Origin: Bacteroidales bacterium H3
GTDB taxonomy: Bacteria > Bacteroidota > Bacteroidia > Bacteroidales > Muribaculaceae
DNA: 64,000 nucleotides
Direction of reading: 5' to 3'
Assembly: GCA_001701135.1 (NCBI GenBank)
Contig: DAAN01000019.1
Location: 137,025-201,024, forward strand
Positions 1-64,000 of the stretch are shown in pieces. Position 1 is the stretch's first letter. Each line of letters starts with the position of its first letter. The notes under the pieces were generated by a model, which ran no database searches, was not told the origin of the DNA, and was given only the letters and a program-made list of their open reading frames with translations. A program made the position numbers and the translations under genes.

Positions 1-781
1 AGAACGGATTTATCATCTTCACAAGGAGAGCCTCGGGAAGACGGTAGAGAAGCATGAACAGTATGGCAAGAATCACACCCGGCTTGCGGAAGAAATCCAC
101 AAATGTTTCGATAAACTCATTCATCACCGAGCCGGCATTGCGGGGCATGCGGTTGGCATCGCCTGCGGGGCGGGGAAGAATGAATCCGTGGTAACAGCCA
201 AGAATCAGGAAGAAAGCCGACATGATGGCAAAAATCCATATCCAGCCTCCGGTGGCAGTGTGTCGCGTGGTGTTGATATAACCGGCGAGCACCACCAGGG
301 CACCCTGTCCCACAATCATCGAGCAACGATAGAACAGTGAACGGATACCCACGAAAAACGACTGCTGATGCTCCGTCAGGCCAAGCATATAGAAGCCGTC
401 GGCAGCTATGTCGTGCGTGGCCGAGGCAAAGGCCATGAGCCAGAACACTGCAAGGGTGAGCTGAAAGAAAGCCGATGCGGGGATGGTGAACGCTATCAGA
501 GCCATTGCCACCGCTATGGTCAGCTGCATTGTCACCACCCACCAGCGTTTGGTGCGCACGATGTCGACAAACGGGCTCCAGAAGGGTTTGATCACCCATG
601 GCAGATAGAGCCACGACGTGTAAAACGCCATAGTGGTGTTGTCGATACCCAACTGGGTGTACATGATTGTGGTAATGGTCATTACGGCCATATATGGCAA
701 GCCTTCGGCAAAATAGAGCGTCGGCACCCACCACCAGGGCGAACGGCTTCGGTCAGTTATAGATGCGGGTGATTTCTGCAT
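1..781 (-). CDS. AmpG-like muropeptide permease (MFS), 3' end off window
   Basis: About 260 N-terminal residues of a major-facilitator permease of the AmpG type, which imports anhydromuropeptides across the inner membrane for peptidoglycan recycling. On the minus strand the frame opens MQKSPASITDRSRSPWWWVP, then LYFAEGLPYM and WVIKPFWSPFVD, the usual first-helix and loop pattern of this family. It is still open at base 1 (FFRKPGVILAILFMLLYRLP), so the gene is cut by the window. The ATG at 781 lies 29 nt inside the end of the SpoIID-like gene, suggesting translational coupling. The cell-wall neighbours support a recycling role. Substrate is inferred from the family. A His-rich open frame over the same bases is a shadow. 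Confidence 0.85.
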   Translation of the reverse strand, partial: MQKSPASITDRSRSPWWWVPTLYFAEGLPYMAVMTITTIMYTQLGIDNTTMAFYTSWLYLPWVIKPFWSPFVDIVRTKRWWVVTMQLTIAVAMALIAFTIPASAFFQLTLAVFWLMAFASATHDIAADGFYMLGLTEHQQSFFVGIRSLFYRCSMIVGQGALVVLAGYINTTRHTATGGWIWIFAIMSAFFLILGCYHGFILPRPAGDANRMPRNAGSVMNEFIETFVDFFRKPGVILAILFMLLYRLPEALLVKMINPF

Positions 782-2000
782 CGGAGAAATAGTGTTTTAA
801 AATTGATTCACAGGTGTGTCCTTCGGCCGCCATGGCGGCAGCGCCGATCTGACACATGCCCACACCGTGGCCCCAGCCGCATCCGTCAATGACGAAACGC
901 TCTGGCACCCGCTCCCCTTCGGAAGTGACCATAACACCTTCGGCGGTGACGGTGAAAGCCGACGATTTCAGATGCGTCGGCGAGAGCAATCGACGGATCT
1001 CAAGTTCCTTGCCCACAACAATGGAATCGCGGGTGCCGCGGATGAGCAGACGGGTTATGCGCCCCGACTTGCCGCGGGCGAGCGGTTCAAGCGTCAGGAT
1101 ATAACCGAGATCCACGCCCCCTTTTTCTGCAAGCAGCTGTCGCAACAGATGCTGCCCGAGTCTCTCCTGCCAGCGAAAAAATGAGGGTGAGGAGAGATCG
1201 TAGTCATTGAGCACGGAGGAGAGCAGCGCGCGATCGGTCGTGGCGCAGTAGACATGTCCGTCGGGAGCAGCGTCGCTGACCGAACGGAGGCAGGGCACAT
1301 CGGCATCCTCCCACGCGGCGGAGAATTCCTCCGTGACGCCGCCGCAGCATTTGGAAAAGCGGGCGTCGCACACATCGCAGTCGGCGGTGACAAGCACCAG
1401 ACCTCGGGTGGCTTTTATAGCATCGAGCACCGCCGGCGCTGCCGTGCGGGCAATTCCCTGATAGCGCTGGCAATGATCGTCGGCACAGACATCGAAACGG
1501 TTGTGCGCCTCGCGGTCGTACCACCGCACAATCTCTCGGCATCCGTGCTCCGGGTCGTGCCTAAGCCGGGTGTGGCAGCCGGTGGCAGGAGCTTCGGTTC
1601 GGGCCTGTTCGCGCCGGAGCATGGCCACAAGCCACGAACGCGACACTATGGCGTGGGCTTTGAGAAATTCAACCGGCGCATCGGCATTCATCTCCGATGA
1701 AATCACGCTGGCGAGATACTCCTCCAGAGGCACTATGTTGATGATCAGATTGTCGGGAGCAATCACAAGCGCACCGCGAAACGACTGCGGCATGTGTCTC
1801 TGCCAATGGAATCCGATTCCGATTTTCACATCCGGCAGGGTAAAGTAAGCCTCGGGCTGCCCGGGAGTGAACAGCCGCGAACCATCGGACATCACATCCG
1901 ACGCAAATGGGCCGTGGAGAGTGTACCTGCCATCCTCCGCGCCCAGAATTCCTACTTTTATTACCGGTTGCTCTGTCACTGTCGTGATGAATTTAGTCAC
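753..2000 (-). CDS. SpoIID/LytB-domain protein (glycan-strand lytic enzyme or amidase enhancer)
   Basis: 415 residues with a SpoIID/LytB domain. In sporulating bacteria SpoIID is a lytic transglycosylase acting on denuded glycan strands; Bacteroidetes homologues are often labelled amidase enhancer. The core VPLEEYLASVISSEM (about 90-104) carries the Glu (E103) aligned with the catalytic Glu of SpoIID, followed by the typical FLKAHAIVSRSW. The C-terminus has the family GWGHGVGMCQIGA motif. Two Cys-rich stretches (DVCADDHC near 170, DCDVCDARFSKCC near 210) may bind metal or form disulfides. I see no signal peptide, which is odd for a wall enzyme; it may act on imported muropeptides. It lies 12 bp after the GT2-DUF4922 gene and overlaps the permease gene. 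Confidence 0.88.
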   Translation of the reverse strand: MTKFITTVTEQPVIKVGILGAEDGRYTLHGPFASDVMSDGSRLFTPGQPEAYFTLPDVKIGIGFHWQRHMPQSFRGALVIAPDNLIINIVPLEEYLASVISSEMNADAPVEFLKAHAIVSRSWLVAMLRREQARTEAPATGCHTRLRHDPEHGCREIVRWYDREAHNRFDVCADDHCQRYQGIARTAAPAVLDAIKATRGLVLVTADCDVCDARFSKCCGGVTEEFSAAWEDADVPCLRSVSDAAPDGHVYCATTDRALLSSVLNDYDLSSPSFFRWQERLGQHLLRQLLAEKGGVDLGYILTLEPLARGKSGRITRLLIRGTRDSIVVGKELEIRRLLSPTHLKSSAFTVTAEGVMVTSEGERVPERFVIDGCGWGHGVGMCQIGAAAMAAEGHTCESILKHYFSDAEITRIYN

Positions 2001-2012
2001 TGTGGCAATTAA

Positions 2013-4292
2013 TTAGTCGCGGTCGCGCAGACGGTAACAGGTGTCACTGAGGATTTTGAGCAGCGAGTCGCTGTCGAGTGCGCAGAAGTCGCATTCGCGG
2101 GCGCAGATAAAGCACCCCGCCACGTCGATGGCGCCGGGCGAAATAAGCATCTGTCCGGGATCTGTGCCGTAGCAGGCCGGCCGGTGTGCCCGGCGGGGTA
2201 TTACCAGCACATCCACGGTGCGGTCGTCGCGGCGCATCATATAGAGGTTCATGCGTGGTTCGGCCTCCCCCTTGTTTTCGGGAAGCATGGCCAGCACATG
2301 TACGATTTCGTGCATGCGGCTCATCAGCTGCTCCCGGGTGGCAACCGAGAAGAAGATGTGCCGGTAAGGGAAAGCGCGCGCCGCAGCCGACTCGAAGATG
2401 GGGAGGTCGGCAGAGCGCACCGCCTGGAAATGCATATGGTCGGGAGCCGACGCACCGCACTTTGCACCATTGTAGAACACCACCATGCCGGGTAGACGTC
2501 CCGACAGCTCCATCATGTCGGCCACGCGGCGCAGATCGCCGGGGCTGTCGGAAAGCGACTGCGGAGTGTGGGCTACAGCCGCGATTGTGAGATGTCGCGG
2601 AAACACCGGATAAGGATTCACGAGACCTTCATACCCTTCCATCACCGGATAGACCTCCTGAGAGTCGGGGCGGTTGTCGGCGCAGAGGAAACAAGGGCGG
2701 GCGGCGATGGATGCGGCATCTACTTTAGCGCCCGACGAGACGGCACGCGCGGGGTTAAAGATGGCCCGAAAGTCGAATTCGTCAGCCTCGATGTGGCGTG
2801 TCTCCACGTTGGCGAGCGCCTCGGTGTTGGTGCGGGCAAGCGGCCACTCCCTGAGCTGGTTGTCGACAAATTCGGTGATGCGGCGCGATTCCTTGCGCGA
2901 GGTCTGGAAATACTCTTTGGCGGCAAGACGTTTGCGGGCCTCGATCTCAATGCTGCGGAGCAGATCCTTATAGATGTTGTTGGCGTTGACGCGTTCCTGC
3001 GGGAGCGCGGCATCGGAATTGCCGCTCCAGCGGCGGCAGAGATACAGCGAGTCGAAAATGCGCCCTATACGGTGGCGCCGCGATATGCGCAGCCCCAGCG
3101 CGTAATCCTCGCCGTAGCTGACATTGGGCACCCCTATCTGGCGCAGCAGTGGAGTGAAGAACGCACGCGGAGCGCCCAGACCGTTGATACGCAGGGCGTT
3201 GTTGTGACCGTTGTCGTCGGTCCACTCCTTGTGGTCGATCAGACCGGGAGGCAGAGGATTGCCGTCGAAATCGGTAAGCTCGTATGAACCGATGACCATG
3301 CCGGCGCCGGTGGCGCGGAAGCAATCGACAATGCGGCTGAGCACGTTGCTGTCCTTATATTGGTCGTCGCTGTCGAGCTGCACTGCAAACCGGCCGCAGG
3401 CGGCATTGCGCACGCCATATTCCCAGCAGCCGCCGATACCAAGGGTGGTCTCCTCAGGGATCAGATGCACCACCCGGGAATCGGAGGCGGCAAGCGCGGC
3501 AAGCGTTTCGGTGGTGCCATCGGTTGAATGGTTGTCAACGACGATGACGTTGAATGAAAATGGAGCCGTCTGACTCAGAGCCGATTTCACGGCGTCGGCA
3601 ACGGTGGCCACGCGGTTGCGCACCGGTATTATCACCGATGCCTCAACGGGAAATTCCCCTTCATCGAAGCTGAGGGTGAATGTGCGCTCGTCGAGCCATG
3701 CGCCGATGCGGCGCAGATAGTCGGTGAACACCTCCTCGCGCTCGCGCTGCACGGCAGCGTTGCGGGGATCCACGTAGTCAAACTGTTGCTCGCCCGAGGT
3801 GCGGCGGTCGGCCACGGATGCCGTGTAGAGATATTCGGGCACATGCACTATGGCGGCAGGGCTGTGCTGGGCAAACCAGAGGCGAAGGGCATAGAGTCCG
3901 CTGTGCTCCGACTCCACGGGCGCGGTCTCGGTGCCGAAAAGATGCATCGACACCACCAACAGAGGGCCAAAATCGAAATCGTCGCGCACCGACCCGGGCT
4001 GGTATGGCGCAAGGGGGTGCGGCCCGTCGGGCGTACGGTAATCGCAATAGAGGAGCAGGGCGCCGGTGTCTTCGGCGAGCTGAAACAGACGTTGTCTCGA
4101 CGATTCCGACAGCTCAATGTCATAACCGTCGAGAGCCACAAGCTGCCACTCGGCGCCGCAGTCGCGTCGGCTGGTGAGTTCGTCGACAAGCTGCCTGGTA
4201 CCTATTGTGGGGGATACCCTCAGTATATTGGCAGGAGAGCCGGCGGCAGCGCTTGCACGCGTGCCGGTCTGATTGGTCAGAGTATTATCCAT
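2013..4292 (-). CDS. GT2 glycosyltransferase fused to DUF4922 (HIT-like) domain
   Basis: 759-residue fusion. Residues about 1-210 are an uncharacterised region. Residues about 217-430 are a GT-A family 2 glycosyltransferase (ASVIIPVRNR, VVDNHSTDGT, and the DXD-like QLDSDD at about 305-310). Residues about 515-759 match DUF4922, with the HIT/GalT-like signature NGAKCGASAPDHMHFQ containing His-x-His at about 619/621, the motif of nucleotidyl transferases and phosphorylases. The C-terminus adds FICARECDFC, a possible metal site. One polypeptide thus combines sugar transfer with nucleotide-sugar or sugar-phosphate chemistry. No signal peptide, so probably cytoplasmic. Position between the amidase and SpoIID/AmpG genes suggests a role in wall-sugar salvage or an envelope glycan; that is inference. 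Confidence 0.82.
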   Translation of the reverse strand: MDNTLTNQTGTRASAAAGSPANILRVSPTIGTRQLVDELTSRRDCGAEWQLVALDGYDIELSESSRQRLFQLAEDTGALLLYCDYRTPDGPHPLAPYQPGSVRDDFDFGPLLVVSMHLFGTETAPVESEHSGLYALRLWFAQHSPAAIVHVPEYLYTASVADRRTSGEQQFDYVDPRNAAVQREREEVFTDYLRRIGAWLDERTFTLSFDEGEFPVEASVIIPVRNRVATVADAVKSALSQTAPFSFNVIVVDNHSTDGTTETLAALAASDSRVVHLIPEETTLGIGGCWEYGVRNAACGRFAVQLDSDDQYKDSNVLSRIVDCFRATGAGMVIGSYELTDFDGNPLPPGLIDHKEWTDDNGHNNALRINGLGAPRAFFTPLLRQIGVPNVSYGEDYALGLRISRRHRIGRIFDSLYLCRRWSGNSDAALPQERVNANNIYKDLLRSIEIEARKRLAAKEYFQTSRKESRRITEFVDNQLREWPLARTNTEALANVETRHIEADEFDFRAIFNPARAVSSGAKVDAASIAARPCFLCADNRPDSQEVYPVMEGYEGLVNPYPVFPRHLTIAAVAHTPQSLSDSPGDLRRVADMMELSGRLPGMVVFYNGAKCGASAPDHMHFQAVRSADLPIFESAAARAFPYRHIFFSVATREQLMSRMHEIVHVLAMLPENKGEAEPRMNLYMMRRDDRTVDVLVIPRRAHRPACYGTDPGQMLISPGAIDVAGCFICARECDFCALDSDSLLKILSDTCYRLRDRD

Positions 4293-4344
4293 GGCATTTA
4301 CATGGTAAAGGTGTTATGTTTTCTCAGAAGGCAGAATCGGCAAA

Positions 4345-7323
4345 TCATTTTTTCTGCTTTTTCTGCTTCTTGGCTTTCTTCTTTTTATTTTTCTTGTTCT
4401 TCTTGTTTTTATCCGCATTATCCTTAGTGGACACAGGCATCGGCTGGGCTTTCACCTCCGGAAGATCGTCACCGATAAGATATTGCATGGCGTCGGCCAC
4501 AAAGATATTTCGCGAGGCGGCATCTTTCATGCTTTCGATGGGGAAAGAGGCCACTACAACCCTGCCGGGATATTCCAGGCCCTGGTGTGAGCGGCGTTTT
4601 CCATCCACGGCTATCGCGGCGGGATATTTGGTATCGGAATAGCGACCGATGATGAGGCCACGGTTGTCGACCGGAGCGATAGCCTGCGGATTTCCGGCTC
4701 CGACCCAGCTGCCGTTGGCCAGCGATGCAATTTCGGAACTGCCGAGCACCGGCACACCGCTCATGCGGGCGCCGTTCTCGACCCTGAAGGTGCGGGTGGC
4801 CCGGGGCACTACGCTATCGTTGGCACCATCGGGCAGATAAGGCTTGTAGCCGAGCATATCCGAGGCAAACAGCGCCATAGTATCGCGGGTAAGCGAGTCG
4901 GCTTCAATGATTTCGCTGCTGAGATAGGAACCTGAGACAAGCAACGCACCTCCGCGGCGGCGGAACTGCTCGATGCGCTGACGCAGCGCCTTGGGGAAGG
5001 TCTGATAGAAACGGCCGCGATGAGCGGCTTTGCGGGTGGTTTTCTGCTGTCCGAGAATAAGGTCGACAGCCTTCGGAGCCGATGTGCTCTTCTCGAAAGC
5101 AGCCAACGATGACGACACGAATCCGCGGCCTGCATTGCGGAGAGCCACGCCGTGGATGTAGGTGTAGTCGCGGGTGTTGCCCGTGCGGATGTTGCCCTCT
5201 TCATCGGAACCGGAGGAACCGAACGACGGATTAGTGCTGGTGAGCGTGGACGATGGATCCATGTCATACTGATTACCTATGAAATGAACATCGGCTCCGT
5301 CGGGCACGCCATAGGCGGAATCAAACTCGAATCCGGCATACGAGGGTCCGTCGGTCCATGCCGGGCCGGCAACACGGGTATAGCCGTTGACGATTTCCAC
5401 CGACGGCATGCGGTTGTCCTTGTCATAAAGACTCAGTACCTCCGAGGGGAACGACACACCACCGTCGTTGGCGGCCACTATATAATATGAGTGTATTTTG
5501 TCATCACTGATTTTCACCGACCACGACGACACCGGGGTGGTGGCCACTGGACGGAACGCAAGCCCGTCGACGGCTTCGTAGACGATGTAGAAGGTGGGAG
5601 TGGCACTCTTTTCAAGCGGATCGATGGTGGGTTCCCACGAAAGTGTGTAGTAGCCGTTGGAGTCGGCGTGGATGCCGAATGTGTTCACCGGCAGGGGCTG
5701 CACCACGAAATTGAGATCATAGCGCCTGGCCAGGAACCGGCCTATCCCCTTATAGACGGCACGTCCTACCAGAAACCGGAACTCGGGATCCCAGGCCCGC
5801 TTCATATCCTCGAAGCTCTGATGCGAGAGCAGTTCGAGTATCATTGCGGGCACTTTGGTCTCGCGCACTTCATAATATTTGCGGTCGCGGTAGCTTCGGT
5901 CGGCCCAGTCGGGGTCATAGGCCGCGCGGATGTCACCCACCACCTGACGGGTGATGTCGTCGGTGAGGTCGCGGTTGGCATAGCGCGATGTGCCGTTTCC
6001 GAGGGGGTTGCCGTCGTCGGTGGAATATAGGCCGAGTGTGCCTACAGTTGTGGAATCGGTGTGGAAGCCGGCGTCGGTGTGGAATGCCAGAGCCATGTCG
6101 ACCGGGATGCCGAGACCGATGGTGTCGGGAAACATTTCAGAGCCTCCGGCCATATGGTTGACCCAGAGGGCGCGTGATTTGTAATCGTCAATGTAGTCAT
6201 CGCCGTCGGGGGTATCGTAGACCCATGTGGGGAATCCGGCTCCCTGCAGATAATAGCGCGAGCCTTCAAGATAGGCGGGGTAGCCCGAGACAGCATATTC
6301 GCCCGAACCGCCGCGGGCCACAAAACCCATGCCGCCGCCCACTTTCACGGCGTCGGCCGACACCACGGCATCATCATCTTCCGACATATTCGTCAGTGTC
6401 ACCAGCGGCTTTTCCTGAAGGCCGGCAGCAAAAGGATAGGTGCCGATATAGACCCATGTGCCGCCACCCATGCGCTGGTTCACAACCACCTGCGAAGAAC
6501 CGCCGAGGTGGTTCACCGTGTAGGTGGCGTCGGGGGCACTGTTGGGATATGACTGATACGAAACATACACGGCGCGACGGCCGGCCTCGGTCACGGAGCC
6601 ATACCAGTTGGCGGTGGAGCAATGGGCTGAATCGCCGATGCTGACAGTTTTCACCTTGCCGGAGCGCCCCATGGTGAAGGGGTTCTCACCATTCTCTATG
6701 TAGTTTCGTCGAAGACCGTAGCCCGTGTTTTCAAGTTCCCAGCGATGACGGCCTGCCGTGGTGGAGAATCGCTTGTCGCCCTGATTTACGTCATAGTCAA
6801 CGATTGTGGCGGTTTTCGAGAAATCGCGTTCACGCGGCAGCATCACATATGCGCCGGCATTTTCAAGCATCGGCACAAGATAAGGGTCGACAAACGAGCG
6901 GGAAAGCAGATCCTCCACGGTGCCGAAAAGGCGCGGGCGCTGCCATTTCCAGCCGTTGTCGTAATATTTTCCATGGCTGGGCCAAATTGCCAGCGTGCGT
7001 CCCTGCATGCCGTCGGGTGCCTCGGCCACCGAGGGGAGAGTGACGAATGATTCAGGCGCTTCGATAGGATCGTTGGAGCCTTGCACCACTAATGGCTCTT
7101 TGGGTGCTGAGGACTTTTTGGCCGCTTTGCGGCTGCGCTTGTTGCGTTTCCTTTTCCCGGAAGATTTTTTACGACGTTTTTTCTTCTTTTTAGCGCCTGC
7201 CGAAGCCTGCGATGTGCTTTGCCCGGCATAAGCCTCGAAACCGACGCCGTCGGGCAGGACTACAGTGAGCGACACCAGGGCTATTACACATATTCTTAAA
7301 AGGGAGGATATTTTTCGGTACAT
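4345..7323 (-). CDS. Secreted N-acetylmuramoyl-L-alanine amidase-like protein with golvesin and FnIII domains
   Basis: 992 residues, with an N-terminal signal sequence or anchor (about 10-33) followed by a very basic linker (about 45-70). An Amidase_3-like fold seems split by an insertion. WPSHGKYY (H117) and GTVEDLL (E137) supply the first ligands, FHTDAG (H415) a later His, and PAMILELLSHQSF (E497) the catalytic Glu. Between them, about 225-335, is a golvesin/xanthan-lyase-like domain (VTEAGRRAVYVSYQSYPN, VNQRMGGGTWVYIG). After it come a fibronectin type III-like segment (about 545-640) and a C-terminal module resembling glutamine-amidotransferase-like domains. The tail is almost pure Lys/Asn/Gln. 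Such proteins are often annotated xanthan lyase; I favour amidase because the zinc ligands are present. It lies 54 bp after the membrane GT2 and 52 bp before the GT2-DUF4922 gene. Confidence 0.78.
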   Translation of the reverse strand: MYRKISSLLRICVIALVSLTVVLPDGVGFEAYAGQSTSQASAGAKKKKKRRKKSSGKRKRNKRSRKAAKKSSAPKEPLVVQGSNDPIEAPESFVTLPSVAEAPDGMQGRTLAIWPSHGKYYDNGWKWQRPRLFGTVEDLLSRSFVDPYLVPMLENAGAYVMLPRERDFSKTATIVDYDVNQGDKRFSTTAGRHRWELENTGYGLRRNYIENGENPFTMGRSGKVKTVSIGDSAHCSTANWYGSVTEAGRRAVYVSYQSYPNSAPDATYTVNHLGGSSQVVVNQRMGGGTWVYIGTYPFAAGLQEKPLVTLTNMSEDDDAVVSADAVKVGGGMGFVARGGSGEYAVSGYPAYLEGSRYYLQGAGFPTWVYDTPDGDDYIDDYKSRALWVNHMAGGSEMFPDTIGLGIPVDMALAFHTDAGFHTDSTTVGTLGLYSTDDGNPLGNGTSRYANRDLTDDITRQVVGDIRAAYDPDWADRSYRDRKYYEVRETKVPAMILELLSHQSFEDMKRAWDPEFRFLVGRAVYKGIGRFLARRYDLNFVVQPLPVNTFGIHADSNGYYTLSWEPTIDPLEKSATPTFYIVYEAVDGLAFRPVATTPVSSWSVKISDDKIHSYYIVAANDGGVSFPSEVLSLYDKDNRMPSVEIVNGYTRVAGPAWTDGPSYAGFEFDSAYGVPDGADVHFIGNQYDMDPSSTLTSTNPSFGSSGSDEEGNIRTGNTRDYTYIHGVALRNAGRGFVSSSLAAFEKSTSAPKAVDLILGQQKTTRKAAHRGRFYQTFPKALRQRIEQFRRRGGALLVSGSYLSSEIIEADSLTRDTMALFASDMLGYKPYLPDGANDSVVPRATRTFRVENGARMSGVPVLGSSEIASLANGSWVGAGNPQAIAPVDNRGLIIGRYSDTKYPAAIAVDGKRRSHQGLEYPGRVVVASFPIESMKDAASRNIFVADAMQYLIGDDLPEVKAQPMPVSTKDNADKNKKNKKNKKKKAKKQKKQKK

Positions 7324-7377
7324 CAGGAATTCTAATCGGGTTATTTGCAGTCAGGTTTGCGGTTGCGGGCAGCGTTA

Positions 7378-8553
7378 TTATTTCACAGGCGCGCCTCGCC
7401 ATGTGTAGTTTCGCCGGACGGGTCTTCCGCTGCGATAGCGGCTCTTGAGATTCGGGTACCAACGCCAGAGCATCTGCCACCACAGCAGAGCCGGAGCCAG
7501 CCTTACCTCAAGTGCACGGCCGCTGCGGCACCAGTTCACCGTCAGCGGTATCCACAACGCAGGGATAGTGGCGGCGAAAAGACATGCCGGCCACCAGTTG
7601 GGCAGCGAGAAGACGCATCCGACGGTAACAGCCGCCAGCCACACCCACATGGCGCATGTGCCGGCACCCATGGTCAGACGAGGCCAAAGCGGCAGACGAC
7701 GCTCGGTGAAGCGATGACGCAGACGCAGCTCGCTGTAAGCCCGGCGGGGATGCTGGAAACGCACATTCACCAGCGCGTCGTCCGATAAAACAACCGCCGT
7801 GTTGCTTCGGTTCGTGATCTGGTTCACAAATATATCATCGTCGCCATGATGCAGATTCAGCGATCGGGAGAACCCTTTGGCCTTGAAAAAGAGGTCGCGC
7901 CTGTATGCCAGGTTGAAACCGGTGCCGCGATAGGGATGCCCGTGCATGGCGGGCTGCAGCCAGGTGACGGCACGCGCCACCTCGTCGAACCTGTTCCATG
8001 AGCGGCCAAGCCCGTGGATACGCGCCCATCCGAGCACCACTTGCCGGTGTCCCCCTTCGGCTGTGAAGGGGAATGCCATGCGGCGCACCCACAGTGGCGA
8101 CTTCACGCGACAACGCGCCGTGGTAAGCAAAACCACATCGTGGCGGGCAGCTTTGATGCCAAGAGAGATGGAGAGTTTTTTGCGCGAAAGATTCCGGGCC
8201 TCCTCGGGCACGTAAGTTATATAAAGATTCTTGAACTCGTTGCTAAAATAATTCACCACATCGGTGATCTCCTCGGCGCAGCCGTCGTTGACCACCACCA
8301 CCTCGAACTTGTCCGCGGGATAACCCTGAGTGAGTATGTCGGGGAGCATCTTGCGCAGATCGGCCGCATTGTCGCGCGCATACACCACCACCGACACCGT
8401 AGGCAGCGCCTCATCGGGCACTTCGGGCTGCGGAGCGGTGACGCGCACCCGCGTACGCATTCTGTAAAACGTCAACAAAAAAATCATGGCGGCGAGTGCC
8501 ACACCAAGGCACACCCACACCACAGGCAATATATCGTGAAAAGAGAAATACAT
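7378..8553 (-). CDS. Membrane-bound family 2 glycosyltransferase
   Basis: 391 residues. An N-terminal membrane helix (about 8-30) precedes a GT-A domain (PTVSVVVYARDN, VVVVNDGCAEEI, then RHDVVLLTTARCRV where the acceptor/metal motif sits). A hydrophobic C-terminal part (about 285-340) gives two more helices, the layout of processive or lipid-linked GT2 enzymes. The usual DXD is replaced by TAR, so metal use may differ. First gene of the minus-strand operon that runs on to the amidase and AmpG genes. A TAACTTTG -7 box is on the minus strand at 8600-8607, and the 5' leader carries two copies of a 23-bp repeat. Sugar donor and acceptor cannot be read from the sequence. Confidence 0.82.
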   Translation of the reverse strand: MYFSFHDILPVVWVCLGVALAAMIFLLTFYRMRTRVRVTAPQPEVPDEALPTVSVVVYARDNAADLRKMLPDILTQGYPADKFEVVVVNDGCAEEITDVVNYFSNEFKNLYITYVPEEARNLSRKKLSISLGIKAARHDVVLLTTARCRVKSPLWVRRMAFPFTAEGGHRQVVLGWARIHGLGRSWNRFDEVARAVTWLQPAMHGHPYRGTGFNLAYRRDLFFKAKGFSRSLNLHHGDDDIFVNQITNRSNTAVVLSDDALVNVRFQHPRRAYSELRLRHRFTERRLPLWPRLTMGAGTCAMWVWLAAVTVGCVFSLPNWWPACLFAATIPALWIPLTVNWCRSGRALEVRLAPALLWWQMLWRWYPNLKSRYRSGRPVRRNYTWRGAPVK

Positions 8554-8555
8554 TT

Positions 8556-8600
8556 CTTAATATCAGAATATCTCAACTCTTAATATCAGAATATCTCAAC
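8556..8600. repeat. 23-bp tandem repeat, two copies
   Basis: The unit starting CTTAATATCAGAATATCTCA occurs at 8556-8578 and again, identical over 22 bases, at 8579-8600. It fills the leader between the minus-strand -7 box and the GT2 start, so it would be transcribed. A recent duplication is the simplest reading. Confidence 0.9.
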
Positions 8601-8607
8601 AAAGTTA
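8600..8607 (-). promoter_or_regulatory. -7 box (TAACTTTG) for the minus-strand wall operon
   Basis: Perfect match to the Bacteroidetes -7 consensus TAnnTTTG, 47 bp upstream of the ATG at 8553. I find no TTTG at 19-21 nt further upstream, so the -33 element is weak or absent. Confidence 0.5.
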
Positions 8608-8661
8608 ACACTTTTCTTTGAATTTTCCTTTTGAGGGAGGGAAAATAAGGGATAAAATTGC

Positions 8662-8669
8662 TAACTTTG
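8662..8669 (+). promoter_or_regulatory. -7 box (TAACTTTG) for folB
   Basis: Perfect TAnnTTTG match ending 10 bases before the folB ATG at 8680. Initiation a few bases downstream would leave a leader of only about 6 nt. No good -33 TTTG at the usual distance. Confidence 0.55.
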
Positions 8670-8679
8670 TGCATTGTAT

Positions 8680-9036
8680 ATGCTCAAAGGATACGTTGAA
8701 ATTGAGAAACTGAGGCTTTTCAGTCACCACGGAGTGTTTCCGCAGGAACGCACCGTGGGGAATGTTTTTGAATTCACCATAACTCTCTGTTACGATATGG
8801 AGCGCGCCGCCTCCACTGATTGTGTTGAGCACGCGCTGAACTATGCATCGGTTATCGAGACAGTGAAAGAGGTGTCGGAAATCCATTCTGCATTGCTCGA
8901 GAATCTGGCTCTGAGGATAAAAGATGCCATTATCGAACGGTTTCCCCAGGTACTGTCAGGCTCGGTGTGCGTGGCCAAGCCCACGCCCCCTGTCGGCGAG
9001 CAGCTGAACAGGGTGGCTGTGACGCTGCAATGGTGA
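8680..9036 (+). CDS. folB: Dihydroneopterin aldolase
   Basis: 118 residues, full length for FolB, which converts dihydroneopterin to 6-hydroxymethyldihydropterin and glycolaldehyde in folate synthesis. The start of the protein, GYVEIEKLRLFSHHGVFPQE, is the FolB signature, including the HGV/E substrate region. DCVEHALNYASVIETV and SVCVAKPTPPV cover the rest of the T-fold. I chose the ATG at 8680 rather than a TTG two codons earlier, because the TTG would lie at the predicted transcription start. Stands alone, divergent from the wall operon. Confidence 0.93.
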   Translation: MLKGYVEIEKLRLFSHHGVFPQERTVGNVFEFTITLCYDMERAASTDCVEHALNYASVIETVKEVSEIHSALLENLALRIKDAIIERFPQVLSGSVCVAKPTPPVGEQLNRVAVTLQW

Positions 9037-9069
9037 ATTACTCAGTTTGCTATTCAACGGAATGTATTT

Positions 9070-9314
9070 AGAGCTTGTTTAATAATAAATGTTGCCGATA
9101 GGGTCGCATATCCTGAGCCTGATTTCGTCGTGTGACGAAGGATTGTACGTGTGTACACGACTGAGGAACAGGGCGAAAGCAGGCCGGGATATGCGAAACA
9201 AAGGTAACTTTTCATAAAAGATATTTCTAAGAAACATGAAAAAAAGTTTTAGCAGATGTGAAGTTCTTGAAAATATTACCTTTTGTCGGTAACATTTATT
9301 ATTAAACAAGCTCT
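9070..9314. mobile_element. MITE-like palindromic element, 245 bp (element 1)
   Basis: Bounded by near-perfect terminal inverted repeats of about 29 bases beginning AGAGCTTGTTTAATAATAAA; the left copy reads ATGTTGCCGA and the right ATGTTACCGA at the inner end. Inside, TCGCATATCC (9104-9113) pairs with GGATATGCGA (9187-9196), and CCTG and TTCG segments further in also pair, so the left part folds into a long hairpin around a core at 9137-9168 whose tip is TGTAC-GTGT-GTACA. About 85 AT-rich bases without visible structure separate the hairpin from the right end. No transposase or plausible ORF. The core is shared with the element at 54267. Confidence 0.8.
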
Positions 9315-9331
9315 TAAACTCTACAGGAAAA

Positions 9332-9964
9332 ATGACGATTGACAAAGATGCCGTAAAGGCAGAATTCATTGATATGCTGCGCTCCACGGGGCGCGAAGGT
9401 GTCGATTATGTAATCGAGGAGATAGAGCGGCTCGGTTTCTTCGAGGCTCCCGCATCGGCCAACCACCACCTGAATGTGGAAGGTGGTCTCACACAGCATT
9501 CGCTCAATGTGGCCAAGGCCGCCCTGAGCGTGTGGGAGGCGCTCAAACCGCTGGAACCCACCCTCGGGAAAGAGGTTACACGCGACTCTATTATCATCTC
9601 GGCACTCCTGCATGATGTGTGCAAGGCCGACATCTATCGCCGCACCACAAAAAAACGCAAAAACGCACTCGGCATTTGGGAAGACTCCGAGGGCTACCGC
9701 CTCTCCTATAAAGGCTTCCCGATGGGTCACGGCGAGAAATCGCTCGTAGTGGTGCTCTGCAGCGGCATAGAGCTGAGCGACGCCGAGATGCTGGCCATCC
9801 GCTGGCATATGGGAGCCTGGGGCGTGAACCAGCACAGCCTCGAGGATTGCAAAAGCTACGATGCCGCCCGCAAACTCTATCCTTTAGTGTCGATCGTGCA
9901 GGCCGGAGACTCGCTGGCCGCCTCGATTCTCGAACGCGAGGCAGCCGAGCTTGACGAGCTTTGA
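9332..9964 (+). CDS. HD-domain phosphohydrolase-like protein
   Basis: 210 residues of the HD superfamily of metal-dependent phosphohydrolases. GLTQHSLNVAKAAL gives the first His (H56), SALLHDVCKAD the HD pair (H94, D95), and GHGEKS and IRWHMGAW two further His residues, with a late Asp in VQAGDSLA. This order fits the single-domain HD hydrolases common in Bacteroidales and Firmicutes. Substrate unknown; nucleotides or nucleotide-linked ligands are usual. It starts 17 bp after the right end of palindromic element 1, so its promoter must lie in or next to that element. No operon partner: 67 bp separate it from the TrpB-like gene. Confidence 0.85.
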   Translation: MTIDKDAVKAEFIDMLRSTGREGVDYVIEEIERLGFFEAPASANHHLNVEGGLTQHSLNVAKAALSVWEALKPLEPTLGKEVTRDSIIISALLHDVCKADIYRRTTKKRKNALGIWEDSEGYRLSYKGFPMGHGEKSLVVVLCSGIELSDAEMLAIRWHMGAWGVNQHSLEDCKSYDAARKLYPLVSIVQAGDSLAASILEREAAELDEL

Positions 9965-10031
9965 AACCTGAGAGCGCATCACCATCCCTCACCCCCTATT
10001 TCTGAAAATTCATCAAGTCACATAATTCAAA

Positions 10032-11411
10032 ATGAAAGAACAGCGCAAACGCTTTTTCCTCGACGAAGAGGATATCCCCCGCCAATGGTATAACATCCAG
10101 GCCGACATGCCCAACAAGCCGCAGCCACCGCTGCATCCCGCCACAAAGAAACCCCTTAAAGCCGAAGATCTTTTCCCGATCTTCGCCAAGGAGTGCTCAA
10201 AGCAGGAACTCAACACCACTGACCCCTGGATCGAAATTCCGGAGGAGGTCCGCGAAAAATATAAATATTATCGCACCACCCCCCTTGTGCGCGCCTACGG
10301 CCTTGAAAAGGCACTCGGCACTCCCGCCCATATCTATTTCAAGAACGAGAGCGTGTCGCCCATGGGGTCTCACAAACTCAACAGTGCCATTCCCCAGGCT
10401 TACTACTGCAAGCAGGAGGGCGTGACCAACATCACCACCGAGACCGGCGCCGGCCAGTGGGGCGCGTCGCTGGCCTACGCCGCAAGCATGTTCGGCATCG
10501 AGTCGGCTGTATATCAGGTAAAAATCTCATACGAGCAGAAGCCCTACCGCCGCAGCATCATGCAGACTTTCGGCGCACAGGTCACTCCGTCCCCCTCGAT
10601 GTCGACCCGCGCCGGCAAAGACATTCTCACCGCACACCCCAACCATCAGGGATCGCTCGGCACCGCCATCTCTGAAGCCGTAGAGCTGGCCCAGACCACT
10701 CCCAACTGCAAATATTGCCTCGGTTCGGTGCTCAACCACGTAGCCCTCCACCAGACCGTGATAGGTCTCGAAGCTGAAAAACAGATGGAGATGGCCGGCG
10801 AATACCCCGACGTAGTGATAGCCTGCTTCGGCGGCGGCAGCAATTTCGGCGGCATCGCCTTCCCCTTCATGCGCCACCGCATCAAGGGTGAAGAGGGAAA
10901 GAATCACACACGCTTTGTAGCAGCCGAACCCGCCAGCTGTCCCAAGCTCACCCGCGGCCAGTTCCGCTACGACTTCGGTGACGAAGCCGGCTACACTCCC
11001 CTCCTCCCCATGTACACCTTAGGCCACAACTTCGCCCCCGCCAACATCCACGCAGGCGGTCTGCGCTACCACGGCGCAGGTGTGATAGTATCGCAACTTC
11101 TAAAAGACGGTCTGATGGAGGCTGTCGACATCGATCAGCTCGAAAGCTTCAAGGCCGGCACCCTCTTTGCCCGCACCGAAGGCATAATCCCCGCTCCCGA
11201 ATCGTGCCACGCCATCGCAGCCACCATCCGCGAGGCTAACCGCTGCAAGGAGACAGGCGAGGAGAAGGTAATCCTCTTCAACCTCTCGGGCCACGGGCTC
11301 GTCGACATGGCCTCCTACGACAAGTATCTCGCCGGCGACCTCCAGAACTACTCGATTTCCGAAGAGGAACTCACCGCCAACATCAAGGAAACAGACCCCC
11401 TGCAGCCCTGA
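10032..11411 (+). CDS. TrpB2-type PLP-dependent tryptophan synthase beta-like enzyme
   Basis: 459 residues, longer than classical TrpB and matching the TrpB2 branch. The PLP lysine sits in SPMGSHKLNSA (K115), the catalytic Glu region in TTETGAGQWGAS, and the phosphate-binding loop in CFGGGSNFGG. The N-terminal extension (LDEEDIPRQWYNIQADMPNK) is typical of TrpB2. TrpB2 can join indole and serine; in genomes with a complete trp operon it is thought to salvage indole. No trpA or other trp gene is near, which fits that role. Ends at a strong hairpin terminator facing gldN. Confidence 0.9.
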   Translation: MKEQRKRFFLDEEDIPRQWYNIQADMPNKPQPPLHPATKKPLKAEDLFPIFAKECSKQELNTTDPWIEIPEEVREKYKYYRTTPLVRAYGLEKALGTPAHIYFKNESVSPMGSHKLNSAIPQAYYCKQEGVTNITTETGAGQWGASLAYAASMFGIESAVYQVKISYEQKPYRRSIMQTFGAQVTPSPSMSTRAGKDILTAHPNHQGSLGTAISEAVELAQTTPNCKYCLGSVLNHVALHQTVIGLEAEKQMEMAGEYPDVVIACFGGGSNFGGIAFPFMRHRIKGEEGKNHTRFVAAEPASCPKLTRGQFRYDFGDEAGYTPLLPMYTLGHNFAPANIHAGGLRYHGAGVIVSQLLKDGLMEAVDIDQLESFKAGTLFARTEGIIPAPESCHAIAATIREANRCKETGEEKVILFNLSGHGLVDMASYDKYLAGDLQNYSISEEELTANIKETDPLQP

Positions 11412-11477
11412 TCCCCTCCCCTGCGATGCAATTCTATGCCTGTAACGGCATAATTCATTGATAAAAACATTGAAAAG

Positions 11478-11519
11478 AAAGCGGGAAATCGGAATTGCTC
11501 CGGTTTCCCGCTTCTTTTA
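11478..11519. terminator. Rho-independent terminator, probably bidirectional
   Basis: AGCGGGAAATCGG (11480-11492) pairs with CCGGTTTCCCGCT (11500-11512) around a 7-nt loop, followed by TCTTTTAT. The bases before the stem give a T-rich run on the other strand, so it can also stop transcription from gldN. Confidence 0.85.
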
Positions 11520-11550
11520 TTCACATCTATTCGTCAGTCAACTAACTATT

Positions 11551-11585
11551 AGTTATTCAACCAATTATCAGTTATTCAACTAACG
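11551..11585. repeat. 19-bp imperfect tandem repeat
   Basis: AGTTATTCAACCAATTATC at 11551 is followed at once by AGTTATTCAACTAACG at 11570, and AGTCAACTAACTATT just before is a more diverged copy. It lies between the terminator and the end of gldN. No function seen. Confidence 0.6.
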
Positions 11586-11603
11586 AAAATGGGGTTTAAG
11601 CCG

Positions 11604-12776
11604 TCACTTGCGGCGGCGCACCGACTTGGTGGCTGACGAAGATGATTTTGCAGCTTTAGGTTTCGACGCCTTGGCTTTCTTTTTCTTGGTAGATGATTTG
11701 GACGACGCCTTGGCACGTGAACTGCGCGAACGTGAGGATTTCACCTGCTCCTGTGTCTCGCCGTCGCGCGAAGCGATGTTCTCGCCACGCTCTGCGGCTG
11801 CGGCGGCCTCCTCGGCGGCTGCTTCGGCGGCTTCACGAGCCTCACGGGCTGCTATGATTTCCTCGCGCGAGGGCACCCACAGACCTTTGTCGAACTGCTC
11901 CAGACGGTTCTGGATGCTGTCCTGGGCGCGCTGGCGGTCATCGGGATCGGGATAGAGCTGCATCATCGACTTGTTGGCGAGATTACGCGTCTTGTATATG
12001 TCGCCGTCATACATGTTGCGCGAGAAATAATCGGCATAGGTGTAGCGCGGCAGATTGTTGTTATCGTCGACGAAAATATACTGCTGGGCGAGATAGGGAC
12101 GGAGCTGATCCATGCGCACCCAGAACATGGGGTAGCGCACCGGCTCACCGCCAAAGTCATCGCTGCGGTGCAGCACGGGGCAGATAGCCTCCACCGTGCG
12201 GTGAGTCTTGTTGCTGCGCGAGTCAAACTCCCATTTCTCTATGATATAATATGAAAGCACCTCGTTGGCAGGCACATCGCTCTCCTCGATCGTGAATTTG
12301 GGATTCTTCTCGGTGGAGCCTTTGGCAGGTGTGTTTAGCACGTGGAAGCGGCTGAGCATGTCGGCAACCTTCACGCGGTATTCATCAGTGAAAACCTCCT
12401 TGCCGTCGAGATATTCATAGACAGGAATCTGATTGGCTGCGACCAGACGCATGATGATGCGGAAAAGATTCTCCTGCCCGTCGACAACCTCCTCAGGATA
12501 ATATAGAGGCATGTTCTTGTTGTTGTCGAGCTTGAGGTCGCGGTAAATCACGCGCATCCACTGCTTGTCGGCATCGGCCGTTTCCTGAGTGGCGTAGCGT
12601 TGCTGCATGCGGTCGGTCACTCCCGGGGTCTCAGTCTTCTCGCGGTCGCGGGCCGAGCCGCCGCGACGAACCACCGACGAGCTGGAAGAGTTGCCGGCAG
12701 CGTTCTGCGCCAGTGCGGGGAGCACGCCTGCGGCGAAGACGAGTGCGGCTATGGTGATTTTTGCAAATGCTTTCAT
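11604..12776 (-). CDS. gldN: Type IX secretion ring subunit PorN/GldN
   Basis: 390 residues with a signal peptide (cleavage near ALAQ, residue 24). In the type IX secretion system PorN/GldN forms, with PorK/GldK, the periplasmic ring below the outer membrane. The family core is clear: WMRVIYRDLKLDNNKNMPLY, ENLFRIIMRLVAANQIPVYE, RYPMFWVRMDQLRPYLA, YTYADYFSRNMYDGDIYK. The last 80 residues are a low-complexity Ala/Glu stretch followed by a Lys/Ser/Arg-rich tail, longer than in typical homologues and possibly wall-binding. Last gene of the porT-porP-gldKLMN operon, 54 bp after gldM. Confidence 0.93.
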   Translation of the reverse strand: MKAFAKITIAALVFAAGVLPALAQNAAGNSSSSSVVRRGGSARDREKTETPGVTDRMQQRYATQETADADKQWMRVIYRDLKLDNNKNMPLYYPEEVVDGQENLFRIIMRLVAANQIPVYEYLDGKEVFTDEYRVKVADMLSRFHVLNTPAKGSTEKNPKFTIEESDVPANEVLSYYIIEKWEFDSRSNKTHRTVEAICPVLHRSDDFGGEPVRYPMFWVRMDQLRPYLAQQYIFVDDNNNLPRYTYADYFSRNMYDGDIYKTRNLANKSMMQLYPDPDDRQRAQDSIQNRLEQFDKGLWVPSREEIIAAREAREAAEAAAEEAAAAAERGENIASRDGETQEQVKSSRSRSSRAKASSKSSTKKKKAKASKPKAAKSSSSATKSVRRRK

Positions 12777-12830
12777 GTATATTGTATCGTATATCTGTTC
12801 TAAAATAGGGTTATGCGCCTTGTCTCAGCA

Positions 12831-14399
12831 TCAGTTGACTATCACTTCTATCGGCGAGAGGTCGCGGGTGATACCGTCGGGGCCGATTGCCTTCACGCGT
12901 GTGATGTAGAAGCGTTTGCCGCGCGACAGACGCCGGAACGAATCTTTCTGTCGCTGCGAGAACTGCGCCCCGGCCGAAACCTCAGGAATGGCGTTGCCCA
13001 TCGAATCGAAGAACACGGTCTCGAAGCTTAGCACCTTGAACTGGATGTTGAGCAGATCGTCGTCGATGGCGGCCTCGATGCCCGGGGCATTGAGCAGAGT
13101 GGTCTTGGCCAGTCCGCGTCCGCCCCCTTTGTAGTGGCTTGTGTTGCCGTTGGCGTCGCGGAATGCGATATATGGCGTGGGATCGGGGAGCTTGCGCACA
13201 CGGAATTTGGTGGAGGCCACAGTCATGGGGCGGCCATCCATCTGTGCCGTCACGGAAATCACAGCTTCTTCGCCGACCTTACCGGGGTGAGCCACCCAAT
13301 GGTCGCCGCTACGGGTCAGGGTGCCGTTCGACATAGTGGCCGACACATTGTTCATGGCCACACCGGGCACTGAGATCGAAATGGGATTGTCGATGCCGGC
13401 ATAGAGCACATTCATCATGGTGGCCGATACAGTGGCCGTGGGTTCAATCACGGTGTAGGAGCTTTCGAATGGGTGGCGGCTGACAGTGCCGTCGCCATGA
13501 GGCACTTCCAGGTAGCCCTTGTAGTCGAAGGTGCCGGTAGCGCCGGGCGAGAATTCATAAAGGCCGCGGTCGTTGCCGAGCTGTTTGCCGTTGACAAACA
13601 CCACGGGACGGGCAGTGGTGTCGACAGCCGCGAGCACTATATTTGCCGAATATTTGCCGCCGCGCATCACGAAACGGCTCTGCGGAATCACGAAAGCGTT
13701 TAGCTCGTTGACACGCACGTCGCCTGCGTCGACATTGGCAAGGAGTGCCTGCAGAGCCTCTCCCTCGGCATATTTCACATCGTTCTGGAGCTTGGTGAGC
13801 AGCGTCACGGCAGCCACCACAGGCTGGTTGTCGAATTTCGACTCCTCCCAGCTCTGCTTGCCCAGCGTGCCCTTTCGTGTCACGGGGTCGGTGGAGAGAG
13901 CCTTGAGGATATTGTCGCGTTTGGCGGGGTCAGTCATCAGCGAGGCCACATAGTCGCGGTATTTCTCGACCGAGTTGCGCAACCCTTTTCCGCGGGGACG
14001 TTTTCCTGTGAGCATCACCACTGAGGCCGCCTCGAGGTTGTCGCGGTTCTGAATGTCGGTGACCTTGCCGTCGCTGCCGTCGGCCTCGATCACGATCAGA
14101 GTCTTCAGAGAATCGATTGTGCGGTAGACGCTGTCGGTGGCGCGGCGCACCTCGAGCGCTTTCTCATACCACTGGCGCCCCTTGCCGGGGTTCTGCTGTG
14201 CGAAAGCGTCGAGAGTGTTGAGGATAGCGCCATTGCGCTGCTCCACATTATTGTTGGTGCGTGTGAGACCCTCCTCCACCTGGGTGAAGCCGTTGAGCAC
14301 ATCGCTCGAGACATTCAGAGCCAGCATGGCGGTCAGAACGATGTACATAAGGTTGATCATCTTCTGACGCGGCGAGAGCCTGTTATTACTGGTACCCAA
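12831..14399 (-). CDS. gldM: Type IX secretion motor-coupling protein PorM/GldM
   Basis: 522 residues. The N-terminus RLSPRQKMINLMYIVLTAML is the single membrane helix that inserts into the GldL motor, and LNVSSDVLNGF is the conserved continuation. The rest is a long periplasmic rod of four domains in known structures; the helical D1 lies about 40-220 and beta-rich domains follow (about 225-515). GldM carries motion from the inner-membrane motor to the PorK/N ring. It follows gldL by 23 bp. Length is normal. Confidence 0.95.
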   Translation of the reverse strand: MGTSNNRLSPRQKMINLMYIVLTAMLALNVSSDVLNGFTQVEEGLTRTNNNVEQRNGAILNTLDAFAQQNPGKGRQWYEKALEVRRATDSVYRTIDSLKTLIVIEADGSDGKVTDIQNRDNLEAASVVMLTGKRPRGKGLRNSVEKYRDYVASLMTDPAKRDNILKALSTDPVTRKGTLGKQSWEESKFDNQPVVAAVTLLTKLQNDVKYAEGEALQALLANVDAGDVRVNELNAFVIPQSRFVMRGGKYSANIVLAAVDTTARPVVFVNGKQLGNDRGLYEFSPGATGTFDYKGYLEVPHGDGTVSRHPFESSYTVIEPTATVSATMMNVLYAGIDNPISISVPGVAMNNVSATMSNGTLTRSGDHWVAHPGKVGEEAVISVTAQMDGRPMTVASTKFRVRKLPDPTPYIAFRDANGNTSHYKGGGRGLAKTTLLNAPGIEAAIDDDLLNIQFKVLSFETVFFDSMGNAIPEVSAGAQFSQRQKDSFRRLSRGKRFYITRVKAIGPDGITRDLSPIEVIVN

Positions 14400-14422
14400 T
14401 GGTAAAGAGTTTTAGAGGTTAA

Positions 14423-15430
14423 TCAAATATTCGTTGAGGCGCTGTTGGCGGGTGCGTCGGGCTGCTCGGGTACGGGCGGAGGAGCCACGGGGGCACCTTG
14501 CGCGGCGGCAGCGGCGGCCATGGGGTTGGCGCCATACATGTTCACGGTCATGGCGTGGATCATGCGCTCGTAGACCTGGTTGAGCTGGTGCATGTAGAGA
14601 GCCATCTTCTCGGTCTCCTCGCAGTAGCGTGCGCTCTGCGACGAGCTGCGCTCATACATGTCGCGGATCTCCTTGATGCCGTGGTTGACACGGTCGATGG
14701 CATCGAGCTGCGAACTTACACTCTTGAGCTGGATCTCATAGATGGTGTTCAGGCCCTGGATATTGCGGTTGAGAGCCTGCATCTGCTCGACATATCCGCC
14801 CGACGAGCGGGTGATGTTTTCGGAATTCTCGGTGATTGCGCGATACGATTCAAGCAGAGTGTCGCTCACGGAATTGAGCGAACGGGTGGTCTCCTGGAGG
14901 TGACGCAACTCCTCGGCCATACCGGCCACCTGATCGAGATAGGTCTGGGTGGCCGAAACCATCGAGGTCACCACCTCGGCCGGCGTGGAGTCGCCCGAAA
15001 GCACCGGAGCCACGATAGGCCCCTGCGGCACGGCGCCACGGCCACCATTCTCCACGTGCGCATCGGCCGACATCTGATTGCCGGAAACCGCGGCACCGGT
15101 GCTGACAGTGCCGCCGGTGACAATCACCGGAGCGCTTGCCGGCTCGGCGCCCTCCTCATCTGTCTCCTCCTTGTCGAGGTTGGGGAACACATTCTCCCAT
15201 TTGTAGGAGCGCGGAGGATGGTCGAAGGCGGTGAGGGTGAACATCAGCACCTCAGTGCCCATACCGAGCGACAGCAGGAAGTTGCCGCCGGGAAGATGGA
15301 GGATTTTGAAAAGCGCACCCCAGATGACGATGGCGGCACCGATGGAGTAGGCGAAGTTGAAGAAACGCTGGCCGGCGTCGGAGGAGATCCAGGCCGATAT
15401 GCCGCGCTTGTACTGTTTATATTTTCCCAT
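14423..15430 (-). CDS. gldL: Type IX secretion proton-motive motor protein PorL/GldL
   Basis: 335 residues with two helices (about 25-47 and 52-72) containing AYSIGAAIVIWGALFKILHL and LLSLGMGTEVLMF. The Glu in GTEVLMF is the membrane-embedded acidic residue used for proton coupling in GldL. A long cytoplasmic helical part follows, with a Pro/Ala/Gly-rich linker at about 95-145 and another at the C-terminus (VAPPPVPEQPDAP). GldL pentamers surround a GldM dimer. Middle of the operon: 61 bp after gldK, 23 bp before gldM. Confidence 0.94.
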   Translation of the reverse strand: MGKYKQYKRGISAWISSDAGQRFFNFAYSIGAAIVIWGALFKILHLPGGNFLLSLGMGTEVLMFTLTAFDHPPRSYKWENVFPNLDKEETDEEGAEPASAPVIVTGGTVSTGAAVSGNQMSADAHVENGGRGAVPQGPIVAPVLSGDSTPAEVVTSMVSATQTYLDQVAGMAEELRHLQETTRSLNSVSDTLLESYRAITENSENITRSSGGYVEQMQALNRNIQGLNTIYEIQLKSVSSQLDAIDRVNHGIKEIRDMYERSSSQSARYCEETEKMALYMHQLNQVYERMIHAMTVNMYGANPMAAAAAAQGAPVAPPPVPEQPDAPANSASTNI

Positions 15431-15491
15431 GGAATATTAGCTGAGAAATGGATAATCGAGTGAGGGAAGGGGACAATGGGCTGATGTGGAC

Positions 15492-16937
15492 TTACTTACC
15501 CGTCTTTTGCCCCTTGGCGAAGCCTATCTGGGAGCGGACGCAACGGAATCCGATATAGGAGCGCTGCTCGTTCTGGAATTCCCACATGCGGATGTCGGAG
15601 CGAATATTGTGGGCCACATCCTTCCATGAACCGCCGCGCACAATCTTGCGCTTCATGCGGTAGGGATCCTCCATTGCCGCATCGTAGCGGTATTCGGGGT
15701 TGATGTCGGCGGTAAGGTCCTGCACGGTTTCGTTAAAGGCTGTCGAGGTCCATTCGCTCACGTTGCCTGCCATGTCGTAGAGGCCGAAATCGTTGGGTGA
15801 ATAGGTGCCCACGCGCGAGGTGATCAGGTGGCCGTCCTTCACATAGTTGCCGTCGTTAGGCTTGAAGTTGGCATAGAAACAGCCCTTGTCCTCGCTCATG
15901 GTGATGTCGCCCTCCCAGGGATATTTGTTGGCATCCTCGCCGGCGCGGGCGGCATACTCCCATTCAGCCTCCGTGGGCAGACGGAACGGCTCCACATACA
16001 CGCCCTCCTTGCCCAGCGAACGTTTCAGATAGTCGGTGCGCCAGTTGCAGAAGGCATTTGCCTGCTCCCAGCTCACACCCACCACGGGATACTCGCTGTA
16101 GCCTCCGTGGCTGAAATACATGCGCACGTAGGGCTCGTTGTAGGCATTCTCGAAGTCGTTGACCCAACATGTGGTGTCGGGGTATACATTGACAATATAG
16201 GTGTTGAGAAAATCGTAGTCGCCGGTGAGATTGCGTGAAATGGTCTGACGCACAATTTCGCCCTCGTCGTTGATAAACGCGGTGTCTTTCGAGATCATGG
16301 GCATGTCGGTCGGCACGGGCAGATCGGTGTTGTAGACACGCTTGCGGGGATCGAGACGATTGCGGCGCTTGGCGGCCTCGGTGTGGTTGTAGACCTCGTA
16401 GCGGTAGTTGAGCTGAGTGGGATCGAGCTCTCGCTTGCCGGTGATGGGATTTGTGCGGTAAAGGCTCTCGATAGCGCGTTCGGCATCCTCGTCGGGGTTA
16501 CGCCAGGGAATGGGCTTGTTCCAGTTGAGATGAGGTTTCACGGGATTACCCTCGCGGTCCTCCTCGATTTTATAAGCCTCGTTGCCTCCGTAGGCGGGAT
16601 CGGCCAGACGTTCGCGGATGATGGAGTCGCGCACCCAGAACACAAACTGCTTGTATTTCGAGTTTGTAACCTCGGTTTCATCCATCCAGAATGCGTCGAC
16701 CGACATACCCTTGGTGTCGGCTTCGAGATTCCACGCGCTGTCGGCTTCGGCCGGACCCATGTGCAGGGCGCCACGGTCAACGAGCACCATGCCGTAGGGT
16801 GTAGGCTCGGCCCAGGATGTGCCTCCCACGCCGGTGACTTCACCGCCGTTGCTGCCGCCTCTGCGTCCCGAGGCGCAGCTTGCCGCCAGGAGAAGCATCA
16901 GCAGTGACGGGAGGATGTATAACGAAAGTCTTTTCAT
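15492..16937 (-). CDS. gldK: Type IX secretion ring lipoprotein PorK/GldK
   Basis: 481 residues from the ATG at 16937. An upstream in-frame start at 17006 is possible but would put 23 residues before the lipoprotein signal. LLMLLLAASCASG is a type II signal with lipid-modified Cys at residue 21. The rest is an FGE-sulfatase-like domain typical of GldK: YGMVLVDRGALHMG, FWMDETEVTNSKYKQF, RLPTEAEWEYAARAG, DMAGNVSEWTS, KIVRGGSWKD. It forms the outer-membrane-associated ring with GldN. A second copy of the family (gldJ) is not in this window. Follows porP by 82 bp. Confidence 0.93.
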   Translation of the reverse strand: MKRLSLYILPSLLMLLLAASCASGRRGGSNGGEVTGVGGTSWAEPTPYGMVLVDRGALHMGPAEADSAWNLEADTKGMSVDAFWMDETEVTNSKYKQFVFWVRDSIIRERLADPAYGGNEAYKIEEDREGNPVKPHLNWNKPIPWRNPDEDAERAIESLYRTNPITGKRELDPTQLNYRYEVYNHTEAAKRRNRLDPRKRVYNTDLPVPTDMPMISKDTAFINDEGEIVRQTISRNLTGDYDFLNTYIVNVYPDTTCWVNDFENAYNEPYVRMYFSHGGYSEYPVVGVSWEQANAFCNWRTDYLKRSLGKEGVYVEPFRLPTEAEWEYAARAGEDANKYPWEGDITMSEDKGCFYANFKPNDGNYVKDGHLITSRVGTYSPNDFGLYDMAGNVSEWTSTAFNETVQDLTADINPEYRYDAAMEDPYRMKRKIVRGGSWKDVAHNIRSDIRMWEFQNEQRSYIGFRCVRSQIGFAKGQKTGK

Positions 16938-17019
16938 ATCGGATTTCAGTGTGTATGCTTTATATAAGGTATGCTGTGTAATCTGTCGAGGTTTATGGCC
17001 GGGCAAAAGCGCCGTGGCG

Positions 17020-18033
17020 TCACATTATGCGCACCGCGCGGTGGCGGTTGCGGTTCTTCTCCGAGAAATCAAGCTTCAGGCTGTAGCCGGCGAAGATTTC
17101 GAGGCTGCCCGAAGATGCTTTTGAAATGGCCGAGACGGGATAGTCGTAGGCGGCACCCAGATAGAAGCCCTTGATTTCGGCCGACACGATGCCGTAGACG
17201 GCATCTTTCCAGCGGTAGCCCACACCAAGGGTGAGGAACTTGTTGTAGCGGCCGCGCAGCGTGGCTTCCCATGTAGTAAAGGTGAAATCGGTCTTGACCA
17301 ATGCGGAGGGCAACACTTCAAATAACGTATTATTTAACTTTATATTGCTCCCTGCCATGAAATATAGCGTGCGACCGATCTGAAATTCATAATTTTTCTC
17401 CTCGGAGTTCTCGCCCGATTCTGAGTTGAGTTTCACCGCGGGATTGTTGAGATGAGTGCCTGATACGCCGGCCCAGAATTTGGGATGAACATAGAAGACA
17501 CCCGCACCGATGTCAAACGCATTGCCGTTGAGATCCTGCTTGGGAATGGCCTCGTCGGTCGACTGGTGATAGTCGTCGTTGTCGGGGATATAAACCTCGG
17601 AACCTTTGAACCCCTGGTTCATGAAACCTAACTGTGCGCCCACGGTGAGCGTGCCTTTGAACAGGCGGATCTTATAGCCAAGCTGTGCGCCGATATTGAG
17701 ATTGCTGTAGAGACCGATTTTTTCCTGCTGCATCACCAGACCCGCGCCGAACTTCTTTTTAAGGAATTTGAAAGGCATGTCGGCGGTAATGAGGAAGGTG
17801 TTGGGCGCTCCGTGGATGCCCATCCACTGCAGACGGGCGCCGCCGCGGATTTTCAGCAGGTCGGTGTTGCCGATGGCTCCGGCGTTGTAGTAGTTAGGCA
17901 CCTCGAAATATTGCGAGAACTGGGCGTCGTATTGCGCGGCAGCTCTCTGCGGCAGCAAAGCAGCCACAGCGGCAAGCATTGCGACGGCCATGATCCGCAG
18001 CATTCCGCGGCTGAGTATGTTTATAGATTTCAT
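17020..18033 (-). CDS. porP: PorP/SprF-family type IX secretion outer-membrane protein
   Basis: 337 residues with a signal peptide (cleavage near RAAAQ, residue 34) and the family opening YDAQFSQYFEVPNYYNAGAI, then alternating beta-strand sequence to a strand-like C-terminus. PorP/SprF proteins are beta-barrels; PorP of Porphyromonas gingivalis belongs to the core type IX machinery. Position directly before gldK matches porP-porK-porL-porM-porN order, so this is probably the core PorP and not one of the cargo-linked SprF paralogues. The 27-bp gap from porT contains one end copy of the GAGCTTGTTTAA repeat. Confidence 0.9.
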   Translation of the reverse strand: MKSINILSRGMLRIMAVAMLAAVAALLPQRAAAQYDAQFSQYFEVPNYYNAGAIGNTDLLKIRGGARLQWMGIHGAPNTFLITADMPFKFLKKKFGAGLVMQQEKIGLYSNLNIGAQLGYKIRLFKGTLTVGAQLGFMNQGFKGSEVYIPDNDDYHQSTDEAIPKQDLNGNAFDIGAGVFYVHPKFWAGVSGTHLNNPAVKLNSESGENSEEKNYEFQIGRTLYFMAGSNIKLNNTLFEVLPSALVKTDFTFTTWEATLRGRYNKFLTLGVGYRWKDAVYGIVSAEIKGFYLGAAYDYPVSAISKASSGSLEIFAGYSLKLDFSEKNRNRHRAVRIM

Positions 18034-18035
18034 TT

Positions 18036-18056
18036 AGAGCTTGTTTAATAAAAAAT
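18036..18056 (+). repeat. Solo GAGCTTGTTTAATAA repeat between porT and porP
   Basis: AGAGCTTGTTTAATAA followed by AAAATG, matching the end of palindromic element 1, with no partner. It occupies nearly all of the short gap inside the T9SS operon. Confidence 0.7.
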
Positions 18057-18060
18057 GCTC

Positions 18061-18813
18061 TTATTCGAAATAGAATGAGAGCACCACCATCTGCGTCGTG
18101 GCTCTTTTGAGAGAGGCGTTGACAGCCGTGCGGAGCGGGTCATCGACAAGGTCGGGACGGTCGTGGCGGATGCAGTCGGTGAGACCGAAGCAGAATTTGA
18201 GTTCGGGAATAAGTTTGAAATAAGGAAGATAGAAGTCGCATCCGAAACCTATCGAAACCATGAACTCCGAGCCCTTGATTTTCAGGAAGTCGCTGCTTTT
18301 CTTGCCTACGTCATAGGCCGGGATTACACCACCTATTATGTAGGGTCGCAGATTGCGCATGCGCATCGACGCGAATTTCACTTCGACGGGGAGCACCAGA
18401 TAGGCCGATTTGATGTTCTGGTCATGACGGGTGCCGGTGGAAGTGTCGAGAAAATTAACCACGCGGTTGCCAAACCACAGGCCCGGCTGCGCGCGCAGCG
18501 AGAAATAGTTGTTGAGCCGCACTTCTGCCAGACCGTTGACACAGAAGCCGGGGCTGTAGGATGGCTGCGACATAAACCATGTCTGACCGTCGTTGGTGAC
18601 AAAGCCGTTGTGGTGAAAGCTGAGACCCAGGGTGTTGACGCCCACCGAGAATCCCAGATGAAAGCGGCGCATGTCGGCATAGGGCCTGTTGAGCAGCTTG
18701 TCGTTGAGCGTCTGGGCGCCCGCGGGGAGAGCAGCCACAGCCATGGCTACGGCAGCGGCGGCTGTCATGATGGCCGCGCGCACAATGCGGGATATTTGCG
18801 ATTTTGCACTCAT
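18061..18813 (-). CDS. porT: PorT-family outer-membrane beta-barrel of the type IX system
   Basis: 250 residues with a long signal region (cleavage near LPAGAQ, about 34). FHLGFSVGVNTLGLSF, LRAQPGLWFGNR, SAYLVLPVEVKFAS, LRPYIIGGVIPAYDV and ELKFCFGL show the repeated strand-turn pattern of the PorT family, required for T9SS secretion in P. gingivalis. First gene of the porT-porP-gldKLMN operon, 27 bp from porP. The family could be confused with general PorT-like barrels, but the context makes the T9SS assignment likely. No clear minus-strand TAnnTTTG box in the 150 bp upstream. Confidence 0.85.
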   Translation of the reverse strand: MSAKSQISRIVRAAIMTAAAAVAMAVAALPAGAQTLNDKLLNRPYADMRRFHLGFSVGVNTLGLSFHHNGFVTNDGQTWFMSQPSYSPGFCVNGLAEVRLNNYFSLRAQPGLWFGNRVVNFLDTSTGTRHDQNIKSAYLVLPVEVKFASMRMRNLRPYIIGGVIPAYDVGKKSSDFLKIKGSEFMVSIGFGCDFYLPYFKLIPELKFCFGLTDCIRHDRPDLVDDPLRTAVNASLKRATTQMVVLSFYFE

Positions 18814-18939
18814 TGATTTATTAACGGCGCCTTTTTTTCTTTATTGCGCCCGGACGGGCATTTAAGAAATGTCGCCGCAATCCGGTGTTAATTATTGTTA
18901 ATTGCGCAACCGAACCGCTGCTTAAAGACGTTAAATATT

Positions 18940-18947
18940 TAACTTTG
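18940..18947 (+). promoter_or_regulatory. -7 box (TAACTTTG)
   Basis: Perfect TAnnTTTG match 16 nt before the ATG of the small lipoprotein gene. No TTTG at 19-21 nt upstream. Confidence 0.5.
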
Positions 18948-18963
18948 CTTAATCAATTGAAAA

Positions 18964-19353
18964 ATGAAACGACTCCACCTTAATATTCTGCTGTTGCTGA
19001 GCGTTATCTCGATGGGTGCGCTGATGCAGTCGTGCGACGACGATTTTTACGACGACCCTGATGCACGATGGTATCTCAGCGGCACATGGCAGTGCATGCA
19101 GTATCCCGACGAGACTCTCACCTTCTACACCTCGGGGTCAGGCGAATGGGACGACAACTACACAGGCGACTACCTCCCTTTCAACTATTATTGCGACGGC
19201 AACCGGCTTTGGTTCGAGTGGTTCCCCGCCAACGGACCCTCCTACACCGAGAACTGCACCATCTACGTCACCAACGACAATGCAATGCAGATCACCTATC
19301 CCCCGCGTGCCGGCTACGGCCCCACAACGCTCTACTACAGCCGCATATATTAG
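18964..19353 (+). CDS. Small predicted lipoprotein, unknown function
   Basis: 129 residues. ISMGALMQSCDDD is a lipoprotein signal with Cys24; the acidic residues after the Cys are unusual and may affect sorting. The mature part is rich in Tyr, Trp, Asp and Asn with alternating strands (GTWQCMQYPDETLTFYTSG, RLWFEWFP, MQITYPPRAGYGPTTLYYSR), a small beta-barrel or lipocalin-like look resembling short Bacteroidales lipoproteins that are often unnamed. I do not recognise the family. Divergent from porT; followed by the riboswitch-led transporter. Confidence 0.75.
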   Translation: MKRLHLNILLLLSVISMGALMQSCDDDFYDDPDARWYLSGTWQCMQYPDETLTFYTSGSGEWDDNYTGDYLPFNYYCDGNRLWFEWFPANGPSYTENCTIYVTNDNAMQITYPPRAGYGPTTLYYSRIY

Positions 19354-19399
19354 ACCAGTTCAACAGCGTGTCGTATCGCCGACAGACTGTTAATGCAAC

Positions 19400-19428
19400 C
19401 GAGTGCTTGCAACCTCGTAAAAAACAAG
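19400..19428 (+). promoter_or_regulatory. Candidate preQ1-I riboswitch
   Basis: Stem P1 is CGAG (19400-19403) with CTCG (19414-19417). The loop has CTTG (19406-19409), which pairs fully with CAAG (19425-19428) across an A-rich tail of 7 nt, giving the H-type pseudoknot of preQ1-I aptamers. The loop ends AAC just before the 3' stem strand, where known class I aptamers place the C that pairs with the ligand. It ends 4 nt before the ATG of a queuosine-precursor transporter, so ligand binding would hide the initiation region. P1 is 4 bp, one less than usual. Confidence 0.7.
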
Positions 19429-19432
19429 AAAA

Positions 19433-20149
19433 ATGGAAAAACGTAATTTTCGACCGACATTCACACTCCCATTTGTGTGCCTGACAGTGCTCTTTGTGGT
19501 CTGTCTTATCGTATCCAATCTTATTGAAATCAAAACCGTAAGTCTGGGATTCATCACCGTCACCGCCGGGCTGGCCGTTTTTCCGATTTCCTACATCATC
19601 AACGACTGCATAGTGGAAGTCTACGGCTTCCGCCGCGCCCGTTTCGTGATATGGCTGGGATTCGGCATGAGTCTGCTTGTGGCACTGCTGCTCAACATGG
19701 CCATCAGCCTACCCGGCTCGGCCGACTGGCAAGGGCAGGAGGCACTCGAGACAGTCTATGGCGCCGTGCCCCGCATCATGGCCGCCAGCTTCGCCGCGTT
19801 TATCTGTGGTTCGATGGTCAACGCCTGGGTGATGAGCCGGCTAAAGCGCAGCGCCCCGTCCGACAGCGTCAACTCATGGAGCCGGTTTTCGCTCCGCGCA
19901 ATTGTGTCGACACTCTTCGGCGAGGGTGTCGATTCGCTCATTTTCTTCCCCGTGGCTTTCGGAGGCGTGCTGCCGTGGAGCACAGTGCTGCAGCTGATTA
20001 TAGCGCAGATGCTACTGAAAACAGCCTATGAAATCATAATCCTGCCGGTCACCATCAAGGTGGTCAGAGCGCTCAAGCGCGTCGAAGGCATCGACACGGT
20101 CGATTCCGCCGCTACCGACTACTCGTGGTGGCGCCTCACCGACATCTGA
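19433..20149 (+). CDS. Queuosine precursor transporter (YhhQ/QPTR family)
   Basis: 238 residues, six or so membrane helices. TLPFVCLTVLFVVCLIVSNL, PISYIINDCIVEVYGFRRAR and TLFGEGVDSLIFFPVAFGGV are the YhhQ/DUF165 signatures, including the conserved acidic residues in the helices. The family imports queuosine precursors such as preQ0 or preQ1 across the inner membrane for tRNA modification. A pseudoknot matching a preQ1-I riboswitch ends 4 nt upstream of the start, so precursor uptake is probably shut down when preQ1 is ample. Monocistronic as far as can be seen. Confidence 0.92.
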   Translation: MEKRNFRPTFTLPFVCLTVLFVVCLIVSNLIEIKTVSLGFITVTAGLAVFPISYIINDCIVEVYGFRRARFVIWLGFGMSLLVALLLNMAISLPGSADWQGQEALETVYGAVPRIMAASFAAFICGSMVNAWVMSRLKRSAPSDSVNSWSRFSLRAIVSTLFGEGVDSLIFFPVAFGGVLPWSTVLQLIIAQMLLKTAYEIIILPVTIKVVRALKRVEGIDTVDSAATDYSWWRLTDI

Positions 20150-20363
20150 TTCCACCACCCCCACAAAGCGGTGAAATCGTAATTTCTACTGATTGTGTGA
20201 ATTTTATGCAAAATTTTTTCAGGTAAATAGCTGCTGTTTCAGAAAAAATGCCGATATTTGCACTTGGATTTTGAGCCGCGGCACCCAAGCTTAAGCTAAA
20301 GTGCTACGCCTCAATCATTTGCGCTGTCACAATCTAAAACAACATATCAAGCTATACACCGCT

Positions 20364-20639
20364 ATGACAAAAGCAGAAATTGTAAACGAGATTTCAAAAA
20401 CCACCGGCATCGAACGCGCCGCAGTTCTCGAAACCATCGAAAAGTTCATGGAAGTAGTCAAGGATTCACTCGCCCACGGCGAACCCGTCTACCTGCGCGG
20501 TTTCGGCAGCTTCATCATCAAGACCCGCTCGCAGAAGACCGCCCGTAACATTTCCAAGAACACCACCATCATCATCCCCGAGCACCAGATCCCCGCTTTC
20601 AAGCCCGCCAAGGTGTTCATGGAAGACCTCAAGAAGTAA
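20364..20639 (+). CDS. HU-family DNA-binding protein
   Basis: 91 residues from the ATG at 20364, normal HU/IHF length. MTKAEIVNEISKTTGIER is the N-terminal helix pair, VYLRGFGSFIIKTR the core motif, and NTTIIIPEHQIPAFKPAK the beta-arm and C-terminal signature. HU bends and compacts DNA. The in-frame start at 20301 would add 21 unrelated residues and is not used. A 214-nt untranslated region with AT-rich sequence precedes it. A tiny basic protein gene follows after 86 bp. Confidence 0.93.
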   Translation: MTKAEIVNEISKTTGIERAAVLETIEKFMEVVKDSLAHGEPVYLRGFGSFIIKTRSQKTARNISKNTTIIIPEHQIPAFKPAKVFMEDLKK

Positions 20640-20725
20640 TTCAGGCTTCGGCAACAGGTCAACTCTCTCCCCATTCCACAATCCAGACAATTAACCCGAT
20701 AGTCAACCACTAAAATTTTCTTACT

Positions 20726-20815
20726 ATGCCCAGCGGAAAGAAAAGAAAAGGCCACAAGATGGCCACCCACAAGCGTAAAAAACGCCTGAGAAAGAACCGT
20801 CATAAGAAGAAGTAA
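20726..20815 (+). CDS. 29-residue basic protein, AURKAIP1/COX24 (mS38-like) domain
   Basis: The frame reads MPSGKKRKGHKMATHKRKKR followed by LRKNRHKKK and a TAA. More than half the residues are Lys, Arg or His. This matches the very short Bacteroidetes proteins annotated as AURKAIP1/COX24-domain, the family of mitochondrial ribosomal protein mS38, so a ribosome-associated role is likely. Between HU and rng. Too short for most gene finders and easily missed. Identification rests on the HKMATHKRKKRLRKNRHK pattern. Confidence 0.85.
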   Translation: MPSGKKRKGHKMATHKRKKRLRKNRHKKK

Positions 20816-20908
20816 ATTCTTACGGCACGTGAAGACAGCCGACAAGGCTCTGCCGCCACCCGCGGCGACAATCTTCACCTGGTTTTATCAAACGCGATAA
20901 AGAACACA

Positions 20909-20978
20909 GAACAGACTTTTTCTCCGACGGATGCCGACGACGGCCTCGCGCCGAGAAAAAAGTTTGTTCTCGCGTTTT
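20909..20978 (+). terminator. Long hairpin with T-run upstream of rng
   Basis: GAACAGACTTTTTCTC (20909-20924) pairs with GAGAAAAAAGTTTGTTC (20953-20969) with one mismatch and one bulge around a 28-nt GC-rich loop, followed by TCGCG and TTTTTT. It is either the terminator of the preceding small gene or an attenuator in the rng leader. The remaining 270-bp gap has no ORF. Confidence 0.55.
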
Positions 20979-21033
20979 TTCTCACCGGTCAATTCCCGGC
21001 CCCGAAAAGGCCTTGCCCCCCTTAAATCTCTCC

Positions 21034-21057
21034 AGCGGCCGCCTGGCAGAGGCCGCT
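21034..21057 (+). promoter_or_regulatory. Short hairpin in the rng 5' leader
   Basis: AGCGGCC (21034-21040) pairs perfectly with GGCCGCT (21051-21057) around a 10-nt loop, ending 28 nt before the rng start. RNase E of Escherichia coli regulates itself through leader hairpins; a similar role here is only a suggestion. Confidence 0.4.
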
Positions 21058-21085
21058 CTCAAAGCATCCAATCACAATTAATGAA

Positions 21086-22750
21086 ATGAAAAGCGAACTT
21101 ATCGTCGACGTACAGCCACATGAGGCATCAATTGCCCTCACTGAGGACGGCCGTCTGGTATCGCTCCAGAAAGAGAGCAGAAACCTGGCCTACGCCGTCG
21201 GTGACATCTATGCGGCCAAAGTGAAGAAGCTCATGCCGGGCCTCAACGCCGCATTTGTCAACGTCGGCTACGAAAAGGACGCCTTCCTTCATTACCTCGA
21301 CCTTGGACCGCATTTCTCTTCCTATTCCACCTTCATCAAAGAGCTGCTGGCCGCCCCCTCGGGATCGCTGCCAAAGCTCCAGAAAATGAAGCTGCTCCCC
21401 GACATCGACAAGCACGGCACCATCACCGACCAACTCACCGTCGGACAGGAACTGCTGGTGCAGATCGTCAAAGAGCCAATCTCTTCCAAAGGCCCCAGGC
21501 TTACCACCGAGATAGCCTTCACAGGCCGATACATGGTCCTCATACCATTCTCGAGCAAAATCTCCATCTCGCAGAAAATCAAAACCACTGCCGAAAAGTT
21601 GCGCCTGCGCCACCTTGTGGAAAGCATCAGGCCTAAAAATTTCGGCGTCATCATCCGCACTTCGGCCGAAGGCAAATCCGTGGCCGAGCTCAACCGCGAG
21701 ATCCAGACATTGCTGCAATGCTGGGAGGAAACCATCGCCAAAGCCCGACATGCCGAAATTCCCTCGCTGATCTTCGAGGAGGAGAGCCGCATCGTAGGCG
21801 TCCTGCGCGACGTGTTCTCCCCTGATTTCGAGGCAATCCATGTCAATCAGGCAGAGGCTTTCGCCCAGATCCAGAAATATGTGAGCCTCATCGCCCCCGA
21901 AAAGAAAGACATAGTACAACTCTACACGAAGGACACGCCGATTTTCGACCACTTCAACATCACCAGGCAGATAAAATCATCCTTCGGCAAAACCGTCTCC
22001 TTCAAATCGGGCGCATACATCATCATCGAACACACCGAAGCCCTACACGTCATCGACGTCAACTCGGGCAACCGTGCGAAAGCAGGCAACGACCAGGAAG
22101 CCAACGCGCTCGACGTGAATCTGCGCGCCGCCGACGAAATCGCCCGTCAGCTGCGCCTGCGCGATATGGGCGGCATCATCGTCATCGACTTCATCGACAT
22201 GAACAAGGCCGAACACCGGCAGGCGCTCTACGACCATATGCGTCAGGTGATGGCCAACGACCGCGCGCGTCACAATATCCTGCCTCTCAGCAAATTCGGG
22301 CTTATGCAGATCACCCGTCAGAGAGTGCGTCCCGCCCTCGACATAGCCACTACCGAGACCTGTCCCTCATGCTTCGGCAAAGGCGAAGTGCAGCCCTCGC
22401 TGCTCTTCACCGACATGCTCCACGACAAGCTTTCATATCTCATCGGCGATCTTAAAGTGCGCGACTTCATCCTCTATGTGCACCCCTTTGTAGAGGCATA
22501 TCTCAAGAAAGGCCTCCTGTCGCTCTATCGCCGATGGAAGCTCGAACTTGGCGGACGCTTCAAAATCGTGGCCGACCAGTCGCTGGCCTATCTGCAATAC
22601 AAGGTTCTCGACTCGGCACGCAACGAAATAGACCTCAAGGAAGAAAAAGATCTCAACAAAACATCTTCAGAGAAATCCAAATCCAAGGTACGCAACCGAG
22701 GCGCCCAATCGGCCTCCGACGACTCATCTGACTCCGGAGCCGCCGACTGA
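21086..22750 (+). CDS. rng: Ribonuclease G/E
   Basis: 554 residues, the size of RNase G plus a short tail. An S1 domain (about 38-130; [20 protein letters not shown]) is followed by the DNase I-like catalytic part. The catalytic aspartates lie in [12 protein letters not shown] and [15 protein letters not shown], matching D303 and D346 of E. coli RNase [11 protein letters not shown] near 430 is the Zn-link. The last 30 residues are Ser/Lys/Asp-rich and disordered. It cuts single-stranded AU-rich RNA in mRNA decay and rRNA maturation. Two hairpins lie in the leader; guaA follows after 50 bp. Confidence 0.95.
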
Positions 22751-22800
22751 TCCTCGCCCAACAAGGAACGCGTCAACAAAACCATCCCACACATAAGATT

Positions 22801-24324
22801 ATGCAGGAAAAAATCATAATCCTCGACTTCGGTTCGCAGACCACACAGCTTATAGGCCGCCGTGTGCGCGAGCTGAACACTTATTGCGAGATTATCCCCT
22901 ACAACAAGTTTCCCCACGACGATCCCTCGGTCATCGGCGTCATCCTTTCAGGTTCGCCATTCTCGGTCTACGACCGGAATGCCTTCAAAGCAGACCTGTC
23001 GAAAATCCGTCGCCGTCTGCCCGTGCTCGGCATCTGCTACGGCGCCCAGTTCATGGCATGGACCGACGGAGGAACCGTCGAGCCGGCAGGCTCGCGTGAA
23101 TATGGCCGCGCACTGCTCGCCAAGGTCGACGAATCAGAGCCGATATTCAAAGATATCAGACCCGGCAGCCAGGTGTGGATGAGCCACGGCGACACCATCA
23201 CCTCGATTCCCGCCGGATTCCGCACCATCGCCTCCACCGACAAGGTGAAAATCGCCGCCTATCGCATCGAAGGCGAGCAGACCTGGGGAGTGCAGTTCCA
23301 CCCCGAAGTATACCACTCGCTCGACGGCACACAACTGCTGCGCAACTTCGTGGTCGGCGTCTGCGGCTCGCGTCAGGACTGGAGCGCCGCCTCGTTCATC
23401 GAGACCACCGTGGCTCAGCTCCGGGAGCAGCTCGGCGATGACAAAGTGGTGCTCGGCCTCTCGGGGGGCGTAGACTCATCGGTAACAGCCGCCCTCCTTA
23501 ACAAAGCCATCGGCAAAAACCTGACCTGCATATTCGTGGATCACGGCATGCTCCGCAAAAACGAATTCGAGGATGTGATGCGCGACTATCAGGGCCTCGG
23601 CCTCAACGTCATCGGCGTCGACGCCTCCGAAAAATTCTTCAGCGAACTCGCCGGCGTCACCGAGCCTGAACGCAAACGCAAAATCATAGGCAAAGGCTTC
23701 ATCGACGTCTTCGACGAAGAAGCCCACAAGCTCAAGGATGTGAAGTGGCTTGCCCAGGGCACCATATACCCCGACTGCATAGAGTCGCTGTCGATCACCG
23801 GCACCACCATCAAGAGCCACCACAACGTGGGCGGTCTCCCCGAAAAGATGAACCTGAAGCTGTGCGAGCCCCTGCGGCTTCTCTTTAAAGACGAAGTGCG
23901 TGCCGTAGGTCGCGAACTCGGCATGCCCGAACACCTGATCACACGTCATCCCTTCCCCGGCCCGGGTCTGGCAGTGCGCATCCTCGGCGACATCACCCGC
24001 GAAAAAGTGGAGATTCTCCAGAATGCCGACAAAATCTTCATCGACGGATTGCGCCAGTGGGGCCTTTACGACAAAGTATGGCAGGCCGGCGTGATTCTGC
24101 TTCCCGTGCAGAGCGTGGGCGTGATGGGCGACGAACGCACCTATGAACGCGCCGTAGCCCTTCGCGCCGTCACCTCCACCGACGCCATGACCGCCGACTG
24201 GGCGCATCTCCCCTACGACTTCCTGGCCGAAGTCTCCAACAAGATCATCAATCACGTTCGCGGCGTAAACCGCGTCGCCTACGACATCTCCTCCAAACCG
24301 CCAGCCACCATCGAGTGGGAGTGA
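22801..24324 (+). CDS. guaA: GMP synthase (glutamine-hydrolysing)
   Basis: 507 residues. The class I glutamine amidotransferase domain is first (LGICYGAQF with catalytic C79; QFHPEVYHS with the His-x-Glu). It is followed by the ATP pyrophosphatase domain with P-loop [11 protein letters not shown], then the dimerisation domain ending [14 protein letters not shown], the invariant GuaA C-terminus. It converts XMP to GMP using glutamine and ATP. No guaB nearby. The next gene begins within 10-50 bp and may be co-transcribed. Confidence 0.97.
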
Positions 24325-24333
24325 GATCAGATC

Positions 24334-25752
24334 GTGAAGTATCTGAGCAAGAAAGGTGACGGATCGCAGGCGATGCCGCGGGGATTCTTCGCGGCATTGG
24401 CTGCCGTTTCCGCAGCGCTACTCGTGTGGCAGCTTGTGGAGTACGGTGGCGCGTCGCAGGCATTCTACGACACCCCATCATATTTCCACGCCTGGGACTA
24501 CATCAAAACCATTCATTCGCATCAGGCACGCCCGCCGGTCTACCCGTTTTTTGCCGGGGGATTGCGCGACATTGTTGGCGTTCCCGCCATGCGGGTGATT
24601 GTGGCGTTGGTGCAATGGGCCATGTTTGTGGCCGTGCTTCCGCTTGCGTGGCAGCTGTGCCGTCGTCTCGGAGCCGGCGTGAGACTGACGGGTGCGGCTG
24701 TATCGCTCTTTCTGCTTGTGCCTGGGTTCTGGGTGCTCAACAATGTAGTGTTGCCCGAATCAATGTGCGGCAGCCTGCTGGTGCTGCTGATGTGGCTCGT
24801 AATGGTCACGACTGACAGCGGCAGCCGCCGTGCCATGCTCTGGAGTGCGGTAACCATTGTGATGCTGACGATGTCGAAGCCCGTGTTTGTCTATCTCGTG
24901 GCGGTGATACCGGTGGTGTGGTTTACGTCGGCACGAAAGCATGGACTGAGAATGCGTCTCACCGCCACGCTCACCGCAGGGATGGCAGCCGTGATATGCC
25001 TTTATTGTATGGCCATGCAACACACTCATCTGGTGTTTTCGCCATGCATCGCCGCCGACTATAACCGATACATCCAATTGCGTGAGGAGGGGCTGATGCG
25101 TCCTCAGGATATCGAGCGCGAAGATCTGCGGGAAATAATCGCCGGATATTACGCCCGCGACCCAGGCACATGGCATCCATTCATCCCCGACCCGCTGTGG
25201 CATGAGATGGGCTGTATAAATTGGCCCGATCTTCATTGGCTCAACAACAACGCCATGGCGCACCATCCGCGGGAAACCGCCGTGATGTATCTCAAAAATT
25301 TCCCCCGCTCGGCCGACTACGACCTCTTCTACAACCCGCTTTATCCTCCGGGAGCACCGCAACATTGGCTTCATGCCTGGAATGACACCGATGGCAGCGA
25401 CCCCGTGCTGATGATATACCCCTGTTACCGTCAGATACGCCCACAAGTGTGGGTCGGCTGGGTGATAGGATTGTGGTTTGTGGCGCTATGGCTGTGGCGA
25501 TGGTGGCGCAGCGGACGATTCCCTGCCGTGGCCTATGCCGTCGGAGCATCCATGATCGGCTGCTACGTAGTTTCTATCGTTGGCGCGCCTGACGACTGGG
25601 GACGTCTGCTTTCGCCCGTCAACATGCTGCTGCCCATAATGCTGGCATCCTCCGGAGCTGCCTTGTGGGATGTCATGCATCGGCCAAAGAAATCAGCGAG
25701 ACGAAAAAAAAATTCCCTTTCCTTAAGCAAAAAAGGGGGACGAATTTGTTAA
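24334..25752 (+). CDS. PMT/ArnT-like integral membrane protein, paralogue A
   Basis: 472 residues (GTG at 24334), or 459 from the ATG at 24373; the second start is more usual. About ten membrane helices. The first extracytoplasmic loop holds FYDTPSYFHAWDY and RPPVYPFF, like the acidic catalytic loop of GT39/ArnT-type lipid-linked sugar transferases. VVLPESMCGSLLVLLMW, MSKPVFVYL and a C-terminal GAPDDWGRLLSPVNMLLPIM follow. The same ordered motifs occur in the protein at 26704. Donor and acceptor unknown. The tail (RRKKNSLSLSKKGG) is basic. Confidence 0.75.
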   Translation: MKYLSKKGDGSQAMPRGFFAALAAVSAALLVWQLVEYGGASQAFYDTPSYFHAWDYIKTIHSHQARPPVYPFFAGGLRDIVGVPAMRVIVALVQWAMFVAVLPLAWQLCRRLGAGVRLTGAAVSLFLLVPGFWVLNNVVLPESMCGSLLVLLMWLVMVTTDSGSRRAMLWSAVTIVMLTMSKPVFVYLVAVIPVVWFTSARKHGLRMRLTATLTAGMAAVICLYCMAMQHTHLVFSPCIAADYNRYIQLREEGLMRPQDIEREDLREIIAGYYARDPGTWHPFIPDPLWHEMGCINWPDLHWLNNNAMAHHPRETAVMYLKNFPRSADYDLFYNPLYPPGAPQHWLHAWNDTDGSDPVLMIYPCYRQIRPQVWVGWVIGLWFVALWLWRWWRSGRFPAVAYAVGASMIGCYVVSIVGAPDDWGRLLSPVNMLLPIMLASSGAALWDVMHRPKKSARRKKNSLSLSKKGGRIC

Positions 25753-25776
25753 GTTAGTGAAAGTTGTTTAAATTTG
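25745..25776 (+). promoter_or_regulatory. Promoter TTTG-N20-TAAATTTG
   Basis: Perfect Bacteroidetes primary-sigma promoter: TTTG at 25745-25748, 20 nt, TAAATTTG at 25769-25776. It overlaps the end of the preceding gene and would give a leader of about 80 nt for the gene at 25861. Confidence 0.8.
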
Positions 25777-25860
25777 CCGAAATATCGGCAAATAATAATC
25801 ATCGCGAAAACCGGGAAAATTCCGGTTTTAAGTGTACCTCAAAATATTGAAGCGACAGTT

Positions 25861-26697
25861 ATGGATAATAAATTCGACAATAACTCACAAGGCAACTATC
25901 CCGGACAGCCCGGCGCCCCCGGCATAGTAACGCCCCGCCCGCAGCAACCATCGCAGCAACCGCAACAGGAACGCCCTTTGCAGCAACCGCAGCAACCTCA
26001 ACTACGACCACAACCGTCTGATCCTCAGGCGGCGCCGATATATTCTCCCGAATATGTTCCGGCAAAACGCAGCAACGCCGCTGCGCTATGGATTATCTTC
26101 GGCATCGTGGCAGCGTTGCTTATAGCAGCCGGCGCATGGTGGTATTTCAGCACATACGCTCCCGACAAGGAGAAAGAGTTAACTCCCGACGCAACAGAGA
26201 CACAGACTCTAGCCGCCACACCATCGAATCCCAAGGGCATTGACCTTATCCACCGCGAGGGTTCGCCCTTGGCACACTCAGCCATGGCAACCGACGGACT
26301 CTCTGAGACCGAGGATTCGGATGTGGCAGCCGCCTACGACGAATCGCAGATTATCGACCGGGTGCTCTCTTATTCCGGCATCATCTACCCCGGCGGCAAA
26401 GCCTCGCTGAGTCTGACTCTTTTCCGCAACAGCCGCATCGAAGGCACACTGGTAAAAAAAGATGGCAAGACCTTCGAACTTTCGGGGAGCTATGAAATCA
26501 CCGACGAGGAGAATCCCCGCATCACCCTGAGCTTCCTCGCCCTTCCCGCCGACGGCTCAGGCTCGCATGACTATTCCGAAAGCTGGAAAGGCACATCATC
26601 GGCCATTGCCGACGATCTGAGTCACTCGCTCAATTTCAAGGAGATATACACCTCGAAGGGCGACGCCTACACCGCCAATTTCAGCTACAGCAAATAA
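25861..26697 (+). CDS. Single-pass membrane protein with Pro/Gln-rich N-terminus, unknown function
   Basis: 278 residues from the ATG at 25861; a longer reading from 25774 would overlap the promoter -7 box. Residues about 15-60 are a cytoplasmic Pro/Gln-rich stretch made of QQP and QPQ repeats. A helix at about 75-98 (NAAALWIIFGIVAALLIAAG) leads to an extracytoplasmic part (about 100-278) whose second half is beta-rich (SLSLTLFRNSRIEGTLVKKD, ITDEENPRITLSFLALP). I do not recognise a family. The two PMT-like paralogues flank it, and the next begins only 6 bp later, so the three may act together. Confidence 0.75.
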   Translation: MDNKFDNNSQGNYPGQPGAPGIVTPRPQQPSQQPQQERPLQQPQQPQLRPQPSDPQAAPIYSPEYVPAKRSNAAALWIIFGIVAALLIAAGAWWYFSTYAPDKEKELTPDATETQTLAATPSNPKGIDLIHREGSPLAHSAMATDGLSETEDSDVAAAYDESQIIDRVLSYSGIIYPGGKASLSLTLFRNSRIEGTLVKKDGKTFELSGSYEITDEENPRITLSFLALPADGSGSHDYSESWKGTSSAIADDLSHSLNFKEIYTSKGDAYTANFSYSK

Positions 26698-26703
26698 CAT
26701 CCG

Positions 26704-28047
26704 ATGCCGCGCCGCATCTCTGCCCACACACCCCACAACGCCGTCCGCACAGCCCGCATCCCACGCCGGCTGCTGTGGACGGTGTGTTTTCTGTCGGCGG
26801 CGCTTTGCATCTGGCAGCTGGCCGTTTATAAAGGAGCCTGCATGAATATGGGCGACGCCTACAGCTATTACGGAGCCTACGACCATCTGAGACATCTTCA
26901 GCTCGATGACATCCGTCCACCTGTGTATCCGCTGTTCTACGGCATTATGTACGCGATCTTCGGGCACACATTCTGCGCCATCGGTCTCTGCGCCACACAA
27001 TGGGCAATCTATGCAGGCACAATGCTGCTGGTGTGGGACATATGCATGTCGCTGCGTCTGTCCCGCATGATCGGATCGGCTGTGGTTCTCGCCTATTTTC
27101 TGTTTCCATGCTTCTGGTGCTATAACAACGTGTGCCTGCCCGAAAGTCTGTCGGGATGCCTGCTTGTGGCGCTTATATGGAGCTGTGCCCGCTACCACGA
27201 AACGCACCGCAAGGCATATCTGTGGGGCGGAGCCGCACTGCTGCTCATACTCATATTCACCAAACCGATGTTTGTGAGCCTGATACCTGTGATGGCTCTA
27301 TGGTGGGCTGCAGTTGCCGCAGAAGCTCCGCGACATCATCGTCGGCGAGCCATTCTCACTGCTGCAATGCTTGTCGCGGCTACTTCCCTTCCGGTCATGG
27401 TCTACGCCATGGCCTTGAGAGAGAAAACCGGCGTGACCATGCTGGCCAAATCCACGCTTCTAAACCGCTACGCCACACTCCGCATGGCCGGAATCATCTC
27501 ACCGCAGGGTGAGACACAGCGCCCTGACATAACCGGGGTATGGCAGGAACTCAGCGCGCAGACGCCGGCACAGATCAGTGCCGCGATAGACTCGGCATCG
27601 GCCGGGCGCACCGGAGAAGTAGGCCGTGCATACCTCCGACAATTCATGACAGCGGCACACAGCCCGCATTTCGAAGTTTTGTGCGACCGCGACGGCACTC
27701 CTCTCGACCCTCGGGAGTATCCCGGCTGGACCGAGACATTACCCGGGTGGTATCTCTATCCCTTTCACGGCGCATTCGCCCGTTTTCCCGTATGGGCCGG
27801 TCTTGCGCTCGGCGCCATCTTCATAATTTTATGGGGTCTGCGCGGTCCGAAGCCGCTTCGCCGCAATCTCATGGCTCCCCTTACAGCCCTCGCCTATTTC
27901 ACCCTGACATTCTGCGCCATGGCGGGGGCACCCAACGACTGGGGGCGCATCCTCATCCCCGTGTCGTCACTGCTGCCGATAATGGCGGGAGCCTCGGTGG
28001 CATATCTGACAACGCCCCGGAAACCACGGCACCATGCCAACGGCTGA
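26704..28047 (+). CDS. PMT/ArnT-like integral membrane protein, paralogue B
   Basis: 447 residues with about ten helices. It shares with the protein at 24334 the order WQLAVYKGA, a D-x-x-S-Y loop (GDAYSYYGAYDH), RPPVYPLFYG, VCLPESLSGCLLVALIW, FTKPMFVSLIPV and GAPNDWGRILIPVSSLLPIM. The two clearly arose by duplication, although overall identity looks modest. A sugar or lipid-sugar transferase acting at the outer face of the inner membrane is the best guess. It starts 6 bp after the single-pass membrane protein gene, so the two are co-transcribed. Confidence 0.75.
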   Translation: MPRRISAHTPHNAVRTARIPRRLLWTVCFLSAALCIWQLAVYKGACMNMGDAYSYYGAYDHLRHLQLDDIRPPVYPLFYGIMYAIFGHTFCAIGLCATQWAIYAGTMLLVWDICMSLRLSRMIGSAVVLAYFLFPCFWCYNNVCLPESLSGCLLVALIWSCARYHETHRKAYLWGGAALLLILIFTKPMFVSLIPVMALWWAAVAAEAPRHHRRRAILTAAMLVAATSLPVMVYAMALREKTGVTMLAKSTLLNRYATLRMAGIISPQGETQRPDITGVWQELSAQTPAQISAAIDSASAGRTGEVGRAYLRQFMTAAHSPHFEVLCDRDGTPLDPREYPGWTETLPGWYLYPFHGAFARFPVWAGLALGAIFIILWGLRGPKPLRRNLMAPLTALAYFTLTFCAMAGAPNDWGRILIPVSSLLPIMAGASVAYLTTPRKPRHHANG

Positions 28048-28102
28048 AACCATTTCTTATGTTAAAAAATCATTAACGCAAAGCACTATAGTAGCCCTGG
28101 GG

Positions 28103-28134
28103 GTTGCTCAGTTGGGCTATTTTCAGTAAATTTG
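28103..28134 (+). promoter_or_regulatory. Promoter GTTG-N20-TAAATTTG
   Basis: -33 GTTG (28103-28106), 20 nt, perfect -7 TAAATTTG (28127-28134). The expected transcription start lies at or next to the GTG at 28140, so the mRNA would be leaderless or nearly so. Confidence 0.75.
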
Positions 28135-28139
28135 CGCCT

Positions 28140-29081
28140 GTGAACCAACCTACGGACATTTCAGCCGTCGACAGGCATCGTCATACATCAGTATTTCAGT
28201 TCGTGGCATCGCTGACGCCGCACATCGTCATTACTCTGGCGGTGCTTTTCGTCGTTGTTGCATCTCCGGCCTCTTCGGCACAGAACGCCGTGCACCACTC
28301 ACCCGTGCCGGCTGTGGCAACCGCTGCCGCCGACTCCGCCATGGCTGCGCTCCCCGACTCAATTCCAGTCGGGAACTACACCGACCGGCATGCAGTGGAG
28401 GTTATCGAGGATGAATTCTCCACCGGCAGCGACGGTAATCTGATATTCTCGCCCGTCGACACTCTGGGAGTGCTCACCGTCGGTGAGGCTCTCGAAGCCA
28501 ACGACGCCAACAACCGCGCCCGCTCGGCATCGGTGATGAAACGCCTCAGCCGCGTTCCCGAAGAGGAATGGATTCCCACCGAGAAGGAGTTCAACCCCGA
28601 TCCCACGCGCGCCGTGTGGCTGTCGGCACTATTCCCCGGCCTGGGACAGATCTACAACCGCCGCTACTGGAAACTCCCCATCGTGGTCGGCGGCTACCTC
28701 GGTCTTGGTTATGCCACATCGTGGAACAACCAGATGCTCAAGGATTATACACGCGCCTACGCCGACCTTATCGACAACGATCCGTCGTCAAACAGTTATA
28801 TGGACTTTTTCGCGCCCAATGTCAACGAATCGGATCTCGACAAAGAGTGGCTCAAGAATGTGCTCCGCTCAAAAAAGAACTTTTTCCGACGCAACCGCGA
28901 CCTCTGCATAATATCCATGGTGGGCGTGTATCTGCTGGCCATGGTCGACGCATATGTCGATGCCTCTCTGGCGCATTTCGACATAGCCCCGCACCTCTCG
29001 ATGGATGTAGGCCCCGCTGTGATGCAGGATGGCCGCACCCGCTACCCCTCACTCGGCCTTGCATGGGCCCTGAATTTCTGA
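28140..29081 (+). CDS. DUF5683 membrane protein
   Basis: 313 residues from GTG 28140. A TTG at 28104 is in frame but lies inside the -33 element, so it cannot be the start. N-terminal hydrophobic segment (TPHIVITLAVLFVVVASP) acts as signal or anchor. The DUF5683 core is clear: TRAVWLSALFPGLGQIYNRR, YWKLPIVVGGYLGLGY, FFRRNRDLCIISMVGVYLLA, VDAYVDASLAHFDI. The family is frequent in Bacteroidetes, often beside wall or chromosome-partition genes, with no known function. The lytic transglycosylase gene follows after 18 bp. Confidence 0.85.
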   Translation: MNQPTDISAVDRHRHTSVFQFVASLTPHIVITLAVLFVVVASPASSAQNAVHHSPVPAVATAAADSAMAALPDSIPVGNYTDRHAVEVIEDEFSTGSDGNLIFSPVDTLGVLTVGEALEANDANNRARSASVMKRLSRVPEEEWIPTEKEFNPDPTRAVWLSALFPGLGQIYNRRYWKLPIVVGGYLGLGYATSWNNQMLKDYTRAYADLIDNDPSSNSYMDFFAPNVNESDLDKEWLKNVLRSKKNFFRRNRDLCIISMVGVYLLAMVDAYVDASLAHFDIAPHLSMDVGPAVMQDGRTRYPSLGLAWALNF

Positions 29082-29099
29082 ACTCGAACAATCTGACAC

Positions 29100-30890
29100 A
29101 TGAAGCTCCCTTTCCTCCTGAAATCACTGCTGATCACATCCGCCATAGCCTCCGCATCAATGCTCAGCGCAGCGCCCACCGTGCTTGACCTGCGGCATAC
29201 CGACTGCGACACCACCATCGTGCTCCCCGAAAGTTTCGAGACCGACACCCGCAAGATGATGGAGAACTGGTATCTGGCGAACTACACGGCGCTCGACGCC
29301 GATGTGGACCGCACACCCGACGCCGACGCCACCGACGAAGAAATCATACAGCGCCTCGCCGCCATCCCCACCACAATCGAGCTGCCTTACAACTCGATTG
29401 TGCGCGCATATATCGACGCATACACCAAACGCAACCGCCGTCTGGTGGAGAACATGCTCGGCATGAGCCTCTACTATATGCCCATCTTCGAGCAGGCGCT
29501 CGAAAATGAAGGGTTGCCTCAGGAACTTAAATATCTCCCCATCATCGAATCGGCCATGAACCCCGACGCCGTGTCGCGCGCCGGCGCCACCGGCCTGTGG
29601 CAACTGATGCTCCCCACCGCCCGTGGGCTGGGCATGGAGGTGAACACCCTTGTCGACGAGCGCCGCGACCCCGTGGTGTCGTCGCGCGAAGCCGCCCGCT
29701 ATCTGCGCCAGCTTTATGAAATCTACAACGACTGGTCGCTGGCCATCGCGGCCTACAACTGCGGCCCCGGCAACGTGAACAAAGCCTTGCGGCGCTGCAC
29801 CGCCGACAAAAAGGATTTCTGGTCGGTCTACCCCTATCTGCCTAAAGAGACACGCGGCTATCTGCCCGGCTTCATCGCAGCCACCTATGTGATGAACAAC
29901 TATAAGCATCACAACATATCGCCCGCCCTGGCCAAACGTCCTATAATCACCGATTCGGTCCACGTCAATCGCCGCATCTATTTCCAGCAGATTGCCGACG
30001 TGCTGCAGATGCCCGTCGAGGAGATCAAGGTGCTCAACCCGCAGTATCGTCAGGGGTGCATTCCAGGCGACATCCGCCCCTATTCGCTCGTTCTCCCATC
30101 CAATCAGATTTATTCATATATCCTCTCGGAGGATGCTATCAGCAACCACAACGCCGACCTCTATGCGCGCCGCTACACCGTGGAGCCGGCCTCGGCCGCC
30201 ACTGCAGCCGAAAACGCCGAGGGTGAATGGGTAACCACCGAAAAGGTGATATACCACAAGGTGAAACGCAACGAGTCGATGTCGAAAATCGCGAAGCATT
30301 ACGGCGTATCGCTCAGCAGCCTGCGGAGAGCCAACGGAAATATCAGATCGCCCAAACGCGGACAGAAACTCAAGGTGGTCACCACTCAGCGCGTGTTCCG
30401 CCCCGCGCCCAAAGAGGAGACACCCGAGGAAACGCCGCAGCAGATGCCTGAAACCAACGATGTGCAGCTGGCCGACGCATCAACCGGTGCCGACGGATCC
30501 GATGCGACAGAGGCCGCCGACACCAAGGATGTGGAGGCTATAGCCTCCGATGCAGCCGCTGCGTCGACCTCCACCGATGCCGGCACCGTCACCACCGAAG
30601 CATCGTCAGAAGCCACCTCGGCTCATGTAAGCTCGGCATTCAGCAAAAGCAAAGAGAATGCACAAAAAGCTGAAAAAACTGCACAAAAAGCTGAAAAGAG
30701 TGCTAAAAGCAAGAAAAACAAAGAGGCATCAGCCAAGAAATCGAAAAAGACAGTGACCGTGCGCAAGGGCGACTCGCTCGACCGCATAGCCCGCAAAAAC
30801 GGCACCACAGTGGCTCAGCTCAAGAAACTCAACGGTCTCTCGGGCCGCAACCCCAAAATACAGCCCGGACAGAAACTCCGCGTGAAATAA
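29100..30890 (+). CDS. MltD-like lytic transglycosylase with two LysM domains
   Basis: 596 residues with a signal peptide (about 1-25). The SLT (GH23) domain lies about 140-270: LKYLPIIESAMNPDAVSRAG carries the catalytic Glu, GATGLWQLMLPTA and AIAAYNCGPGNVNKAL complete it. A first LysM is at about 380-425 (VKRNESMSKIAKHYGVSLSS). A 110-residue Ala/Thr/Glu/Lys linker follows, with AQKAEK repeats near 520-535. The C-terminal LysM (VRKGDSLDRIARKNGTTVAQ) ends the protein. It cleaves glycan strands to 1,6-anhydro products, the substrates of AmpG. Follows DUF5683 by 18 bp. Confidence 0.93.
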   Translation: MKLPFLLKSLLITSAIASASMLSAAPTVLDLRHTDCDTTIVLPESFETDTRKMMENWYLANYTALDADVDRTPDADATDEEIIQRLAAIPTTIELPYNSIVRAYIDAYTKRNRRLVENMLGMSLYYMPIFEQALENEGLPQELKYLPIIESAMNPDAVSRAGATGLWQLMLPTARGLGMEVNTLVDERRDPVVSSREAARYLRQLYEIYNDWSLAIAAYNCGPGNVNKALRRCTADKKDFWSVYPYLPKETRGYLPGFIAATYVMNNYKHHNISPALAKRPIITDSVHVNRRIYFQQIADVLQMPVEEIKVLNPQYRQGCIPGDIRPYSLVLPSNQIYSYILSEDAISNHNADLYARRYTVEPASAATAAENAEGEWVTTEKVIYHKVKRNESMSKIAKHYGVSLSSLRRANGNIRSPKRGQKLKVVTTQRVFRPAPKEETPEETPQQMPETNDVQLADASTGADGSDATEAADTKDVEAIASDAAAASTSTDAGTVTTEASSEATSAHVSSAFSKSKENAQKAEKTAQKAEKSAKSKKNKEASAKKSKKTVTVRKGDSLDRIARKNGTTVAQLKKLNGLSGRNPKIQPGQKLRVK

Positions 30891-30915
30891 CGCCACCTCT
30901 CCATCACGCCATTAC

Positions 30916-30941
30916 GAGCTTTTTAACATTAAACAAGCTCT
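30916..30941. repeat. Inverted pair of GAGCTTGTTTAA-type repeats
   Basis: GAGCTTTTTAA then CAT then TAAACAAGCTCT: two head-to-head end copies with almost no interior, forming a hairpin between the lytic transglycosylase and serB genes. Confidence 0.65.
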
Positions 30942-30984
30942 AAGCAACCCAACACACGCCCGCCGCATCGAAGCAAATCTCGAA

Positions 30985-32232
30985 ATGGAGCACAAAGACA
31001 TAGAACTAATTCTCATCAACATATCGGGTCAGGACAAACCCGGCGTCACCGCCGCGCTCACATCGATCCTCGCCCGCTACAACGCCATGGTGCTTGACAT
31101 CGGTCAGGCCGACATCCATCACACCCTATCGCTCGGCATCCTGTTCCGCACCACACCCCAGATGTCGGGCGACATCATGAAGGATCTGCTGTTCAAAGCC
31201 TACGACATGGGGGTCAAGATCCGGTTCAGCCCCATCTCGATCGAGGAATATGAGAGCTGGGTAAGCCGTCAGGGGAAAAACCGATGGATCATCACCATCC
31301 TCGGCCGCCAGCTCACAGCCCGTCACATCGCCCTGGTATCGGAGGTAATCGCCGACCAGGGACTCAACATCGACGCCATCCAGCGACTCACCGGCCGTCA
31401 GCCCCTTAACGAAGCCGAGTTGCCACGCACCAAAGCCTGCATAGAGTTTTCGGTACGCGGCACACCCGCCAACCGCCAGGAACTGCAGAGCCGCATCATC
31501 GAAATCTCCTCACGCGAGGGTTTCGACATCTCGCTTCAGGAGGATACCATGTATCGCCGTTGCCGCCGTCTGATCTGCTTCGATATGGATTCCACGCTCA
31601 TCCAGACCGAGTGCATCGACCAGCTGGCCGAGCGTGCCGGCGTCGGCGACAAGGTACGCGCCATCACCGAGCGCGCCATGCGTGGCGAGATCGACTTCCG
31701 CGAGAGTTTCACCGAGCGGGTGGCGCTTCTCAAAGGTCTCGACGTCAGCGTCATGGAGGATATAGCCCGCAACCTCCCCATCACCGAGGGAGTGGAGCGC
31801 ATGATGGAGGTGCTGAAACGCGCCGGATTCAAGACGGCCATCCTCTCGGGCGGTTTCACATTCTTTGGCGAATATCTCAAACGGCGCTTCGGATTCGACT
31901 ATGTTTATGCCAACGAGCTTGAGGTCGACTCCGACGGACGTCTCACAGGCCGCTATGTGGGCGACATTGTCGACGGAAAACGCAAGGCCGAGCTGTTGCG
32001 CCTGATTTCGCAGGTGGAAAACGTGAACCTCGCCCAGACCATTGCCGTAGGCGACGGCGCCAACGACCTGCCCATGCTTTCAGCCGCCGGTTTAGGCATC
32101 GCTTTCCACGCCAAACCCAAGGTAAAGGAGACCGCAAAACAGTCTATTTCCACTATAGGCATCGACGGCGTGCTCTATTTCTTAGGGTTCAAGGACTCCT
32201 ATATCGGCTCGTCGCCGTCGTCAGCACAATAA
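30985..32232 (+). CDS. serB: Phosphoserine phosphatase with N-terminal ACT domains
   Basis: 415 residues. Two ACT-like modules occupy about 1-185 (ELILINISGQDKPGVTAALT and WIITILGRQLTARHIALV). The HAD phosphatase follows: CFDMDSTLIQTECID holds nucleophile D200 and D202; LSGGFTFFGEYLKRRFG and AVGDGANDLPMLSAAGLGIA are motifs II-IV. It removes phosphate from O-phosphoserine in serine synthesis; the ACT part suggests amino-acid control. The start at 30985 agrees with the ACT domain. It follows a hairpin repeat and precedes three 18-bp repeats. Confidence 0.95.
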   Translation: MEHKDIELILINISGQDKPGVTAALTSILARYNAMVLDIGQADIHHTLSLGILFRTTPQMSGDIMKDLLFKAYDMGVKIRFSPISIEEYESWVSRQGKNRWIITILGRQLTARHIALVSEVIADQGLNIDAIQRLTGRQPLNEAELPRTKACIEFSVRGTPANRQELQSRIIEISSREGFDISLQEDTMYRRCRRLICFDMDSTLIQTECIDQLAERAGVGDKVRAITERAMRGEIDFRESFTERVALLKGLDVSVMEDIARNLPITEGVERMMEVLKRAGFKTAILSGGFTFFGEYLKRRFGFDYVYANELEVDSDGRLTGRYVGDIVDGKRKAELLRLISQVENVNLAQTIAVGDGANDLPMLSAAGLGIAFHAKPKVKETAKQSISTIGIDGVLYFLGFKDSYIGSSPSSAQ

Positions 32233-32240
32233 AAGATTTT

Positions 32241-32294
32241 AGAGCCTGCCTAATAAAAAGAGCCTGTTCAACAATAAGAGCTTGTTTAATCATA
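32241..32294 (+). repeat. Three tandem 18-bp units of the AGAGCCTGTTTAA family
   Basis: AGAGCCTGCCTAATAAAA (32241), AGAGCCTGTTCAACAATA (32259) and AGAGCTTGTTTAATCATA (32277), exactly 18 bp apart. The third runs directly into the mtaB start region (ATG at 32296). Together they fill most of the serB-mtaB gap. Confidence 0.85.
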
Positions 32295-32295
32295 A

Positions 32296-33660
32296 ATGCC
32301 AAAGGCACTGTATCACACATTCGGCTGCAAGCTGAATTTCGCAGAAACCTCTTCGGTGGCCTCCCGCTGGGAGAGCCGGGGCGTGACGCGCGCCCTCCGC
32401 GGCGAGGTGCCCGACATCATTTTCATCAACACCTGCTCCGTCACCGGCGAGGCCGACAAAAAATGCCGTCAGGCCGTCCGTTCCTATCATCGGAAATATC
32501 CTCAGGCAGCCATAGTGCTCACCGGCTGCTATGCGCAGTTGCGCAGCCGCGAGGCAGCGTCGCTGCCCGGAGTGGCAGTGGTGGCGGGCAATGACCGCAA
32601 GGATCGTCTCGAGCAGTTTCTCGACTCATTTTTAGCCGACCCGGCACATGTAACCCGCCATGAGGTGACGCCGGCCAAGGATATACGCTCATTCACTCCC
32701 TCATGCTCGCGCGGCGACCGCACCCGCTATTTCCTCAAAGTGCAGGACGGATGCGACTGCTGGTGCACCTACTGCACAATCCCCGCAGCCCGCGGCCGCA
32801 GCCGTTCGGGCACTGTGGCGCAGATGGTTGCGCAGGCACAGCAGGCAGCCGACAGCGGGGCACGCGAAATTGTGATAACAGGGGTAAACATAGGCGACTT
32901 CGGCCGCAGGCAGCCCGACGCCCTCGCCGGCGCCCCCTGCGAAACGTTTCTCGACCTGATCAAGGCGCTCGACACCGTGGAGGGCATAGCCCGTTACCGC
33001 ATCTCATCGATCGAACCCGACCTGCTCACCGACGAGATAATCGAGTATTGTGCCCGGTCGCGTGCGTTCATGCCGCATTTCCACATACCGCTGCAATGCG
33101 GTTCCGATGCCGTGCTCAAGCTTATGCGCCGCCGCTACGACACAGCGCTTTTCCGCGACAAAATACTGAAAATAAACAGCCTGATACCCGATGCTTTCAT
33201 AGGCATCGACCTTATCTGCGGCGCACGAGGCGAGACCGCAGAGGAATTCATCCGCTCGCGGCAATTCATTGAGTCGTTGCCGATTACGCGCCTCCATATC
33301 TTCCCTTACTCCGAACGTCCCGGCACCCGCGCCCTTGAAATCGCCCATGTGGTGCCGCAGGAGGAGAAGCACCGGCGGGTGGAGGAGATGATCGGGGTGT
33401 CGGACCGTCGTTTTCTGGAGTTTGCCCGGAGATTCACCGGCACGGTGCGCCCCGTATTGCTCGAACACACCCGCGCCGGGCAACCAATGGCCGGTTTCAC
33501 CGACAACTATCTGAAAGTGAGGATTCCCGATGCACCGCAATCGCTCGACAACCATATCGCCGACGTGCGTCTTACCGAGATTCTCCCCTTCCGGTCCAAC
33601 ACCGAGGTGGAGTTTCTCGGCGAAATAGTCAACCCCGAACATAAGAGTCTGAACAAATGA
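32296..33660 (+). CDS. mtaB: tRNA t6A37 methylthiotransferase MtaB
   Basis: 454 residues. The N-terminal UPF0004 domain has three cluster Cys (C11 in FGCKLN, C47 in NTCSVTGEADKKC, C78 in TGCYAQL). The radical-SAM cluster motif is VQDGCDCWCTYCTIP (C153, C157, C160), and a TRAM-like end follows (VRPVLLEHTRAG). It converts t6A37 to ms2t6A37 in tRNAs reading ANN codons. The ATG abuts three tandem repeats. The stop overlaps the start of the acyltransferase gene by 4 bp (ATGA). Confidence 0.94.
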   Translation: MPKALYHTFGCKLNFAETSSVASRWESRGVTRALRGEVPDIIFINTCSVTGEADKKCRQAVRSYHRKYPQAAIVLTGCYAQLRSREAASLPGVAVVAGNDRKDRLEQFLDSFLADPAHVTRHEVTPAKDIRSFTPSCSRGDRTRYFLKVQDGCDCWCTYCTIPAARGRSRSGTVAQMVAQAQQAADSGAREIVITGVNIGDFGRRQPDALAGAPCETFLDLIKALDTVEGIARYRISSIEPDLLTDEIIEYCARSRAFMPHFHIPLQCGSDAVLKLMRRRYDTALFRDKILKINSLIPDAFIGIDLICGARGETAEEFIRSRQFIESLPITRLHIFPYSERPGTRALEIAHVVPQEEKHRRVEEMIGVSDRRFLEFARRFTGTVRPVLLEHTRAGQPMAGFTDNYLKVRIPDAPQSLDNHIADVRLTEILPFRSNTEVEFLGEIVNPEHKSLNK

Positions 33661-34601
33661 CTGATAACTGGAAATATCGCCCGCTGGGATGGATGGTAAA
33701 AGCACTTGCCCGCCTCCCGTTCAGCGTGCTGTATCTGCTCTCCGATCTCAGTTTCCCGATTGTTTACTACATAGCCCGCTACCGCCTGAAAACCGTGCGG
33801 GGCAACCTCGCTTCATGCTATCCCGACAAATCGCAGAGTCAGCTGCGAGCCATAGAGCGGAAGTTTTACCACAACTTCTGCGACTATGTGGTTGAAACGC
33901 TGAAACTGCTGCACATCACCGACGAGCAGATGCTCGCCCGCATGACATTCTCCAACGTTGAGATTATCGACGACGCCCTTGCCCAAGGGCGCTCCGTAGT
34001 GTGCTATTTCGCCCATATCGGCAATTGGGAATATGCACCTTCGATAATCCTGCACAGCCGCTTCAAACCGCACCAGGGGGTGGAATTCTGCCAGATTTAC
34101 CGCCCGCTGAAAAATGAATGGTTCGACCGGCTCATGCTCCGCATCCGCGGACGCTTCGGCGCCGTGTCGCTGCAGAAACGGCTTGCATTCCTCGATCTGC
34201 TGCGCTACCGCAAACAGCATGTGGCCACCGTCACAGGCTTCATGAGCGACCAGAAGCCGAGCCACGGCGATCCGGTGCACGTAGTGAAATTTCTCAACCA
34301 CCCCACAGCCATGATTACCGGCACCGAGACCGTATGCCGCCGCATGGACTCTCTCCCCGTCTACTGGTATGCCACCAAGCCCTCGCGCGGCCATTACCAT
34401 ATCGACGTGATGCCTATGACGCCCGATGCAGAGGACTCGCTTACCGCAAACGGCGACAAATCGCCCTACCCGCTCACCGACCTCTACGTACGCATGCTCC
34501 AGCGCAACATCGACGCCGATCCGTCGCTCTGGCTCTGGAGCCACAAACGCTGGAAAAATCCGGTATCGTTTCCCCAAGACACAGAGCCTGATAAAAAATA
34601 G
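33657..34601 (+). CDS. LpxL/HtrB-type lipid A acyltransferase
   Basis: 314 residues, length normal for LpxL-like enzymes. An N-terminal membrane helix (about 20-40) is followed by the acyltransferase core: CYFAHIGNWEYA contains the catalytic H-x4-E pair (H120, E125), EFCQIYRPLKNEWFDRLM follows, and FMSDQKPSHGD is the block III equivalent. It would transfer a secondary acyl chain to the lipid A precursor at the inner membrane. The start overlaps the mtaB stop by 4 bp; a GT2 follows after 6 bp. Confidence 0.9.
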   Translation: MTDNWKYRPLGWMVKALARLPFSVLYLLSDLSFPIVYYIARYRLKTVRGNLASCYPDKSQSQLRAIERKFYHNFCDYVVETLKLLHITDEQMLARMTFSNVEIIDDALAQGRSVVCYFAHIGNWEYAPSIILHSRFKPHQGVEFCQIYRPLKNEWFDRLMLRIRGRFGAVSLQKRLAFLDLLRYRKQHVATVTGFMSDQKPSHGDPVHVVKFLNHPTAMITGTETVCRRMDSLPVYWYATKPSRGHYHIDVMPMTPDAEDSLTANGDKSPYPLTDLYVRMLQRNIDADPSLWLWSHKRWKNPVSFPQDTEPDKK

Positions 34602-34607
34602 CCGAAC

Positions 34608-35600
34608 ATGAAACCTGTAGCTGTAATTATCCTCAACTGGAACGGCGAGAAACTGCTGCGCGAATTTCTCCCCTCGGTCATCGACAACACCGACGCAGCC
34701 ATTGCCGACGTGATTGTGGCCGACAACGGGTCGACCGACAGCTCGACGGCTCTCCTTGCACGTGAATTCCCGCAGGTGAAGGTGCTCGCGTTCAAGGAAA
34801 ATCTGGGATTCGCGGGGGGCTATAACCGTGCGCTGCGCGACACCGGCTACCGCTACACCGTGCTGCTCAACTCCGATGTGGAGACACCCGCCGGATGGCT
34901 GCGGCCGCTCCACGATTTCATGGAGGCGCATCCCGAGGCCGGAGGCTGCCAGCCCAAGATATTGGCTTACACCGACAAAAGCCGTTTTGAATATGCCGGA
35001 GCCGCCGGCGGATATATCGACCGCAACGGTTACCCCTACTGCCGCGGGCGTATTTTTGCCACCGTGGAAGAGGATTGCGGACAATATGACACCCCCGCCG
35101 AAGTGTTCTGGGCCACGGGCGCGGCGCTGATGGTGCGCACCGACCTCTACAATCGGCTCGGAGGCCTCGACGAGCGTTTTTTCGCCCATATGGAGGAGAT
35201 AGATCTTTGCTGGCGCATGCAGCTTGCCGGGTGGCAGCTGTGGTGCGTGCCCGCCAGCCACGTGTATCATCTCGGCGGCGGGTCGCTCCCGGCGGATAAT
35301 CCGCGCAAAACCTATCTGAACTTCCGCAACAATCTGTTGTTACTCCATAAGAATCTGCCCGAAGCCGATCTGCGCGCCGCCCTGCTGCGCCGCCGGCTGC
35401 TCGACACTGTGGCGTGGGCCAGATTCATCGTCACCGGCGATTTCGCCAATGCCCGCGCCATCTTAAAGGCTCACCGCGATTTCCGCCTGATGAGACGCAA
35501 CTACACCTCGCATCCGTCAAAAAATCTGCTGCGGGCCGGACGCCCCGACATCCTTACCGCATACTATCTCCGCGGCAAACACAAATATTCAGAACTCTGA
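34608..35600 (+). CDS. Family 2 glycosyltransferase, rhamnosyltransferase-like
   Basis: 330 residues. VAVIILNWNGEKLLREFLPS, VIVADNGSTDSS, ENLGFAGGYNRAL and TVLLNSDVETPAGWL define a GT2 of the WbbL/rhamnosyltransferase type, with the DXD equivalent in NSDVE. FWATGAALMVRTDLYNRLGG and HMEEIDLCWRMQLAGW complete the acceptor part. Soluble or peripheral: no membrane helix. Six bases separate it from the acyltransferase gene. An envelope polysaccharide or LPS role is likely, but the sugar is not determined by sequence. Confidence 0.9.
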   Translation: MKPVAVIILNWNGEKLLREFLPSVIDNTDAAIADVIVADNGSTDSSTALLAREFPQVKVLAFKENLGFAGGYNRALRDTGYRYTVLLNSDVETPAGWLRPLHDFMEAHPEAGGCQPKILAYTDKSRFEYAGAAGGYIDRNGYPYCRGRIFATVEEDCGQYDTPAEVFWATGAALMVRTDLYNRLGGLDERFFAHMEEIDLCWRMQLAGWQLWCVPASHVYHLGGGSLPADNPRKTYLNFRNNLLLLHKNLPEADLRAALLRRRLLDTVAWARFIVTGDFANARAILKAHRDFRLMRRNYTSHPSKNLLRAGRPDILTAYYLRGKHKYSEL

Positions 35601-35605
35601 CCATC

Positions 35606-37849
35606 ATGCTGCTACTCAACGCCTCCCCCAATTTCGACAGTCTGATTTCCGATCTGGCGTTTATCCTGCTCCTGGGCGCAGTGGTGACTCTGCTCTTCAA
35701 GTGGATCAAGCAACCGGTGGTGCTCGGCTACATAGTCGCCGGCTTCCTCGCCAGCCCCCATTTCGAACCGCTGCCGTCGGTCACCACTGAGGTCAACATC
35801 GAATTCTGGGCGCAGATAGGCATCATTGTGCTGCTCTTTTCGTTAGGTCTGGAGTTCAGCTTCAAGAAACTGGTCAACACGGGCGGTTCGGCAGTGGTCA
35901 CAGCCCTGGTGATAGTCTCAGGCATGATGCTTACGGGCTATCTTATAGGACGTTTACTCGGTTTCACCACCATCAACTGCCTCTTTCTCGGCGGCATGCT
36001 GTCGATGTCGTCCACCACAATCATCATCAAGGCATTCACCGACCTTGGCCTGCGACAGCGCAAATTCGCCTCGCTGGTGTTTGCCGTGCTTATCATCGAG
36101 GATCTTTTTGCGGTGGTGATGATGGTGATTCTAAGCTCCATAGCCATCAACAACACCGTGGAGGGGGGCGAAATGCTCATGTCGGTGACCAAGCTGCTCT
36201 TCTTCCTTGTCATCTGGTTTCTTGTCGGCGTGTATGTGCTCCCCTCGTTTCTCAACCGATGCCGCCGGTTTCTCAATAACGAAACCCTGCTGGTGGTGTC
36301 GATGGGTCTGTGCCTCTCCATGGCGGTATTCTCGGTGATGTGCGGATTCTCACTGGCGCTGGGAGCGTTCGTTATGGGTTCGATACTCGCCGGCACAAGC
36401 TATGCCGAGCGCATCGAATCGGTGACCATGCCGGTAAAAGATCTTTTCGGATCGGTGTTTTTCATATCGGTGGGCATGATGGTGCAGCCCGACATACTTG
36501 TGCGCTACTGGTGGCCGATACTGCTGCTTTCGGTGGTGGTCATCGCCGGCATGATACTGTTCGGCACATTCGGCATGCTCGTCACCGGGCAGCCGCTTAA
36601 GACAGCCATGGAATCAGGCTTCTCGCTGACCCAGATCGGCGAATTCGCCTTCATCATCGCCACTCTCGGCATGAGCCTGGGTGTGCTCAATCCCGAGATT
36701 TACCCTATTGTTGTTGCAGTGTCGGTAATCACCACATTCACAACTCCCTACTTCATCAAGATGGCCGACCCGGCCTATGCCCTGGTCGAGCGGCATCTCC
36801 CCGCAAAATATCACTTCCTGCTGCGGCGCTACACCACCGAGGCATCGCAGAGCGCCGGCAACGAAAACCGCCGCGAATGGGCTGCAATGCTCAAACGCCA
36901 TCTTTGGCGCATATTGCTCTACTCTGTGGTTTTAGTGGCGATCTCGCTGGTAAATTCCACCTATCTGCGCCCCATGCTCGAGGAAATCATGCCCTCGTGG
37001 AGCCGTCTGCTCACCACCGTGATCACATTGACCGTGATGTCGCCATTCCTGCTGGCGCTGCTGCTCCCCCCGACGGCCGACGGGCATAGCCAATCCAAGG
37101 CAAACACACGTTCAAGGGTTCCCCGGGTGGTGCTTGCAGTGCTCCGCATGATCATTGCGCTGGGCTTCATCGTGCATGTGATTTCCGCAAGCTATTCGCT
37201 GCGCTCCGCCGCCCTCATTGGTCTGGGAGTGTTCATCTTACTGATACTTCTGCTCAACCGCCGCCTCAACCGCTCGCTACGCCATATCGAGACGAAATTT
37301 CTTGACAACCTCAACGAGCGGGAACTGCGCCGTTCGGGCAAGAACAACAACATTGTCAGCGACCTGCACCTTGCCTACATGCATGTTGGCTATGCCTGTC
37401 CGTTTGTCGGCGAAAGGCTGAAAGAGAGCAATCTGCGCGGCAACTATGGGGTGGATCTCGTCTCCATCCAGCGCGGCGGCTCAACCATCACCATCCCGTC
37501 GGGCGACACCCGCCTGTTCCCCGGCGACACCGTGGGCGTGATCGGCACCGACGAGCAGATAGAGGCCATCCTCCCTCTGGTCGAAGCCGAGCCGCAGACC
37601 ACCGAACATGATTCGGGCAACTCCGACATCCGCCTGACATCAATACAGTTAAGCGAAACCTCTCCGCTTGTCGGCCGCACCCTCGCTTCGGCCAACGTGC
37701 GGCGCACCTACAACACCCATGTGGTGGCTCTGCGCCGCGGCGACCGGTTTATCGACCGCCCGGGGTCGCTCCCGCTCCGCGCCGGCGACCGCCTGTGGAT
37801 TGTTGCGCCCGACACCGAGACCACCACTCTCCTCGCCGGCAAAGCCTGA
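35606..37849 (+). CDS. CPA2 cation:proton antiporter, KefB-like, with TrkA-C domains
   Basis: 747 residues from the ATG at 35606; longer readings in the same frame cross the preceding gene. Residues about 10-390 are a Na+/H+ exchanger domain with about 12 helices (KQPVVLGYIVAGFLASPHFE, MSMSSTTIIIKAFTDLGLRQ, VLIIEDLFAVVMM). A second hydrophobic block (about 435-570) is unusual. Two TrkA-C-like modules close the protein (LKESNLRGNYGVDLVSIQRG, ASANVRRTYNTHVVALRRGD), which in relatives sense ligands. No TrkA-N domain is visible. Role: K+ or Na+ efflux against protons. Converges on yraN across 42 bp with no clear hairpin. Confidence 0.87.
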   Translation: MLLLNASPNFDSLISDLAFILLLGAVVTLLFKWIKQPVVLGYIVAGFLASPHFEPLPSVTTEVNIEFWAQIGIIVLLFSLGLEFSFKKLVNTGGSAVVTALVIVSGMMLTGYLIGRLLGFTTINCLFLGGMLSMSSTTIIIKAFTDLGLRQRKFASLVFAVLIIEDLFAVVMMVILSSIAINNTVEGGEMLMSVTKLLFFLVIWFLVGVYVLPSFLNRCRRFLNNETLLVVSMGLCLSMAVFSVMCGFSLALGAFVMGSILAGTSYAERIESVTMPVKDLFGSVFFISVGMMVQPDILVRYWWPILLLSVVVIAGMILFGTFGMLVTGQPLKTAMESGFSLTQIGEFAFIIATLGMSLGVLNPEIYPIVVAVSVITTFTTPYFIKMADPAYALVERHLPAKYHFLLRRYTTEASQSAGNENRREWAAMLKRHLWRILLYSVVLVAISLVNSTYLRPMLEEIMPSWSRLLTTVITLTVMSPFLLALLLPPTADGHSQSKANTRSRVPRVVLAVLRMIIALGFIVHVISASYSLRSAALIGLGVFILLILLLNRRLNRSLRHIETKFLDNLNERELRRSGKNNNIVSDLHLAYMHVGYACPFVGERLKESNLRGNYGVDLVSIQRGGSTITIPSGDTRLFPGDTVGVIGTDEQIEAILPLVEAEPQTTEHDSGNSDIRLTSIQLSETSPLVGRTLASANVRRTYNTHVVALRRGDRFIDRPGSLPLRAGDRLWIVAPDTETTTLLAGKA

Positions 37850-37891
37850 GGATAATTCTACAGGCGCTGATTCATTAAAAAATAATCGCAC

Positions 37892-38260
37892 TCAATAGGT
37901 GCGCAACGGAGGGAGGAAAGCATTTTTGTGATATTCAATCCGCCTGTTATGCGCATCGCCAATCACCGCCACCACATCAAAACGGGGTGTGAGCGCAATG
38001 CGGTTCATACGGATATAAGCCTCGGCGGCACGGCTCAGAAGCGCCACTTTGCGCGGAGTCATGGCTTCGAGAGGGTCCCGGCGGTCGTCGGTGCGTGTTT
38101 TCACCTCCACAAATGCTATTTCATCTCCACGGGTGGCTATGATGTCGATTTCCAGATGGTTCATGCGCCAGTTGCGCTCCACCACGTTATAACCCTCGGC
38201 CACGAGATGGTCCACCACCTCCTGTTCGCCGAATTTACCAAGGTCGTTGTGCTCTGCCAT
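37892..38260 (-). CDS. YraN/UPF0102 nuclease-like protein
   Basis: 122 residues, normal length. LGKFGEQEVVDHLVAEGYNV, NWRMNHLEIDIIATRGDEIA and FVEVKTR give the PD-(D/E)XK-like set (E37, D39, E52, K54) of the family, thought to act on branched or recombining DNA. TPRKVALLSRAAEAYI is the conserved C-terminal helix. A TAATTTTG -7 box lies on the minus strand at 38277-38284. Divergent from dut. Confidence 0.9.
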   Translation of the reverse strand: MAEHNDLGKFGEQEVVDHLVAEGYNVVERNWRMNHLEIDIIATRGDEIAFVEVKTRTDDRRDPLEAMTPRKVALLSRAAEAYIRMNRIALTPRFDVVAVIGDAHNRRIEYHKNAFLPPLRTY

Positions 38261-38349
38261 ATATAGTTGTTTTCAGCAAAATTACCGATTTTTCACCAAA
38301 CTTTCTCATTAAAATCGGTTTTAATGGCAGTAATATGCGGGAATTTTAC

Positions 38350-38357
38350 TATTTTTG
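38350..38357 (+). promoter_or_regulatory. -7 box (TATTTTTG) for dut
   Basis: TAnnTTTG match 24 nt before the dut ATG. No TTTG at the usual -33 distance. It overlaps an in-frame TTG at 38355, which rules that codon out as the start. Confidence 0.45.
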
Positions 38358-38381
38358 CTTGTTAATAATGTAACTGAACCG

Positions 38382-38897
38382 ATGGACGCAGAAAACCAGT
38401 TTTCCCGACACGCCGCCGAAGAGTTTGAAATCTCTGTGAAAGAGGCCCTTGACCGAGAGGTGAAAGTCAAAATCATCAATCGCTCGCACCACCCCCTGCC
38501 TGCCTATGCCACACCGGGCGCCGCAGGCATGGATGTAAGGGCATATCTGCCCGACGGACCTGTGGTGCTCGGAAGCCTCGAACGCGCCCTGATTCCCACC
38601 GGGCTGTTCATGCAGCTCCCCAGGGGATATGAATGTCAGATACGTCCACGCAGCGGTCTGGCTCTGAAAAAGGGCATCTCGCTGGCAAACACCCCCGGCA
38701 CTGTCGACTGCGACTACCGCGGAGAAATCGGCGTGATACTGATCAACCTCTCAAAAGAGCCTTTCACCGTCAACGACGGCGAGCGCATCTGCCAGATGGT
38801 GATTTCGCGCTATACCCGCGTGGCATGGGAGCAGGTCCGGGAAATCGACGATACGGTCCGCGGCGATGGCGGTTTCGGCCATACAGGCACCAACTGA
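38382..38897 (+). CDS. dut: dUTP diphosphatase
   Basis: 171 residues from the ATG at 38382, with about 25 more N-terminal residues than the shortest trimeric dUTPases. The five dUTPase motifs are in order: [53 protein letters not shown] and [12 protein letters not shown]. It hydrolyses dUTP to dUMP, keeping uracil out of DNA and feeding dTMP synthesis. Heads the dut-TPR-DUF4292-EnvC-flippase run, all on one strand with short gaps. Confidence 0.96.
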
Positions 38898-38930
38898 TCC
38901 GTCACTCTCTACAAAACGATTTGACAGACA

Positions 38931-40760
38931 ATGAATCATGCATTTTTCCATAACCCTCCCCGACGAGGAAACGTGGTGTCCCCCAAAGAGGACAGAGCCT
39001 CGCGCAAAGGGCTGATATTACCTGTGTTGCTGCTGGCACTCATGATTGCGGGCCTGCCCGTAGCCGCCCTCGGGCGCAAGGAGGGGGCTCAGGCCCGGCT
39101 GGCCGAGCAACAGCGCAAAGCCGACTACATATTCATGGAAGCCGGTGCACGCAATGCTCTGAACGAGTCCGACTCATATCTGGAGCTGCTGCGTGCCGCC
39201 TACGACCTCGACACCACGCAATCGTCGGTGGGCCAGACCATCGGCTACTACCTGATGGCGCTGGCGCAGGAGGATTCCGTCATTGCCCTCAAAGGGTTCA
39301 GGATGATGCAGCGCCATTTCGACCTCCATCCCGAGGATTATTACAGCAACATATTCTACGGCATGATCAACAACACGCTGGGCAACACCGACGAGGCTAT
39401 CCGCGTGTGGTCGGTCACCGATTCGCTGAACCCCGACAAACCCGATGTGGCCATAAAACTGGTGGAAGCCCTGCAACAGAAAGGGGATTCCGCCTCGCTG
39501 GTGCGTTCGCTCGGAGTGCTCGACCGCGTGGAACGCGCCGAGGGCAACGATCTGGGCATCACATCGCACAAAATCAGGGCGTTGTTGCAGCTGCGCGACA
39601 CCGTCGGCACCATCGCCGAGGTACACTCGCTGCTACGTTCCGCTCCGAAAAATGTGGCCGCACAGATCTTTGCCGGTGACATTTTCGAGCTGCTCGGGCA
39701 GCCCGATTCGGCTCTGACATATTTCAACATGGCGTGCGCCACCGACCCCGACGACGGTACGGCGGTGTATAAACGCGCCCAATATTATCTCAGCCGGGGC
39801 GACTCCACCGCCTACGACCGCGAGATTTCGCATGCCATCGATATGGAGAATCTCGATATCCAGCCCAAGATGGCTATAATGCGCGAATATGTCTACAAAG
39901 TTCACGCCGACTCGCTCAAGGCGCCGCAGATACGCGGCATGTTCGAGAGCCTTATCAGCCAACAGCCCCATGAGCCGCAGATACGCGACCTCTACGCCTC
40001 GTATCTGGTGGTGAAGAACGATCTCCGCGGCGCACTTGAGCAGATGGAATATGCCGTGGACGGCGACTTGCACAATCCCGAACGCTGGCGCTCGATCATG
40101 AGCGTGGCATCGCAGCTCGACCGGCCCGACGAGGCGCTCCGCGAAGGCCGGCGCGCACTGGAATTCATTCCCGACGATCCGGTGGTGAATGTGCTCATGG
40201 GTGCGAATATCATGCAGGCCGAAAAGTTTACCGAGGCCATGCCCTATCTTCGCAAGGCGCTCAGGGTCACCGACCAGGAGGATCACACCGCCCGGTCGCA
40301 GATTCTCGCCTCGATAGGCGACGTGTACTATCGCCTCGAGCAGCCCGACTCAGCTTTCACTTATTACCGCGAAGCTGTGGCGCTCGACCCCGACAATCTG
40401 CTGGCGCTGAACAATTTCGCATACTACCTGGCTGAAAAGGAGACAGACCTCGACACAGCCGAACAGTACAGCGCGATCTGCGTGCGTGCCAATCCCTCCA
40501 ACGACACGGCAATCGACACCTACGCGTGGATCTACTACAAAAAGAAGGATTACGAGAAAGCGCGCCAGTGGATCGACCGCGCTCTCGAAATCGAAGCCGA
40601 CAAACCGCAGGCCGACGTGCTCGACCATGCCGGCGACATATATTTCATGAACAGGGAAGTGCAGAAAGCTGTGGAATTCTGGCAACGCGCCCTGAAGCTC
40701 GACCCCGACAACGAATTATTACCTAAAAAAATAAAGCAGCGCACTCCGTTTGTCGACTGA
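38931..40760 (+). CDS. TPR-repeat protein
   Basis: 609 residues. A hydrophobic segment (about 27-47, LILPVLLLALMIAGLPVAAL) acts as signal or anchor, followed by an array of about ten to twelve TPR-like helix pairs. Examples: LLGQPDSALTYFNMACATDP, YRLEQPDSAFTYYREAVALD, and near the end KKDYEKARQWIDRALEIEAD and EVQKAVEFWQRALKLDPDN. Probably periplasmic and a scaffold for other envelope proteins. It begins 34 bp after dut, and the DUF4292 lipoprotein follows 53 bp later. The gene order dut-TPR-DUF4292-M23 is, as I recall, common in Bacteroidales. Confidence 0.88.
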   Translation: MNHAFFHNPPRRGNVVSPKEDRASRKGLILPVLLLALMIAGLPVAALGRKEGAQARLAEQQRKADYIFMEAGARNALNESDSYLELLRAAYDLDTTQSSVGQTIGYYLMALAQEDSVIALKGFRMMQRHFDLHPEDYYSNIFYGMINNTLGNTDEAIRVWSVTDSLNPDKPDVAIKLVEALQQKGDSASLVRSLGVLDRVERAEGNDLGITSHKIRALLQLRDTVGTIAEVHSLLRSAPKNVAAQIFAGDIFELLGQPDSALTYFNMACATDPDDGTAVYKRAQYYLSRGDSTAYDREISHAIDMENLDIQPKMAIMREYVYKVHADSLKAPQIRGMFESLISQQPHEPQIRDLYASYLVVKNDLRGALEQMEYAVDGDLHNPERWRSIMSVASQLDRPDEALREGRRALEFIPDDPVVNVLMGANIMQAEKFTEAMPYLRKALRVTDQEDHTARSQILASIGDVYYRLEQPDSAFTYYREAVALDPDNLLALNNFAYYLAEKETDLDTAEQYSAICVRANPSNDTAIDTYAWIYYKKKDYEKARQWIDRALEIEADKPQADVLDHAGDIYFMNREVQKAVEFWQRALKLDPDNELLPKKIKQRTPFVD

Positions 40761-40813
40761 ACGCCTTTTTAGGCTCAACGCTTACGCTCTGCCCTGTCCA
40801 TCAACTGTAATCT

Positions 40814-41686
40814 ATGTTTAAATCATTCAGCACAATATTCCTTGCCGCAGCGGCGTTGCTCCTCCTGTCGCCTCTGTCGGGATGCCGTTCGCAGAAAAAA
40901 GCCGCTGAGGGCGCCGCAGGCGGCTCCACCATCGTAATCGGCGAAAACACCGTGCCGACCTATGCCGACCTCCCGACCCGCTACAACATGCTCACCTCCT
41001 CATGGACGGCATGGAACGACATGGAAATGTCGATAAAGCTTAGCATCAAATCGCCCAAGAAGCTAAATGCCGCCGGCAAAGTGTATATGAAACGCGGCGA
41101 ATGGATTTCAATATCCATGCGCATGCTCGGATTTGAGGTAGCGACGCTCTGGGTCGACGCCGACTCGGTGGTTGCCGTCGACAAATTCCACAAAAGATAT
41201 ATCAGTGAGCCGACCGCGACGCTGCTCGACGGAGCCGGCGTCACCATCACCGACATCCAGGACCTGCTGCTGGGCCGCGCGTTTTCTGTAGGCAAAGGCA
41301 CGGCACGCCCCGGCAACAGCTCACTTTTCGAGTTGGCCGAAGCAGACAACGGATGGTACATACTCCCGAAAAATCAGCCTGCCGACTACTCCTACGGATT
41401 TCTTGCTTCGTCGACCATCAATGGCCTGCGCGGCGCAGTGGTCGAGGTCAACGCCAAGACCACCGTACAGGTCTACTACGACGGCATTGCTGAAAGTCGT
41501 AACGCCGGATGGTTCGCACGCAAGGTAACGGTGGAGAATTCCGGGAAGAAGAAGATCGCCGCAACCATCGAGTGGGATCTTAACAATTCCAAGTTCAACA
41601 CCAATCTAAACCGCCGCTGCCGCATCCCCGACGATTACGAGCGCATCCCCGCATCCGCTCTGTCAGGCCTGTTAAAACAACTCTAA
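40814..41686 (+). CDS. DUF4292 lipoprotein
   Basis: 290 residues with a lipoprotein signal: LLLLSPLSGCRSQ, Cys24. The mature part is beta-rich (MEMSIKLSIKSPKKLNAAGK, EWISISMRMLGFEVATLWVD, SVVAVDKFHKRYI) and fits DUF4292, whose half-barrel resembles the LolA/LolB fold. A role in lipoprotein or LPS handling in the envelope is plausible but unproven. It sits between the TPR protein and the EnvC-like gene (19 bp gap), supporting a joint envelope function. Confidence 0.85.
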   Translation: MFKSFSTIFLAAAALLLLSPLSGCRSQKKAAEGAAGGSTIVIGENTVPTYADLPTRYNMLTSSWTAWNDMEMSIKLSIKSPKKLNAAGKVYMKRGEWISISMRMLGFEVATLWVDADSVVAVDKFHKRYISEPTATLLDGAGVTITDIQDLLLGRAFSVGKGTARPGNSSLFELAEADNGWYILPKNQPADYSYGFLASSTINGLRGAVVEVNAKTTVQVYYDGIAESRNAGWFARKVTVENSGKKKIAATIEWDLNNSKFNTNLNRRCRIPDDYERIPASALSGLLKQL

Positions 41687-41705
41687 TCCAAGACATCACA
41701 CTGCC

Positions 41706-43586
41706 GTGCAAAGAATAGTCATCATTCTGCTTGCAACGCTTCTGCTGCTTATATCACCCTCGGACGCCGTCTCACAGAAGAAACGGCAAAGTTCGGCACG
41801 CACCGAGCAGACAGCCGACCGGGGGAAGAAAAAGTCGTCGAAGAAATCATCCGGAACATCATCCCGGAAAAAATCCACAAAAAAGAATTCATCTAAAAAT
41901 CAATCCTCTTCCAAAGGGAAAAAGGTGACCTCCGACCGCTCGGAAAAAGCCGTGCGCACCGACCGTCGCCAGACCGAAAAAGAGATTCAGGAGACCCGAC
42001 AGAAAATAAGGCTTAATACCCGCGAGACCAACCAGAAGCTCAATCAGCTCAATCTCGTAGAGGGCGAGATAGACAAATGCAACGGCCGAATCGCAGTGAT
42101 TTCAAGCCGCCTTGATTCCATCAATGGCCGCATGAAGAATGTGAGCGACTCTATCGACGCCCTCGACAGTAATCTCAAACGCATATCATCAAGCTACGTC
42201 AAGGCGGTGCGCCGGCAGCAGGGACGCCGGCAGCAGACCGGCGCGTTGGCATTCATCTTCTCCTCCGATTCATTTCAGCAGGCATGGCGCCGCGCACGCT
42301 ATCTGCACCAGTTCAACAAATGGCGCGAAAAACGCACGCGCGAGATAGAGGTTGCCCGCAAGGCTCTCGATGAAAAGAAACAGAGGTTGCAGGAGCTTGG
42401 CGCCGTGGCCGCTTCATCCAAAAATCAGCTCGCACAAGAGCGTTCAGGTCTGGTAAAACGCCAGGCCCAGACTAAAGCGCTTGTTGCAGAACTGCAATCG
42501 CAAGGTTCGGAACTCCAGCAAATTATGGCCGATCAGAAAGCACGCGCCGCGGCTCTGGAGCGCGAGCTTGATGCCGTGATCGCCCGGGAGACCGCCCGCC
42601 GTGAGGCCGAGCAGCGCGCACGAGCCGAGGCCGAGCGAAAGAAAGCCGAAGCTGAAGCCGAAGCCCGTAGGATTCGCGAGGAAGAGGCTGCACGCGCTGC
42701 CGCCGAGAAGGCCGCGGCTGAGGAAGCCGCACGCAAAGCCGAGGAAGCCGCACGCGCCGAGCAGGCCCGCAAGGAAGCTGAGGATCTTGCCAAAAAGAAG
42801 GCTGCCGAAGCCGCCTGGAAAGAGAAAGAGGCAGCAAAAGCACGCAAGGAAGCCAAAAAACAGGCCGAACGCGAAGAAGCCCAACGAAAAGCGGCCGAGG
42901 CCGAGGCTGCCAAGAAAGCCGCACGCGAGGCTGAAAAAGCACGCAAAGAGGCTGAAGCCCAGGCAAAGAAAGCCGCCAAGGAGCAGAAAGCTGCCGAAGA
43001 GCGCAAAACACGCGAGGAAGCCCGCAGGAAAGCCCATGCCGTTAAGCGCCAGCGCAAACCCTCCACAGCTCCGGCACCATCCGAATCCGAAGGGAGCGGC
43101 TCGGCAGGCACACTCCACACTCCGGCCGCCTCATCGAAGGCCGGTACATCGTCGGCCTCGGTTGAGACCGGTTCCCAATTCGCCGATATGCGCGGACGCC
43201 TGTCGTTCCCGGTCGCAGGGTCGTATACCATCGTGCGCCGTTTCGGCCGTCAGACCCACCCCTCGCTCCCCCATGTGCAGACCGACAATGCCGGCGTGGA
43301 CATCCAGACGACCCGCAATGCCGGGGTGCGCGCAGTGTTCGACGGCGAAGTGTCGGCTGTGTTCCGTCCCGACGGCTACAACTCGGTGGTAGTTGTCCGC
43401 CACGGCCAATACCTGACCGTCTACGCCAACCTCGACCATGTCAGCGTCTCCACCGGGCAGAAAGTTAAGGCCGGTCAGAACTTAGGCACAGTATTCTCCG
43501 ATCCCAACGACGACGGCCGCAGTGTGCTGCACTTCGAAGTGCGCAACGGCCGCGCCAAAGAGAATCCCGAGTCATGGCTGAAATGA
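41706..43586 (+). CDS. EnvC-like murein hydrolase activator with degenerate LytM domain
   Basis: 626 residues from a GTG. Signal peptide about 1-22, then a Lys/Ser-rich stretch, a long coiled coil (about 75-260), and an unusually long Ala/Glu/Lys/Arg stretch (about 265-445). The C-terminal LytM/M23 domain (about 490-626) has NAGVDIQTTR where active enzymes have H-x-G-x-D, and YANLDHVSV in place of the usual His-containing motif; LHFEVRNG is kept. Loss of zinc ligands fits EnvC proteins, which activate amidases without cutting peptide bonds. A client could be the amidase at 4345. The flippase start overlaps its end by 13 bp. Confidence 0.88.
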   Translation: MQRIVIILLATLLLLISPSDAVSQKKRQSSARTEQTADRGKKKSSKKSSGTSSRKKSTKKNSSKNQSSSKGKKVTSDRSEKAVRTDRRQTEKEIQETRQKIRLNTRETNQKLNQLNLVEGEIDKCNGRIAVISSRLDSINGRMKNVSDSIDALDSNLKRISSSYVKAVRRQQGRRQQTGALAFIFSSDSFQQAWRRARYLHQFNKWREKRTREIEVARKALDEKKQRLQELGAVAASSKNQLAQERSGLVKRQAQTKALVAELQSQGSELQQIMADQKARAAALERELDAVIARETARREAEQRARAEAERKKAEAEAEARRIREEEAARAAAEKAAAEEAARKAEEAARAEQARKEAEDLAKKKAAEAAWKEKEAAKARKEAKKQAEREEAQRKAAEAEAAKKAAREAEKARKEAEAQAKKAAKEQKAAEERKTREEARRKAHAVKRQRKPSTAPAPSESEGSGSAGTLHTPAASSKAGTSSASVETGSQFADMRGRLSFPVAGSYTIVRRFGRQTHPSLPHVQTDNAGVDIQTTRNAGVRAVFDGEVSAVFRPDGYNSVVVVRHGQYLTVYANLDHVSVSTGQKVKAGQNLGTVFSDPNDDGRSVLHFEVRNGRAKENPESWLK

Positions 43587-45064
43587 CCCGGGCGCCACGC
43601 CACGGAAGTCTGTCGCGCCGTGTGCTCAAAGTGATGAGCATATTCAGCGGAGTGCAGATCATCAACATATTGTGCTCCATCGCGCGAGCAAAGCTGGTGG
43701 CTGTGTGGCTCGGACCTGCCGGCATAGGACTGTTCGGCATCTACAACTCGGTGCTTGAAACCGCCTCCTCCATCTCTCAACTCGGCACCGGCACCGGCAT
43801 GGTCCGCGCCGTGGCCCGGGCGCCGCGCCGGCTGCTGCCGCGGCTTGTGGCCGCATCGCGCCGGTGGGGCATGGCTCTCGGTCTGACCGCCGCCATAGTC
43901 ATGATGTGCCTGTCGCCATGGCTCAGCCGCATCACCTTCGGCGACGAATCCCATATACTCCCGTTTGTCATCCTCAGCGTAGGTGTGCTGCTGATCACGA
44001 TAAGCAACACCGAGAGTGCCCTGTTTCAGGGACTCAGGCTCTACTCGCCGCTGGCCCGGCGCAACGTTGCAGCATCGTTGGTCGGACTGGCTGTAACAGC
44101 GCCTATGTTCTGGCTCTGGGGTCTCGACAGCATCATTCCGGCACTGCTCGCGTTCGTCATTGTCCGATGGGTGTGCATGGGTCTTTACCGCGCCCGCGTA
44201 GAAAAGCCACAGCCATCTCTCACTGTGCGCGACACATTCACCACAGGCAAGGAATTCGCCGTGCTGGGCATCTTCATTACCATCACAACATTCGCCACCA
44301 ACGCCGTAAGCTACATATTCATGTCGTATCTCAACCGCAAGACAGGCATGGATACAGCCGGATACTATCAGGCGGGGTTCACGCTCGTCAACCGATATGC
44401 CGGCATCATACTCGCCGCCATCGGAATGGAGTATCTGCCGCGCCTGTCGCAGGTAAGCACCCACCCGCGCCGCACCGCACTGTTTCTTTCACACGAAGTG
44501 TTGCTGATCACGCTGGTGCTCTTCCCCGCCGTCACCATCTTTGTGTGCGCCGACACCCTGATTGTCAGGCTTCTATACGACAACACATTTCTGACCATAC
44601 TCCCGTTTATCACCTGGGCAGCCGTAGGCACTCTGCTGCGCGCATGGTCGTGGTGCCTGGGGTACGTGATACTCTCACGCGGCGACGGTGTGGCCTATCT
44701 CCTTACCGAACTGATCTCGGCTCTCACAGCCATCGGTCTGAACATTCTCTGCTACGATGCCATGGGTATTGCCGGACTCGGCGTGGCTTATATCGCCTGG
44801 TATGCCATCTACATGCTCGAGGTGTGGATTGTGTGTCGCGTGCGCTATGCCATAACTATGAGTACCGGAGCCTTTGCGATGCCGTTGGTCGCTTTCGGCG
44901 TGGCGGGGGTTACGGCGCTATGCCGCAGCCTGTGGGGCTGGGAGGCCGCAGTGCCGTGGGCGCTGCTTTCGGTAATCGTCTCTTATTCAGGAATGCGCCG
45001 TCTCACAGGCATATCTCCGCTCCAACTTATAAAAAAATTTGCCGATAAGCGGGAAAAAAGGTAA
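43574..45064 (+). CDS. Wzx-like polysaccharide flippase (MOP superfamily)
   Basis: 496 residues, about 12-14 helices. VLKVMSIFSGVQIINILCSI, KLVAVWLGPAGIGLFGIYNS and GTGTGMVRAVARA are typical of O-antigen translocases in the MOP/MATE exporters. They flip undecaprenyl-linked oligosaccharides to the periplasm. The start overlaps envC by 13 bp. The last 27 bases of the gene contain the promoter of rsmA. No other capsule or O-antigen cluster genes are next to it; glycosyltransferases in this window could supply substrates. Confidence 0.87.
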   Translation: MAEMTRAPRHGSLSRRVLKVMSIFSGVQIINILCSIARAKLVAVWLGPAGIGLFGIYNSVLETASSISQLGTGTGMVRAVARAPRRLLPRLVAASRRWGMALGLTAAIVMMCLSPWLSRITFGDESHILPFVILSVGVLLITISNTESALFQGLRLYSPLARRNVAASLVGLAVTAPMFWLWGLDSIIPALLAFVIVRWVCMGLYRARVEKPQPSLTVRDTFTTGKEFAVLGIFITITTFATNAVSYIFMSYLNRKTGMDTAGYYQAGFTLVNRYAGIILAAIGMEYLPRLSQVSTHPRRTALFLSHEVLLITLVLFPAVTIFVCADTLIVRLLYDNTFLTILPFITWAAVGTLLRAWSWCLGYVILSRGDGVAYLLTELISALTAIGLNILCYDAMGIAGLGVAYIAWYAIYMLEVWIVCRVRYAITMSTGAFAMPLVAFGVAGVTALCRSLWGWEAAVPWALLSVIVSYSGMRRLTGISPLQLIKKFADKREKR

Positions 45065-45069
45065 CTTTG
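45038..45069 (+). promoter_or_regulatory. Promoter TTTG-N20-TAACTTTG for rsmA
   Basis: TTTG (45038-45041), 20 nt, TAACTTTG (45062-45069): a perfect match. It overlaps the end of the flippase gene. The expected start of transcription is within a few bases of the rsmA ATG at 45076, so the mRNA would be close to leaderless. Confidence 0.85.
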
Positions 45070-45075
45070 CATTCT

Positions 45076-45867
45076 ATGAGAATACGACCTAAGAAAGCTC
45101 TCGGACAGCATTTCCTCACCGATCTGTCGGTGGCACAACGGATAGCCGCAACCCTCGACGACTACAAGGGGCTGCCCGTGGTGGAAGTGGGACCCGGCAT
45201 GGGCGTCCTGACCCGTTTTCTGCTTGACGAGGGACACGACGTGAAAGTGGTGGAACTCGACACGGAAAGCGTGGACTATCTCAACGCCAATTTTCCCGAC
45301 CTTAAAGGGAGGATTGTCGAGGCTGATTTTCTGCGGGTCGATCTGGACGAACTGGTTCCCGGCAACGGTCCATTCTGCCTCATAGGCAATTACCCCTACA
45401 ACATTTCGTCGCAGATTTTCTTCCATGCACTCGACTGGAAAGACCGCATCGTATGCTGCTCGGGGATGCTTCAGAAGGAAGTGGCCGAGCGACTTGCCGC
45501 CCCCGCCGGAACTAAAGCCCGCGGCATACTGAGCGTGCTGCTTCAGGCATGGTACACAGTGGAATATCTCTTCACGGTCGACGAGCATGTGTTCAATCCC
45601 CCTCCCAAAGTAAAATCGGGAGTGATAAAGATGGTGCGCAACGATGTCACCGACCTCGGCTGCGACCAGACGCTGTTCCGCACAGTGGTTAAAACCACAT
45701 TCGGCCAGCGCCGCAAAACCATCCGCAACTCAGTGAAGCCCCTTTTCCCGGGGGGAGCGCCGCTGCCCGATTCGCCGCTGCTGGCTCTGCGCCCCGAGCA
45801 GCTCTCAGTGGCTCAATTCGTGGAACTGACCAATCTGGTGGCAGCCGCAAAACAAGCGCTTGTTTAA
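45076..45867 (+). CDS. rsmA: 16S rRNA dimethyladenosine transferase
   Basis: 263 residues from the ATG at 45076; a TTG at 45067 lies in the -7 box and cannot be used. RPKKALGQHFLTD is the RsmA opening, VEVGPGMGVLTRFLL the SAM site, and LIGNYPYNISSQI the N-L/N-P-Y catalytic motif. It dimethylates two adjacent adenines near the 3' end of 16S rRNA during small-subunit maturation. The last five codons and the stop fall inside a copy of the GCTTGTTTAATAATAAA repeat, so the C-terminus KQALV seems repeat-derived. Own promoter inside the flippase gene. Confidence 0.95.
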   Translation: MRIRPKKALGQHFLTDLSVAQRIAATLDDYKGLPVVEVGPGMGVLTRFLLDEGHDVKVVELDTESVDYLNANFPDLKGRIVEADFLRVDLDELVPGNGPFCLIGNYPYNISSQIFFHALDWKDRIVCCSGMLQKEVAERLAAPAGTKARGILSVLLQAWYTVEYLFTVDEHVFNPPPKVKSGVIKMVRNDVTDLGCDQTLFRTVVKTTFGQRRKTIRNSVKPLFPGGAPLPDSPLLALRPEQLSVAQFVELTNLVAAAKQALV

Positions 45868-45876
45868 TAATAAACA
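45850..45876 (+). repeat. GCTTGTTTAATAATAAA repeat overlapping the rsmA stop
   Basis: AAACAAGCGCTTGTTT is a 16-bp perfect palindrome (45850-45865) continued by AATAATAAAC, matching the ends of palindromic element 1. The rsmA TAA at 45865-45867 lies within it. Confidence 0.7.
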
Positions 45877-45908
45877 GGTCTGAGACCCTCTAATTCATCC
45901 CTACGGCA

Positions 45909-47273
45909 ATGAAAGAGTTTGACGAGGAATTTCTTGACAGAATCAAAGGCATCATCGCCAACCGCGATGACGCTGCCGCACGCCGCGAGCTCGACGAGAT
46001 GCACCCCGCCGACATTGCCGAGCTATATCAGGACCTTGACCTCAATCAGGCCGAATATCTCTATAAACTGCTCGACGAGGACACCGCGGCCGAGGTGCTG
46101 ATGCAACTCGACGAGGATGACCGCCGCAAGCTCCTCTCCGACATGGAGCCGGAGGAGATCGCCTCGAAATATATCGACCACCTCGACACCGACGATGCCG
46201 TGGACCTTATCCAGGATCTCGACAAAGAAGATCAGGAGGAGGTGCTCTCTCACATCGACAACGTGGATCAGGCCGGCGACATCATCGACCTGCTCAAATA
46301 TGACGAGGACACCGCCGGCGGCCTGATGGGCACCGAGATGCTTGTGGTGAACGAGAACTGGTCCATGCCCGAATGCATCAAGCAGCTCAGGATGCAGGCC
46401 GAGGACATGGACGAGGTCTATTACGTCTATGTGGTCGACAATGACGACCGCCTGCGCGGCACCCTGCCGCTGAAAGAACTAATCACCCACCCCTCGGTCT
46501 CCAAGATCAAGAATGTTATGGAGACCGACCCCGCAGCCGTGAAGACCGACACGCCACTCGACGAGGTGGCAATCGACTTCGAGAAATACGACCTTGTGGC
46601 CATGCCGGTAATCGACTCCATCGGACGTCTGGTGGGACATATCACGGTCGACGACGTCATGGATCGCGTGCGCGAATCGCAGGAACGCGACTATCAGCTG
46701 GCATCAGGTCTGTCGCAGGATGTGGAATCCGACGACACCATCTGGCAGCAGACCCGCGCCCGTCTGCCCTGGCTTCTCATCGGCATCATGGGCGGCATAG
46801 GCAATTCACTGATTCTCGGCAACTTCGAACAGGGATTCGCCACCAATCCCGCCATGGCGCTCTTTATCCCCATGATCGGCGGCACCGGCGGCAACGTCGG
46901 CATCCAGTCGTCGGCTATTGTGGTGCAGGGTCTTGCCAACGGTTCGCTGGAACTTAAGGACACCGCCCGGCAGCTTGGCAAGGAAGTGGGCGTAGGCCTC
47001 ATCAACGGCCTGCTCATTTCGCTTATCGTATTCATCTACAACTGCTTCCGACTCGACCCGCTCAATCCCACCACTATCGCCGTGTCGCTCTCGCTGATGG
47101 CCGTGGTGCTCTTCGCGTCGATATTCGGCACCTTCGTGCCGCTGACTCTCGAGCGTTTTAAAATCGACCCCGCCCTTGCCACCGGCCCGTTCATATCCAT
47201 CACCAACGACATTATAGGCATGCTCATCTACATGCTCATATCCTCGGCGCTCCTTTCGGCATTCGCAGCGTAA
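45909..47273 (+). CDS. mgtE: Magnesium transporter MgtE
   Basis: 454 residues, full length. The acidic N-terminal helical domain (about 1-135; MHPADIAELYQDLDLNQAEY, MEPEEIASKYIDHLDTDDAV) binds Mg2+, followed by a CBS pair (about 137-262; AGGLMGTEMLVVNENWSMPE, VGHITVDDVMDRVRESQERD). Five helices (about 290-454) contain GGTGGNVGIQSSAIVVQGLA, the pore signature. MgtE imports Mg2+ and closes when cytosolic Mg2+ is high. The 41-bp upstream gap is too short for an M-box riboswitch. A small unknown gene follows after 6 bp. Confidence 0.95.
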   Translation: MKEFDEEFLDRIKGIIANRDDAAARRELDEMHPADIAELYQDLDLNQAEYLYKLLDEDTAAEVLMQLDEDDRRKLLSDMEPEEIASKYIDHLDTDDAVDLIQDLDKEDQEEVLSHIDNVDQAGDIIDLLKYDEDTAGGLMGTEMLVVNENWSMPECIKQLRMQAEDMDEVYYVYVVDNDDRLRGTLPLKELITHPSVSKIKNVMETDPAAVKTDTPLDEVAIDFEKYDLVAMPVIDSIGRLVGHITVDDVMDRVRESQERDYQLASGLSQDVESDDTIWQQTRARLPWLLIGIMGGIGNSLILGNFEQGFATNPAMALFIPMIGGTGGNVGIQSSAIVVQGLANGSLELKDTARQLGKEVGVGLINGLLISLIVFIYNCFRLDPLNPTTIAVSLSLMAVVLFASIFGTFVPLTLERFKIDPALATGPFISITNDIIGMLIYMLISSALLSAFAA

Positions 47274-47279
47274 AGAAAC

Positions 47280-47765
47280 ATGCAGTTCATCGGCACAGTT
47301 GAGTTTTATGTCACGCTATTGCTGGCGGCAGCCATAATAGCCGGCATCATCGCCATGCCTTCGGGTCACGGTCCTGTTGAGACCGACTTCTCGGAAGCAT
47401 TCCTCACTTTCGATCCGGAACTTACCGACCTCACTCCACGGATGGAGCTTGAATGCCTGCCCGACGGTTCAGTGAAACTCACCCGCATCGGCCTGCCCGA
47501 CGACATCGACAGTGCCGCCACCGTGGCGCTCTCAATCACCCGCAAAGGGTTCGACCTCAGCGCCGAGGAGCGCATCACCCCGGGCGCACGCCCCTATCTG
47601 CGCACTGAATCGCAACCTGTCAACAAGGCCACATTCATCCTTGCCGGTCTCGCTCAGGAGCGGTATCACATGCGCTACAACTCCGAACCGACCACCAGTT
47701 TCACCACCCTCTCGTTTGTCAACCGTCCGGGTCTGCGTTCCACCCGTCTTTTCCGACATGCCTGA
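47280..47765 (+). CDS. Small membrane-anchored protein of unknown function
   Basis: 161 residues. A hydrophobic helix near the start (about 9-27, EFYVTLLLAAAIIAGIIAMP) is followed by a soluble, probably periplasmic, beta-rich part (MELECLPDGSVKLTRIGLP, TVALSITRKGFDLSAEERIT, TTSFTTLSFVNRPG). I do not recognise a family. It begins 6 bp after mgtE and is probably translated from the same mRNA. It could be an MgtE partner or simply a downstream passenger. Confidence 0.7.
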   Translation: MQFIGTVEFYVTLLLAAAIIAGIIAMPSGHGPVETDFSEAFLTFDPELTDLTPRMELECLPDGSVKLTRIGLPDDIDSAATVALSITRKGFDLSAEERITPGARPYLRTESQPVNKATFILAGLAQERYHMRYNSEPTTSFTTLSFVNRPGLRSTRLFRHA

Positions 47766-47793
47766 CACGCCATGCCTGACCCGGATAAAATAA

Positions 47794-47830
47794 GAGCTTG
47801 TGTCGGTAACATATATTATTAAACAAGCTC
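47794..47830. repeat. Short palindrome built from the ends of element 1
   Basis: GAGCTTG (47794) and its inverted copy CAAGCTC (47824-47830) enclose TGTCGGTAACATATATTATT, nearly the same as the right-end sequence of element 1 (GTCGGTAACATTTATTATT at 9279 onward). It looks like an internally deleted element just upstream of the tRNA-Gln promoter. Confidence 0.7.
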
Positions 47831-47835
47831 TTAAA

Positions 47836-47867
47836 TTTGCAAAAGCCGAAAAAACTCGCTAACTTTG
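47836..47867 (+). promoter_or_regulatory. Promoter TTTG-N20-TAACTTTG for tRNA-Gln
   Basis: TTTG (47836-47839), 20 nt, TAACTTTG (47860-47867): perfect consensus, 40 nt before the mature tRNA. Confidence 0.85.
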
Positions 47868-47907
47868 CAATCGCTTTAGGGAGTCACACGCCCTGAGCGC
47901 CAAGGAT

Positions 47908-47978
47908 TGTCTTATGGTGTAATGGTAGCACTGCAGTTTTTGGTTCTGCCTGTCCAGGTTCGAATCCTGGTAAGACAA
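47908..47978 (+). tRNA. tRNA-Gln (anticodon TTG)
   Basis: 71 nt fold as a full cloverleaf: acceptor TGTCTTA with TAAGACA, D stem GTG/CAC, anticodon stem GCAGT/TCTGC around TTTTGGT (anticodon TTG, reading CAA and CAG), T arm CCAGG-TTCGAAT-CCTGG, discriminator A. The innermost anticodon-stem pair (31-39) is U with U, a mismatch. CCA is not encoded. A terminator follows. Confidence 0.95.
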
Positions 47979-47989
47979 CATCCCCCATC

Positions 47990-48024
47990 AGAGCCGGGTA
48001 GCATCCGCCCGGCTCTTTTCTTTT
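47990..48024 (+). terminator. Rho-independent terminator of tRNA-Gln
   Basis: AGAGCCGGG pairs with CCCGGCTCT around a 10-nt loop, followed by TTTCTTTT. Confidence 0.9.
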
Positions 48025-48063
48025 ACAGAAATTGCGCGGGTCGACCCCCGCAAGCATCTCTGT

Positions 48064-48110
48064 AAAAAAACAGCGCTCACGTGTATCCATCACGGACTAC
48101 GGGAGCGCTG
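48064..48110 (-). terminator. Minus-strand terminator of the GH97 gene
   Basis: On the minus strand CAGCGCTC pairs with GAGCGCTG around a 24-nt loop and is followed by a run of seven T. It lies about 137 nt after the GH97 stop. The AT-rich 48111-48246 in between shows no other feature. Confidence 0.75.
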
Positions 48111-48246
48111 GCCTATACAACTTGAATCAAGGTTGGTTAAAATCTATCCTTCTTGCTTTTATTTGAATTGATTGTCTTGCTTACTTCGAAAAATTCACAT
48201 TCTGTATTCTTTATCTTATTTTTGTCTTTCCTTATTCTATAATCTC

Positions 48247-50364
48247 TTATTTCGTCATCGGCTCGAAACGGATGGCGAAACCACCGCCGCGGGCCATCAT
48301 CCCGCTTAGCGACATTGTGCTGTCGACCTCGCGAGTCGAGATCTGATAGGTTTCGGGGTTGGAGTATCCGTCGGAGTCGTTTCTGTCTGCGTAAATGGTA
48401 GCCCGGTATTTCATTCCGGGTGTGAGGAAACTGAGGGGCAGTCTGTAAGAACGCGCATAGTTGGCCACACCGCCGGCATACCAGTCGTCGCTGTTCTTAT
48501 CCTTGCGGACAACGATAATGAACTCACCCGGCTCGGCGTCGATATAGCGGCTCTCGCTCCAGTCAACAGGCACATCCTTGATGAACTGGAAGGCATCCAT
48601 CTTTTCGGCATAGTGCTCGGGCATATCGGCAGCCATCTGCAGAGGCGAGTACATCGTCAGATAGAGCGCAAGCTGGTTTGCGATGGTGGCGTGCTTGCGG
48701 TTGCCGTTGCCGGGGGCGAACGAACTCATGTCCATGCGGAAGATACCGGGAGTGAAATCCATAGGGCCTCCCTTGAGACGTGTGAACGGGAGAATCGTCA
48801 CATGCTGTGTCGACATACCCTGAAATTCCTGCCCCATGGCCGATTCATTGCCGATGAGATTGGGATATGTACGGGCCAGACCGGTGGGACGCACAGCCTC
48901 GTGGGCGTCAACCATAATCTGCTTGTCGGCGGCTTTCTTCACTGCGTCGAGATAGTGCCGCACCGATGTCTGATTGTAGTGATAGTTGCCCTTGGGGAGT
49001 ATATTGCCCACATAACCGCTCTTGACGGCGTCGTAGCCATACTGCTTCATCAGATCATAGGCCCGGTCCATATACTTCTCGTAGTTGGGGATAGAGCCTG
49101 ACGTCTCGTGGTGCATCATCAGTTTTATACCCTTTGAGCGGGCATAGTCGTTGAGCGCCTTAATATCGAAGTCGGGATAAGGGGTGAGGAAATCGAACAC
49201 GAATTCTTTCTCTTTTCCGATCCAGTCTTCCCAGCCTACATTCCAACCCTCCACAAGCAGCTGGTCGAAACCGTTGGCGGCGGCAAAGTCGATATAACGG
49301 CGTACATTCTCGTTGTTGGCGCCATGCTTGCCGTGGGGTTTGGCTTTTGTATAGTCGAAAGTCGCGAGATCGAAATCGGAGGCATCGGTGTAGCTCCACT
49401 GGCTTTTGCCGGTGATCATCTCCCACCAAACGCCCATGAATTTCACAGGTTTGATCCAGGAAGTATCCTCGAGCTTACACGGCTCGTTGAGATTGTAGAT
49501 GATATTCGAGGCGAGGATGTCGGTGGCCTTGTCGCCGAGCATCACCACGCGCCATGGAGTGGGAAACGGGGTCTTCACGGTGGCCATGGTGCCGTCGGGC
49601 ATAGGGGTCAGCCATGAGGTGAATGTCATCGAGGGGATATCCAGATTGAGATGCATGGCCGGATAGTCGATCAAAGCAGCCTCGTGGATGTTGACATATT
49701 TGCCCGAAGGGGTTTTCATCTGCAGCGCGGTCTGCACGCCGGTGTTGGCGAATCGGGTAGTGGAGGCGTTGTCGAAACGCAGATTGGCGGCACGCGACGG
49801 AATCTCATGGAGTTTGGAAATGAAATATTCATATTCCTGGGTATCGTAATCGCCGGGAATCCACCAGGCCTTGTAATCGCCACCCATTGCAAACTGTGTT
49901 AGCTCGTCGGCGATGACAAACTCCTTTTTTTTCTGCTCAGGGAAGATATAGCGGAAACCGACACCGTCGTCAAACACGCGAAACTCCACATCCATCTTCA
50001 CCTTGTCGCGGCCAGTGCCCTGCTCCATCGACACAATCATGCTGTTGTAGTGATTGCGGATTTCGCTGTTTTCACCCCACACAGGTTTCCATGTCTCGTC
50101 GAATCTATCATGTTCCACGCCGGTTACTTCGAAACCGTCGGTGATCATGCCGTCATCTTTCAGTTCAAAACCGAGGTGTGAGGGGCGTATAATCTTTTCG
50201 CCGAGGAAGTCGACAGTATATATAGGAGTACCCTTGTCGTCAAGATAAAATTCTACATTTATGCGGCCATCGGGCGACAATACCCTCTCGGCGGCGGAGG
50301 TTGCAGGCGTTGTCACGAAGATCAGCGCCGCAACCCCAAAAACTAATTTCATGGTTTTGATCAT
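48247..50364 (-). CDS. Glycoside hydrolase family 97 (SusB-like alpha-glucosidase/galactosidase)
   Basis: 705 residues with a signal peptide (cleavage near TPATSAAE, about 24). The GH97 N-terminal beta domain (VLSPDGRINVEFYLDDKGTP, ELKDDGMITDGFEV, DVEFRVFDDGVGFRYIFPE) leads to the catalytic barrel (FMGVWWEMITGKSQW, VEGWNVGWEDW, MMHHETSGSIPNYEKYMDRA, VDAHEAVRPTGLARTYPN). The C-terminal beta domain follows. The family comprises SusB-type inverting alpha-glucosidases and retaining alpha-galactosidases. HHETSG with DAHEAVRPTG suggests the inverting, Glu-based type, but I would not fix the substrate. Periplasmic. Divergent from the DUF6377 regulator, which may control it. Confidence 0.92.
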   Translation of the reverse strand: MIKTMKLVFGVAALIFVTTPATSAAERVLSPDGRINVEFYLDDKGTPIYTVDFLGEKIIRPSHLGFELKDDGMITDGFEVTGVEHDRFDETWKPVWGENSEIRNHYNSMIVSMEQGTGRDKVKMDVEFRVFDDGVGFRYIFPEQKKKEFVIADELTQFAMGGDYKAWWIPGDYDTQEYEYFISKLHEIPSRAANLRFDNASTTRFANTGVQTALQMKTPSGKYVNIHEAALIDYPAMHLNLDIPSMTFTSWLTPMPDGTMATVKTPFPTPWRVVMLGDKATDILASNIIYNLNEPCKLEDTSWIKPVKFMGVWWEMITGKSQWSYTDASDFDLATFDYTKAKPHGKHGANNENVRRYIDFAAANGFDQLLVEGWNVGWEDWIGKEKEFVFDFLTPYPDFDIKALNDYARSKGIKLMMHHETSGSIPNYEKYMDRAYDLMKQYGYDAVKSGYVGNILPKGNYHYNQTSVRHYLDAVKKAADKQIMVDAHEAVRPTGLARTYPNLIGNESAMGQEFQGMSTQHVTILPFTRLKGGPMDFTPGIFRMDMSSFAPGNGNRKHATIANQLALYLTMYSPLQMAADMPEHYAEKMDAFQFIKDVPVDWSESRYIDAEPGEFIIVVRKDKNSDDWYAGGVANYARSYRLPLSFLTPGMKYRATIYADRNDSDGYSNPETYQISTREVDSTMSLSGMMARGGGFAIRFEPMTK

Positions 50365-50388
50365 GGTGAAAAATCATTAATTTCGACG

Positions 50389-50420
50389 CAAAATTAACAC
50401 TTCAACTTCGCGGTGTCAAT
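50389..50420 (-). promoter_or_regulatory. Promoter ATTG-N20-TAATTTTG for GH97
   Basis: On the minus strand -33 ATTG (50417-50420), 20 nt, then a perfect -7 TAATTTTG (50389-50396). Leader about 20 nt. Confidence 0.7.
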
Positions 50421-50506
50421 AGCAGGTAGTGCGCGGGGAGCGTTCAGAAATGCAAACATCTGGGAACTAAACATCTGAAAAAACAATCCATAAAAATCAG
50501 GTAGCG

Positions 50507-50538
50507 CTTGCGCCATTGAAATATAATGTTTAACTTTG
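50507..50538 (+). promoter_or_regulatory. Promoter CTTG-N20-TAACTTTG
   Basis: -33 CTTG (50507-50510), 20 nt, -7 TAACTTTG (50531-50538). It drives the DUF6377 gene and faces away from the GH97 promoter about 90 bp apart. Confidence 0.75.
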
Positions 50539-50589
50539 CACAATCCGAGTTTTAACAGCCAAAAACAACCGGAAAAATCACATTTCGCG

Positions 50590-52224
50590 ATGCGTAAACT
50601 TGTCACTCTGTTCCTAATTGTTTTTGCCGCTGCCGCAGCAGTGGCAAAAACCGACGACGCACTCCGTCAGCTCGACGAAGTGCTCGGGCAACGCACCGCA
50701 TTCATGGAGCAGAAACAGCTGCGTATCGACAGCATCCGCAGCTCGATGGAACGAACATCGACAACAGCCGAGAAACTGCAGGTGCTCAACAGCCTATTCG
50801 ACGAATATCACACATTCCGGTTCGACTCCACACTCGCCGTGGCCGACCGGGCCGAAAAACTCGCACTCGCCTCGGGCGACTCTCTCGAACTGGCCCGTGT
50901 AAAGATCCACAAAGCCCTGTCGCTGGCCACCGCCGGGCATTTCAGCCAGGCCACCGAGATCCTCACCCACATGAATTCGGCACAGCTCACCCCGGGCCTG
51001 AAACAAGAATATTTCGACGCTCTCAGCTGGACCTACAGCGCATGGGGCGAATACTCCCGATCCGACGCTTTCGCGCCGCACTTCTACGGCAAACAGCGCG
51101 AATACCTCGACTCGCTGCTTGCGGTCACGCCGCGGGGCACCGTCGACTATTATTATAGTCTGGCAGAACAGAAGCTGAACAAAGGAGAATCCGACAAAGC
51201 ACTGTCGCTCTACAGCCAGGCGCTGCAGCTTACCCCGCCCGACAGCCGCCGCCACGCCCAGATATGTTTCTCCATAGCGATGATCTATCGGGGACGGCAC
51301 GACACCGAACGCTACATGCAATGGCTCGTAAAGTCGGCCATCGCCGACCAGCGGCTTGCATCCAAGGAGCATCTTGCCCTCCAGGAACTCGCGCTTTTCC
51401 TTAAGCACAACAACGCCGACGCCGAACGTGCCAACCACTATCTTCAGGTGTCGCTCGACGACGCGCTTTTCTTCAATAACCGACTGCGCATGCTCGAAAT
51501 CGCCGAACTGATTCCCGAGATCTCCACAAGCTATCAGCAGACCATCGAGTCGCAGAACAGGCGACTGAAATCCTACATCATCGCGGTGGCGATAGCCCTG
51601 CTGTCGATGGCCGCCGCCATCTACGTCGCATTCGCACAGGTCAGGAAGAAACATGAGGCGTTGAGCGCCGTCAGCGGCCTCAACGCCCGCCTCGAGCATA
51701 TCAACCGACAGCTCGAACAGAGCAACCGACGCATGGAGGAGACCAACCGGTCGCACGAGCGCTATGTGAGCCTCTTTATGGACCTTTGCGCCGCATATAT
51801 CGACAAACTCAACCGTTTTCCGCTGATTCTCAAACTGAAAGTACGCAACATGGCCGAGCTGAACCCCGTCGCCGAGCGTTATATCCGCCCCACGGAGTCG
51901 GAAATCAGGGAGATGTTTCTCAACTTCGACACCACATTCCTGCGGCTCTATCCCGACTTCGTGGAGCAATTCAACAGTCTCCTCCGCCCCGACTGCCGCA
52001 TTGCCCAGAAAGACCCGCGGCGCCTCAACACCGACCTCCGCATCTATGCATTAGTGCGCATGGGCGTCACCGACAGCAACAAAATCGCATCGCTGCTCTT
52101 TTATTCCCCGCAGACCATCTTCAACCACCGCACCGCCGTGCGCAACCGCGCCATCCGCCGCGACACGTTCGAGGCCGACGTCGCGACCCTCTGCTCGGCT
52201 GAATTCGGCGAAAAACAGCCTTGA
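50590..52224 (+). CDS. DUF6377-family membrane-spanning regulator
   Basis: 544 residues from the ATG at 50590; an in-frame codon at 50536 lies in the promoter and is ignored. Signal sequence (about 1-20), a periplasmic helical part with TPR-like repeats (about 30-330), one membrane helix (about 345-365, YIIAVAIALLSMAAAIYVAF), a coiled coil, then a cytoplasmic end. SVTDSNKIASLLFYSPQTIFNHRT-like sequence near 505-530 (VRMGVTDSNKIASLLFYSPQ) resembles a LuxR-type helix-turn-helix. This is the layout of Bacteroidales membrane-bound regulators that sense glycans or envelope state. The divergent GH97 gene is the obvious target; that is inference. Confidence 0.85.
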   Translation: MRKLVTLFLIVFAAAAAVAKTDDALRQLDEVLGQRTAFMEQKQLRIDSIRSSMERTSTTAEKLQVLNSLFDEYHTFRFDSTLAVADRAEKLALASGDSLELARVKIHKALSLATAGHFSQATEILTHMNSAQLTPGLKQEYFDALSWTYSAWGEYSRSDAFAPHFYGKQREYLDSLLAVTPRGTVDYYYSLAEQKLNKGESDKALSLYSQALQLTPPDSRRHAQICFSIAMIYRGRHDTERYMQWLVKSAIADQRLASKEHLALQELALFLKHNNADAERANHYLQVSLDDALFFNNRLRMLEIAELIPEISTSYQQTIESQNRRLKSYIIAVAIALLSMAAAIYVAFAQVRKKHEALSAVSGLNARLEHINRQLEQSNRRMEETNRSHERYVSLFMDLCAAYIDKLNRFPLILKLKVRNMAELNPVAERYIRPTESEIREMFLNFDTTFLRLYPDFVEQFNSLLRPDCRIAQKDPRRLNTDLRIYALVRMGVTDSNKIASLLFYSPQTIFNHRTAVRNRAIRRDTFEADVATLCSAEFGEKQP

Positions 52225-52249
52225 GGTCACAAAATTTCGCGCAAAAGAT

Positions 52250-52280
52250 TTTGTCATGTGGAAAAAACTGTGTAATTTTG
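52250..52280 (+). promoter_or_regulatory. Promoter TTTG-N19-TAATTTTG for rpsU
   Basis: TTTG (52250-52253), 19 nt, TAATTTTG (52273-52280). About 90 nt of leader precede rpsU. Confidence 0.8.
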
Positions 52281-52372
52281 CCCCGCAAAACAAGTTAGGT
52301 CTGGCCGACAGCCTCGCCAGGCCGAGTTTTCAACAGCAAACAACAAAAACTAAAGAATAAGAATCTCAAAAA

Positions 52373-52564
52373 ATGATCATCGTACAAGTTAAAGAAGGCG
52401 ACAACATCGAAAAAGCTCTCAAGAAATTCAAACGTAAATACGAGAAAACCGGCATCGTGAAGGAACTTCGCAGCCGTCAGGCTTTTGAAAAGCCCTCTGT
52501 AGCAAACCGCAAGAAGATGATGAAAGCGGTTTACGTGCAGAAGCTCCGTCTTGCCGAGGATTAA
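52373..52564 (+). CDS. rpsU: 30S ribosomal protein bS21
   Basis: 63 residues: VKEGDNIEKALKKFKRKYEK and RKKMMKAVYVQKLRLAED are bS21 signatures. In Bacteroidetes ribosomes bS21, with bS18 and bS6, hides the anti-Shine-Dalgarno end of 16S rRNA. The leader just upstream (AAAGAATAAGAATCTCAAAA) has no Shine-Dalgarno. It heads rpsU-xerC-hpf, with a 20-bp-armed palindrome between the first two genes. Confidence 0.96.
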   Translation: MIIVQVKEGDNIEKALKKFKRKYEKTGIVKELRSRQAFEKPSVANRKKMMKAVYVQKLRLAED

Positions 52565-52579
52565 TTTCTCCGCTTTTTC

Positions 52580-52605
52580 TTTGTGAAATATTTGCATTTC
52601 ACAAA
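52580..52605. promoter_or_regulatory. Perfect palindrome between rpsU and xerC
   Basis: TTTGTGAAAT (52580-52589) and ATTTCACAAA (52596-52605) are perfect inverted repeats around ATTTGC. There is no T-run after it on either strand, so it looks more like an operator or RNA processing hairpin than a terminator. Confidence 0.55.
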
Positions 52606-52722
52606 AGAATGATGTAACTTCGCTACTGAGCCGACGGGATAGCCGCAAGGCGCACCCCGAGGATGCCTCAAAAGCATATAATCATGCTCGACGGCACTCC
52701 GCAATCAGCGGCCGCGAAGTAG

Positions 52723-53751
52723 ATGCTGACCAAATCATTTTTGACATATATCCGGTGTGAGCTGAACCTCTCGGCTCATACCGTTTTGTCGTATGCCTGC
52801 GACATCGGTCAGTTCCGCCAATTCATCACCGGGCAACCCCTGACCGGACTTCGCGACACCTACGGCGTGCCTGTCGACATTCCCGACGACGGTTTCGACC
52901 CTTTGGGCGTGGCGCCGACCGACATCCGCGCATGGCTCATGGAGCGGGCTGAAGCCGGCGACTCACCCGCCACACTGCGCCGAAAACTCACCGCCCTGTC
53001 GTCGTTCTACCGCTATCTGCTGCGCATCGGCAAAATTACCGCCAACCCCGCCGCAACCGTGGAGATGGCGAAAATGCCCCGACCGCTCCCGGTGACCGTG
53101 CGCTCCGAGGAGATCAACGCCGTCGTCGAAGATCAGCTGCCGGCCCTCGGTTGTGTTGACGCGGCGACCTCCGGCAGCAAGAATCCGGGAGCAGATTCAG
53201 CCTCATTCACCGAAGTCCGCGACGCCCTGATATTCCTGATGTTATACACCACAGGCATGCGCCGCGCCGAGCTTATAGGGCTTCTCGACCGCGACGTAGA
53301 CACCACAAAGGGCGAACTAAAAGTGCATGGAAAACGTAATAAGGATAGACTCATCCCTTTCGGCCGCGAACTTGCCGAGGCCATCGGCCATTATCGCCGG
53401 GTGCGCCGGCAGACCGTGGGCGGGGAGGCGCCGGAGCACTTTTTTGTGCGGTCCGACGGACGGCAGCTCTATCCCATGCTCGTGGAGCGGGTGGTGAAAG
53501 CCGCCATGGAAGGCCGGGTGCACGCCGGCAGGCTGTCGCCCCACGTGCTGCGCCATTCATTCGCCTCCGACATGCTCAACAACGGCGCCGACCTTGTGGC
53601 AGTGCAAAAACTGTTGGGGCATGAATCATTAGCAACAACACAGATATATACACATATCACCTACCGAGAACTACAACACAATTATCAACTGGCCCATCCC
53701 CGCGGCGCAGCCCGCAGCGGCACACATGCAGGGAAAAGCCCCAAAAACTAA
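52723..53751 (+). CDS. xerC: XerC-type tyrosine recombinase
   Basis: 342 residues. A core-binding N-terminal domain (about 1-110) is followed by the catalytic domain with all active residues: TTGMRRAEL (R180), VHGKRNKDR (K204), LSPHVLRHSFASD (H274, R277), LLGHESLATTQIYTHIT (H300, nucleophile Y309). A 35-residue insertion at about 38-65 and another at about 138-165 make it longer than E. coli XerC (298). Such rpsU-linked genes in Bacteroidales are chromosomal dimer-resolution recombinases and not phage integrases. Its TAA is directly followed by the hpf Shine-Dalgarno. Confidence 0.9.
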   Translation: MLTKSFLTYIRCELNLSAHTVLSYACDIGQFRQFITGQPLTGLRDTYGVPVDIPDDGFDPLGVAPTDIRAWLMERAEAGDSPATLRRKLTALSSFYRYLLRIGKITANPAATVEMAKMPRPLPVTVRSEEINAVVEDQLPALGCVDAATSGSKNPGADSASFTEVRDALIFLMLYTTGMRRAELIGLLDRDVDTTKGELKVHGKRNKDRLIPFGRELAEAIGHYRRVRRQTVGGEAPEHFFVRSDGRQLYPMLVERVVKAAMEGRVHAGRLSPHVLRHSFASDMLNNGADLVAVQKLLGHESLATTQIYTHITYRELQHNYQLAHPRGAARSGTHAGKSPKN

Positions 53752-53752
53752 A

Positions 53753-53760
53753 AAGGAGGA
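53753..53760 (+). promoter_or_regulatory. Full Shine-Dalgarno (AAGGAGGA) for hpf
   Basis: AAGGAGG is a 7-nt match to the anti-Shine-Dalgarno, with 9 nt between GGAGG and the ATG at 53769, an ideal spacing. No other gene in this window has a comparable site, as expected in Bacteroidetes. Confidence 0.9.
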
Positions 53761-53768
53761 ACATAATT

Positions 53769-54059
53769 ATGGACGTTCGCATTCAGGCAATCCACTTCGA
53801 CGCTACCGAAAAACTCGTGGCCTTCATCAACAAGAAAGCCGAACGCCTCCAGCGTCACTACGCCGGCATCACCACCGTCGACGTGAAACTGTCGGTCGTA
53901 AAACCCGAAACAGCAATGAACAAGGAAGCAGTGGTGAAAATCAACATGCCACACGATGAATTCGTGGCCACCAAGGTCGCCGACTCTTTCGAGGAAGCCA
54001 TCGACCTCTGCAACGAAGCTATCGAGCGCATGCTCGCCAAATCCAAAGACAAGAAATAA
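53769..54059 (+). CDS. hpf: Ribosome hibernation-promoting factor (HPF/RaiA)
   Basis: 96 residues, the short form. MDVRIQAIHFDATEKLVAFI, VDVKLSVVKPETAMNKEAVV and VKINMPHDEFVATKVADSFE cover the HPF/YfiA fold. The last 25 residues form the second helix with a Lys-rich end. HPF binds the decoding centre of idle 30S subunits and preserves ribosomes in stationary phase. It is translated from a full Shine-Dalgarno sequence 9 nt upstream, unusual in this phylum, and lies two genes after rpsU, whose product hides the anti-Shine-Dalgarno. Ends at a strong terminator. Confidence 0.94.
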   Translation: MDVRIQAIHFDATEKLVAFINKKAERLQRHYAGITTVDVKLSVVKPETAMNKEAVVKINMPHDEFVATKVADSFEEAIDLCNEAIERMLAKSKDKK

Positions 54060-54154
54060 CCCACTGTCGGAGGCCGGCGGCTGCTTCTGAAGCGATCGCC
54101 GACACCACAGAACATACCCTGTTCGCACCGGAAACATACGACAGATTATAAAAT

Positions 54155-54192
54155 AAGGCGCTGTGTCAAGCATTTTGACACAGCGCCTTTAT
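54155..54192. terminator. Strong terminator after hpf
   Basis: AAGGCGCTGTGTCAA pairs perfectly with TTGACACAGCGCCTT around a 5-nt loop, followed by TATCATATTAT. The rest of 54060-54266 shows no gene. Confidence 0.92.
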
Positions 54193-54266
54193 CATATTAT
54201 ATCACGGATTTTCAACAAGGCAGAAAACCCTTCAATAATTGAACCTTAAACCAATAATAAATATGG

Positions 54267-54451
54267 TAAGTAACTGGTCGAAATTATTTTAATGTTTATT
54301 CGAGGAAAATTTTTAGAAGATTTTACTCGATGAAGAAGGAGTGTAGCAAGCTACACGACTGATGAAGAGAGAAAAAGATTCAAAAATTTTTCCGAAGAAA
54401 CATTGAAATAAATTGACCGGTTAGTATAAAATAATTTTGAACAGTTACTTA
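54267..54451. mobile_element. MITE-like palindromic element, 185 bp (element 2)
   Basis: The ends TAAGTAACTGGTCGAAATTA and its imperfect inverse (54427-54451) form terminal inverted repeats of about 25 bases. GGAAAATTTTTAGAAGATTT-like sequence (54304-54324) pairs with the segment 54384-54411, so the element folds end to end. The centre 54335-54366 has the hairpin TGTAGC-AA-GCTACA and the TACACGACTGA string shared with element 1. No ORF. The right end touches the trpS stop codon. It fills most of the 392-bp hpf-trpS gap. Confidence 0.78.
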
Positions 54452-55552
54452 TTATTTTCCGGAGGAGTAGCGGCGGGCCTGGTCGGCGATAAGGGCGGCG
54501 TCGTCGAAATAGTTGATTTTCATGGCGGCGCGCACTTTGTCGAGGGTGTCGGCGGCTTCAAGGCGGGCTGCCTCCGAACCCTTGCGCAGGATGTCGTAGA
54601 CCGCGGGGATGTGCTGCTCCCAGTAGTGCCGGCGCTCGCGGATGGGCGCCAAGTATTCTTCGAGCACGCTGATGAGCAGTTTCTTCACTGTGCCGTCGCC
54701 CACACCTCCACGGGTGTAGTGATCCTTAAGCTCCTGGAGATTCTTGTAATCGGGAAGATATTTGGCGAAATGGCCGTCGTTGGCGAAGGCGTCGAGATAG
54801 TAGAAGGGGCAGTTTCCCTCGAGATGTCCCGGGGAATCGACGGTGAGATGCTCGGGGTCGGTGTACATGCTCTTCACCTTCTTCGCCACCTCCTTGGGGG
54901 TGTCGCTCAGATAGACGCAGTTACCCAGCGACTTGCTCATCTTGGCCTTGCCGTCGGTGCCCGGAAGACGCATGCAGGCGGCATTTTCGGGCAGGAGGAT
55001 TTCGGGAGTTACGAGCGTGTCGCCGTAAGTGTTGTTGAAACGGTCCACAATCTCGCGTGTCAGCTCAATCATGGGCGCCTGATCCTCGCCTACGGGCACT
55101 GTGGTGGCCTTGAAAGCGGTGATGTCCGAGGCCTGGCTCACGGGGTAGCAGAAGAATCCCACGGGGATGCTCTGCTCGAAGTTGCGCATCTTTATTTCGG
55201 TCTTCACCGTGGGGTTGCGCTGCACGCGCGACACCGTCACGAGATTCATATAATAGAATGCCAGCTCGGTAAGCTCGGGCACATGAGTCTGCACGAAGAT
55301 GGTGGATTTTTCGGGGTCGAGACCGGCCGAGAGATAGTCCAGGGCAACCTCAATCACATTCTGACGGATCTTCTCGGGGTTGTCGGCATTGTCGGTGAGC
55401 GCCTGGGCGTCGGCGATCATGATGAAAATCTTGTCGAACTCGCCGGAATCCTGCAACTCCACGCGGCGGCGCAGCGAACCCACGTAATGCCCTAAATGGA
55501 GGCGGCCGGTGGGACGGTCGCCCGTAAGTATCACTTTCTGCTTATTCTGCAT
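54452..55552 (-). CDS. trpS: Tryptophanyl-tRNA synthetase
   Basis: 366 residues from the ATG at 55552; a start at 55576 would overlap the -7 box at 55574-55581 (TAACTTTG). [20 protein letters not shown] holds the HIGH-type motif and [18 protein letters not shown] the KMSKS loop. [20 protein letters not shown] is the TrpRS signature. Length is slightly over the E. coli enzyme (334). It charges tRNA-Trp. Read towards hpf; palindromic element 2 directly abuts its stop codon. Confidence 0.96.
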
Positions 55553-55625
55553 ATATTCTGTGTTTAGAGAGGGCAAAGTTAGGCATTTTTTACTAAATTT
55601 ATAAGGCGGGATAAAGAAAATTTCG

Positions 55626-55633
55626 TAAATTTG
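55626..55633 (+). promoter_or_regulatory. -7 box (TAAATTTG) for fba
   Basis: Perfect TAnnTTTG 40 nt before the fba ATG; no clear TTTG at the -33 distance. Confidence 0.5.
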
Positions 55634-55673
55634 CCCCCAGAAACCCCAACAAAATCAAACCGGTTTATTTATT

Positions 55674-56672
55674 ATGGTAAACTACAAAGACTTAGGTCTG
55701 GTCAACACCCGCGAGATGTTCGCCAAGGCCGTCCATGGCGGTTACGCTATCCCCGCCTTCAACTTCAACAACATGGAGCAGCTCCAGGCCATCATCAAGG
55801 CCGCTGCCGAGGAGAAATCGCCCGTAATCCTTCAGGTATCGAAGGGTGCCCGCAACTATGCCAACAGCACACTGCTGCGCTACATGGCCCAGGGCGCTGT
55901 GGCCTACGCCAAGGAACTTGGCTGGGAGAATCCCCAGATCGTGCTGCACCTCGACCACGGCGACAGCTTCGAGCTTTGCAAAGACTGCGTTGACAACGGC
56001 TTCTCATCCGTGATGATCGACGGCAGCCACCTCCCCTACGAGGAGAACGTGGCTCTGACCAAGAAAGTTGTCGACTACGCACACAAATACGACGTTACCG
56101 TTGAGGGTGAGTTAGGCGTGCTCGCAGGCGTAGAGGACGAAGTTTCCTCCGACCACCACACCTACACCGACCCCAACGAGGTTATCGACTTCGTCACCCG
56201 CACCGGCTGCGACTCGCTGGCCATCTCGATCGGCACATCGCACGGCGCCTACAAGTTCACCCCCGAGCAGTGCACCCGCGACCCGAAGACCGGCCGCCTC
56301 GTTCCTCCCCCCCTGGCATTCGACGTGCTCGAGGGCGTAGAGGCCAAGCTGCCCGACTTCCCCATCGTGCTCCACGGTTCATCCTCCGTGCCCCAGGAAT
56401 ATGTCGACATGATCAACGAACATGGCGGCAAACTCCCCGACGCAATCGGTATCCCCGAAGAGGAACTCCGCAAGGCTGCCAAGATGGATGTCTGCAAGAT
56501 CAACATCGACTCTGACTCCCGTCTGGCCATGACCGCCACCGTCCGTCGCATCTTCGACGAAAAGCCCGCCGAATTTGACCCCCGCAAATACCTCGGTCCG
56601 GCCCGCGACGAAATGGAGAAACTCTACAAGCACAAAATCATCAACGTGCTCGGCTCCAACGGCAAAGCCTAA
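55674..56672 (+). CDS. fba: Class II fructose-1,6-bisphosphate aldolase
   Basis: 332 residues. AIPAFNFNNMEQLQAII, VLHLDHGDSFELC with the zinc His and catalytic Asp, VMIDGSHLPYEEN, VEGELGVLAGVED, IGTSHGAYKF, VLHGSSSVP and CKINIDSDSR are the class II motifs in order. It splits fructose 1,6-bisphosphate into glyceraldehyde 3-phosphate and dihydroxyacetone phosphate. The codon use is strongly biased, as in a highly expressed gene. Own -7 box and terminator; monocistronic. Confidence 0.96.
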   Translation: MVNYKDLGLVNTREMFAKAVHGGYAIPAFNFNNMEQLQAIIKAAAEEKSPVILQVSKGARNYANSTLLRYMAQGAVAYAKELGWENPQIVLHLDHGDSFELCKDCVDNGFSSVMIDGSHLPYEENVALTKKVVDYAHKYDVTVEGELGVLAGVEDEVSSDHHTYTDPNEVIDFVTRTGCDSLAISIGTSHGAYKFTPEQCTRDPKTGRLVPPPLAFDVLEGVEAKLPDFPIVLHGSSSVPQEYVDMINEHGGKLPDAIGIPEEELRKAAKMDVCKINIDSDSRLAMTATVRRIFDEKPAEFDPRKYLGPARDEMEKLYKHKIINVLGSNGKA

Positions 56673-56691
56673 GCCCCAACGTTTCAGACAT

Positions 56692-56733
56692 AAAAAGAGC
56701 TGCACCCTTTCGTGGGGTTGCAGCTCTTTTTGT
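56692..56733 (+). terminator. Terminator of fba
   Basis: AAAAAGAGCTGCACCC pairs with GGGTTGCAGCTCTTTTT (one bulge) around a short loop, followed by GTTTTG. Confidence 0.92.
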
Positions 56734-56842
56734 TTTGTTTAAGGTTTAGGGGCTTGTAGCATAAGGTTTAGGGGTTAGGGTTGAAAGTTTAAAGTTTAGA
56801 TAATACATTCTTAATAGACCATTATTCAATCGTTCATATCCC

Positions 56843-56949
56843 GGCGGTTAGAAAACCGCCGCCCCACACAGCCTCCCTCCGCCCGCCTACTGGTGCTACC
56901 GCAAACGTATAGACTTGTGGAAAGGCGGCTTTCTTGCCGCCTTTATATA
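56843..56949. repeat. BIME/REP-like unit, full copy 1
   Basis: Left palindrome GGCGGTT-AGAA-AACCGCC (56843-56860), a middle part with CAGCCTCCCTCCGCCCGCC, and right palindrome GGCGGC-TTTCTT-GCCGCC (56924-56941), then TTTATATAA. The same two-palindrome layout returns at 59205. Confidence 0.85.
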
Positions 56950-56976
56950 ACCGACTATAAATGATTAAGGTTCTAC

Positions 56977-57022
56977 TGTTTATTAAACGGCGGTTAGAAA
57001 ACCGCCGCCCCATACAGCCTCC
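56977..57022. repeat. 46-nt repeat, left copy, with truncated REP unit
   Basis: Identical over 46 nt to 59193-59238. It includes TGTTTATTAAAC, the palindrome GGCGGTT-AGAA-AACCGCC (56989-57006) and GCCCCATACAGCCTCC. The unit stops at CCTCC where the 28-bp tandem repeats begin, so its right half is missing. Confidence 0.9.
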
Positions 57023-57078
57023 TCACAATTATACATATTGGTATCGTTTATCACAATTATACATTTTGGTATCTTTTA
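57023..57078 (+). repeat. 28-bp tandem repeat upstream of the ECF sigma gene
   Basis: TCACAATTATACATATTGGT (plus ATCGTTTA) at 57023 and the same with two changes at 57051. A partial copy, GCACAATTATACAA, lies at 57157-57170, about 90 bp before the sigma gene. Possible regulator or sigma binding sites. Confidence 0.8.
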
Positions 57079-57261
57079 TAATTTATCATCCCGGCCATTG
57101 ATACCGTGGCAATGGGCTTTCCCCGTGGGTGGGAGAACGAGCCCCTGTAACGATAGGCACAATTATACAAGGCGGCCGAGGATGGAAATTGTGTACATTC
57201 TCGCCCTTCTTTTGAAAAAAATGTCTTTCATTTAAATCTTTTTCGGACTTTTAGAGTCTTT

Positions 57262-57810
57262 ATGTCAGATGCATCTCAAAAACGTAAAGATAAAGATCAT
57301 GAATACAAAAACGACGTCAAAATGAAAGAACTCGCTGAACACTTTCAACAGGAACAACCGCACTTGATGAGGTATGCCTGCTACCGTCTTGGTGATACAG
57401 ACGATGCGAAAGATGCGCTGCAAGATACCTTCCTTAAAATCAGCTCAAAATTCTCTGATGAGAAGAGCGTTGAAGTGAGAGACTGGCGCAACTATATCTT
57501 TCGTGTACTCTCTAACTTGTGTTCCTCACGACTTACTGCATTGGGAAAACTCAGGACAATACCCTTGGACGCTTGCCTTGACATAGCAGATCTCCCAACG
57601 GAAAACGACGAATCGGACTACCAACGAATTGCCAAGCTACTTGTGGAAATCCCAGAGGAACAGGCCGAGGTCATACGTCTTCGAATCTATGGAAACAACA
57701 GCTTTGCTAATGTAGCCGAGATTCTTTCTCTACCCCTGCCCACGGTGAAATCTCGTTTTCTCTACGGACTGGAGAAAATCCGCAAGGCAATGAAACAAAC
57801 GAATCATTAA
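57262..57810 (+). CDS. ECF-type RNA polymerase sigma factor
   Basis: 182 residues. Region 2 lies about 28-95 (HLMRYACYRLGDTDDAKDAL, QDTFLKISSKF, RDWRNYIFRVLSNLCSSRL), and region 4 about 120-178 (EIPEEQAEVIRLRIYGNNSF, ANVAEILSLPLPTVKSRFLY). The first 25 residues are a charged extension. The anti-sigma gene follows after 20 bp, the usual pair. Base composition is clearly lower in GC than the neighbours (24 of 60 in the stretch from 57301 against 35 of 60 at 56101 in fba), suggesting acquisition. The pair is bracketed by exact 46-nt repeats. Confidence 0.92.
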   Translation: MSDASQKRKDKDHEYKNDVKMKELAEHFQQEQPHLMRYACYRLGDTDDAKDALQDTFLKISSKFSDEKSVEVRDWRNYIFRVLSNLCSSRLTALGKLRTIPLDACLDIADLPTENDESDYQRIAKLLVEIPEEQAEVIRLRIYGNNSFANVAEILSLPLPTVKSRFLYGLEKIRKAMKQTNH

Positions 57811-57830
57811 CATTAAAAAGTACCTTGACT

Positions 57831-59114
57831 ATGAATTGCAAGGAATTTAAAGATAAGGTGGTTGACCTTTTTGATACCACAATCGACATGCAGACGCAGG
57901 CAGAATGTAAGGCACACATGGCTGAGTGTCCCGAATGTAAGGCCTATTATGAAGAACTGGCCGAAGCGTTTAATGCCTTACAACCACATGAGACATCTGC
58001 CCAACCAACTATCAGCAGACCAGTCTGCAAGCAGCACCATCTCTGGCGCCCCATCGCTGCCGCCGCAGTGTTCCTCCTGGGATTCTTTCTCGGTTGGAGC
58101 CACCTTTTCTCCACATCCGCTGTGGCCAAGACTCCACGCGGCCAACTCTTTGAGCAGTGGATTAAAAGTGTGCAGAATGTGGGCAGTTTCCAAATGGCAG
58201 TCTATGCCCGCACAACGTCCAATGAAAACTTTGCTTATTTCGACCCAAAAGCCGACTTCGCGAGAATAGACATCGGACTCCTGAGACAGAATGACAGCGT
58301 GTTCTATCGTGTAGAGAAACAGAATGGGCGTGTTATCGTATTCGACGGCCAGAATCAATATATGTGGGTTCCTAACGCGCACTACGTAAAAGGGCCTCGT
58401 GCTGCCAATTTCCTAGAATACTTTATCAACCTGCTCTACCCCGAGCGTCTGCTGACTATGCAGAAATCTGCCATCGATTTTTCCAAGAAGAACGAAGTGA
58501 TACGCACCGAAAGTGATTCAACCATCACCTTGACATTCAAGGGAACAGAGAAAAACAGCGACCTGCAACAACTGCTTGAGACTGGCAAGATGGGGGATTG
58601 TGAGGTGGAAGTGGAGAATGTATTCACAAAAAACGACGGGCTGCTGCGCTTTGTCAAGCTCTGGGTTGTCAATGATGTCCAGAAGACCCTCCTGCTTTAT
58701 ATCGATAATATCCAATATAACGTCATGATGAATCGTGTCAATCTCATTCAAATCCCAGACACTCAATGGACGGATGTAACAGAAATGACATCTTCGACAG
58801 CCGATGACAGACTCAGCAAACTCCAAAATGAGACTGCTACCCAAGCCGCCCGGCGCATACTCCAAGCCATCATCAGCGCCGACAACAGCCAAGCCAGTGA
58901 AGCACTTGTAAATTACAAGAACGTACTCCCCGCGCTGAGCGAGAATATGAAAGGATGTAAAGTCTCAGAATTCAAAGAACGTCGCGATGGCGATTATGTT
59001 GGCACCTATGTGTTCTACACCTTGTCGCATCCCGATGGGAGACAAGAGCAGAAGCACATCGCTATCAGAAACGACAACGAAAAGCATATCTGGGTAGCTG
59101 ATGGTGGGCTATAG
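57831..59114 (+). CDS. Transmembrane anti-sigma factor with LolA/RseB-like periplasmic domain
   Basis: 427 residues from the ATG at 57831. The N-terminus is a zinc anti-sigma domain: AECKAHMAECPECKAYYEEL has the H-x3-C-x2-C motif. One membrane helix follows (about 72-90, PIAAAAVFLLGFFLGWSH). The periplasmic part (about 95-300) resembles LolA/RseB-type half-barrels: GSFQMAVYARTTSNENFAY, DSVFYRVEKQNGRVIVFDGQ, LLYIDNIQYNVMMN. A C-terminal domain (about 310-427) is beta-rich. It would hold the ECF factor at the membrane and release it on an envelope signal. The fold match is by pattern only. Same low GC as the sigma gene. Confidence 0.82.
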   Translation: MNCKEFKDKVVDLFDTTIDMQTQAECKAHMAECPECKAYYEELAEAFNALQPHETSAQPTISRPVCKQHHLWRPIAAAAVFLLGFFLGWSHLFSTSAVAKTPRGQLFEQWIKSVQNVGSFQMAVYARTTSNENFAYFDPKADFARIDIGLLRQNDSVFYRVEKQNGRVIVFDGQNQYMWVPNAHYVKGPRAANFLEYFINLLYPERLLTMQKSAIDFSKKNEVIRTESDSTITLTFKGTEKNSDLQQLLETGKMGDCEVEVENVFTKNDGLLRFVKLWVVNDVQKTLLLYIDNIQYNVMMNRVNLIQIPDTQWTDVTEMTSSTADDRLSKLQNETATQAARRILQAIISADNSQASEALVNYKNVLPALSENMKGCKVSEFKERRDGDYVGTYVFYTLSHPDGRQEQKHIAIRNDNEKHIWVADGGL

Positions 59115-59192
59115 TTAATTGCACCAGTACCAATAAGCATACCTCTCCGTTTGCTTGCTACTGCAAGTAACGGGGAGGGTCTTTGTGACATT

Positions 59193-59308
59193 TGTTTATT
59201 AAACGGCGGTTAGAAAACCGCCGCCCCATACAGCCTCCCTCCGTCCGCCTACTGCACGAAAACGTATAAGGCCTGTGTGGGGAGGCGGCTTTCCAGCCGC
59301 CTGCATAT
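59193..59308. repeat. 46-nt repeat, right copy, with full BIME/REP unit 2
   Basis: 59193-59238 is identical to 56977-57022; the unit here continues through CTCCGTCCGCCTACTG to the right palindrome GGCGGC-TTTCCA-GCCGCC (59284-59301) and CTGCATATAA. It differs from copy 1 mostly in the middle. The 59115-59386 gap holds only these repeats. Confidence 0.9.
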
Positions 59309-59339
59309 AAAAGATTCAGGTACCTATTATTCATATACG

Positions 59340-59374
59340 GCGGCAGGAAAGCCGCCGCCCCACAACTGCCGCCT
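59340..59374. repeat. Single REP palindrome
   Basis: GGCGGC-AGGAAA-GCCGCC (59340-59357) followed by GCCCCACAACTGCCGCC. It lies 12 bp before the end of the NTN-hydrolase gene on the other strand and may act as its terminator hairpin. Confidence 0.75.
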
Positions 59375-59386
59375 GTATATATTTTT

Positions 59387-60517
59387 TTAGGGTCGGATGC
59401 GACGGCGGGCGGCGGGGTAGACCGTGAGGGAGCGGGCACGGATGGCGGGAACGTCGAGGCGCAGACGGTCGAGGCGGAACGCGTGCTTTGAGCGCGCCTT
59501 GCGATCGTTGACAAATCCGCGTTCGCGCACTCGCGGCGCAGGGGGCGTGGCGATCGCAGCGGGCACGGAATCGAGGGTGACAGCATGCACCTCCGAGAGG
59601 GGCGGAAACCCAACCACGCTCCACATGATCATAGTCTCGGCTGGATTCTCACCCGGCAGCGGTCCCTCGACCACCACCGACGCGCACGAACTCCAGCGGG
59701 GTATCACATCGCCGTTGTCGGGCCGGCGGATGGCCGTGCCGTCGAGCAGATCTACACCTTTTTCAGGCAGATAGAACGAGCGCGACAGCGTCTCGATGAA
59801 ATCCTCGGCAGCTACCTCGCCGGGGCTTGCCCAGGGGCGTCGGGTCGCCGTCACCGAATCGAGCAGATGCGTCTCGGCGCAATGGCGCGACACGCCAAGA
59901 CGCCCTTTGCGGCCGCCCGAGAGGGAATAGTTGGTGCGCGTGAGCAGCCCCTCGTCATCGCCACCGGCCCACTCCTCACCGAGCGCCACCGCCGAGAGGG
60001 AATCGACCGGAAAGACGCGCAGCGCACTGCGGTCCGAAATCTCGAAATATGCGCCGTGCCCCTCCGCATCGAAAGCCCCGAAATTGGCCTGCACGCCCAG
60101 CCGGTCGCCGTTGTCGCGCAGCATCCGTTGGAAATCGGCCAGAGTGGCGCAGCGTCGCAGCGCCGCCGACATCACGAACCCCTCGCGGTCCTGCCGGTCG
60201 GGCGCCGGGGCCGGTATATTGTATGTGGCGGTGTTCATCACCGCGAACCCGGCATCGTTAAACCCTATCCAGGCCTCGCGGGCGGCAGTGTCGGAGGCGT
60301 TGAACAGCGCCACATAGGCACGCGTGGAGTCGGTGGCGGCAAAGCGGCGCACAAAATTGTCGGCGTGACCCGAATCGCGGTGCTTCCACAGCAGCCAGCG
60401 TCCGCCGGCGCCGCGCGCGGCACCCGCCATTGCCGACGTGCACGCCTCCGTGGCGGCGGGGAAGAGGAACGCCGAGGCCAAAACGGCCATAGTCAGCAGC
60501 AGATTTTTCATTTTCAT
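59387..60517 (-). CDS. C45-type NTN hydrolase / acyltransferase-like protein
   Basis: 376 residues from the ATG at 60517 (374 from the ATG at 60511). A longer TTG-start reading would cross the -7 box at 60521-60528. Signal peptide, then ATEACTSAMAG, where the Cys after cleavage fits the N-terminal nucleophile of C45 (isopenicillin-N acyltransferase, carcinine hydrolase) enzymes. WLLWKHRDSGHADN, WIGFNDAGFAVMNTATYNIP and LLTRTNYSLSGG are the other family blocks. It probably cleaves an amide in the periplasm; the substrate is unknown. GC is very high, and the C-terminus is very Arg-rich (PAARRRIRP). Expected to be leaderless. Confidence 0.82.
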   Translation of the reverse strand: MKMKNLLLTMAVLASAFLFPAATEACTSAMAGAARGAGGRWLLWKHRDSGHADNFVRRFAATDSTRAYVALFNASDTAAREAWIGFNDAGFAVMNTATYNIPAPAPDRQDREGFVMSAALRRCATLADFQRMLRDNGDRLGVQANFGAFDAEGHGAYFEISDRSALRVFPVDSLSAVALGEEWAGGDDEGLLTRTNYSLSGGRKGRLGVSRHCAETHLLDSVTATRRPWASPGEVAAEDFIETLSRSFYLPEKGVDLLDGTAIRRPDNGDVIPRWSSCASVVVEGPLPGENPAETMIMWSVVGFPPLSEVHAVTLDSVPAAIATPPAPRVRERGFVNDRKARSKHAFRLDRLRLDVPAIRARSLTVYPAARRRIRP

Positions 60518-60520
60518 CCT

Positions 60521-60528
60521 CAAAATTA
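60521..60528 (-). promoter_or_regulatory. -7 box (TAATTTTG) almost touching the start codon
   Basis: On the minus strand TAATTTTG is followed by AGG and the ATG at 60517. Transcription would begin at or inside that codon, so either the mRNA is leaderless or the ATG at 60511 is used. Confidence 0.5.
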
Positions 60529-60550
60529 ACAATATTAATCCGAAAATAGC

Positions 60551-60558
60551 TAACTTTG
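60551..60558 (+). promoter_or_regulatory. -7 box (TAACTTTG) for the tricorn-like protease gene
   Basis: Perfect TAnnTTTG, 79 nt before the ATG at 60638; no TTTG at the usual distance upstream. Confidence 0.5.
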
Positions 60559-60587
60559 GAGGTGAATTAACCTTAACAGCTTGCAAT

Positions 60588-60623
60588 GAGCATGTTTAAC
60601 GCTTGTTTAAGAGCCTGTTTAAC
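60588..60623 (+). repeat. Tandem GAGCNTGTTTAAC repeats in the leader
   Basis: GAGCATGTTTAAC, GCTTGTTTAA and GAGCCTGTTTAAC follow one another between the -7 box and the start of the protease gene. They belong to the same family as the 18-bp units at 32241. Confidence 0.7.
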
Positions 60624-60637
60624 GCTATATAATAACC

Positions 60638-63600
60638 ATGTCGAAAGCAAAAATATTTAATGTCTGCGCAGTTGCGGCAGCCCTCCTCGGGGGCACCCTC
60701 GTCGGTCAGGCGGCTGCACCCCTGTGGCTCCGCGATGTCAAAATCTCACCCAAAGGCGACCTCATAGCCTTCACCTACAAAGGCGACATTTTCACCGTGC
60801 CCGTCACCGGCGGCGAGGCGCGCCGCATCACCGTGCGCGACTCCTACGAATCCACCCCCCTGTGGAGCCCCGACGGCTCGCAGATAGCCTTCGCCTCCGA
60901 CCGCAACGGCAGCACCGACATCTACATCGTCGACGCGCGCGGCGGCCAGCCGCGGCGCCTCACCGGCAACTCAGCCGCCGAGATTCCCGAAGCGTTCTCG
61001 CCCGACGGCAAGGAGGTATATTATTCAGCCGCCATCCAGGCGCCCGCCGCCTCCGCCATGTTCCCCTCCTCGCGCATGACGCAGCTCTATGCCGTCGACA
61101 TCGCCTCGGGCCGCACCCGTCAGGTGCTCGGCACCCCGGCGCAGATGCTCTCATTTTCGCCCGACGGCGCCACCATGCTCTATCAGGATGTGAAAGGCTT
61201 CGAGGATGAATGGCGCAAGCACCACACCTCCTCAGTCACCCGCGACATCTGGAAATACGAACCGGCCACCGGGCGCCACACCAACCTCACCAACCGCGCC
61301 GGCGAGGACCGCAACCCCGTGCTCGACGCCACCCAGGGCGCCGTCTATCTCCTCTCCGAGCGCAACGGCGGCACATTCAACGTCTACACCTTCCCGCTCG
61401 ACGCCCCCGACAAAGCCGAGCAGATCACCTTCTTCGACACCCACCCCGTGCGCTTCCTCTCCCGCGCCGCCGACGGCACCATGGCCTTCACCTACGACGG
61501 CGAGATCTACACCATGCGCAACGGCGGCAAGCCCGCCAAGGTCGACATCACCATCCTCTCCGACGACGAGGAGCGCCCGCAACGCGCCAATGTGCGTCCC
61601 GCAGGGAGCGTGGCATCGCCCGACGGCAAGATGATCGCCTTCGTCAGCCGCGGCGACGTGTTTGTCACCTCCGCCGAATATCCCACCACCGTGCAGGTCA
61701 CCCGCACCCCGCAGACCGAGGGGCATCTCTCGTGGGGAAGCGACAACCGCACATTATATTATATGTCGGAACGCTCAGGCCACAAGAACATCTACAAGGC
61801 CACCATCACCCGCAAGGATGACCCCGATTTCCCCAACGCCGTGGAGTTCTCCGAAACCGCCATCTTCCCCGAAAAGAGCGGCAAGGGCGCGGCTGTGGAG
61901 TATTCCCATCCCGCCATCTCGCCCGACGGCAAGCAGATGGCCTACGTGAAGGACCGCAACCAGCTCTGGATCCGCGACCTCGCCACCGGCGCCGACCGGC
62001 AGATCACCCGCGGCGAGACCGACCCGGGCCGCGGCGACCGCATGTCGTTTGAGTGGAGCCCCGACTCGCGCTGGCTCACCATGGAGATCATCCCCGAGAT
62101 GCGCGACCCCTATGCCGACATCGCCCTGGTCAATGCCGCCACCGGCGAGATCACCAACCTCACCCGCACCGGCTATTCCGAATCGTCGCCCCACTTCGTG
62201 CTCGACGGCAATGCTATAATCTATTTCACAGAGAAGTATGGCCTGCGCGCCCAGGCATCGTGGGGCTCGCAGGACGACATCATGATCGTATTCCTCAACC
62301 GCGAGGCCCGCGATCGCTTCAACCTCTCGAAAGAGGACTACGCCCTGCTCAAAGAGGCTGAAAAGAAATCAAAAGCCGACAAGCCCGATGCCGGAAAGGA
62401 AAAATCCAACAAGAAAAAAGATGACAGCAAAAAAGCGGGCAAGGATGACGGAAAGGATGACGGCAAAGCCGACGCCGCCGACAAAAAGAAGAAAGAGATC
62501 ACAGTGGAACTCGACGGCATCGAGGATCGCGTGATGCGCCTCACCCCCTTCAGCTCAAGCCTCTCCGACGCATTCATCACCGCCGACGGCGAGGATCTCT
62601 ACTTCCTCTCCTCATTCGACAAGGGCTACGACCTCTGGAAGATGCCCCTGCGCGACGGCAATCCCTCGCTCGCGTCGAAACTCGGCGCCTCCCCCTCGTG
62701 GTTCACCGCGAGCGCCGACGGCAAAGAGGTGTTCATTGCCGGCGGAGGCTCCGTCAAAAAGCTCGGCAAGGGGGACAAACTCACCCCCGTGAAGATCTCC
62801 TTTACTCAGGAAATCGACCATGCCCGCGAGCGCGAGGCCATGTTCGACAATATGGCCGTGGAGGTGGGCGCCCGCTTCTACAACACCGACATGCACGGCA
62901 TCGACTGGCCGGCCATGACGGCCCACTACCGCCGCTTCCTCCCCCATATCACCAATAACTACGACTACGCCGAAATGCTCTCCGAACTGCTCGGCGAACT
63001 CAACGTGTCGCACACCGGCGGGCGCTACCACGGAGGCAAGCCCGACGGCGACCGCACCGCCTCGCTCGGTCTCCTCTACGACATGACCTACACCGGCCGG
63101 GGCCTGAAAGTGCAGGAAGTGCTCACCGACGGCCCCTTTGACCGCGCTTCGTCAAAAATCACCCCCGGAGCCGTCATCACGGCTGTCGACGGCGACACCA
63201 TCGGCGTCGGCACCGATCTCGGCACCATCTTCAACAACATCGCCGGCAAGAAAGTGCTGGTGGCATTCACCCTCCCCTCAGGCGAGAAAGTAGCAGAAGT
63301 GGTCACTCCCTGCGGTCAGGGGCGCATCTCCGACATCCTCTACCGCCGCTGGGTGAAGCAGCGCGCCGCCGACGTAGACCGCTGGTCCAACGGCCGTCTG
63401 GGCTATGTGCACATCCCCTCGATGGACGATGAATCGTTCCGCCCGATGTATGCCGACCTCCTTGGCAAATACAACAACCGCGAGGGTGTGGTCATCGACA
63501 TCCGCTGGAATGGCGGAGGCCGCATGCACGAGGACATAGAGCAGCTCTTCTCGGGCCACAAATATCTCACGCAGGTGATCCGTGGCCGCGAAGCGTGCGA

Positions 63601-63961
63601 CATGCCCTCGCGCCGCTGGAACAAACCCTCCATAATGCTCGTGGCCGAACCTTGCTACTCCAACGCCCACGGCACTCCCTGGGTCTATCAGCACATGAAA
63701 CTCGGCAAAGTGGTGGGCATGCCCGTACCCGGCACCATGACATCGGTCAACTGGGTGACCATGCAGGATCCCTCGCTGGTCTACGGCATCCCCGTCATCG
63801 GCTACCGCACCGCCGAGGGCAACTATCTCGAAAATACCCAGCTCGAGCCCGACGTGAAAGTGGCCAACGCCCCCGAAACCATCGTCACCGGCGAGGACAC
63901 CCAGCTCCGCACCGCCGTCGAAACCCTCCTCCGCGATATCGACAACCAGCCCGCTAATTAA
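60638..63961 (+). CDS. Tricorn-like S41 protease with beta-propeller and PDZ domains
   Basis: 1107 residues with a signal peptide (cleavage near GQAAA, about 26). Two runs of TolB/PD40-type propeller blades follow (about 28-560; LWLRDVKISPKGDLIAFTYK, STPLWSPDGSQIAFASDRNG, AFSPDGKEVYYS). A Lys/Asp-rich linker (about 570-620) interrupts them. A PDZ domain lies near 815-890 (VQEVLTDGPFDRASSKITPG), and a C-terminal S41 protease domain has the catalytic Ser in AEPCYSNAHGTP and RWNGGGRMHEDI before it. Tricorn-like proteases degrade peptides through a large toroid; this one is probably periplasmic. Ends 22 bp before a REP palindrome. Confidence 0.92.
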   Translation: MSKAKIFNVCAVAAALLGGTLVGQAAAPLWLRDVKISPKGDLIAFTYKGDIFTVPVTGGEARRITVRDSYESTPLWSPDGSQIAFASDRNGSTDIYIVDARGGQPRRLTGNSAAEIPEAFSPDGKEVYYSAAIQAPAASAMFPSSRMTQLYAVDIASGRTRQVLGTPAQMLSFSPDGATMLYQDVKGFEDEWRKHHTSSVTRDIWKYEPATGRHTNLTNRAGEDRNPVLDATQGAVYLLSERNGGTFNVYTFPLDAPDKAEQITFFDTHPVRFLSRAADGTMAFTYDGEIYTMRNGGKPAKVDITILSDDEERPQRANVRPAGSVASPDGKMIAFVSRGDVFVTSAEYPTTVQVTRTPQTEGHLSWGSDNRTLYYMSERSGHKNIYKATITRKDDPDFPNAVEFSETAIFPEKSGKGAAVEYSHPAISPDGKQMAYVKDRNQLWIRDLATGADRQITRGETDPGRGDRMSFEWSPDSRWLTMEIIPEMRDPYADIALVNAATGEITNLTRTGYSESSPHFVLDGNAIIYFTEKYGLRAQASWGSQDDIMIVFLNREARDRFNLSKEDYALLKEAEKKSKADKPDAGKEKSNKKKDDSKKAGKDDGKDDGKADAADKKKKEITVELDGIEDRVMRLTPFSSSLSDAFITADGEDLYFLSSFDKGYDLWKMPLRDGNPSLASKLGASPSWFTASADGKEVFIAGGGSVKKLGKGDKLTPVKISFTQEIDHAREREAMFDNMAVEVGARFYNTDMHGIDWPAMTAHYRRFLPHITNNYDYAEMLSELLGELNVSHTGGRYHGGKPDGDRTASLGLLYDMTYTGRGLKVQEVLTDGPFDRASSKITPGAVITAVDGDTIGVGTDLGTIFNNIAGKKVLVAFTLPSGEKVAEVVTPCGQGRISDILYRRWVKQRAADVDRWSNGRLGYVHIPSMDDESFRPMYADLLGKYNNREGVVIDIRWNGGGRMHEDIEQLFSGHKYLTQVIRGREACDMPSRRWNKPSIMLVAEPCYSNAHGTPWVYQHMKLGKVVGMPVPGTMTSVNWVTMQDPSLVYGIPVIGYRTAEGNYLENTQLEPDVKVANAPETIVTGEDTQLRTAVETLLRDIDNQPAN

Positions 63962-63983
63962 GGCATCTTTGGTTAATAATAAC

Positions 63984-64000
63984 GGCGGCAGGAAAGCCGC
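63984..64000. repeat. REP palindrome cut by window end
   Basis: GGCGGC-AGGAAA-GCCGC reaches the last base. Same sequence as 59340-59356. Confidence 0.75.

Follow-up and report, generated by a model that had tools for sequence, protein, structure and literature searches.

Two palindromic elements with different ends are present in the window, that is, in the whole 64,000-nt stretch of Bacteroidales bacterium H3 DNA analyzed here. The original prediction, drawn from the letters of this stretch, was that both contain the same structured core, which raises the question of what these elements are and why one hairpin should be found under two sets of ends. MITEs are usually viewed as passive leftovers of insertion sequences. 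Both elements are very probably MITEs, driven by an IS5-family transposase in the class of element 1. We also consider it rather probable that they are non-autonomous Bacteroidales MITEs with a selected, strand-specific tandem-GA hairpin module that is read by a common factor.

Two elements with one structured core

The features of the two elements are as follows.

8674-9036, + strand: folB (Pfam), before element 1
9068-9070, no strand: left copy of the element 1 target duplication, TTA
9071-9313, + strand: element 1, predicted MITE with family A ends, 243 bp
9071-9093, + strand: left terminal inverted repeat of element 1, GAGCTTGTTTAATAATAAATGTT, resembling the left end of the IS5-family element of genome G149
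9105-9200, + strand: tandem-GA hairpin module of element 1, with three tandem GA motifs and a bulged A (73.9 bits with model R2, whose source sequences include this element)
9137-9168, + strand: predicted 32-nt core of element 1 (pattern match)
9200-9283, + strand: second, distinct imperfect hairpin of element 1; no match with the covariance models
9291-9313, - strand: right terminal inverted repeat of element 1
9314-9316, no strand: right copy of the element 1 target duplication, TTA
9332-9964, + strand: HD-domain gene (Pfam), after element 1
53769-54059, + strand: S30AE (hpf-like) gene (Pfam), near element 2
54267-54451, + strand: element 2, predicted MITE with family E ends, 185 bp, with limits TAA...TTA
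54267-54291, + strand: left terminal inverted repeat of element 2
54303-54398, + strand: tandem-GA hairpin module of element 2, with four tandem GA motifs and the bulged A absent from the alignment (89.4 bits with model R2, whose source sequences include this element)
54335-54366, + strand: predicted 32-nt core of element 2 (pattern match)
54427-54451, - strand: right terminal inverted repeat of element 2
54452-55576, - strand: class I W/Y-type aminoacyl-tRNA synthetase gene (Pfam)

The 32-nt core proposed to align without gaps between the two elements is indeed shared: the pattern GAAGGANTGTANNNNNNTACACGACTGANGAA matches exactly at 9137-9168 and 54335-54366, has no further site in the window at up to three mismatches, and had no match in 100 shuffles. 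The limits proposed for element 2 (54267-54451, TAA...TTA) likewise coincide with the true ends of the element, which directly abuts the end of the synthetase gene. The conserved fold exceeds the core, extending over about 96 nt in each element (9105-9200 and 54303-54398). In a 30-sequence alignment, it forms a single common hairpin of 31 pairs, 25 of which show two-sided change, in agreement with the covariation that had been claimed. The swap of one tip pair from C-G to G-C, noted between the two elements, is genuine and recurrent in the same alignment (G-C in 15 sequences, C-G in 14, broken in one). Whole-element folds gave z-scores against shuffles of -13.8 for element 1 and -8.6 for element 2, values such as any inverted-repeat element would give. 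A short hairpin (GGCGCTGTGTCAA..TTGACACAGCGCCTTT, 54157-54192), located between the S30AE gene and element 2, resembles an intrinsic terminator by eye.

Structure and strand polarity of the module

From its tip outward, the module consists of a tip stem, tandem 5'-GA/3'-AG mismatches spaced by one or two Watson-Crick pairs, and a longer stem. Its composition was counted in 25 non-redundant modules, kept at less than 75% identity from 59 of 61 rows (two rows shorter than 85 nt were dropped). Three tandem motifs were found in 16 modules, four in two, two in six and one in one, so that seven of the 25 have fewer than three; a bulged A lies 28-34 positions from the tip in 16. All 75 tandem motifs have the order 5'-GA/3'-AG, and the other three orders were not seen. 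Known internal loops with tandem sheared G.A pairs, in RNA and in DNA, have this same order, and the motifs of the module are probably of the sheared type. To our knowledge, no described motif has three or four tandem GA motifs in a row, at fixed spacing, within a mobile element.

Over the 40 positions nearest the tip, these 25 modules contain 195 G.A mismatches against one C.T, and 55 G.T against ten A.C, in addition to 13 A.A, ten G.G and one T.T, although the counts within the core depend on models that favor G and A in those columns. The seed pattern also fixed the core letters, so that conservation of the core columns in alignment A1 arises by construction. Independent support comes from the counts outside the core and from modules found later with altered letters. 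At positions 18-40, which lie outside the core, a set of 20 modules selected with a different identity measure has 42 G.A against no C.T and 33 G.T against nine A.C; five later modules, among them L092, a sequence labeled Melioribacteraceae, have six G.A against one C.T and six G.T against two A.C. The modules of the seven carrier genomes found with model R1 mostly preserve the G.A spacing in other letters (e.g., GGAAGATAGC..GCTATCTGAC in G268 and GGAGCGATGC..GCATCGTGACC in G149).

Six of the longer copies of family A were examined, and in all but L026 a second, inverted tandem-GA module occupies the right half; in those five copies, the inner pair AG/CT is replaced by GG/CC. An inverted second module is also found in a family H copy (L021) and in L029. 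At L229 (positions 6-266), two tandem-GA modules of unlike sequence follow one another in the same direction, apparently as adjacent elements.

The two strands of the module differ in folding energy. The + strand of the element 1 module folds at -52.2 kcal/mol as RNA, against -35.2 for the - strand; with DNA energies, the values are -27.3 and -22.0, and an alternative tip is preferred. For element 2, they are -27.3 and -18.9 kcal/mol as RNA, and -12.3 and -11.0 as DNA. Among 20 modules, the + strand is the more stable in all 20 with RNA energies and in 19 with DNA energies, the mean difference between strands being -13.5 and -5.0 kcal/mol, respectively. As this difference is larger under RNA energies, it weakly suggests that the folded strand acts as RNA rather than as single-stranded DNA.

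The original prediction also held that a structured hairpin is under selection. A family with a structured core, covariation and one folded strand is supported. Pairing of the outer arms, however, is partly expected in every inverted-repeat element, so the case for selection comes from the pattern of G.A mismatches and their polarity, rather than from pairing by itself. These mismatches persist in otherwise paired arms and, almost without exception, occupy one strand in a single order; from the sequences compared here, selection on the folded strand therefore appears quite probable.

Distribution among genomes

The two elements had been proposed to belong to a family that a covariance-model search should extend, and relatives are numerous, contrary to the absence of a third member that would have spoken against the proposal. 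A pattern scan of species genomes gave at least 119 stretches; among the matches listed, 117 of 119 are from Bacteroidia by the submitters' labels, the others being from an uncultured bacterium (L044) and from Melioribacteraceae (L092). The latter matches the seed pattern but belongs to a different repeat; it was rejected as a member of the family and left out of alignment A1 and of the orientation count given below. In four carrier genomes, 45, 17, 19 and 6 cores were counted at up to three mismatches, against 0, 1, 0 and 0 for a reversed-pattern control; the pattern has a fixed length and misses cores with longer loops.

With model R1, seven carriers were found among 295 genomes of the order, including the centre genome, G003, and two weak cases (G071 and G218). 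Model R2 matched 126 of 198 genomes of the family of G003 (Muribaculaceae by label), at least six of which (G003, G004, G006, G008, G149, and G245) had contributed sequences to R2; 31 of the 198 have at least 21 scored candidates. In a draw from the phylum under stricter filters, R2 matched two of 395 genomes, G003 and G268, both already known carriers, and this near-empty result doubles as a negative control for the model. Genome G004 (L009) is labeled Alistipes timonensis and falls within the family draw of a MAG labeled Muribaculum; its label may be wrong.

Genome G003 has 191 matches to family A ends and G007 has 82, and many of those listed lie close to contig ends, which is the behavior of repeats that break assemblies. 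We infer that these elements probably contribute to the fragmentation of Muribaculaceae metagenome assemblies. Searches of a plasmid collection with blastn gave weak matches (best E 0.8 and 0.7), and the core pattern had no match in viral contigs (IMG/VR). One IMG/VR viral contig does contain a family A element, with a module scoring 71.7 bits with R2 (L152, positions 11464-11700); in a second viral contig with an end-pattern match (L153), no R2 module was found at E ≤ 0.01.

End classes and target duplications

The prediction of a fixed core with exchangeable ends also holds, one module being found under two classes of ends. By their ends, the elements fall into families A (GAGCTTGTTTAATAATAAATGTT, element 1), B, H and I in one class and C, D, E (element 2) and G in the other, plus singletons. 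Their size between recognized ends is 156-358 bp, and one E-type pairing, in L028, looks spurious. The copies lie at unrelated sites and target duplications are present, which supports mobility, a question raised with the prediction. When chance levels are obtained by pairing left and right flanks from different copies, family A has identical 3-bp flanks in 16 of 19 copies, 16 of them TWA (chance 41%), and family B in 11 of 13, nine of them TWA (chance 27%). The proportions in family H (3/4; chance 42%) and family I (2/4; chance 58%) are not clearer than chance, and target duplication is thus clear for families A and B alone among these four. Among 36 copies of families C, D, E and G, all but one have the limits TAA...TTA (35/36), and none has identical 3-mers (0/36); from these limits, this class is compatible with a 2-bp TA duplication.

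A probable transposase partner for one class

An insertion sequence of G268, about 900 bp long, shares its ends with the MITEs of that genome, the left one being identical at 17 of 17 bases and the right one showing two or three differences. Its transposase is intact (257 aa) and matches NF033580 IS5 at 230.8 bits, as well as PF01609 and PF13340; its own flanks, TAA and TGA, are non-identical. A homologue in G149, 42% identical to the G268 transposase, belongs to an element whose left end, AGAGCTTGTTTAAAAACTAATGT, is near that of element 1, and the putative tie of element 1 to IS5 rests on this end similarity. A homologue is also found in G003, so that matches are present in only three of the 14 carrier genomes (G003, G149, and G268).

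The module itself is absent from the G268 insertion sequence (best score 9.4 bits, against 54 for the adjacent MITE). When R2 was run over 29 of 35 fetched transposase loci, the sole strong match was this same MITE, which indicates that the module is no simple remnant of the G268 insertion sequence. A cut-off match of 16.7 bits at L125/L211, which are one place, is the start of a neighboring family A element.

Other candidate partners were set aside. Among 30 DDE_Tnp_1 loci scanned for MITE ends, none was bracketed by a proper pair. The transposase at L141 has two D-type right ends nearby but different ends of its own; similarly, the IS5-type element at L125 has its own ends, with a family A end just outside. 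For the TAA...TTA class, no driver was found: an IS630-type one was rejected, as DDE_3 had no match in ten genomes, and 12 stretches of 2.1-2.7 kb in G149 contained no transposase-like ORF by eye.

Copies with and without the module

Ten elements with both ends and a length of 150 bp or more were selected through those ends, the ones of G001 from stretches chosen for unusual end spacing or a missing core pattern and the ones of G268 and G269 from the end list. Seven of the ten match R1, which was built without them, at E ≤ 1e-3; the misses are L197 (E 0.0035), L200 (0.019) and L194 (0.13). With R2, nine of the ten match (L194 has E 0.016), a figure that is not independent, as six of them (L188, L189, L190, L192, L193, and L196) are in the alignment of R2. 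Short D-type two-ended elements of 81-98 bp in G001, by contrast with these longer elements, match neither model at E ≤ 1e-3 (0/5). Shortened elements without the module are common, and the module is therefore unnecessary for a copy to persist.

What maintains the module?

In the mechanism that we propose, a transposase acting in trans would cut and paste the ends of the MITEs. The supplier would be an IS5-family (DUF4096 + DDE_Tnp_1) transposase for the TWA-duplicating class, and another transposase, of no assigned family and from a predicted partner with TAAGTANNTGTTC ends, for the TAA...TTA class of element 2. One strand of the module would fold into a hairpin in which tandem G.A motifs of the sheared type, typically three, are stacked, and this folded single strand would itself be selected. 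A factor common to the hosts of the different elements may recognize it when the strand becomes accessible, either in RNA or in single-stranded DNA form; the two inverted modules of many longer family A copies would allow either strand to display one. As a tentative extension, the module may be a recognition head, a portable hairpin carried by transposons with differing ends across Bacteroidales and kept through a host factor that recognizes the exposed strand.

Among the alternatives, the MITEs could harbor a family of small-RNA genes, with a hairpin RNA made from the element's own promoter. The strand polarity and the higher stability of the folded strand, most of all with RNA energies, would suit such a function, and Bacteroides is known to have sRNA families in multiple copies (FopS; PMC11697453). 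However, in the accessible part of that report, the FopS fold consists of a single-stranded 5' part and a terminator hairpin, unlike the module (PMC11697453). Under Rfam 15 thresholds, one tRNA passes in the whole window and neither element does; the top sub-threshold matches at the elements are microRNA-precursor models (26.5 bits against a cut-off of 94, and 18.6 against 76). Genomic setting was assessed in 81 copies (L001-L119 without L092, plus the window, with at least 400 bases per side and repeated flanks counted once). Among the matches listed, these copies are intergenic, at a median distance of 46 bp from the gene on each side (with approximate limits), and none of the 81 examined lies inside an ORF of more than 600 bp. 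They show no orientation bias to their neighbors: left genes are co-oriented in 39 of 81 (p 0.82) and right genes in 48 of 81 (p 0.12), although transcription from an own promoter would need none. On balance, a small-RNA family seems unlikely.

The elements could also be plain MITEs, in which the shared core reflects common descent and recent horizontal spread and the fold is unselected. The patchy occurrence outside one family (7/295 genomes of the order, including the centre genome and two weak cases, and 2/395 of the phylum) fits this reading, as do the many copies of identical score within one genome, such as nine at 75.1 bits in G268, which are as expected after recent spread. Yet the arms have strongly diverged while retaining their pairing and their G.A positions, and an inner A-T pair is changed to G-C jointly with its partner in other modules. 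In addition, correction of the quasi-palindrome would erase G.A mismatches, which outside the core still number 42 against no C.T. Plain descent without selection appears unlikely.

A third possibility is a device for DNA stability, in which the interruptions keep a palindrome of about 180 bp from becoming a perfect substrate for hairpin nucleases or from extruding a cruciform. The whole elements are long inverted repeats, and DNA folding is further suggested by the recurrent loss of their interior. At eight G149 loci (L259-L264; L247, positions 1890-1926; and L254, positions 2508-2544), palindromes of about 37 bp consist of two fused E-type ends, with the junction CAAAAT|AATTTTG in seven and a one-base variant of it in the eighth, and with differing end variants. 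Judged by their sequences, they apparently result from repeated loss of the whole interior, probably because replication slips from one AAAAT repeat to the other across a folded hairpin of the DNA. For the purpose of stability, however, any mismatch would suffice, and the uniform 5'-GA/3'-AG order and spacing would go unexplained, which makes this explanation improbable.

An identity as REP/REPIN-like repeats, mobilized by a RAYT (Y1) transposase, is very improbable, since, although the elements are palindromic, intergenic and of high copy number, with inverted module pairs in long copies that resemble REP dimers and a Y1_Tnp match in eight of 14 carrier genomes, such a match is absent from the other six, including G003 with its 191 family A end matches, no module lies near ten Y1 loci (best 15.2 bits, E 0.31), and target duplications, inverted-repeat ends and sizes of 156-358 bp are not those of 20-40 bp GTAG/CGTC palindromes; mobilization by RAYTs was rejected on these grounds.

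Relation to known elements

The favored reading, MITEs with a selected strand-specific module, can be set beside several known systems. Porphyromonas gingivalis has IS5-family MITEs, namely BrickBuilt, MITE239, MITE464/PgRS and MITE700 (PMC4596501). Like the elements described here, they are found in Bacteroidales, are non-coding and have IS5-family-type ends; compared by description only, and within the part of the source available, two of them contain, in their interior, tandem arrays of a 23- or 41-nt repeat rather than a tandem-GA hairpin (PMC4596501). The Correia elements of Neisseria are also small MITEs, whose transcripts fold and can be cleaved by RNase III, and the portion of their description at hand contains no tandem-GA module (PMC10969869). 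REP, BIME and REPIN sequences share with the present elements a high copy number, a palindromic nature and frequent pairing in opposite orientation; according to the accessible part of the source, REPs measure 20-40 bp and mostly have GTAG or CGTC tags, the GTAG class being tied to RAYTs (PMC3733652). The elements studied here differ in their size, their inverted-repeat ends and, in one class, their target duplications.

No description of a shared strand-polar tandem-GA module was found in the literature searched, coverage of which was partial, so that prior publication is possible; of the exact core strings, the 11-letter one alone matched, in unrelated papers. MITEs as such are already known, but a strand-polar core shared under different ends appears to be new. 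This structured core is absent from the insertion sequences examined and is kept across end families, and its strand polarity demands an explanation. Of the genomes sampled from one family, almost two thirds (126/198) contain the module. A model such as R2 would allow annotators to mark copies, and the fold of the module is specific enough to serve as bait for a protein that reads stacked G.A hairpins.

Hairpin repeats with GA facing GA were also seen in the rejected Melioribacteraceae sequence L092, where short ATTCTGA...GAAGAAT repeats lie at 3779-3809 and 4183-4213, with a further copy on the minus strand. Repeats resembling these are common in several phyla, and those of L092 possibly hint at a broader tandem-GA theme. 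In the same sequence, positions 3692-3779 (- strand) score 26.3 bits with model R2.
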